From a virus, in IMG/VR virus record IMGVR_UViG_3300037189_003484, positions 1-23,381 of that record: a stretch of DNA of 23,381 nucleotides, one strand, 5' to 3'. Shown here one piece after another: positions 1 to 23,381 of this stretch. How positions within the stretch are numbered: position 1 is the first letter of the stretch; each line of letters begins with the position of its first letter. Under the pieces are notes generated by a model. It was not told where the DNA came from. It was given only the letters and a program-made list of their open reading frames with translations, and did no database searches. Made by a program: the position numbers and the translations under genes.

Positions 1-2990
1 TAACTTCTAAACTTACGCATGATTTCAGTAGATGTTTGTACTGGGCTAGTAGCAAAGCGTTGCAGTGTAGTAGGTGGTTTAGGTGCACGAGGCGGCTTAG
101 TACCTGTTTGATTTAATAAGGCATCATCAGCTTGAGTTTGTCTTGGTTGAGCAAAGGTTCTATTCATCCCAAAACCGCGTTCAGGCTTCTCGGTAAACAT
201 TTCATGGGAACCAGCAATTGCATCAGATAGCATGCTGTTGCTAACGCCTTCTAACCCAAGCATACCTTTAACTGCTTGTACAAAGTCTGTCCATAGTGAT
301 GCATACTTGCCTTTATGCACAGACGGTTGTGACGCTAAGAACTTTTGAAACTTTTCATTGGTATAAACTTCAGCAATAAACTCTCTGATATTTTTAAAAG
401 CATTATGTTTTTCTGTAACAACACCCATGCCGGTATTCTTTTTTGCGGCTTCTAATGCTTTATCAAATACTTCGGCTAATAGTTTTCCTGATTCTGTTTT
501 ACCTCTATATTTTTCAGTAAATGGCTCAAAATCACCTATATTTTGTAGATGTTTACCCACAGAATGAACTGTAGCTGCATGAACTCCTTCATGAAGTAAT
601 GTCCCAATAGGATCAAGTGCATCCCTACGCATTTCTATTTTATTATTTAACCCTCTATAAATACCTTCAACACCACGCAATAGAACAGGGTCTTTTAATT
701 GATACCCAGCTTTATTTACTGAGTTGATAGTCTTAAGTTTATCAATAAGTATTTGCTGGTCATTAGTTAAATATTCTGCGTAACTGTCTTGCATATGCGA
801 TAACGTTTCACCAAACGTTTTATGGTTTTCTGTTTCATCTGCAAGTTTAGTAACTCCAGGAGCTACACGTTCTAGCTCAGGCACAGGACGTTCTGAAACA
901 TCTTCTTTAGGGCCATATACCTTGTCCACGAAGTTCTCGACGTCTTGATTATTATCAACAGGCTCCGCACTAAGTTCACGAAGTTCACCTTGTGTAGTCT
1001 GTCCCTTAGCGCCACGTTGTGCTTTTAGTTCATCAATGTTCTGTTGGGCTAGCGCAAGTGTATCTTCGTTCACATCGAACGCTGTGAGGTCATCGACTAA
1101 GGGATGGTCAGGGTCAAGCGCACGTAACTCTTTAGCTAATGCACGACCTTGTTTCTCGATAGGGAGCGGCTCTTCAACTACAGGCGCTTCTTCAACAACT
1201 GGCGCTTCTTCAACAACTGGTGCTTCCTCTAGTGGAGTTGTGACTGGCTCTGCTCCTCCAGCAGGTTGTCCAACATCAGCTCCAGCAGTACCCAGTGTTC
1301 CAGCGATATCTTGCGGAGCTCCTTCGGTAGTATCTCCTCCTCGCTCATCAAGTGCTTGAACGCTATCTCTATCTGTTGTTGGCTCAGTGGTAACGGGTTG
1401 GGTATCGACATTTGGTGTCTCCTGTAGATTTAGACCTTGAATGAAATCTCCGACAGCAGTTTCATTAATCTTGCCAGTATGGTTGTCTAAAGTTTCGTCT
1501 AAGAACGCAAGGCCTTCAGGTGTAGACGCATCAACACCCAATAGTTCTTTGTATGCATTGGAACGTTTGTTAAGGCCTAACGAAGTTAACGTAGTTTCAT
1601 CTAGTACACCTGGTTTAACTGCAGGTGCTTCTTCTACCGCTGCCGCTTCAGTAGGCGGTGCTTCTTCTACCGCTACTTCTTCTACAACAGGTGCAGTCTT
1701 AACTTTTCGGCCACGTTTAACTGGTGGTGCTTCTTCGGCTACAATCGGAGCTGTTTCGGCTACAACTGGTGCTTGTGCAGCTGCTTCTGCCTCTGCAGCA
1801 GCTTTCTCTTCTGCAAGAGCTTGTGCTTCACGTTGTTTACGAAGTTCATCACCTTTAGCTTCGAGCTTACTCCATGACTCATTTAATTTTGTTTCACGGG
1901 TTGGACGTTCTTTTACTGGCTTAGCTTCGTTAACTTCGTTGACTGTGTTATCGATACTTCTTAATTCTTGGTATTTATTGTATGAGCCTGACGCAGTACC
2001 TGATATACCACCAATACCTGTACCGACAGCGAGCCCACTCCAACCAGCATCCCAAATCTCACGTTTAGCTTCTTCGGTATCTGTTGGAAGTCCTGCTTGA
2101 TGTATCTCAGCCCATTGCTCAAGCATCTCGGTTGGCATTTCTGAAACACCGATAGCAGCACGTTTAGTTGCTTCTTTAGCCCCTGCTTTTACAGTCTCTT
2201 TAATTACTTGACCTGTAGTGCGTTTAGCTAGCTCTTCAACCACAGCATCTGCCACTGCTTTTTTACCAAACTTACCAACACCAAACGTAAGTCTATCTAC
2301 AGCAAAACCAATTGGCGCAGTTGCAGCAGCCCAGTTTCTAGCGGATTCAGGGTCTAACTCTTCAGGTGCCTGTTTAGCTAACGCTTGGCGTTCCATAAAG
2401 TGACCGTATTGTTGATAGCCATATGTACCAATACCAGCTAATGCGCCTACTACAGCACCAGCTATTGGTGCGGCTGGAGCAAAAGGAGTGAACGCAACAC
2501 CAGCGGTAGTGAGAGCGCCTGCTGCATACCCCGCTATCAAGGACTCAGCCATTTCAGGGCCAGATTTTAAGATTTGCTCTACAACAAAAGAAGGTACCTG
2601 CATTGCTGCTGGTAAGTATCCTTTTTCATGGGCAATACGTTGGATATCAGATGGAGATAGTGTAGGTGCTTGAGGTTTAGCTGCATTGGTTTTGATGGCT
2701 TCCATTTTAGCTGCAGCTTCAGGAAGCTTACCTGCATCTTTAAGACGTGCTAGTTCACGACCTTCAGAAGCTTCACCAAACGATTGAATACCTTGCTTTA
2801 ATGAACCTAAAGCTCGTTGACCAAAAGAAGTATCTTCTGGTTTAACTGGTGGTTGCAAAACAGGTTGAGGTTCTACAGGTTGTGCAGCTAATTCAGAACG
2901 GATATAGTCAGCTAACTGCTGAGCGTCTTCTTTGTTACCAGCAGCATCCGCTTGCTTTAACGCATCGTATAACCTGTCGAGATTGGCCAT
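1..2990 (-). CDS. Large polyvalent ejection-type protein with HExxH metallopeptidase motif (3' end outside window)
   Basis: An open frame of 996 codons runs from ATG at 2990 to the window edge without a stop, so the C-terminus is missing. In order: a helical N-terminus (1-35); a Pro/Gln linker; a long Ala/Gly hydrophobic segment (about 151-192) able to enter a membrane; a second Gly-rich segment (about 315-335); a charged Ala/Glu/Lys coiled coil (about 371-410); Glu-Ala-Pro-Val linkers; and a domain with HEGVH at 800-804. Downstream, an EFIAE stretch (E870, E874) could give the third zinc ligand, as in gluzincin-type peptidases. The start overlaps the upstream stop as TAATG. It is the last and largest of the ejection-type genes, the position of T7 gp16, so I infer that it enters the cell with the DNA. 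Phage polyvalent proteins are known to carry such zincin domains. The HExxH motif is seen; activity and delivery are inferred. Confidence 0.8.
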   Translation of the reverse strand, partial: MANLDRLYDALKQADAAGNKEDAQQLADYIRSELAAQPVEPQPVLQPPVKPEDTSFGQRALGSLKQGIQSFGEASEGRELARLKDAGKLPEAAAKMEAIKTNAAKPQAPTLSPSDIQRIAHEKGYLPAAMQVPSFVVEQILKSGPEMAESLIAGYAAGALTTAGVAFTPFAPAAPIAGAVVGALAGIGTYGYQQYGHFMERQALAKQAPEELDPESARNWAAATAPIGFAVDRLTFGVGKFGKKAVADAVVEELAKRTTGQVIKETVKAGAKEATKRAAIGVSEMPTEMLEQWAEIHQAGLPTDTEEAKREIWDAGWSGLAVGTGIGGISGTASGSYNKYQELRSIDNTVNEVNEAKPVKERPTRETKLNESWSKLEAKGDELRKQREAQALAEEKAAAEAEAAAQAPVVAETAPIVAEEAPPVKRGRKVKTAPVVEEVAVEEAPPTEAAAVEEAPAVKPGVLDETTLTSLGLNKRSNAYKELLGVDASTPEGLAFLDETLDNHTGKINETAVGDFIQGLNLQETPNVDTQPVTTEPTTDRDSVQALDERGGDTTEGAPQDIAGTLGTAGADVGQPAGGAEPVTTPLEEAPVVEEAPVVEEAPVVEEPLPIEKQGRALAKELRALDPDHPLVDDLTAFDVNEDTLALAQQNIDELKAQRGAKGQTTQGELRELSAEPVDNNQDVENFVDKVYGPKEDVSERPVPELERVAPGVTKLADETENHKTFGETLSHMQDSYAEYLTNDQQILIDKLKTINSVNKAGYQLKDPVLLRGVEGIYRGLNNKIEMRRDALDPIGTLLHEGVHAATVHSVGKHLQNIGDFEPFTEKYRGKTESGKLLAEVFDKALEAAKKNTGMGVVTEKHNAFKNIREFIAEVYTNEKFQKFLASQPSVHKGKYASLWTDFVQAVKGMLGLEGVSNSMLSDAIAGSHEMFTEKPERGFGMNRTFAQPRQTQADDALLNQTGTKPPRAPKPPTTLQRFATSPVQTSTEIMRKFRS
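1165..1229 (-). repeat. 18-bp in-frame tandem repeat encoding Glu-Glu-Ala-Pro-Val-Val units
   Basis: Two identical 18-bp units lie at 1183-1200 and 1201-1218, flanked by diverged copies. They encode EEAPVV repeats that form an acidic, Pro-rich linker in the large ejection-type protein, upstream of the metallopeptidase region. A similar imperfect pair (ggtgcttcttctaccgct) lies at 1624-1641 and 1657-1674. Confidence 0.8.
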
Positions 2991-4405
2991 TAGTCGTCAT
3001 TTTCATTTTCATCTACTGCAGTAGAAATATTTTTAGAAGCAGGATATTTATCAAGTATTGATTTTATCTTAGGATTAAGTTTTGTGCCAGTGATAGTTGC
3101 AGCAGATGGCGTAACTATATTATTTTTATAGTTAGCCCCTGCATCTACTTTAGGCAGTACTACCTTAGATCCTGGAGCAGTTTTAGCTATTTCACCTTTG
3201 TAAATATAATCCTCAGCTTGTTTGATATAACCACTTAAAATTTCTTGATACTTATCAGGATTAGATTCAAAGTATGTTGTATACTGCCCTGCTGGATATT
3301 GCACAGCCATAAGTTCTTTAGCAGCATTTAGCACTTTAGCGTTTACTTTTGCTAAGTCTAAAGCACCTGTACCTTTAGCTTTAGCTTTTGCAGCTGCCGT
3401 AGTAGTATCATATGTAGCTGCTGCTTTAGCACCTTCACCAAGCAATGCATTTTTATCAGCCACGTTTTTGAATTTAATCTCTTGAGATTGTTTAAGTAAA
3501 CCATCACGACGTGAACGTTCTGAATTATACATTGTTTGATCACCAGACAATTCTGCTTGTCGCATAGCTTGATCAGCACGACCAATTTCAAAGCCCATAT
3601 TGCGAATGTCTTTAGCTGTAGCTCTGTATTCTTTTTCCCCAGCCGCTTTAGTTGATAAGTAGTTTGTTGCTGCATCTTTAGCACCTGGACCAAAGTACTG
3701 TGAGGTATTACCTAAAAATCCAGCAGCCGCAGCTAATCCTGCTTCTGCACCAAGACGTGATCTGAATGCTTCATTTTCTTCTTTGTCTTTATCTAGTTCA
3801 GCACGTTGTTCTGCAGCGATATTTTTTATACCGTATGAACCACGAAGTTTAGCCTGTTCATCACGGATTTGTTCGATACTTTTATATGGATTTAATTCTA
3901 ATTGTTTTTGTATTTCAGCATCTTCATAAAGAGTTAGGTCCTTAGGGTTAAAATACTTCCCAACTGGATTTTTAAGATATGCTCCAGCAGCAAACCCAGG
4001 AACATCGCCACCTTCATCAAATGCAATAATCCCACCGCCAGCGTAGCTAGCTTCATTAAACATATCACCTACTGGTAATTCCATTAACCCACCTTCCGCT
4101 GCTTGGACTGGTGGTTGTTGTGGCATAGGCATTTGCGGTGCTTGTTGTGGCATAGGCATTTGCGGTTGTTGTAACTGCGCTATACCTTGTGGTGCCATTT
4201 GTTGTTGAGGCGCAAAAGTCTTTTCCAACACTGTAGGTTGTTGACCTGGATTACCTTGAGGTTTGCTTAAGCGGTCAATACGCATCCCTGCTAATAGAGC
4301 AATGTCATGAGGTAGTTGGCCTTGTTGTACCATTTGAGCCAATAGCTGTTTATTGCCGTTAACCGACTTAACTAGGGTACCTACTTGATCTAAATTTGGA
4401 TTCAT
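2990..4405 (-). CDS. Putative ejection/internal virion protein (471 aa)
   Basis: Function is inferred from position: it sits between two other large ejection-type genes. The N-terminus (about 1-50) is helical and contains LPHDIALLAGMRIDR. A Pro/Gln/Met-rich low-complexity segment (about 60-105) follows, then the motif YAGGGIIAFDEGG (about 121-133). The rest is Ala/Lys/Glu-rich and mostly helical, with likely coiled coil, and the tail is very acidic (DENENDD). No enzyme motif is visible. GGATAATATT-like purine-rich sequence just before the ATG at 4405 gives a ribosome site (GGAATAAT), 7 bases after the upstream stop. The stop overlaps the next start as TAATG. The AGGG motif and Pro/Gln block are shared with the 552-residue protein nearby. 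Existence of the gene is secure; its role is an inference. Confidence 0.85.
   Translation of the reverse strand: MNPNLDQVGTLVKSVNGNKQLLAQMVQQGQLPHDIALLAGMRIDRLSKPQGNPGQQPTVLEKTFAPQQQMAPQGIAQLQQPQMPMPQQAPQMPMPQQPPVQAAEGGLMELPVGDMFNEASYAGGGIIAFDEGGDVPGFAAGAYLKNPVGKYFNPKDLTLYEDAEIQKQLELNPYKSIEQIRDEQAKLRGSYGIKNIAAEQRAELDKDKEENEAFRSRLGAEAGLAAAAGFLGNTSQYFGPGAKDAATNYLSTKAAGEKEYRATAKDIRNMGFEIGRADQAMRQAELSGDQTMYNSERSRRDGLLKQSQEIKFKNVADKNALLGEGAKAAATYDTTTAAAKAKAKGTGALDLAKVNAKVLNAAKELMAVQYPAGQYTTYFESNPDKYQEILSGYIKQAEDYIYKGEIAKTAPGSKVVLPKVDAGANYKNNIVTPSAATITGTKLNPKIKSILDKYPASKNISTAVDENENDD
4116..4166 (-). repeat. 27-bp-period repeat in Pro/Gln/Met-rich segment
   Basis: Two identical 24-bp blocks at 4116-4139 and 4143-4166 are separated by 3 bases, giving a 27-bp period. 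They encode repeated PQMPMPQQ units in the 471-residue ejection-type protein. Confidence 0.85.
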
Positions 4406-4412
4406 ATTATTC

Positions 4413-5867
4413 CTAGCTACCTAAAAGTTTGCCTAAGCTTAATGCGCCAAGCCCAGCACCTGCAATTTGTGATGCCATGTTTGGTGGGGCGGCATATGAT
4501 TGTTGTGTTGATGCCAACTGCACTGGAAGACCACGCAAGATGTTGCTGTAGAAGCCCAATTGCTCTTGTGGGTAATCGCGTTGACGTAAGAAGTCTTGGT
4601 ACGCTGTGTCCATTTGAGTTTGTGAAAGTGCTTGGTTTTGAGCGGCTGATGCTTGTTGAGCATTAAGACGTTGTAGGTCTGCTGCTTGCTGTGTAGTACC
4701 GAGTGAACCTAACCCTGAAGCAGAACCAAGTACGTTTTGCATACCTGTGCCATACAATTGCTGCCCTAGATTAGCAGCAAATTGTTGACCTTGCTGCGTC
4801 ATTTGCTGCCCTTGCATGTTTGTTGATTGGTTAGCTAAGGCTGCTTTCAGTGCTTGGTCTGCACCAAGACCTTGTGTTTGAAGCTGTGATGCTAGGTTTT
4901 GCACTCGTGCTTGTTGCTCATTAGTCAGATTGGCTAATGCCATCTGTGTGCCAGTTTGTGTGCCTAGCTGTTGTACGCCTAATTGAGCTTGTAAGTTTTG
5001 TTGACGTGCATTTTGCTCAGCTTGTTGATTAGCTAACATAGCCTGTAACCCAGCCCCTTGATTAGCTTGTTGGGCTTGAAGACTACGTGCTTGGTCCGCT
5101 TGAAACTGTGCCTGAGCATTAGTATATGCTTCAGCCGCACCTCTGTTTTGAATATCGCCGATTTGCTGATTTAAACCACGGCGTTGTTCTGCTTGCAACA
5201 AGGCTTGACGAGCACCGCCAAAAGTACCTCGACCAATAGAACCTAAAGCTCCTTGCTGTCTAGCTATATCACCTTGAAGACGAGCTTCACGTAATGCTGT
5301 GTTAGTTACGTTTTGAAGGTATGGGTTAGAATAATAGTCAGCGGCGCCTTGACCAAATCTTTCAGTACCTACGTTTTGTGCAGATACATTTTGAGGCCCT
5401 GCCATTTGATACGTTGTTAGATTAGGGTTATAACTTGATTGTGCACCTGACATGCCATACTGGTTTAAACTAGGAGCATATACTGATGGCGCGTTAATAG
5501 TACCTGGACGATAGCTTAAAGCTTGATTTAAACCTTGATTAGCAGCATTCATCCCCATACCACCAGCCAAATTAAAGCCCTGAGTAGCTTGATTAAATTG
5601 ACCAGGCTCACGCATTGTAGCAAACTGAGCTTGAATTTGTTGCTGTTCAGGTGTAAACCCTGCAATACGCTGACCGCCGTATGGAGTATATGTTTGGTAT
5701 GATTGTGCTTGTGTACGGTTTAATAGGTTCTCAAAATATGGACGTGCATATTCAGGTAAGTTAGTTTGCGTTACCGTTTGATTGGTTGGTGCTGGTGGAC
5801 TATCTCCTTTACCGTTATACCCTGGGTGCTTTAGAACACCAACATTAAATTTACTATTACCAAACAT
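4413..5867 (-). CDS. Gln/Ala/Asn-rich ejection-type virion protein (484 aa)
   Basis: This is a long Gln-rich protein with a structured N-terminal stretch containing LPEYARPYFENLLNRT (about 38-53). The centre (about 190-430) is helical and full of Gln, Ala and Asn, with heptad-like spacing that suggests coiled coil. Near the C-terminus are FLRQRDYPQEQLGFYSN and a final Gly/Ala/Leu-rich hydrophobic tail. Proteins with this layout are familiar to me from uncultured tailed phages, usually next to the nozzle and other internal virion proteins. I infer a role in forming the DNA-ejection conduit, like T7 gp14-gp16; no catalytic motif is seen. The ATG at 5867 follows the upstream stop by 2 bases, which suggests coupled translation. 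Confidence 0.85.
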   Translation of the reverse strand: MFGNSKFNVGVLKHPGYNGKGDSPPAPTNQTVTQTNLPEYARPYFENLLNRTQAQSYQTYTPYGGQRIAGFTPEQQQIQAQFATMREPGQFNQATQGFNLAGGMGMNAANQGLNQALSYRPGTINAPSVYAPSLNQYGMSGAQSSYNPNLTTYQMAGPQNVSAQNVGTERFGQGAADYYSNPYLQNVTNTALREARLQGDIARQQGALGSIGRGTFGGARQALLQAEQRRGLNQQIGDIQNRGAAEAYTNAQAQFQADQARSLQAQQANQGAGLQAMLANQQAEQNARQQNLQAQLGVQQLGTQTGTQMALANLTNEQQARVQNLASQLQTQGLGADQALKAALANQSTNMQGQQMTQQGQQFAANLGQQLYGTGMQNVLGSASGLGSLGTTQQAADLQRLNAQQASAAQNQALSQTQMDTAYQDFLRQRDYPQEQLGFYSNILRGLPVQLASTQQSYAAPPNMASQIAGAGLGALSLGKLLGS

Positions 5868-5869
5868 AA

Positions 5870-6289
5870 TTAATTCTCCACAGGCAATTCATAAAACATG
5901 AATCGCGATTTAAACCCATCATTCTGGAATACTTTACTCCAACCTTCACGTCCGTAAGATTCAATTACGTCGCATCCATTTTCTTTTGCGAAGCGTTGAA
6001 GTAACTCCAACATGCTCGGTTTCCATTCTTTAAGGTCAACACCACCAGTAAAATGCATAACTAGCGAACGTAATCTAGGGTAGACAAGTATCTCTGTTAC
6101 TACTGCACCTTTTATAAAGTTATCATCATCAAACGCAACCCATAATTGTTGTGGTTTTGTCTTAACTCCTACTTTAATATCGTCTACGTTAAATCTGCCG
6201 TATGTATACTTTGCGGCACCTTCCATATACTCTTCAATTTGAGGCCATACATCTTCTAAATAATCTAAAGGTACTAGTGATACTTGCAT
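5870..6289 (-). CDS. GNAT-like small virion/morphogenesis protein (T7 gp13-like position)
   Basis: The 139-residue protein has a GNAT-like pattern: an N-terminal helix, strands around 48-80 (LWVAF, then a strand pair through GAVVTEILV and SLVMHF), a helix at about 88-104, and a final VIESYGREGWSKVFQNDGF strand-helix typical of the acetyltransferase C-terminus. The classical acetyl-CoA loop (Q/RxxGxG/A) is not clear, so catalysis is doubtful. T7 gp13, of about the same length and also GNAT-like, lies between the nozzle gene and the internal virion genes, as this gene does. I infer a helper role in assembling ejection proteins. A strong ribosome site (GAGGGG) precedes the ATG at 6289. A true acetyltransferase is the main alternative. 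Confidence 0.75.
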   Translation of the reverse strand: MQVSLVPLDYLEDVWPQIEEYMEGAAKYTYGRFNVDDIKVGVKTKPQQLWVAFDDDNFIKGAVVTEILVYPRLRSLVMHFTGGVDLKEWKPSMLELLQRFAKENGCDVIESYGREGWSKVFQNDGFKSRFMFYELPVEN

Positions 6290-6300
6290 TGTTTTCCCCT

Positions 6301-7959
6301 CTATGCAGGTACAAAATTATTTGGATTAATTTTTCTACCTTGTTTTTTAGTACCTGTACGAGCGCTACGTACTTTATCCATCATTTTATATAAATGTTTA
6401 GCGCCAGCTTTTGTTGAGCCGTTACCTAAATGACTTACTACATCAGCTGGGATTACAAACTCACCATCTGCCAAACGAGCAGGTTGTTTAGAGCCAATTG
6501 TAGCAGGGATAGAGTCACTCATGCCATCACCAGCGCCATCTAAATATCCGCCAGGTAACGTCTTGCCACCTTTAGCTAAGCTATGGATACCACCACCCAT
6601 TGCTTTTGATACTACTCTACCCATTGGGTCTGTAATTGCATTTTGTAGCATTGTTTGTAATGGGTCTGGTGTTGGCGCTTGAGGTGCAGCTTGTTGTGGC
6701 ATTTGTGGTTGTTGTGGCATTTGTGGTTGTTGTGGCATTGGTGCCTGCCCTGCCTGAGGTGCACCCATTGGCATACTGCTTGGTAGTTGTGCTATTCCTC
6801 CTGGAGCTGCACCCATTTGAGGAATACTAGGAATTTGACCACCAGCATCAAAAGCAATCATACCGCCACCAGCAAAACCTGATGCTCCGTTTCGTGCTAG
6901 TTGTTGTAGTCTTCCCAAACCATATCCCTCTTGCGAAATAGCAGGGCCCTGTGTATTGTCTTGCGGTTCATATACTTCAGTCATACCGCCACCAGCATAA
7001 CCTGGAGCCTTGTTAAACCCTGGATAAGGGTTTGTATCACCAAAATATGAATACTCTGGAGACCCTGCCGCACGTAGAGCTGCTTGTTCTTCTGGTGTTG
7101 GAGTACGTGGTTTGCGGTCTTGTGCTGAATACGGACCTTCATACTTCATCTTGTAGCTGTCATCTTCAGGGATTTTATATTGAGGAGGTTTAATAGCCAT
7201 TAATGGTGATGCTACTGTTAACGCATCTTGCCAACCAATATCACCTGATTTCCAATACTTCATAGGGTCTGAGAATACTTCTTTAGCCCCAGTACCAATA
7301 TCACCAAATGAGTAAGGAGAAGCATTACCTAGTAAGTTTGTAGATTTTACTCCAGTTCCATATAACTTAGATAATCCCATAGACTGTTCAAAAGCCGCAG
7401 CTCCTGGGATTGCATTTGTAGCTGCTGTTGTACCAATAGTACCTATAGGCGCATTAGTAGCTAAATTAAATGAATTTGCCATGCCAACTGGCGCCCCTGC
7501 TACAGCCCCTGTCCCTACAGCCCCTGCTGTGCTAGCAGCTGGGTTTAGTCCTACTGTAGATACTTGTGGAACTGCCGCGGTTTTACCAATAGTACCTAAA
7601 CTTTTACCTAAACTTGATCCACCATAGCCACCAAGACCTGCGGTTAATCCTGACATTAAGTCACCGCCTGATAGAGCAAAACCTGCTAGACCTGTAGCAA
7701 AACCAGCACCCAATGCTGACATACCTAAACCAGCTGGGCCCAACAACATACCTAAACCGATAGGGGCAACTGCACCTAAGATATCATCAAAGAACCCTGC
7801 TTCTGGAAGTCCGGTATGTGGATTAATTGTTAGCGAGCCACCATGTGCCATAGCTAAGTTTTGTAAGCCCGCTACCTCTTTAGGGGTGACGTGCATAAGC
7901 ATCGTGTCTTTACCACGACCTAAACTTGCTAAGCCTTCTGCTAGTTGCTGAGTTGCCAT
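6301..7959 (-). CDS. Ejection-type virion protein with conserved N- and C-terminal phage domains (552 aa)
   Basis: The N-terminus has GRGKDTMLMHVTPKEV and then NPHTGLPEAG, a stretch I recognise from internal virion proteins of many uncultured phages. A long Gly/Ala/Leu hydrophobic region follows (about 57-112), suited to membrane insertion. The centre carries GYAGGGM and GFAGGGMIAFDAGG motifs and a Pro/Gln/Met block. The last 100 residues (453-552) form a conserved module with LADGEFVIPADVVSHLGNG and a basic tail. No active site is visible. AAGGAT upstream of the ATG at 7959 serves as ribosome site; the 40-base gap before it is the largest in this half of the window. I infer that it leaves the capsid early in infection and helps build the trans-envelope channel. 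Confidence 0.85.
   Translation of the reverse strand: MATQQLAEGLASLGRGKDTMLMHVTPKEVAGLQNLAMAHGGSLTINPHTGLPEAGFFDDILGAVAPIGLGMLLGPAGLGMSALGAGFATGLAGFALSGGDLMSGLTAGLGGYGGSSLGKSLGTIGKTAAVPQVSTVGLNPAASTAGAVGTGAVAGAPVGMANSFNLATNAPIGTIGTTAATNAIPGAAAFEQSMGLSKLYGTGVKSTNLLGNASPYSFGDIGTGAKEVFSDPMKYWKSGDIGWQDALTVASPLMAIKPPQYKIPEDDSYKMKYEGPYSAQDRKPRTPTPEEQAALRAAGSPEYSYFGDTNPYPGFNKAPGYAGGGMTEVYEPQDNTQGPAISQEGYGLGRLQQLARNGASGFAGGGMIAFDAGGQIPSIPQMGAAPGGIAQLPSSMPMGAPQAGQAPMPQQPQMPQQPQMPQQAAPQAPTPDPLQTMLQNAITDPMGRVVSKAMGGGIHSLAKGGKTLPGGYLDGAGDGMSDSIPATIGSKQPARLADGEFVIPADVVSHLGNGSTKAGAKHLYKMMDKVRSARTGTKKQGRKINPNNFVPA
6692..6738 (-). repeat. 18-bp tandem repeat, about 2.6 copies
   Basis: The unit tgttgtggcatttgtggt occurs at 6692-6709 and 6710-6727, with an 11-base partial copy at 6728-6738. 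It is in frame and encodes PQQPQM units in the 552-residue protein. Confidence 0.9.
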
Positions 7960-7999
7960 ATAAAATCCTTACTAATTTGTTTGAATAATACCATATTTA

Positions 8000-8677
8000 T
8001 TATGCAGATACATAGCTAATTGCTAATGCTGCAGAGGCTCCAGTTGGTTCTGGGCCAATACCACCAGCAGGGGTTGGGGTGATAGACACATCAGTACTAG
8101 ATGTAGTCCACATAATTTGCCAAGAGTCCCCGTTTTCTTCGTCCACCATAATGGTGCAGTTTGCTGCTGTGATAGCTCCACTACCTAAAACTGTGTAGTA
8201 CCTAGTCGTTCCTGGAAATTCAATAACTCCATAGTTAACGCTATTTAATCTAAACCACACGGCAACTGTTGCTGGGCCGGCTGTAGATTTAATAAAGTTA
8301 ATAGTATAGGCAAAGTTGTAATAATGTGAATTAGGGATGACAATTTTAGATGCGTCTGTCGGGTCTAGATACGGCAATGAATCATTAGGTGCAGCATAGT
8401 AACTTGGTAAGTATGGGCTATTAAATGTAATTGGATATGCCGTTGCTGGAGCTGCCGCTGTTTGTACTGTTGTATCAAGCACTGCAAGAAATGGGAAGTT
8501 AAAAAATTGCCCGATATCAGGTGTAATAACGTACTTACATAGTACATCAATTTGGTTAAAGTATAAACGTAATGCGTTAGTTAGAGTGTTCCCGTACTCT
8601 GGAGAATAATCTATAGGTGGGATTGGAAGATTAGGTGCTTTCGGAGGTTTAATGTTAGCAATATTAAAATTAGCCAC
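8000..8677 (-). CDS. Conserved phage virion protein downstream of nozzle (225 aa)
   Basis: A protein of unknown function. It opens with a Pro-rich stretch (PPKAPNLPIPPIDYSPEYGN), then a helix (LTNALRLYFNQIDVLCKYV), and is otherwise mostly beta-like with many Tyr, Thr and Pro residues. This looks like a structural protein, perhaps a small tail or nozzle-associated part. I chose the GTG start at 8677 because GGAGG lies 9 bases upstream (8687-8691). An in-frame ATG at 8698 has no ribosome site and would overlap the nozzle gene by 29 bases; it would give 232 residues. With GTG the overlap is 8 bases. It lies between the nozzle and the ejection genes. Confidence 0.75.
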   Translation of the reverse strand: MANFNIANIKPPKAPNLPIPPIDYSPEYGNTLTNALRLYFNQIDVLCKYVITPDIGQFFNFPFLAVLDTTVQTAAAPATAYPITFNSPYLPSYYAAPNDSLPYLDPTDASKIVIPNSHYYNFAYTINFIKSTAGPATVAVWFRLNSVNYGVIEFPGTTRYYTVLGSGAITAANCTIMVDEENGDSWQIMWTTSSTDVSITPTPAGGIGPEPTGASAALAISYVSA

Positions 8678-10619
8678 GTTTACCGTCCTCCCTTGCATCC
8701 ATACGAGGCATGCCCAGTTGCCATTGAGTACCTAAGTTATCAGATTGAATTTTAAAATTCATTTGACGTCCTCGAGCACGAATAAATACTTGGTTTGTAT
8801 ATTGGTCAATTGTTGCAGAGGCTGTTGTTATATTTCGTGTATTCGGTACACCTGACACATTAGTTGTTTCACTTACAGCGCCGGGGAAATTTCGAACACC
8901 TACTGTTATTTCTGCTTGTGGGGTAATACCCGTTGCTTGTGTCGAACCATTAAAATTAACGTCAGGAATCACACGGCGAATAAGCATAAACTTGTCACCA
9001 TCACTAATGTCAATATCAGCAGATTGGATATACGATACTATAGGAAGCGAAGTAGCACCTAGTGGTTGCCCATCATCAACGCCATTTTCGTGTTTATACA
9101 ACCATCCGGTACTAGGCGCAAGAGGGAATTCAGATACCCCCGCATCAAGCCAAAAAGTGCGAGATAGTTGACCATAATACCAAATGCTTTCTGCGTAATT
9201 AAATATTACATATCGATCAATTTCATCGGACGATCCCGAACAATACAACCAGATAATTTCATTAAACTGTACGTTACTTCCAGCTACAAAAATCTGACCT
9301 TGAGTACGGTTAACATCTTGGAATATATACTGACGCAGTGTACAAGGTAGTGTATCAACACGACCAGTATAAGTATAGAACTTATCAATCCCCATCCAAT
9401 ATGTAATATTGTTTGCACCTACTACTACATTAGGACCAAAAATTGTAGTGTGAGCTGATAATTGTTGAAGTCCAAATACTTCAGCAGTGCCTAAATATTG
9501 TAATGAGTTAAGAGAGTTGTCCGTCCATATCAATGTTTCTTGACGGGTACTAATGCTTGTAACTATATCAGAACCTGTTTGGATTCGTAAAAACCCAGCG
9601 GTATTAGTCAATGTAGGTTCCCAATTTAATGGGTCAGGTCCAATATCGGCATCCACATTAGACCAACGAATCATTAACGGGTCATAGTAACCTGTGTAGT
9701 TTGGACCTGGAGCTGTATCATCGTATGTTGTACAACCTAAAGCAAGTAAGAATCCTTGAGAAGTAAATTGAATTTTTGTAACTTGTCTTGGAACTGCTAC
9801 TGCACCTGGTAGGGATGATAATAAAACAGCACGTTGTGGAGATGTTGCACTATAAGTCCAATAGTATATATCTCCGCCATTAGTATTAAATACTAAGTCA
9901 TTGTTAAAATTATCTTGGAACACTAATCGCGCTGGTTGGTAAACAGGTACTGTGTAGCCTGAGCTGTAACCGCCACGACTATATGGACCCACCCCCCAGC
10001 CATAACCCGCTGCTACGTTAACATTACCAATATTCCATTGACAGGCAACTACTATGTTGGTTCCGCCACCTGCTGGCACTGTTGATGTGGCTGCCGTGGC
10101 CACTGTAATTGTAAAGGTGTTAGCTGTTGTATTAGTTACTTTAAATTCTGCATTTAATTCAGTAATTGGTATACCACCAACTTTTTGAGGGCTACCTGTT
10201 CCTACTATACCACTTAACGTTACCCAATCTCCATCTTCAACCCCGTGTGCTGTAATAGTTACAATTACAGTCTTTAAAGTGTTAGTTGTAGCTAAACAAT
10301 TGTTTGTGTTTGGTACTGTTATATTGGTGTAAGTCGCACGAATTGGAGTGATATCTATTAAGTTACCACCAGTCGAAATATACATCTTTTCGTTAGTGCC
10401 AATACCAACAGGTTGACCGCCATCAGTAGTAAACCAAGTAAATACAGACCTAGCTGCACCTACGTAAGGATTGTTATTACTTACTACCCAGCCACCTATT
10501 TTTTCAGGGAATCCTGAACGAAAGCGTACCTTATCCATAGCATACCAGCCACCTTCAGACGCATAGTTTGTCTGGTCTTTGTTAATACCCGGTTTAAATA
10601 CTAGTTTGGATAGGGCCAC
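8670..10619 (-). CDS. Tail nozzle / P22 gp10-like stabilisation protein (649 aa)
   Basis: A large beta-rich protein with repeated aromatic blades (for example DLVFNTNGGDIYYWTY, IIWLYCSGSSDEIDRYVIFNY, SIWYYGQLSRTFW), consistent with the beta-propeller fold of podoviral nozzle proteins such as P22 gp10 and T7 gp12. The N-terminus MALSKLVFKPGINKDQTNYA and the VRFRSGFPEKIGGW stretch are typical of the phage stabilisation family. An inserted domain at about 118-185 (TAHGVEDGDWVTLSG, then TNTTANTFTI) looks like the FCCH-type beta domain found in some phage tail proteins. It would lie below the adaptors and control DNA exit. The start is GTG, with AAAGG 6 bases upstream overlapping the holin stop. 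The C-terminus is basic (EDGKRG). Confidence 0.85.
   Translation of the reverse strand: MALSKLVFKPGINKDQTNYASEGGWYAMDKVRFRSGFPEKIGGWVVSNNNPYVGAARSVFTWFTTDGGQPVGIGTNEKMYISTGGNLIDITPIRATYTNITVPNTNNCLATTNTLKTVIVTITAHGVEDGDWVTLSGIVGTGSPQKVGGIPITELNAEFKVTNTTANTFTITVATAATSTVPAGGGTNIVVACQWNIGNVNVAAGYGWGVGPYSRGGYSSGYTVPVYQPARLVFQDNFNNDLVFNTNGGDIYYWTYSATSPQRAVLLSSLPGAVAVPRQVTKIQFTSQGFLLALGCTTYDDTAPGPNYTGYYDPLMIRWSNVDADIGPDPLNWEPTLTNTAGFLRIQTGSDIVTSISTRQETLIWTDNSLNSLQYLGTAEVFGLQQLSAHTTIFGPNVVVGANNITYWMGIDKFYTYTGRVDTLPCTLRQYIFQDVNRTQGQIFVAGSNVQFNEIIWLYCSGSSDEIDRYVIFNYAESIWYYGQLSRTFWLDAGVSEFPLAPSTGWLYKHENGVDDGQPLGATSLPIVSYIQSADIDISDGDKFMLIRRVIPDVNFNGSTQATGITPQAEITVGVRNFPGAVSETTNVSGVPNTRNITTASATIDQYTNQVFIRARGRQMNFKIQSDNLGTQWQLGMPRMDAREDGKRG
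8687..8692 (-). promoter_or_regulatory. Strong ribosome binding site that decides a GTG start
   Basis: GGGAGG sits 9 bases before a GTG at 8675-8677, inside the end of the nozzle gene. It supports GTG initiation of the 225-residue protein over the ATG at 8698. Confidence 0.6.
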
Positions 10620-10628
10620 TTTGTACCT

Positions 10629-11003
10629 TTATTTTTTATTTTTTACATAGAACAGACTGCGCTCACCGAATAAGTAGAATCCAATGACAGAAGCAAAGTT
10701 AGATACTTGCTCATTAACTACCCCATTACCCACTAACGCTAGGTAGGCCCATGTCGATAACACAATTATACCAATAGCTGGTCGCATTAGTCGAATGATT
10801 GCTTCTACCCAAGGATAACTAGGATTACCACCGCCAGCTTCATTCATAGTTTTAAAAAACTCTAGGTCAATCTCTTTCATCTTTGCATACTGCTCGATGG
10901 TTGCAGGTTTGAATTGGTCTGGTGCAATGAAACGATTGATTAAAGACTTACCTAAGTCTACTGCTACTGGGCCTAAAGCCGCTAGGATTGTAATCGGGTC
11001 CAT
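10629..11003 (-). CDS. Holin, GTA-type three-helix family
   Basis: 124 residues with the layout of the 'holin of 3TMs, for gene-transfer release' family: a hydrophobic N-terminus (about 3-25), a cytoplasmic linker with acidic helix, then WVEAIIRLMRPAIGIIVLSTW leading into a second membrane segment (about 72-94) and a third (about 100-120) ending in the GERS motif and a basic tail (VKNKK). The RLxRP and GER motifs are usual for this family. It would form inner-membrane holes that release the endolysin encoded just upstream. The ATG at 11003 overlaps the endolysin stop as TAATG, so the pair is probably translated together. Confidence 0.85.
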   Translation of the reverse strand: MDPITILAALGPVAVDLGKSLINRFIAPDQFKPATIEQYAKMKEIDLEFFKTMNEAGGGNPSYPWVEAIIRLMRPAIGIIVLSTWAYLALVGNGVVNEQVSNFASVIGFYLFGERSLFYVKNKK

Positions 11004-11416
11004 TATAGTGTCTTTCCTTCTTGAAAGTCAGCAAGTGTTAATCCGCCTGTATATTGGCAATGAGCTAGCTCTTTAAATTTTGTCCAGCGCCCAGCCCATT
11101 CAAGCCCTACGCTTTCCGCAATCTCACCACATTTTGTAAATAACGCAGTATCGTTCCACATTGCTTTACCGTTAACTAAAGGCACAAAATCAAACGCAAC
11201 CCTCCAATTATGATAGCTTTTGCCTGCCGATGCGTTAGTTACCTTTTTTCCAGGCAAAGTACGGCCTTGTGCGTATAACGCATTTTGTGACTCTGCATCT
11301 CTGTAAGTTGACGTAATTAGCACATCAATATTGTGTTTGGCGCAAGAATATATAAAACGCTCGCACATTGTTTTGACTCTAGGATGCAGGTCTTCTAGTT
11401 TACGTGAGTTAATCAT
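11003..11416 (-). CDS. Endolysin, M15 (VanY/L-alanyl-D-glutamate-type) zinc peptidase
   Basis: A 137-residue single-domain M15 peptidase that would cut peptide stems of peptidoglycan at lysis. The zinc site is visible: SYHNWRVAFDF gives H69 and D76, and KELAHCQY gives H119, with E116 as the likely catalytic base. STYRDAESQNALYAQGR (36-52) is the usual substrate-side motif. There is no signal peptide, so a holin is needed, and one is encoded next. I chose ATG 11416 because it overlaps the upstream fibre stop as TAATG; a start at 11434 would add six residues inside the fibre gene. The exact bond cut (D-Ala-D-Ala or L-Ala-D-Glu) cannot be told from sequence. Confidence 0.92.
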   Translation of the reverse strand: MINSRKLEDLHPRVKTMCERFIYSCAKHNIDVLITSTYRDAESQNALYAQGRTLPGKKVTNASAGKSYHNWRVAFDFVPLVNGKAMWNDTALFTKCGEIAESVGLEWAGRWTKFKELAHCQYTGGLTLADFQEGKTL

Positions 11417-12999
11417 TATGCTGTACGATTCCACATATAGACTACAACGTATGGTTGTAGGTTAGCGTTAGTGCCACTTACACCAGAAGAAGCAGTTGTA
11501 AATGAGTGGTTATGGTCTGTTATATTAGCCCCAGTTAGCCAGCCGTTATTATCATTATCAGTAGACGCTGAACCTCGAGCATTAACACGTCCACTATTAC
11601 CAAATGGACCAGTCCCTGTTTCTCCCCAACCGCTATCATGTTGGTGAGTTGCACTTTGACCACCTGTAGTTCCTGTATGAGTATGTGCTACAACTACTGC
11701 ATCTGCACTACCACCTGTTGCACCTGCTGCAAACCCGCCACCATCTCCAATCAATACTCTACCTGCACCAAATGCCACCCAAGTACCAAAGCCAAATAAT
11801 GTAGCAGGGTTAGTTGATACTGTTGAAGTGTATATTGAACCTACCGGATGCAATGTTTGAATTACTGTAGTTGCAAAAGCGGTAGTAGCTATTTGAGTAG
11901 TGTTAGTACCAGAAGCAGCAGTAGGAGCTAAAGGAGTTCCTGCCAATGTTGGACTTGTTGATAGCACAATAGAGCCTGAACCTGTACTTGATGTTACCCC
12001 TGTACCTCCGTTAGCTACTGGAAGCGTACCTGTTACACCTGATGTTAATGGTAAACTGGTGCAATTTGTTAGTGTTCCGCTTGATGGAGTGCCTAATACG
12101 GGAGTAACTAAAGTAGGGCTGGTAGATAACACATTTGAGCCTGAGCCAGTACTTGATGTAACGCCTGTACCACCATTTAAAACACCTAAAGTTCCAGAAA
12201 TACCTGTTGATAGTGGCAGACCTGTACAATTAGTTAATGTGCCTGATGTAGGTGTGCCTAATAGCGGAGTAACTAATGTAGGGCTTGTTGCACGAACTAC
12301 TGAGCCTGTGCCCGTTGCGGTTGTAACACCTGTACCACCTGATAAAACAGGAATAGCAACGTTAAAAGTAGGGGTAGCATTAACAGTTAATGTATCAGCA
12401 GAAGCATCACCTAAGGTTGTATTACCTGTTGAACTTAATGTTGTAAATGCACCAGTGTTTGGGGTTGTGGCCCCTACAGTACCGTTGTGAGCACCAGTTG
12501 TACTGCCTGTCAACGCAGCTGTAATTGTACCCGCGGCAAAGTTACCTGATGCGTCTCTGAGTACTAGTGTTTCAGCTACGTTAGCTGATGAAGATGATTT
12601 ACCTACATATTTAAAATCAGCCAGTACTGTATCGTAGTAGGCTAAATATATTTCGCCAGCTGATACTGTAAGCCCTGTCGATACAGATGTTTTTAACACT
12701 ATATTAGCATTTGAACCGTTAGCAACAACATAAATTTTGCTTGATGCTGGAGCTACAATATTACGAGATACACCAGGGGTGCCTGTAATTCTAAGTACCG
12801 CATTACGTGATTGGTCAGATGATCCATTAAAATCAGTAAGTGTTACATTACCAGCGGTAACATCAATAGTTGAGCTACCCGCGATAGCCTGTTCAATTAA
12901 GGTGCCTAAGTTAGTATTGTTTGTTATGCCCCAGGTGTTATTCTGGTCACCAACACCCATTAACTCAATGCCTAATAAAGGGGAGTATGTACTTGCCAT
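11416..12999 (-). CDS. Tail fibre with GGTG repeats and gp10-like C-terminal domain (527 aa)
   Basis: The N-terminus (about 1-130; MASTYSPLLGIELMGVGDQN, then NNTWGITNNTNLGTLIEQAI) is a conserved phage fibre head that probably attaches to the virion. The shaft holds three 55-residue repeats, each opening with GGTGVT; the third ends in TNTTQIATTAFATT, a common fibre motif. The C-terminus (383-527) starts LHPVGSIYTST and includes FGFGTWVAFGAGRVLIG, the pattern of the gp10 C-terminal/collar-like tip, with His-rich loops (AHTHT, THQHD, DHNHS) that may bind metal and hold the trimer. It likely contacts the host surface. AAAGGAC precedes the ATG at 12999. It is followed by the endolysin. Confidence 0.88.
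   Translation of the reverse strand: MASTYSPLLGIELMGVGDQNNTWGITNNTNLGTLIEQAIAGSSTIDVTAGNVTLTDFNGSSDQSRNAVLRITGTPGVSRNIVAPASSKIYVVANGSNANIVLKTSVSTGLTVSAGEIYLAYYDTVLADFKYVGKSSSSANVAETLVLRDASGNFAAGTITAALTGSTTGAHNGTVGATTPNTGAFTTLSSTGNTTLGDASADTLTVNATPTFNVAIPVLSGGTGVTTATGTGSVVRATSPTLVTPLLGTPTSGTLTNCTGLPLSTGISGTLGVLNGGTGVTSSTGSGSNVLSTSPTLVTPVLGTPSSGTLTNCTSLPLTSGVTGTLPVANGGTGVTSSTGSGSIVLSTSPTLAGTPLAPTAASGTNTTQIATTAFATTVIQTLHPVGSIYTSTVSTNPATLFGFGTWVAFGAGRVLIGDGGGFAAGATGGSADAVVVAHTHTGTTGGQSATHQHDSGWGETGTGPFGNSGRVNARGSASTDNDNNGWLTGANITDHNHSFTTASSGVSGTNANLQPYVVVYMWNRTA
11870..12345 (-). repeat. 165-bp tandem repeat in fibre shaft (three copies, last one diverging)
   Basis: The region encodes 55-residue units beginning (S/N)GGTGVT and containing LVTPxLGTPxSGTLTNCT. 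The corresponding DNA recurs at about 11990, 12155 and 12320, spaced 165 bases. Copies 1 and 2 are full length; copy 3 diverges after its first 25 or so residues. Confidence 0.85.
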
Positions 13000-13035
13000 G
13001 ATAAAGTCCTTTGTTTTTTAGTGATTTTACACTAG

Positions 13036-14004
13036 TTATCCTTGAAAGTCGTCAACATTTACCCAGCCTGGGACTTGTCCGTCATTTACTGTAGACCAGG
13101 TTACTGTTTGAGAATCATTTACTGAGTTCCATCCTGGTACTTGTGAGTCATTTATTGCAGCCCAAGTTAATAATTGTGAGTCATCTATTGGGTTCCAGCT
13201 TGGTGTTTGTGAATCATTAATCTTAATCCAACCGCGTGGGAACTGTTCATCTAATAATGCAAACGCTTCTATGATTGATGTTTGGAACTGGGCTGTTACT
13301 GAAGGTGTATCCGCAATGCCTATGTTTTCTTGAATACTAAATAACAATATTAGTATTCCATTATTAACATCTGCTACATTTAAGTTTTCTGTAAGTGTAA
13401 GTAAAAAAGCATTAGAAATTGTTTTTATATCATCTAGCGAAATATTTTCTGCTTTACTTTGAGTAAAGTTAGCTAGTATCGATATAGCATCCCCCAATGT
13501 CATATCTTCTGTTCTTGCTACATTAAACTGGGCAGTAATTGCTGGGGTGTCATTAAGGTTTACATTCTCTATCCGTGCTATTATATATTGAGATATTACT
13601 GCGTTTAAGTCTGCCATTGTAATTGGCTCAACCCGCGTTTGAAGCGCCGCAAAAAATGGTACAGGCGTATCGGCAACTGTGATTGGTTCTGTTCTTGATT
13701 GCGCAAAGTTTGCTCTGATTATAGGCGTATCGTTCGGCAATAAGTTTTCTGTTCGGCTTAATGTGTATTGCGCAGATATTGTACGCGGATCATTCATTGT
13801 AATAAATTCGTTAACAGTAGCAAAATAATCACCTTCAGTTGCATCAATGTCATCTACAACAATATTCTCTGCTTTTGATTGTAAGAATGTAGATAACTGT
13901 GTGTTAGCATCAGCCATCCCAATGTTTTCAGACAACGAAAGATTTATCGCCGTTCCAGCAAGAGAAGAAAATGGGGTTTGAGCAAAGGCAGATATACCAA
14001 ACAT
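13036..14004 (-). CDS. Two-tier repeat protein in the fibre cassette (322 aa), function unknown
   Basis: After a short N-terminus (MFGISAFAQTPFSSLAG, a leader I have seen on other phage tail proteins) the protein is made almost wholly of repeats. Residues 26-245 are eleven exact 20-residue units, each starting with Glu and having Asp at unit position 7 in all of them (consensus ENIxxxDxxxxxxxxFxxSRT); residues 246-258 are a shortened twelfth. Residues 259-322 are 11-residue units opening with Trp (WxxINDSQxPG), five full and one of nine residues. Such regular spacing suggests a beta-solenoid or elongated shaft followed by a Trp/Asp-rich tip. It lies between a fibre chaperone-like gene and a second fibre, so a receptor-binding or fibre-linking role is inferred. 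No clear ribosome site is seen before ATG 14004, 3 bases after the upstream stop. Confidence 0.85.
   Translation of the reverse strand: MFGISAFAQTPFSSLAGTAINLSLSENIGMADANTQLSTFLQSKAENIVVDDIDATEGDYFATVNEFITMNDPRTISAQYTLSRTENLLPNDTPIIRANFAQSRTEPITVADTPVPFFAALQTRVEPITMADLNAVISQYIIARIENVNLNDTPAITAQFNVARTEDMTLGDAISILANFTQSKAENISLDDIKTISNAFLLTLTENLNVADVNNGILILLFSIQENIGIADTPSVTAQFQTSIIEAFALLDEQFPRGWIKINDSQTPSWNPIDDSQLLTWAAINDSQVPGWNSVNDSQTVTWSTVNDGQVPGWVNVDDFQG
13039..13230 (-). repeat. Protein-level 11-residue tandem repeat, five units plus a 9-residue last unit
   Basis: Thirty-three-base units encode Trp-led repeats with the core (I/V)(N/D)D(S/G)Q; the last unit has VDDFQG and ends the protein. 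The array begins immediately after the shortened twelfth 20-residue unit. Confidence 0.9.
13231..13929 (-). repeat. Protein-level 20-residue tandem repeat, 11 units plus a partial unit
   Basis: Sixty-base units encode 20 residues with invariant first Glu and seventh Asp. Units are diverged at DNA level but keep exact length through eleven copies. Confidence 0.9.
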
Positions 14005-14007
14005 TAT

Positions 14008-14451
14008 TTATATTTTAATCCACGTTTCAGTAGGAATTACGGGCCATGTTATATTACCTTCTACTGGATACACAGCGTACTGACGCACTTCATTACGGTA
14101 CTGGTCAAAAGCTAGTTTGTTATCAAGGTAAGGATTACTTAAAGCAGGGTCACTTACGCTAGGAATTTGTGTCCAGTCTGTTTGTTGAAGTAGACCTACT
14201 GCTGTTGCTTTATTTTCGTCTGCTGTTGGAGGCACAGGTGGTATTGGCGTGGGTGTTGGAATATCCGCTACAACCCATTGAATATTATCCCATGTACAAG
14301 TTTGAGTTTCTGAATCAAATGTAGGATTTTCAATCGTAGTAGAATCGGTTGGGACAATATATTCACCAGGTTCTAATGGTGATTCTTGGCAATCCCAAAT
14401 ACCAGCATACTCTTTAGTAACATTATCAAATAAATAGACTGTTAACGACAT
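14008..14451 (-). CDS. Tail fibre assembly chaperone-like protein (Phage_tail_APC type)
   Basis: The 147-residue protein has a beta-rich N-terminus (MSLTVYLFDNVTKEYAGIWD), a Pro/Thr linker (PTPTPIPPVPP, about 65-75), and a helical C-terminal half with ATAVGLLQQTDWTQIPSV, a Tyr/Arg-containing helix (FDQYRNEVRQYAVYP) and a final ITWPVIPTETW. The 'LLxxTDWTQ...YRxxxR...WPxxP' pattern is that of phage tail assembly chaperone proteins that follow fibre genes. I infer that it helps fold or trimerise a neighbouring fibre, or forms a tip adhesin. AAGGA lies before the ATG at 14451. Confidence 0.75.
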   Translation of the reverse strand: MSLTVYLFDNVTKEYAGIWDCQESPLEPGEYIVPTDSTTIENPTFDSETQTCTWDNIQWVVADIPTPTPIPPVPPTADENKATAVGLLQQTDWTQIPSVSDPALSNPYLDNKLAFDQYRNEVRQYAVYPVEGNITWPVIPTETWIKI

Positions 14452-14460
14452 AATATTTCC

Positions 14461-14940
14461 TTAATATTTAACGCACATAAGAACGGCTGAACCTGCCGCT
14501 AAGTTGGCTGTGCTTGCGCCTGTGCTTACATCCCCAGTAGTAGCGGCAGACGATGAGGTTACTCCACTCCCTGCCGCCGCAGGGCTGGCTAATGATTGAG
14601 CGGCAGACCTAAGATAACTATGGGTATGGCTAATAACTTGACCAACTGTTGCTGTACCTACGTTTGCATTGGCTTGTGTTGGTACATATCCTGCCGCAAA
14701 CCAAGGCATGCCAAAAGTTGTTGACCCATCACCAACACCCCATGTAGTTCCAATAGCGGCAAATAAAGCGGCATAAGTTGTTCTAGATAAAGTTGTCGCA
14801 GAAGTTGGGCAGGTTAAAAATCCACTAGGAGGAGTAGTTCCTGCAAAACTAATAATTGAACCTGCTGGTAAATATGAAGTAGGTTGAACTGTTCCATCTG
14901 GAAATGTAATTCCACTACTACCATTTAATGTAATTGGCAT
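14461..14940 (-). CDS. Phage tail collar domain protein (159 aa)
   Basis: The first 25 residues (MPITLNGSSGITFPDGTVQP) are a common attachment peptide of short phage fibres. A tail collar domain follows: AGSIISFAGTTPPSGFLTC (about 26-44), LSRTTYAALFAAIGTTWGVG and GDGSTTFGMPWF. The ISHTHS stretch and a Ser/Ala/Gly-rich C-terminus follow, ending VLMCVKY. Such proteins form the distal, trimeric part of fibres and often touch the receptor. AAGGA precedes the ATG at 14940. It sits between the Gly-rich tip gene and the chaperone-like gene. Confidence 0.88.
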   Translation of the reverse strand: MPITLNGSSGITFPDGTVQPTSYLPAGSIISFAGTTPPSGFLTCPTSATTLSRTTYAALFAAIGTTWGVGDGSTTFGMPWFAAGYVPTQANANVGTATVGQVISHTHSYLRSAAQSLASPAAAGSGVTSSSAATTGDVSTGASTANLAAGSAVLMCVKY

Positions 14941-14949
14941 GATTTATCC

Positions 14950-15594
14950 TTAATATTCAATCATTACAACACCACCAATACCACCTCGAGCCGCGCCACT
15001 TTGACTAAGCCCAGCAGTCCCAGCACATTTTACAGATGTAGTTGACCATGCTTCACCTGAAGTTGTGGCTGAAACAGTTTGTTGTCCAGTCAAAGGCACA
15101 GGAATTACACTTGGATATACGAGATTGCCTGTTTTTAATGCTGTTCCAGTTGAAACTGTGCCTGTTCCATTTGCGCCACCAATAGATCCAGAACCACCTG
15201 CCCCACCTGTTGCAGAAACAAAAGAACCAAAAGATGAAGTGCCGCCAGCAACACCATCGCTGGCTCCCACTGCTCCACCTGTGCCAACTGTAATTGTAAT
15301 TGCTCCTGATAATCCTGTAACATAAGCAATTGCATATCCGCCATAGCCAGGCTGACCCAGATTGCTATCATTTTGTCCACCACCACCACCACCAACCACA
15401 GTAACCCTTGCTTGCGTAACTCCTGCAGGCGGAGTCCATGTGCCTGATGAAGCAAATATAACAGTTGAAAATCCTGCGTACGTGGATAAAGTTCCTGATG
15501 TATTAGGCAAAGTTAAAGTTGTTGATCCAGCTAATGCTGGGGCTTGTAAAGTGATCGATCCACTTGTATCGCCTGCTATTACGACTGATGACAT
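14950..15594 (-). CDS. Glycine-rich fibre tip / receptor-binding protein (214 aa)
   Basis: The N-terminus (about 1-40; VVIAGDTSGSITLQAPALAG) is a widely shared fibre leader. Residues 51-73 contain GTWTPPAGVTQARVTVVG followed by a run of seven glycines, the signature of phage glycine-rich domains. The rest alternates Gly-rich loops with short strands and ends GGVVMIEY, as is usual for the family. Comparable Gly-rich adhesins (for example S16-type gp38 tips) bind outer-membrane proteins through exposed Gly loops; that specific role is inferred here. A GGAGTGAG ribosome site precedes the ATG at 15594. Confidence 0.85.
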   Translation of the reverse strand: MSSVVIAGDTSGSITLQAPALAGSTTLTLPNTSGTLSTYAGFSTVIFASSGTWTPPAGVTQARVTVVGGGGGGQNDSNLGQPGYGGYAIAYVTGLSGAITITVGTGGAVGASDGVAGGTSSFGSFVSATGGAGGSGSIGGANGTGTVSTGTALKTGNLVYPSVIPVPLTGQQTVSATTSGEAWSTTSVKCAGTAGLSQSGAARGGIGGVVMIEY

Positions 15595-15597
15595 GAT

Positions 15598-16146
15598 TTA
15601 TCTCACTCCATAAACAGAAATAGAACCTGCATTAAATGTTGGCACACCAAGATTTGAAGTAACAGTAATTGATGTTGAGGCTGTGGTAATTCCTGATTTA
15701 ATAATTGTATTACTTAAATTGCTTGATGTATTAGGATTTGTTGTAATAGTTGTTCCATATCCAGAGGATAAATCAATTGTAATAGCCCCATTATATGTTT
15801 GTTGCACTAATGAAGCAAATGTGCTTCCAAATGCTGAACCTATTTGAATTTGATGCCCATTACCACTACCCGCAATCATTCCTACAGAATTTAATACTAA
15901 ATAAAGTTGTCTATATGATGTTAATGTTAAACCTGATAATGTTGCAGATGTTCCGCTTGCTGTTGTTATTGTTCCAACTAAAGTAAAACTATTTCCGCTG
16001 ACTGGATTTGTAAATGTTACGTTTCGAGAGGCATCTATTTGCATAGCGGTAACTCCACCACTCTGAAGTTGTAAAACTCCAGAGGCATCTGCCGTAGTAA
16101 TAACCCCACCTGCACCACTTGTACTTGCATTAATTATACTTGCCAT
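15598..16146 (-). CDS. Short fibre segment / virion protein (182 aa)
   Basis: The leader MASIINASTSGAGGVITTAD, then GVLQLQSGG and AMQIDASRNVTFTNPVSG, is typical of phage fibre proteins. The C-terminal part (about 65-182) is beta-rich, Ser/Thr/Gly-heavy (LYLVLNSVGMIAGSGNGHQI) and has no known tip motif, so it may be a receptor-binding beta-sandwich. I chose ATG 16146, which overlaps the stop of the 540-residue fibre as TAATG; an upstream in-frame ATG at 16161 lies within that gene. The coupling suggests the two products are made together and may be parts of one fibre. Confidence 0.8.
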   Translation of the reverse strand: MASIINASTSGAGGVITTADASGVLQLQSGGVTAMQIDASRNVTFTNPVSGNSFTLVGTITTASGTSATLSGLTLTSYRQLYLVLNSVGMIAGSGNGHQIQIGSAFGSTFASLVQQTYNGAITIDLSSGYGTTITTNPNTSSNLSNTIIKSGITTASTSITVTSNLGVPTFNAGSISVYGVR

Positions 16147-17768
16147 TATAGAACCACCCATCTCTGACCACTAGGGACTGTTACTGCTACCCCTGCGTTA
16201 ATTGTAATTGGACCAACTGACATTGCATTTTTTCCCGCTGTTAATGTGTAATTAGCTGAAATTACTAAACTGTTTTCATACATTGTTCCGTTAGCTACCG
16301 CAGATGAAGCTGTACCCCATGATGGAGCTGCACCAGTTGTTGCAACCAATACTTGACCTGTTGTACCTGCCGCTGTAACGCCTATGGCAGAAGTGCCATT
16401 ACCATATAAAACACCGTTGGCTGTATATGTAGAAGCTCCCGTACCACCATTAGCAACAGGAACTGTACCCGTACTTACAAGGTTTTTAGATGCGTCTGTA
16501 AATACAGGTAACGATGCTGTTAATGCGTTTGGTCTTACAACCCCATTTAAAGTTGTCGTACTTGTGCCTGTGCCTGTGCCAATAATAATATTAGTTGCAC
16601 CGCCACCACCATTTGTACCTATATTGATTGATTTAGTAGCACTAGTGTTTGCGCCGTTACCAATGTTAACTGTTTGTGCGTCTGCGCTTCTACCAAGTGT
16701 TATTGTGTCTGTGCCAGTTGTGCTACCTATTGTTACCGCTCCAGTTAATGATGGAGCTGCACTTAATACAACACTACCTGTGCCTGTGGATGTTGTAACA
16801 CCTGTGCCGCCAGCCAATACTGGCAACGTCCCTGCAGCTAAAGCTGAGGCTGATGTTGAATAAATTGCATTGTTAGCTGCTGCAAATGTAGTTAACCCTG
16901 TACCGCCGTAAGCAGTGCCAATGGTGCCGCCTTGCCAAGTGCCACCTGAAATTACAGTAGTAGCTAAGTTTAGTGTGTTTGTACCCCAGTTAACCGCAGC
17001 GGGAATAAATGAATATGGCCCCCAAGTGCCAGCAGAAGTTGCAACACTTGTAGCACCCATCTGTGTAATGCCGCCAGGAGGAACAACTTCAAGAACTGCT
17101 GATGCATTATCAACAACTGTTAAATTGCCTGATGAGTTATTAACAAAAATAAAACTATGGCCTAATGTTAATGTTGTAGCATTTGGCAGTTGAAATGTTT
17201 GGGTTGTTGAGCCAACTAATATTTGAGTTCTTGCAGAAGCTGCTGTTAGTGTTGTTGTGCCCGCCGCCGCTGTTGTCGCCGCTGCACCTGCTATAAAGTT
17301 ATTAAACGTAACGTTTTGACTTGCATTCCTTAAAACAACTGAGTTAGCGCCAGAAGATGAAGTTACACCTGTGCCACCGTAAGCAACGCCTATAGTACTA
17401 CCATTCCAAACACTACCTGCAGGAATAGTTACTGCGGTGTTTAAATTGCCTAGTGGGTCTAATAGTAACGCAGCTTCTGCTGGATATGTAACAAACACCG
17501 TAACAGTCCCAACAAATGTAACTGCGCTAAAGCTATTACTAGAATCGTAAACAACATTACGAGTTAGCGTTGGTCCCGAGGTTAAAAAAATACCCTCACC
17601 AACTTCCCATTGACCTGTTGCATCGGTAGCACAGTAATACAAACTATCGTTATTTGCATAAAGTGAAGCAAATGTTCGAAAGCCAGTAACTGTGCCAGTT
17701 AAAGTAAAACTAACGGTAGTGTTGGCCGTAGCTGTTTGTTGTACTCGGTTTGCTACTACAAAAGCCAT
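16146..17768 (-). CDS. Virion-anchored tail fibre (540 aa)
   Basis: The first 100 residues (MAFVVANRVQQTATANTTVS onward, with YYCATDATGQWEVGEG and TVFVTYPAEAA) are a conserved anchor domain found at the start of many phage fibres. The shaft has four GGTG modules at 131, 288, 320 and 441, one followed by TTSTGTGSVVLSAAPSLTG, nearly the same as a module in the 527-residue fibre. Residues 366-409 are an NIG/IIIG-rich repetitive stretch that may form a beta-helix. The C-terminus (about 499-540; AGKNAMSVGPITINAGV, ending SGQRWVVL) is also a recurrent ending. There is no adhesin tip, which suits a fibre completed by the following short genes. A strong AAGGAG site precedes ATG 17768. Confidence 0.88.
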   Translation of the reverse strand: MAFVVANRVQQTATANTTVSFTLTGTVTGFRTFASLYANNDSLYYCATDATGQWEVGEGIFLTSGPTLTRNVVYDSSNSFSAVTFVGTVTVFVTYPAEAALLLDPLGNLNTAVTIPAGSVWNGSTIGVAYGGTGVTSSSGANSVVLRNASQNVTFNNFIAGAAATTAAAGTTTLTAASARTQILVGSTTQTFQLPNATTLTLGHSFIFVNNSSGNLTVVDNASAVLEVVPPGGITQMGATSVATSAGTWGPYSFIPAAVNWGTNTLNLATTVISGGTWQGGTIGTAYGGTGLTTFAAANNAIYSTSASALAAGTLPVLAGGTGVTTSTGTGSVVLSAAPSLTGAVTIGSTTGTDTITLGRSADAQTVNIGNGANTSATKSINIGTNGGGGATNIIIGTGTGTSTTTLNGVVRPNALTASLPVFTDASKNLVSTGTVPVANGGTGASTYTANGVLYGNGTSAIGVTAAGTTGQVLVATTGAAPSWGTASSAVANGTMYENSLVISANYTLTAGKNAMSVGPITINAGVAVTVPSGQRWVVL

Positions 17769-17778
17769 TTAAGACTCC

Positions 17779-18390
17779 TTAGCTAGTTGCTGTAGTAGAG
17801 TATGTAACGCTTACTGTATCACCTGCTGTTGTAATTTTAGCTGTAGCAAATGCACCTGCGCTGTATAGTATCCCTGCTGTACTTCCAAATGTACTTACTG
17901 CACCTGCACCTGTAACCAAGAAACAACCACCAACTGTACCACCTGCACCGTTAATTGTGTATGTAATCGCTGTAGCTGTTGCGGTTGTAACGTTTGATGG
18001 TGTAGTACCTGATGAGCTTGCCCCCGAAGGAAATACTGCTGTACCACGAACACCTGACCCACCAACTGTATAGTTAATAAACTCTGTCCAACCTGCGTGA
18101 GATGCCATTGTGTCTGCTGCAGCGAATGTAGGAGATGCGCCATTAACAAGACCTAAGAAAGGACCTACTGTAGTGTATGTACCTGATGTGCGTAATAGCG
18201 TATCAAGAAGCAATTGCTTACCTACAGCATTCACTAAGTTAGGAAATGACTCTTCCCATTTTAAATTGCCATCTTTATCGTGGCATACAACGTGATACAC
18301 ACCTTCAATACCCACTGTTGCATTATCAGCTACGTTTGAAGCCATTGTTGCTTCGATAACATCACCAAAACCTTGTGATTCTTTTAACAT
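17779..18390 (-). CDS. Conserved phage virion protein of unknown function (203 aa)
   Basis: Residues 28-60 (GVYHVVCHDKDGNLKWEESF, then NLVNAVGKQLLLDTLL) form a conserved start that I associate with structural proteins of uncultured tailed phages. The middle has FLGLVNGASPTFAAADTMASHAGWTEF, and the C-terminal half is a Ser/Thr/Gly beta-rich domain with TVGGCFLVTGAGA and GILYSAGAF. It is probably a small neck or tail part. AGGAG is placed about 7 bases before ATG 18390, the best ribosome site in the area, which suggests high expression. It lies between the 139-residue protein and the first fibre. Confidence 0.8.
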   Translation of the reverse strand: MLKESQGFGDVIEATMASNVADNATVGIEGVYHVVCHDKDGNLKWEESFPNLVNAVGKQLLLDTLLRTSGTYTTVGPFLGLVNGASPTFAAADTMASHAGWTEFINYTVGGSGVRGTAVFPSGASSSGTTPSNVTTATATAITYTINGAGGTVGGCFLVTGAGAVSTFGSTAGILYSAGAFATAKITTAGDTVSVTYSTTATS

Positions 18391-18399
18391 ATTAAACTC

Positions 18400-18819
18400 C
18401 TAAGAAATTCTAATAATTGCATTGTTTGCGTCGTTTGTAGGGAATGTCACAGTAAATGTACTTGTGGCGGTTTTATCTTCACCAAAGTTTAGTACTGCAA
18501 CCGCTGCATTTGTTGATGCGTTATATATCAAGGCACCTCTAGTTGTAAAGCTAGCAGGATTCCAAGTGGAATTTGCAAATGTAACCACAGCTGTTGATCC
18601 GCTTAATAGCGGAGATACTTTAGTTAATGTATTTCCACCCGCTGTGTAGCCAGTGCCTGATATTTCATTGGTCGTTGTATATACCGTAGTATCGGCAGAA
18701 AGATTGGCAGCTTCGGTGTATAACGCAATCTTGTATACAAATGCTGAACCTACATCAAAGTCTTCTAACCCTTTGAGTACATTTAACTTAAATATGTTAC
18801 ATAAGTTTTGCGTTATCAT
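18400..18819 (-). CDS. Conserved phage structural protein of unknown function (139 aa)
   Basis: The protein has a conserved pattern: YKIALYTEAANLSADTTVY, GTGYTAGGNTLT, FTTRGALIYN, VAVLNFGEDKTATSTFTVTF and a final IIRIS. Strands alternate throughout, so a single beta-sandwich or jelly-roll is likely. I have seen this pattern beside the 203-residue type of gene in other uncultured phages, so the two may act together in the neck or tail. The ATG at 18819 overlaps the adaptor gene stop as ATGA. The stop is TAG, unlike the TAA used by most neighbours. Confidence 0.78.
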   Translation of the reverse strand: MITQNLCNIFKLNVLKGLEDFDVGSAFVYKIALYTEAANLSADTTVYTTTNEISGTGYTAGGNTLTKVSPLLSGSTAVVTFANSTWNPASFTTRGALIYNASTNAAVAVLNFGEDKTATSTFTVTFPTNDANNAIIRIS

Positions 18820-19445
18820 TGAACAGGAATCCTAACTTGACCATTACGATAAGCATCACGACGGTTTTTACCATCACCCAACTGTTTGAGTAAGAACATC
18901 GCATCGTCATAGCGTTTTTGGTAGCCAGCTATAACATCTGGTTCACCCTTCATGTACGTATAAGCTTCCAATAAAGACCCATACAATAGAGCGGAATCAA
19001 AATTGTCACCGAGCCAAGTAGTGCCAGCAGTAACAATAGACTCAGGATAGTAATAGTAATGCAGCTCAACATTATAGTTAGAATCGGGTGTTGGTCCAAG
19101 AATAAAAGTATTCTGATCGAAAAGGGCATAATATTCAGGTAGTGCTGTATCTGTAGGTTGTGGATATGAAGCACGAATAAAGTTTACGTCTTTGTCTAAC
19201 AAGTATGTATAGTTGCCCGTTGCATCAATCACAGCAATAGAAAACGTTGCTAACCAATCTGTAGGGCATGTAAGGTACTTATTATTAACTGTTAGTGTGC
19301 CAGTTACGTTTTTACGGATAGCAGGGAATTGAACGCTATTATAGATGCGTTGTTCTGCTTGTTCGATAAACGTATTAATATCTGCAGTCTCAAACTGATT
19401 TTCAGTATAGCTTTCAATTTCCGAAACTAATTGAGAGTAGTTCAT
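18816..19445 (-). CDS. Head-to-tail adaptor protein, SU10-type (209 aa)
   Basis: The sequence follows the SU10 adaptor family: an N-terminal helical pair (MNYSQLVSEIESYTE, TFIEQAEQRIYNSVQFPAIRK), a strand block (GTLTVNNKYLTCPTDWLATF), then LPEYYALFDQNTFILGPTPD with VELHYYYYPESI, and C-terminal helices with DSALLYGSLLEAYTYMKGEP. The end is GQVRIPVQ. Twelve such subunits usually sit under the portal and receive the nozzle and fibres. Upstream AAGG gives a ribosome site. The fold pattern matches that of the 242-residue protein three genes upstream, suggesting an ancient duplication. Confidence 0.82.
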   Translation of the reverse strand: MNYSQLVSEIESYTENQFETADINTFIEQAEQRIYNSVQFPAIRKNVTGTLTVNNKYLTCPTDWLATFSIAVIDATGNYTYLLDKDVNFIRASYPQPTDTALPEYYALFDQNTFILGPTPDSNYNVELHYYYYPESIVTAGTTWLGDNFDSALLYGSLLEAYTYMKGEPDVIAGYQKRYDDAMFLLKQLGDGKNRRDAYRNGQVRIPVQ

Positions 19446-19453
19446 GCTTTACC

Positions 19454-19672
19454 TTAAGCTAGCGGGCCACGAGATGTAAAACCTTTTGTAGCAGCACCTT
19501 TACCACGTTGGGCTACGCCAGAAGTTTTAACTTCATTACGTGCTGGATTACCACCACTTACACGACGCGCTGGGATACATCCATTTGAATCCTTTGCACT
19601 TACTGTGTTTGGGTCAGTTTGGTAACTAATGTCTGCATTTGGTACGACTTGTGGTTGTTTATATTCAGCCAT
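19454..19672 (-). CDS. Small conserved phage protein (72 aa)
   Basis: A small hydrophilic protein with RRVSGGNPARNEVKTSGVAQRG and GAATKGFTSRGPLA near its end, a pattern I know from short proteins in the neck region of uncultured phages. It contains one Cys (NGCIPARR) and no membrane segment or enzyme motif. ATG 19672 is preferred because GGGG lies about 9 bases upstream; a start at 19699 would begin inside the previous gene. Lying between a basic 63-residue protein and the adaptor, it may be a minor virion component. Confidence 0.75.
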   Translation of the reverse strand: MAEYKQPQVVPNADISYQTDPNTVSAKDSNGCIPARRVSGGNPARNEVKTSGVAQRGKGAATKGFTSRGPLA

Positions 19673-19676
19673 TTTA

Positions 19677-19868
19677 TTACCCCTTTTGGTTAGCAACACG
19701 AGCTAAGTTACGACCCATTTTTTTCATAGCACCTGATGTTACTGTGCTTGCTTTATTACCTTTAGCAACACCGCCATCTACTGGCAACTTAGCGCCATCG
19801 ATGCCTAGTTGTTTGCCTTTAGTCTTACCTTTTTTCTGTACGCCGTTTGCGCTTGATCTGAAAGCCAT
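19677..19868 (-). CDS. Small basic phage protein (63 aa)
   Basis: Very rich in Lys, Gly and Ala, with MAFRSSANGVQKKGKTKGK at the start and GAMKKMGRNLARVANQKG at the end. The 'MGRNLARVANQ' ending is a recurrent feature of short phage proteins in this region. A well-placed AGGAGAAG ribosome site precedes ATG 19868, so the gene is likely real and well translated. The charge would suit contact with DNA or with acidic virion proteins, but no function is known. Confidence 0.78.
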   Translation of the reverse strand: MAFRSSANGVQKKGKTKGKQLGIDGAKLPVDGGVAKGNKASTVTSGAMKKMGRNLARVANQKG

Positions 19869-19878
19869 TTTACTTCTC

Positions 19879-20301
19879 CTATGTGGTTGTTACGGTCACT
19901 GTTCCCAATGCGGACACGGCAACCAACTGGTTTACTTCTAAATTAAATGGGTCATTTAACCCTACTGGATTCCAACCCCACTGTATAATTCTACTACCTT
20001 GTAATGGTACACCCGTTGAATTTGGGTTAACACTAGTAGTCTCAGTTAATTGCAATCCGTTAAGCCCTGATTGATAGTAACTGGTATCTGGTCTTGGGTC
20101 TCTTACTGCTTGCGGATCATTTACTGGGTACATCCCCAACTGCAATTGTGGCTGATCCGGTTCCCAACAATTTTGGCATACAAGGATATTAACATTTTTA
20201 GTCTTAATAACCAATCGTTTAAGTTGAGATAATTTATATCTCCATCCGCACCTATCACACTGGGAGATTGCAAACTTACCACTAGAAAATTTACTAGCCA
20301 T
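19879..20301 (-). CDS. Zinc-ribbon virion-region protein (140 aa)
   Basis: Residues 15-45 form a four-Cys zinc ribbon: C15-x2-C18 in QCDRCGWRY and C42-x2-C45 in VCQNCW. Next is EPDQPQLQLGMYPVNDPQAVRDPRPDTSYY, a conserved Pro-rich stretch (described here in overlapping parts: QPQLQLGMYPV and RDPRPDTSYY). The C-terminus is beta-like (RIIQWGWNPVGLNDPF, ending GTVTVTTT). It lies between the two adaptor-type genes. Zinc ribbons can bind nucleic acid or stabilise small proteins; here a structural role is more likely. AGGTAA, which includes the stop of the upstream adaptor, is the ribosome site. Confidence 0.8.
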   Translation of the reverse strand: MASKFSSGKFAISQCDRCGWRYKLSQLKRLVIKTKNVNILVCQNCWEPDQPQLQLGMYPVNDPQAVRDPRPDTSYYQSGLNGLQLTETTSVNPNSTGVPLQGSRIIQWGWNPVGLNDPFNLEVNQLVAVSALGTVTVTTT

Positions 20302-20304
20302 AAC

Positions 20305-21033
20305 TTACCTAATAAACTGCATGCGTGGTGCTAAACGAATAGCTGCTTTCTCTCTATCTTCATCAGCGGCTAATTGAAATGCTTGTTCATATTCAGCTTT
20401 AAGGAACTGAGCTCGCTCCATGCCTTCTGGTATTTTTTGTGATAGATAAAATGCTAATCCTGCAACCATTGCAGGTAAGAAACGAAACGGGATATCTTGT
20501 GTATGAGACCCACCATCGCCTGCATCTTGAATTCGACGTAAACGGTAGTAGAATAAAGTGTAGTAGTTGCTTTGTTCTGGGGCAGGCCACAAATTAACTT
20601 GTGGGTTTTTAATGCCTGTTACTGGGTAATCTGCACCTGATTGGCGATTAATCCAGATTTGAATTGGGCGCCCTTGAGCGTTTTTATTAGGAATCGTAAT
20701 GTATGTAGACTCACTAATACGCGTGATATTAATGTCTGTTTGGTTTTGACCTGTGCCTGTACGTACTACATGGTCTAGCAAATCAATTGTATCTACAGGT
20801 AAGTCATAAACAATTTGACCTTGAACTAATGGGATAGTACCTTGCTCAACAGTCCATAAATTAATGCCGCGATTTGCCCACTCGATAGTGAGTAGATTTA
20901 AACTACGACGTGCTGTTTTAAGGTCGTAGCCAGTACGCAGTTCAGAGCCGCAACGCTCGAACGCTTCCTCTACTAGATTGTTTAAATCTAGATTAAAGGT
21001 ACTTGTGCCTGATACTGTTGTTGTGATCGCCAT
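20305..21033 (-). CDS. Head-to-tail adaptor / tail tubular protein A-like (242 aa)
   Basis: The protein has an N-terminal helical part (LNNLVEEAFERCGSELRTG, then ARRSLNLLTIEWANRGINLW), a strand block (GTIPLVQGQIVYDLPVDTID), then PIQIWINRQSG and VNLWPAPEQSNYYTLFYYRL, and C-terminal helices (FLPAMVAGLAFYLSQKIPEG). This is the layout of T7 gp11/P22 gp4-like adaptors. It would bind the portal and start the tail. It shares a helix-strand-helix layout with the 209-residue adaptor. The ATG at 21033 lies 3 bases after the stop of a 41-residue gene. Which of the two adaptors touches the portal cannot be decided here. Confidence 0.8.
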   Translation of the reverse strand: MAITTTVSGTSTFNLDLNNLVEEAFERCGSELRTGYDLKTARRSLNLLTIEWANRGINLWTVEQGTIPLVQGQIVYDLPVDTIDLLDHVVRTGTGQNQTDINITRISESTYITIPNKNAQGRPIQIWINRQSGADYPVTGIKNPQVNLWPAPEQSNYYTLFYYRLRRIQDAGDGGSHTQDIPFRFLPAMVAGLAFYLSQKIPEGMERAQFLKAEYEQAFQLAADEDREKAAIRLAPRMQFIR

Positions 21034-21036
21034 TAT

Positions 21037-21162
21037 TTACCACATCCAAATGATTTGAATGATGCCTAAGTTTAAGATGATGTACTCATCACCATCAAGT
21101 TCTTCATACTCTAACCCAGCCATAAAACCTTTAATCCAGTTAATGCTATGAAGTTCAATCAT
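21037..21162 (-). CDS. Small acidic protein (41 aa)
   Basis: This short frame starts with ATG one base after the stop of the 88-residue gene and ends 3 bases before the adaptor start, so it fills the gap exactly. It reads MIELHSINWIKGFMAGLEYE, then an acidic turn (ELDGDEY) and a hydrophobic, strand-like end (IILNLGIIQIIWMW). The pattern of an amphipathic helix and a beta hairpin looks like a small folded protein, not noise. I do not know a function. Exact tiling between two genes is the main support. Confidence 0.6.
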   Translation of the reverse strand: MIELHSINWIKGFMAGLEYEELDGDEYIILNLGIIQIIWMW

Positions 21163-21163
21163 T

Positions 21164-21430
21164 TTATTTTTTCGCAGTCTTTAATGAGTCAATAAAATCT
21201 TGCTTTGATGGAGCACCTTTGCTACCTACTTTACGCATTTTCTCGCCAGACCCTGCAGCAATACGTTTCTTCTTTGCATTGATGTTAGCGTATAGACCGG
21301 GTAAATTTACTTTACCCCCTTCTTTATACACTTCTACTTTATTAGGATCATCCTTACGCGTAATGATGCGTGGTTTAGAACCTGGTATTTTATCTTTGGC
21401 TATACAGCCCATTCCGCGTGAAGGTCTCAT
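21164..21430 (-). CDS. Small basic phage protein (88 aa)
   Basis: A Lys-rich protein with the recognisable start MRPSRGMGCIAKDKIPG, then RIITRKDDPNKVEVYKEGGK in the middle, and GSKGAPSKQDFIDSLKTAKK at the end. I recall this combination from short genes upstream of adaptor genes in uncultured phages. There is one Cys and no membrane segment. The ATG at 21430 overlaps the stop of the low-complexity gene as TAATG. The function is unknown; the EGGK motif is shared in spirit with neighbouring Lys/Gly-rich proteins. Confidence 0.78.
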   Translation of the reverse strand: MRPSRGMGCIAKDKIPGSKPRIITRKDDPNKVEVYKEGGKVNLPGLYANINAKKKRIAAGSGEKMRKVGSKGAPSKQDFIDSLKTAKK

Positions 21431-22308
21431 TATCGTGGCATCCCTCGTAACATACTTTGTAGCGCTGATAATGATTGCGGCTGACCTTGTTGTGCATACT
21501 GCGGCAATTGTTGTCTTTGTTGTCTTTGTTGTCTTTGTTGATTTTGCATCATTGCTTGCATGTATGGTTGGGCATAACCAGGAAGTTGTTGTTGACCGCC
21601 TTTACCACCCATGTCACCCATTCCTTCTTTAAGGCCCATTGCACCTTGTTGTCTTTGAGCTGACCATTGTTCATATGATGGAGGTGTGCCTGAAAAACTT
21701 GCTAATGCCATATGTTGGTTATATGCTTCTCGCGAAGTATCCGGAGCGCCTTTACCACCCATACCGCTTTTTTGTAGCGGTGTTTGACTTAACCCTGATG
21801 ATGCCATTTGTTCTTGTTGTGGATATCCTCGATCATAGCCACCCATAAATGGTTGTTCTGGTTGTTGGTTATAGTTTATTTGTGGTGAATATGGGTTTTG
21901 TGATTGCCTTAAACCACCAAACATTCCTCCACCTATTGGGGCTCCAGAATTATAAGGGTTAGCCTGTGGTGGGCCGGACATGCCACCGCCTTTACCTTTA
22001 CCACCCATGTTAGTTTGTTGGTATGGGTTATATTGTTGTCCTGGCATCTGACCAAACTGTGTCTGCGCATATGGATTACGTTGCTGTTGTTGCTGAGCGT
22101 AGTAATTCATATATGGATTTTGGGGTTGTTGAAACTGTGGTGTTGTATAATTAGTCATGGGGTTAGTATACTGTGGAGGCAGGGTTGATGAGCTGCCCCC
22201 TTTACCTTTACCACCCATGTTATTTTGTTGTGGTTGTGGTTGAGCTCCACCTTTACCAACACCGCTTTGTGGTTGCTGCCCCAATGCATTACCAGTTCCC
22301 ATACCCAT
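21430..22308 (-). CDS. Gln/Asn/Gly/Pro-rich low-complexity protein (292 aa)
   Basis: Almost the whole protein is low complexity: Gln, Asn, Gly, Pro, Tyr and Met dominate. MGGKG motifs recur at 31, 101, 183 and 233 (the first two as MGGKGKGG), and NPY occurs five times (64, 78, 94, 117, 138). A Gln/Arg run (QRQQRQQRQQ) lies at about 258-267. Only the part around 190-225 (REAYNQHMALASFSGTPPSY) and the end (LQSMLRGMPR) look less repetitive. The composition is prion-like, which suggests disorder or self-association. No family is recognised. The gene is supported by its length, its place in the tiled operon and the TAATG overlap with the next gene; the ribosome site is weak. Confidence 0.75.
   Translation of the reverse strand: MGMGTGNALGQQPQSGVGKGGAQPQPQQNNMGGKGKGGSSSTLPPQYTNPMTNYTTPQFQQPQNPYMNYYAQQQQQRNPYAQTQFGQMPGQQYNPYQQTNMGGKGKGGGMSGPPQANPYNSGAPIGGGMFGGLRQSQNPYSPQINYNQQPEQPFMGGYDRGYPQQEQMASSGLSQTPLQKSGMGGKGAPDTSREAYNQHMALASFSGTPPSYEQWSAQRQQGAMGLKEGMGDMGGKGGQQQLPGYAQPYMQAMMQNQQRQQRQQRQQLPQYAQQGQPQSLSALQSMLRGMPR
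21511..21537 (-). repeat. 9-bp tandem repeat, three copies
   Basis: ttgtctttg is repeated three times in a row and encodes the Gln-Arg-Gln run of the low-complexity protein. Confidence 0.9.
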
Positions 22309-22310
22309 AA

Positions 22311-22598
22311 TTACACCATTTTTCCTTTTGTTTTACCGCGAACTTCACAGCCACCGCCACGGGCCATGCACTTAACTTTGCCGCCTTTTTTCTTTGCTAC
22401 TGGCGTTGTATCTTTATCATCCCAAGATTTACCTGCGCCTTTTTTAAGACCAAAGTATTTTTCAGCATCGCCTTGTTCTTGTTCTTTAATACGCTCACTC
22501 GTAGGCTTCATAGCTTTTAGTTTAGCAGTTGCTTCAGCGTTTTGCTCAGGAGTGCCGATGATGGCTTCCTTAGCTCTGGTTAATAAGTTTTTAGCCAT
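22311..22598 (-). CDS. Small basic protein with C-terminal GGGxEVRGKTKGKM motif (95 aa)
   Basis: The N-terminal half is helical and charged (LLTRAKEAIIGTPEQNAEA, then PTSERIKEQEQGDAEKYFG). The C-terminal half is Lys/Gly-rich and ends CMARGGGCEVRGKTKGKMV, almost the same as the ending of the protein encoded just upstream. I chose ATG 22598, two bases after the upstream stop, with GGAAAG upstream; a GTG at 22607 would overlap that gene. Similar endings occur in short proteins of uncultured phages. The function is unknown; the basic tail could bind DNA, and the paired Cys residues could bind metal or form disulfides. Confidence 0.75.
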   Translation of the reverse strand: MAKNLLTRAKEAIIGTPEQNAEATAKLKAMKPTSERIKEQEQGDAEKYFGLKKGAGKSWDDKDTTPVAKKKGGKVKCMARGGGCEVRGKTKGKMV

Positions 22599-22600
22599 GA

Positions 22601-22957
22601 TTAACACATCTTTCCGCGAGTTTTGCCGCGGACTTCAATTCCGCCGCCTTTAGCCATTTTCTTAGCTTTACCACCGCTACACATACCACCTTTTTTAAGA
22701 GATGCCATGTCAGTTTTCTTACCACCATGCATTTGTTTGTCATGCATACCAACGGCTTTCTTGATCATCTTTTTGTCTTGAGCCATGTCCATCTTTGTGT
22801 TTTCTTTAGCCATACCGCCTCCTTTAAATTTTTTACCTTTATCAGCGGCAGAGAATTCTTGACCTACTGACTGTTTGATACCAACCTTCTTTGCAAATGA
22901 TGGGTTGTGTGCAATTGCTTCCATAAAGTTATGTTGCTTTTTAGATGTACTAGGCAT
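22601..22957 (-). CDS. Small basic phage protein (118 aa), DUF3008-like N-terminus
   Basis: The N-terminal 45 residues (STSKKQHNFMEAIAHNPSFA, then KVGIKQSVGQEFSAADKGKK) are a pattern I recognise from short proteins of many uncultured phages. The middle is Met/Lys-rich (MDMAQDKKMIKKAVGMHDKQ). The end has GGKAKKMAKGGGIEVRGKTR and a C-terminal Cys. This ending is shared with the next gene. No enzyme motif or membrane segment is visible. The ATG at 22957 lies 3 bases after the upstream stop. It is probably a minor virion or head-assembly protein, but that is only inferred from context. Confidence 0.78.
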   Translation of the reverse strand: MPSTSKKQHNFMEAIAHNPSFAKKVGIKQSVGQEFSAADKGKKFKGGGMAKENTKMDMAQDKKMIKKAVGMHDKQMHGGKKTDMASLKKGGMCSGGKAKKMAKGGGIEVRGKTRGKMC

Positions 22958-22960
22958 TTT

Positions 22961-23188
22961 TTATCCAAATATTTTATGTGCATATTGAGTGACTACTGCG
23001 CCTAGTGCACCGCCAGCGCCACCTACCATCATTAAAACTCTCCAGCCGCCACGAGCTTCAGAAAGTGTTGAGTTAATTGAGTTTAGTGTTGATTTTATAG
23101 ATTCCATCTCAGTGATAAGTCTATCCATATCAGCTTGTAGATGTTTAATCTCGGTCTCATGCACCGCTAGTTCTCTTTCTACGCTCAT
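22961..23188 (-). CDS. Coiled-coil protein with C-terminal membrane segment (75 aa), XhlA-like layout
   Basis: Residues 5-46 form a strong heptad coiled coil (ELAVHETEIKHLQADMDRLI, then MESIKSTLNSINSTLSEA). A single hydrophobic segment follows at about 50-70 (VLMMVGGAGGALGAVVTQ), with a short basic end. This matches the layout of haemolysin XhlA-type lysis accessory proteins, and similar short proteins are common in phages. The gene lies far from the endolysin and holin, so a structural or membrane-anchoring role is equally possible. The ATG at 23188 directly follows the stop of the upstream gene. Confidence 0.75.
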   Translation of the reverse strand: MSVERELAVHETEIKHLQADMDRLITEMESIKSTLNSINSTLSEARGGWRVLMMVGGAGGALGAVVTQYAHKIFG

Positions 23189-23381
23189 TTAGCACTTCCA
23201 TCTTTTAAGTGAGGCTGCCTTCCTAGTAGGCTTACCATTTTCATCCTTCATTGGGCCTGGCATACCTGACATACGAGCGCAGAACGACTTCTTCCGTGGT
23301 CCGCCTTCTGGTTGTGGGGCCTTTAAATTAGAGCCTGTTGCTGCATTGTATTTTGCCCTACCTTTGGCTGTAAGTCCAGCA
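23189..23381 (-). CDS. DUF6321-like small phage protein, 5' end outside window
   Basis: Sixty-four codons of an open frame enter from the window edge and end with TAA at 23189. They begin AGLTAKGRAKYNAATGSNLK and include PRKKSFCARMSGMPGPMKDE and RKAASLKRWKC. This is the pattern of the DUF6321 family, short Arg/Lys-rich phage proteins with a conserved SFCARMSG core and a C-terminal Trp-x-Cys. The start is not visible. Its stop is followed at once by the ATG of the coiled-coil gene. The biochemical function of the family is not known to me. Confidence 0.75.
   Translation of the reverse strand, partial: AGLTAKGRAKYNAATGSNLKAPQPEGGPRKKSFCARMSGMPGPMKDENGKPTRKAASLKRWKC

Follow-up and report, generated by a model that had tools for sequence, protein, structure and literature searches.

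The commonest domain of phage polyvalent proteins is a zincin-type MPTase, and Iyer et al., who described it in 2017, also placed one in the virion RNA polymerase (vRNAP) of phage N4 and proposed that such domains process their own carrier, before or after delivery, or act as effectors (PMC5512222). The same domain was noted in the Cbunavirus vRNAP in 2021 (PMC8472413) and in the N4 structure in 2025, where it forms the C1 domain, at about residues 2182-2377 (PMC12633501). Two other solved ejected proteins are of direct concern here, and both go by a different name. Gp37 of phiKMV-type phages carries the database label 'internal virion protein with endolysin domain', and gp48 of the Pectobacterium phage PhiM1, a tetrameric ejection protein solved within the virion ejectosome, has its residues 268-528 termed endolysin/exotransglycosidase-like in a 2024 paper, on the basis of BLASTP and DALI (PMC11440229). 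We read the domain in both as a zincin, and we describe here a viral protein that appears to carry the same domain within a giant polypeptide.

The window, by which we mean the whole stretch of DNA analysed, is an entire IMG/VR virus record of 23,381 bases, and its minus strand holds a reading frame of 996 codons with an ATG start, which exits the contig end at window position 1 and so encodes a protein with a truncated C-terminus. The features on which the following argument draws are these:

3-2990, minus strand: ejection/polyvalent protein reading frame, 996 codons, with full-length homologues in loci L014 (2087 aa), L135, L136 and L137
2889-2972, minus strand: N-terminal motif YDALKQADAAGNKEDAQQLADYIR, within residues 7-34, common to many otherwise differing phage proteins
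2424-2504, minus strand: hydrophobic Gly/Ala-rich stretch, residues 163-189, a possible membrane-interacting segment (Kyte-Doolittle maximum 1.67, 19-residue window)
1131-1250, minus strand: acidic Pro/Val-rich linker, about residues 581-620
183-815, minus strand: zincin (MPTase) domain, about residues 726-936, placed by tblastn to gp37, profile matches, AF2 and VIA-align
579-593, minus strand: HEGVH, residues 800-804, with predicted zinc ligands H800 and H804 and general base E801
381-383, minus strand: E870, the third zinc ligand by prediction, unchanged throughout alignments A1, A3 and A5 and on helix 139-148 of the AF2 model
369-371, minus strand: E874, second Glu of EFIAE, not conserved and variable in A3 and A5

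A preliminary description of this DNA had singled out HEGVH (800-804) and EFIAE (870-874) as a gluzincin-type zincin site in a protein with membrane-like and acidic Pro-rich segments, and all of these elements are present. An HExxH motif is expected by chance only 0.02 times in a protein of such composition, and HEGVH is not a chance occurrence, because the surrounding domain (residues 714-936) aligns to phiKMV/LUZ19 gp37 (tblastn, best match E 2e-9) and because H800, E801, H804 and the Glu matching E870 are invariant in A1, A3 and A5. Indeed, this catalytic set is kept in every relative compared, down to about 20% identity. HExxH occurs in all 34 distinct domain matches among the loci examined, and a regular [ND]xxE in 31, the other three having the downstream Glu on inspection; matches gathered through a motif-built alignment lean towards the motif, yet the 8vb2, 23sg and N4 chains lie outside A1 and match all the same. 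Both Glu residues of EFIAE had been put forward as the third ligand; E870 holds, whereas E874 was rejected because its position is variable (W, G, Y, L and others). The protein thus has an HExxH with its general-base Glu and, on a later helix of the AF2 model, a Glu suited to be the third ligand, which is the gluzincin pattern, and we are confident that it contains a real zincin fold with an intact site.

Scanned directly against Pfam, PHROGs and NCBIfam, the window protein yielded nothing of use, no Pfam metallopeptidase family matched it above the gathering score, and just two of the 11 A1 members touch the Pfam SprT-like family (best E 5.5e-4); no Pfam model reaches this domain family. A search of viral contigs and genome contigs with a nucleotide pattern for the domain found no relative; relatives were found by whole-protein, neighbour-gene and N-terminal-alignment searches. 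A1 was too divergent for a pattern search.

The window-domain profile, run against the PDB, links the domain to four solved ejected proteins: the phiKMV/LUZ19 gp37 type (9sfn chain G, E 2.8e-55, a value inflated because the profile includes a gp37 sequence), PhiM1 gp48 (8vb2_A, 3.6e-9), N4 vRNAP (about 7e-9) and 'gp10' (23sg, 9e-6). With the A1 profile the values are 1.6e-54 for 9sfn_G, 2.6e-19 for 8vb2_A and 4.6e-11 for 23sg, all three being outside A1, although 9sfn_G resembles an A1 row. No T7 gp16 chain is among the PDB profile matches; the T7 gp16 position given to this gene in the preliminary description is right as gene order and not by sequence, the domain being common instead to phiKMV gp37 and N4 vRNAP. 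Starting from LUZ19, a second search extended to the virion RNA polymerases of Schitoviridae, a DarB-like antirestriction protein and further ejection proteins. Gp37 shares with the window protein the motifs LHExxHAAT and NxxE(L/F)(V/I)A and, like it, comes last in the ejection gene cluster; it is 1337 residues long with the domain at about 352-559, whereas in the window the domain lies at 726-936 of a longer protein. PhiM1 gp48 likewise has LHExxHA and a downstream Glu. The resemblance to the N4 vRNAP MPTase extends to HExxH with a Glu on a later helix, a three-stranded sheet with helices, and the setting of a large ejected protein, with LPD38- or LPD39-bearing homologues as in polyvalent MPTases; unlike N4 vRNAP, the available part of the window protein has no RNA polymerase module, and its domain, only 18-21% identical to the Schitoviridae vRNAP versions, sits on a different scaffold with its own N-terminus. 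What had been suggested as an undescribed activity belongs, then, to a class that is already described.

The better AF2 model, built from 16 sequences (pLDDT 71.6, pTM 0.70), predicts an N-terminal helix, three strands (E28-30, E47-50 and E55-58), the HExxH helix (65-85) and the helix bearing E870 (139-148), an order that equals the MPTase core layout given in PMC5512222 and puts the two parts of the site on the two helices where a gluzincin should have them. Foldseek found no match with E < 0.001 for either AF2 model, and VIA-align was run on the Foldseek candidates. Heading its list are metallopeptidases or toxin domains of lethal-factor/PPEP type, HExxH gluzincins with Z 5.6-7.8 (lethal-factor catalytic domain 7.8, PPEP-2 6.4), where Z below 8 is middling, with an rmsd of 3.7-4.2 over about 140 residues in the top rows and about 11-15% identity. 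Although no Foldseek E-value is significant, the predicted layout and the gluzincins in the top rows support a zincin fold, and the likeness to lethal factor and the Pro-Pro endopeptidases speaks of a shared fold only, not of a shared function.

What lies beyond the cut? The gene continues past the window, and homologues show what the rest may look like. A whole-protein search found a homologous 2087-codon reading frame shared by L014 and L015. Identity between the L014 protein and the window protein is 80% for window residues 1-120 and 73% for 121-350, and HEVMH and NPLEMISE stand where the window protein has HEGVH and EFIAE. An N-terminal alignment search added three homologues, with HEVVH (2255 aa), HEVVH (2224 aa) and HEVLH (2071 aa). 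Loss of the site in close homologues, named beforehand as an outcome that would count against it, was not seen, since these four full-length proteins all keep it. The longer homologues span 1992-2255 aa and carry LPD38, as in L014 (C-terminal part, E 8e-17) and L097 (E 1e-23), or LPD39, as in L135 and L137 (both of the two scanned among L135-L137), and in them MPTase and LPD domains are combined in one very large protein, as in polyvalent proteins. PTXU04, a phage grown on E. coli, likewise has a homologous LPD38 protein. On this evidence the window protein is a truncated phage polyvalent protein and, judged by these alignments, its reading frame is about the first half of a giant one, cut before the LPD part. 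A reading frame on a 7388-base contig (L101:3-2567) begins a few codons past the cut point of the window gene and is 71% identical to the C-terminal half of the L014 protein; it may come from a related genome. Another large protein, of 2668 aa (L165:223-8229, Vibrio phage 44E38.1), combines LPD38, a methyltransferase domain and a pair of HExxH motifs.

The N-terminus is of separate interest. The pattern YDALxQADAAGNxEDAxxLADYIR (window 2889-2972, minus strand; loci L133-L163) is found in many phage proteins of 450-2255 aa that look unlike each other elsewhere, and it is possible that it serves as a packaging or ejection tag.

The genes around the reading frame suggest that its product may be a virion protein. 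Two of them directly precede it:

2990-4405, minus strand: upstream gene of 471 aa; its counterpart, immediately ahead of the L014 homologue, is 52% identical
4413-5867, minus strand: ejection-like protein, 484 aa, with a weak match to phrog_4287 'DNA ejection protein' (E 7e-5), 68% identical in L014

Three large genes preceding the reading frame match those preceding the L014 homologue (44-68% identity), and its position as the last of the ejection genes agrees with L014 and with phage DSL-LC04, in which the positional counterpart is annotated 'DNA transfer protein'. The earlier view of a large, probably ejected protein, last in the ejection order, is thereby borne out, and from gene order and the solved virion homologues we consider that the window protein is probably packaged in the virion and ejected with the DNA. 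Elsewhere in the window, 11003-11434 (minus strand) encodes a VanY/M15-type D-Ala-D-Ala carboxypeptidase (Pfam E 2.6e-12), which is probably the enzyme with which the phage lyses its host, and 18816-19445 and 20305-21033 (minus strand) are separate genes that each match the Pfam family of SU10 adaptors, at E 4e-25 and 3e-10.

The slot that the domain occupies varies between phages. Nine of 40 records sharing a neighbouring gene carried the domain profile, several of the records being fragments. Some relatives have an HExxxH spacing (HEVGVH in L016:16702-21135, HEAVGH in L148:7974-14213 and HEIIVH in L164, PTXU04 gp25), and a similar HEXXXH variant was described by Iyer et al. (PMC5512222). L040, a scaffold relative, has no HExxH-type site; this and the lack of a standard HExxH in L016 indicate that some phages can do without the domain. 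When the window and L014 proteins are compared, identity is 57-80% before the domain, falls to 17% at residues 700-743 and 27-31% at 744-940, and returns to 62% after it, and a tree pairs the window with L017 (88/91). This drop and this pairing suggest that the zincin module may have been exchanged between phages, but a tree that unites the window with L014 cannot be rejected (p-AU 0.077), so that exchange is a possibility only.

How might such a protein work? The reading frame would encode the N-terminal part of a protein of about 2000 residues that a short-tailed phage packages in its virions and ejects together with its DNA. H800, H804 and E870 would bind zinc and E801 would activate the water, and the peptidase would act after ejection, mainly on its own polypeptide, where the Pro-rich linkers flanking the domain are possible cleavage sites, or on co-ejected partners; cleavage would free the membrane-associated N-terminal part to work apart from the C-terminal part. 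We give this whole explanation, a polyvalent MPTase-type zincin acting as a zinc peptidase on itself or its partners after ejection, a probability of roughly 55%. Its parts are not equally firm: the domain, with its catalytic set kept in distant relatives, its predicted zincin layout and its LPD38/LPD39-bearing homologues, is real; that it is a working peptidase is probable; and that self or partner processing is its main job we hold only tentatively, at somewhat under even odds. The strongest evidence against spontaneous self-cleavage is that N4 vRNAP is reported to be packaged unprocessed (PMC5512222) and that the purified protein showed no degradation in the cryo-EM study (PMC12633501). In addition, phiKMV-type gp37 has no other Pfam domain that would need release, which also counts against self-processing.

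The main rival to processing of self or partners is a peptidase that is active but cuts a host protein, as an effector with an envelope, defence or protease target, and leaves its carrier alone. The unprocessed N4 vRNAP suits this idea, as do the recurrence of the domain in otherwise unrelated ejected proteins (phiKMV gp37, N4 vRNAP and the DarB-like antirestriction protein) and its low identity between well-conserved flanks in the window/L014 comparison, as for a fast-changing or exchanged module. However, Iyer et al. list self-processing too, and the domain is kept across phages of very different hosts, which makes a single conserved host target unlikely; we regard an effector as the less favoured, though serious, candidate. 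We find it rather improbable that the domain is a structural or vestigial metal-binding zincin that helps to form the ejectosome's core stack or hub without cutting anything: in PhiM1 the tetrameric ejection protein has the domain-containing region inserted in its hub (PMC11440229), and the N4 vRNAP MPTase region is reported as required for encapsidation (PMC5512222), but the general base E801 is invariant besides the three ligands, and a structural site would not need it. An HExxH alpha-ketoglutarate-dependent oxygenase is very improbable. The N4 vRNAP paper does cite the ChlB-type family (PMC12633501), and the ChlB oxygenase domain is among our structural matches, yet at Z 3.9 it scores below the peptidase folds already mentioned.

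A peptidoglycan-cutting endolysin or transglycosylase, as the annotations of gp37 homologues and the PhiM1 structure paper (PMC11440229) would have it, we likewise consider highly unlikely. With E values up to 1 allowed, neither LUZ19 gp37 nor a PhiM1-type homologue matches any model in Pfam or NCBIfam, be it lysozyme, transglycosylase or another, the window protein has no lysozyme or lytic transglycosylase domain in those two databases, and HExxH with a distant Glu is no transglycosylase site. T7 gp16 has its transglycosylase/lytic domain in residues 1-156 (PMC8954989). LUZ19 gp37 aligns to phrog_342 only from profile position 168 and thus lacks the profile start, the expected site of that domain, and for gp37 residues 415-562 the match is to the family of virion RNA polymerases. 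The endolysin reading was rejected on these family scans and this alignment start, and the comparison suggests that the label of gp37 and PhiM1 gp48 was inherited from the N-terminal lytic domain of T7 gp16, which gp37 appears to lack. PhiKMV is unmentioned in PMC5512222 and PMC12633501, and the zincin passages of PMC8472413, which also mentions phiKMV, concern the vRNAP; within the open-access literature, of incomplete coverage, the zincin domain in these endolysin-labelled proteins may be new.

Returning to the zincin peptidase that we prefer, what had been a guess gives way to a defined domain for which solved homologues can be named, and a probable mislabelling comes to light in the well-studied phages phiKMV, LUZ19 and PhiM1. 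The domain also ties gp16-type ejection proteins by sequence to the N4 virion RNA polymerase; the N4 paper calls these proteins analogous while reporting that, for DEV, a related phage, no similarity in sequence could be detected (PMC12633501). A broader and more speculative reading, which we think doubtful, is that the zincin is a common, exchangeable part of podophage inner-membrane ejection proteins, joining phiKMV/PhiM1-type gp16 analogues, N4 vRNAPs and the giant LPD38/LPD39 proteins, that it cuts a protein at DNA entry, and that the 'endolysin' label has hidden this. If the domain is active, proteolysis would become a testable step of phage DNA entry.

Follow-up and report, generated by a model that had tools for sequence, protein, structure and literature searches.

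The window analysed here, 23,381 bases in length, is an entire virus record, and its source is a freshwater-type virus of bacteria. One of its genes, at 13036–14004, encodes a protein of 322 residues in which two short repeat systems follow each other, and this raises the questions of what kind of structure is built in this way and what determines how many units it carries.

Repeat architecture of the gene product

The initial annotation described eleven units of exactly 20 residues counted from residue 26, a cut twelfth unit, and then five units of 11 residues and a sixth of nine that reaches the end of the protein at residue 322. Register and shuffle analysis found this layout exact to the residue, and the following features were assigned.

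13036..14004, minus strand: whole gene of an anchor–shaft–tip protein of 322 aa, with ATG at 14004 and stop at 13036; full-length relatives are known
13930..14004, minus strand: residues 1–25, conserved N-terminal piece with the motif MFG.SAFAQ.PF.SL, a probable virion anchor
13270..13929, minus strand: shaft of eleven 20-residue E/D units, residues 26–245, from register analysis and family segmentation
13810..13869, minus strand: unit 2, residues 46–65, divergent, with its own family consensus (..D.nstAG.F..)
13630..13689, minus strand: unit 5, residues 106–125, specialised, with V.YFAAL..R kept across the family
13231..13269, minus strand: cut twelfth unit of 13 residues (246–258), leading into the tip (E..xLLD...xG)
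13039..13230, minus strand: W/D tip, residues 259–322, 11+11+11+11+11+9, with a 22-residue super-period
13063..13218, minus strand: tandem repeat of 66 bases in the tip-coding DNA, accompanied by a weaker row of 33 bases

The 25 N-terminal residues of the window protein open with MFGISAFAQTPFSSLAG..., and their motif is near-invariant in set A2 (59 members) and common to proteins with other shafts. The autocorrelation of residues 26–258 reached z = 12.8 at lag 20, against a null maximum of 5.1 (2000 shuffles, largest z over all lags), and the units run without a single insertion or deletion, all 11 having Glu as their first and Asp as their seventh residue. In residues 259–322, the 22-residue period (z = 12.6) outscored the 11-residue period (z = 10.2), the largest null value being 5.6; each tip unit starts with Trp, and the last one stops exactly at the stop codon. 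The protein contains no cysteine. Tandem repetition at the DNA level is confined to the tip within this gene. The 20-residue units are old, sharing a mean pairwise identity of 29% in amino acids and 44% in DNA. Unit 5 is conserved far above the other shaft units across the family, as if marking a contact or a kink.

Genomic setting

The genes surrounding 13036–14004 lie on the minus strand and form a tail and fibre module, which includes the following.

11003–11434, minus strand: VanY/M15 endolysin
11416..12999, minus strand: next gene, fibre protein with a C-terminal Gp10_C domain (PF21939)
14008..14451, minus strand: preceding gene, fibre-assembly-like, with weak matches to tail-fibre assembly and tail fibre families
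14461–14940, minus strand: Collar (PF07484) gene
14950–15594, minus strand: Gly-rich protein (Gly_rich_2)
18816–19445 and 20305–21033, minus strand: two different proteins matching SU10_adaptor (PF24175)

The E/D gene is thus encoded within a tail-fibre cassette, beside fibre genes, and its neighbours of the Collar, Gp10_C and fibre-assembly-like kinds support a tail-fibre setting, in line with the initial annotation. The arrangement is conserved: among the matches listed, the gene after the E/D gene was Gp10_C-like in 143 of the 159 relatives with a readable downstream frame, a likeness that may owe most to the N-terminal part that they have in common. By eye, the length of this downstream protein has no obvious relation to the number of E/D units. 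The best named relatives of one adaptor were from Pelagibacter phages HTVC023P and HTVC027P (31–32% identity). Elsewhere in the window, short in-frame tandem repeats at 6691–6743 and 4110–4172 give Met/Pro/Gln-rich stretches in two neighbouring structural genes.

A family of E/D proteins

A first scan returned 18 loci, among which L001–L004 are full length and 47–49% identical to the window protein; the later profile scans each covered the best 80 of at least 217–311 relatives. A scan with the N-terminal motif, which is independent of protein length, gave at least 80 loci, and 80 were examined. The periodicity is kept in relatives, as had been anticipated: in the first 68 complete proteins, unit spacings of up to 30 residues were exactly 20 in 585 of 630 cases, 21 in 42 and 18 in 3. 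The unit consensus of these 68 proteins was E94 N55 (I/V/L)(T/N)(L/M)A D88 S.T I T A Q F78 L Q S61 I T, with E1, D7 and F15 conserved at 94, 88 and 78%, and the tip consensus was W98..I78 N/D D/N. Q87.

Searches of the window protein against Pfam, PHROG and PDB returned no adequate match and no known fibre family; GAPES3 (Pfam, E = 0.09), phrog_29691 (E = 0.11) and a 16S rRNA methylase chain (PDB, E = 0.22) were at chance level and were rejected. Scans of the 59 A2 members gave a few weak, scattered PHROG matches without fibre annotation (best 4e-6) and scattered weak Pfam matches to unrelated families. The A2 profile found one flagellin hook IN motif chain in PDB (E = 0.00095), with no single stretch passing. 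In tblastn searches of the phage collection, P0001, P0005 and the L172 protein had no matches, and P0004 matched DSL-LC04 alone (E = 0.02). We found no description of the E/D repeat or of a four-unit step in the literature, which is not proof of absence from print, and the available passages of PMC10611076 do not discuss the E/D gene. We conclude that the family is real and well conserved, that its phage fibre-type proteins had no earlier assignment, and that their length follows an unusual rule. One five-unit member (L444:3822–4244) lies on a contig that was binned as a Saccharibacteria MAG and is probably a phage contig; this may be a host hint or a binning error.

Unit number changes mostly in steps of four

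The number of full E/D units (n) was counted in 167 distinct complete E/D proteins from the matches listed, all of up to 700 aa and carrying the N-terminal motif; 35 proteins with another shaft and 12 with no W block were left out. The counts are given below, with those that remained once each n had been thinned at 80% identity.

n = 6: 1 protein (1 after thinning)
n = 7: 7 (7)
n = 8: 7 (6)
n = 9: 1 (1)
n = 10: 1 (1)
n = 11: 116 (97)
n = 12: 12 (10)
n = 15: 20 (17)
n = 19: 2 (2)

Among these matches, 145 of the 167 proteins had 7, 11, 15 or 19 units, 19 had 8 or 12 and 3 had other numbers, and none had 13, 14 or 16–18. A length-blind sample, the 35 distinct E/D proteins among the 80 loci listed from the N-terminal motif scan, agreed with this, with n = 7 (4), 8 (2), 11 (21), 12 (3) and 15 (5). 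One parsimony reconstruction contained 28 changes of n, 22 of them multiples of four (binomial against 1/4, p = 4e-9; 11>15 thirteen times, 11>7 four times, 12>8 three times and 11>19 twice), on a quick tree made from the N-terminal piece and a C-terminal stretch, with few columns and many weak forks, in which recombination could inflate the number of changes. On an earlier tree, the starred branches alone forced at least seven changes of the n = 15 label.

The step of four has exceptions, namely L008 (n = 6), L373 (n = 9), L095 (n = 10) and L444 (n = 5, by reading). On other contigs, E/D-like units (SDTATGADA...) and a tip are fused to long, different N-terminal parts; in this fused group, the unit numbers of L005 and L010 are four apart and those of L006 and L009 eight apart, and L018 (12), L016 (11) and L204 (20) have no common remainder. 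No clear four-unit super-period was seen inside the n = 11 proteins (similarity 0.71, 0.68, 0.63, 0.73 and 0.41 at lags 1–5). The new observation is that unit number is quantised, mostly in steps of four. The suggestion in the initial annotation that unit number could vary between related phages therefore holds as regards variation itself, with the amendment that it proceeds mostly by four rather than freely.

An exchangeable shaft between anchor and tip

The 80 loci listed in the N-terminal motif scan comprised 44 E/D shafts (by a loose rule), 16 proteins with a W/D-type end on another shaft, 15 others and 5 that were cut off. The alternative shafts that precede a W/D-type end often consist of V..TGV.A.G.VG repeats. 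Anchor and tip thus stay constant and the shaft can be exchanged, because both ends recur with other shafts. At the sequence level the protein has an elongated repeat shaft and a distinct C-terminal domain, and the earlier view of a shaft with a distinct tip gains from the finding that the W/D tip also terminates proteins with other shafts.

Larger relatives were seen as well. In a giant protein of 1258 aa (L256:916–4692), no fewer than 35 E/D units follow one another, and the protein also has a non-repetitive insert and a cysteine-bracketed W/D tip. Eight further loci (L006, L009, L012, L013, L014, L017, L018 and L204) encode long proteins, of up to at least 1975 aa and several of them truncated where the locus ends. 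Their N-terminal parts are beta-rich or Gly-rich, in some cases with a YWVGG motif, and the proteins close with E/D-like units and a W/D tip.

The tip varies in size too. In the 167 proteins from the matches listed, the number of Trp per tip was 2 (12), 3 (16), 4 (106) or 6 (33), and never 5. Changes reconstructed by parsimony include 4>6 (20 times), 4>3 (10 times) and 4>2 (5 times); since 4>3 changes occur, even Trp counts dominate, yet a single step is also found. In some relatives the tip is bracketed by two cysteines, one four residues before the first Trp, within the cut twelfth unit, and the other at the extreme C-terminus. Among the same matches, both were present in 18 of the 167 proteins, neither in 149 and a single one in none; both are also present in the 1258-aa protein, which lies beyond this set. 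The pair needs two changes on the earlier tree, and therefore represents two origins on that tree, not eighteen. Because this matched pair brackets the tip, the most economical interpretation is that the tip's two ends are in contact, probably through a disulfide in the relatives that carry it.

A proposed model and its alternatives

Considering the above results, we think it probable that the E/D protein is a virion fibre with an anchor, a shaft and a tip, in which the shaft is built in four-unit blocks. In a podophage-like virus, the gene product would serve as a minor tail fibre or as a receptor-binding arm. Its short aromatic N-terminal motif would dock the fibre on the tail, the E/D units would form an ordered shaft with a strictly kept unit register, and the W/D block would form a compact end domain, mostly of 22-residue pairs with its two ends close together, which may bind the host surface or a partner. 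The shaft would fold, or hold register with a partner, by blocks of four units (80 residues), and viable length variants would therefore lie mostly four or eight units apart.

The step of four might instead be an effect of DNA copying, by 240-base duplications or by exchange of whole cassettes between phages, and not of protein structure. Direct duplications of four-unit blocks were indeed seen in L077 and L183 (DNA identity 0.73 and 0.80 at a lag of 80 aa), where in L077 units 6–9 were copied to 10–13, and on the weak tree, long and short alleles could have recombined between lineages. However, L136 gained its four units through a run of single-unit copies, with five near-identical units (DNA identity 0.73–0.92) where its relative L048 has one, and with DNA identity of 0.85 at a lag of 20 aa versus 0.58 at 80. 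In L158, which has eight units more than L003, the gain was irregular and several places were altered, and the 12-unit group too steps to 8. That the same step was reached by different routes indicates that the total unit number is constrained, which is evidence and not proof, because exchange of cassettes could spread a few original events. We therefore regard the copying explanation as unlikely, and the results favour selection on the total number of units over a quirk of copying.

AlphaFold2 models of the monomer had a confidence that was low throughout, too low for the models to be usable (pLDDT 32.9 with 4 sequences and 41.4 with 59), and hydrophobic moments over the units peaked near 90 or 180 degrees depending on the stretch, which did not separate helix from strand. 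The solenoid that the initial annotation had suggested is accordingly not supported; it is still a possible fold, with the low pLDDT counting against it in that a simple cis solenoid might be expected to fold in silico. If the shaft depends on contacts between the chains of a homomeric fibre, low-confidence monomer models would likewise be accounted for. The low confidence, together with units rich in S/T/N/Q, would equally suit a flexible, largely disordered spacer that carries a tip as the only folded part, but a 20-residue register nearly free of indels in relatives, the conservation of E1, D7 and F15 and the retained identity of individual units such as unit 5 are not expected of such a spacer, and we judge it improbable. 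From these regularities we infer an ordered shaft. A somewhat stronger case, though one that we still doubt, can be made for another part of the virion, such as a whisker, a nozzle extension or a fibre-assembly scaffold: Pfam recognised no receptor- or carbohydrate-binding domain in the window protein or the 59 A2 members, and the E/D gene mostly travels with a second fibre gene, whose product could bind instead. Against this, strong conservation of the tip as the C-terminal module extends over unlike shafts, which is often so for the distal domains of fibres.

Within the preferred reading of a fibre with a shaft in four-unit blocks, a more specific proposal is tentative, with a chance that we place a little short of even. 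The shaft may be an undescribed fold whose indivisible module is a set of four 20-residue units, 80 residues in all, so that length would change only by whole modules whatever the copying route, and the tip would grow mainly in 22-residue pairs, with a disulfide latch in some lineages.

Comparison with known systems

In repeat proteins, the number of units usually drifts one by one, and the choice of length is therefore usually invisible. In the E/D proteins, a range of shaft lengths is sampled by a large natural family, and the lengths that are allowed lie mostly on a four-unit ladder. If this ladder reflects structure, the family would lend itself readily to testing the rules of fold or register in viral fibres. 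A group of phage structural genes without an assignment would then gain a likely role, and its W/D tip, being portable, would serve as a recognisable marker for fibre genes of uncultured phages.

In choline-binding and pentapeptide repeats alike, one unit or coil has close to 20 residues, and choline-binding repeats also contain Trp. The E/D protein resembles both in length, and the former in its Trp repeats as well, but its motifs differ from those of either. No match to the choline-binding (CW) repeat or to the pentapeptide repeat was listed in Pfam among the 59 A2 members, and by eye the consensus lacks a five-residue period.

The adenovirus fibre shaft is a triple beta-spiral of 15-residue repeats with a conserved Gly/Pro turn. 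The E/D shaft is similar in having tandem short repeats with conserved positions, and in adenovirus the repeats set the length of a receptor-binding fibre. In contrast, the E/D protein has 20-residue units with an E/D pair, its consensus has no conserved Gly or Pro and so does not fit a triple beta-spiral repeat, and its length changes mostly by four units; we know of no four-unit step in the adenovirus fibre. The PDB search found no sequence match to the adenovirus fibre shaft.

With trimeric phage tail fibres and short tail fibres of the T4 gp12 / gp10 type, the E/D protein shares a repeat shaft with a distal domain and has Collar and Gp10_C neighbours, whereas the protein itself does not match those families. 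A close parallel is the hypothetical protein WJZ48131.1 of phage DSL-LC04 (OR003939, 59268–60398; L100:1150–2280), which occupies the same gene slot and ends in the same W/D tip. Directly after its gene stands one whose product shares 51% identity with the window's Gp10_C protein over the first 123 residues of the latter. Unlike the E/D protein, however, WJZ48131.1 has a different N-terminus and a shaft of V.VTGVQA.G.VG repeats.
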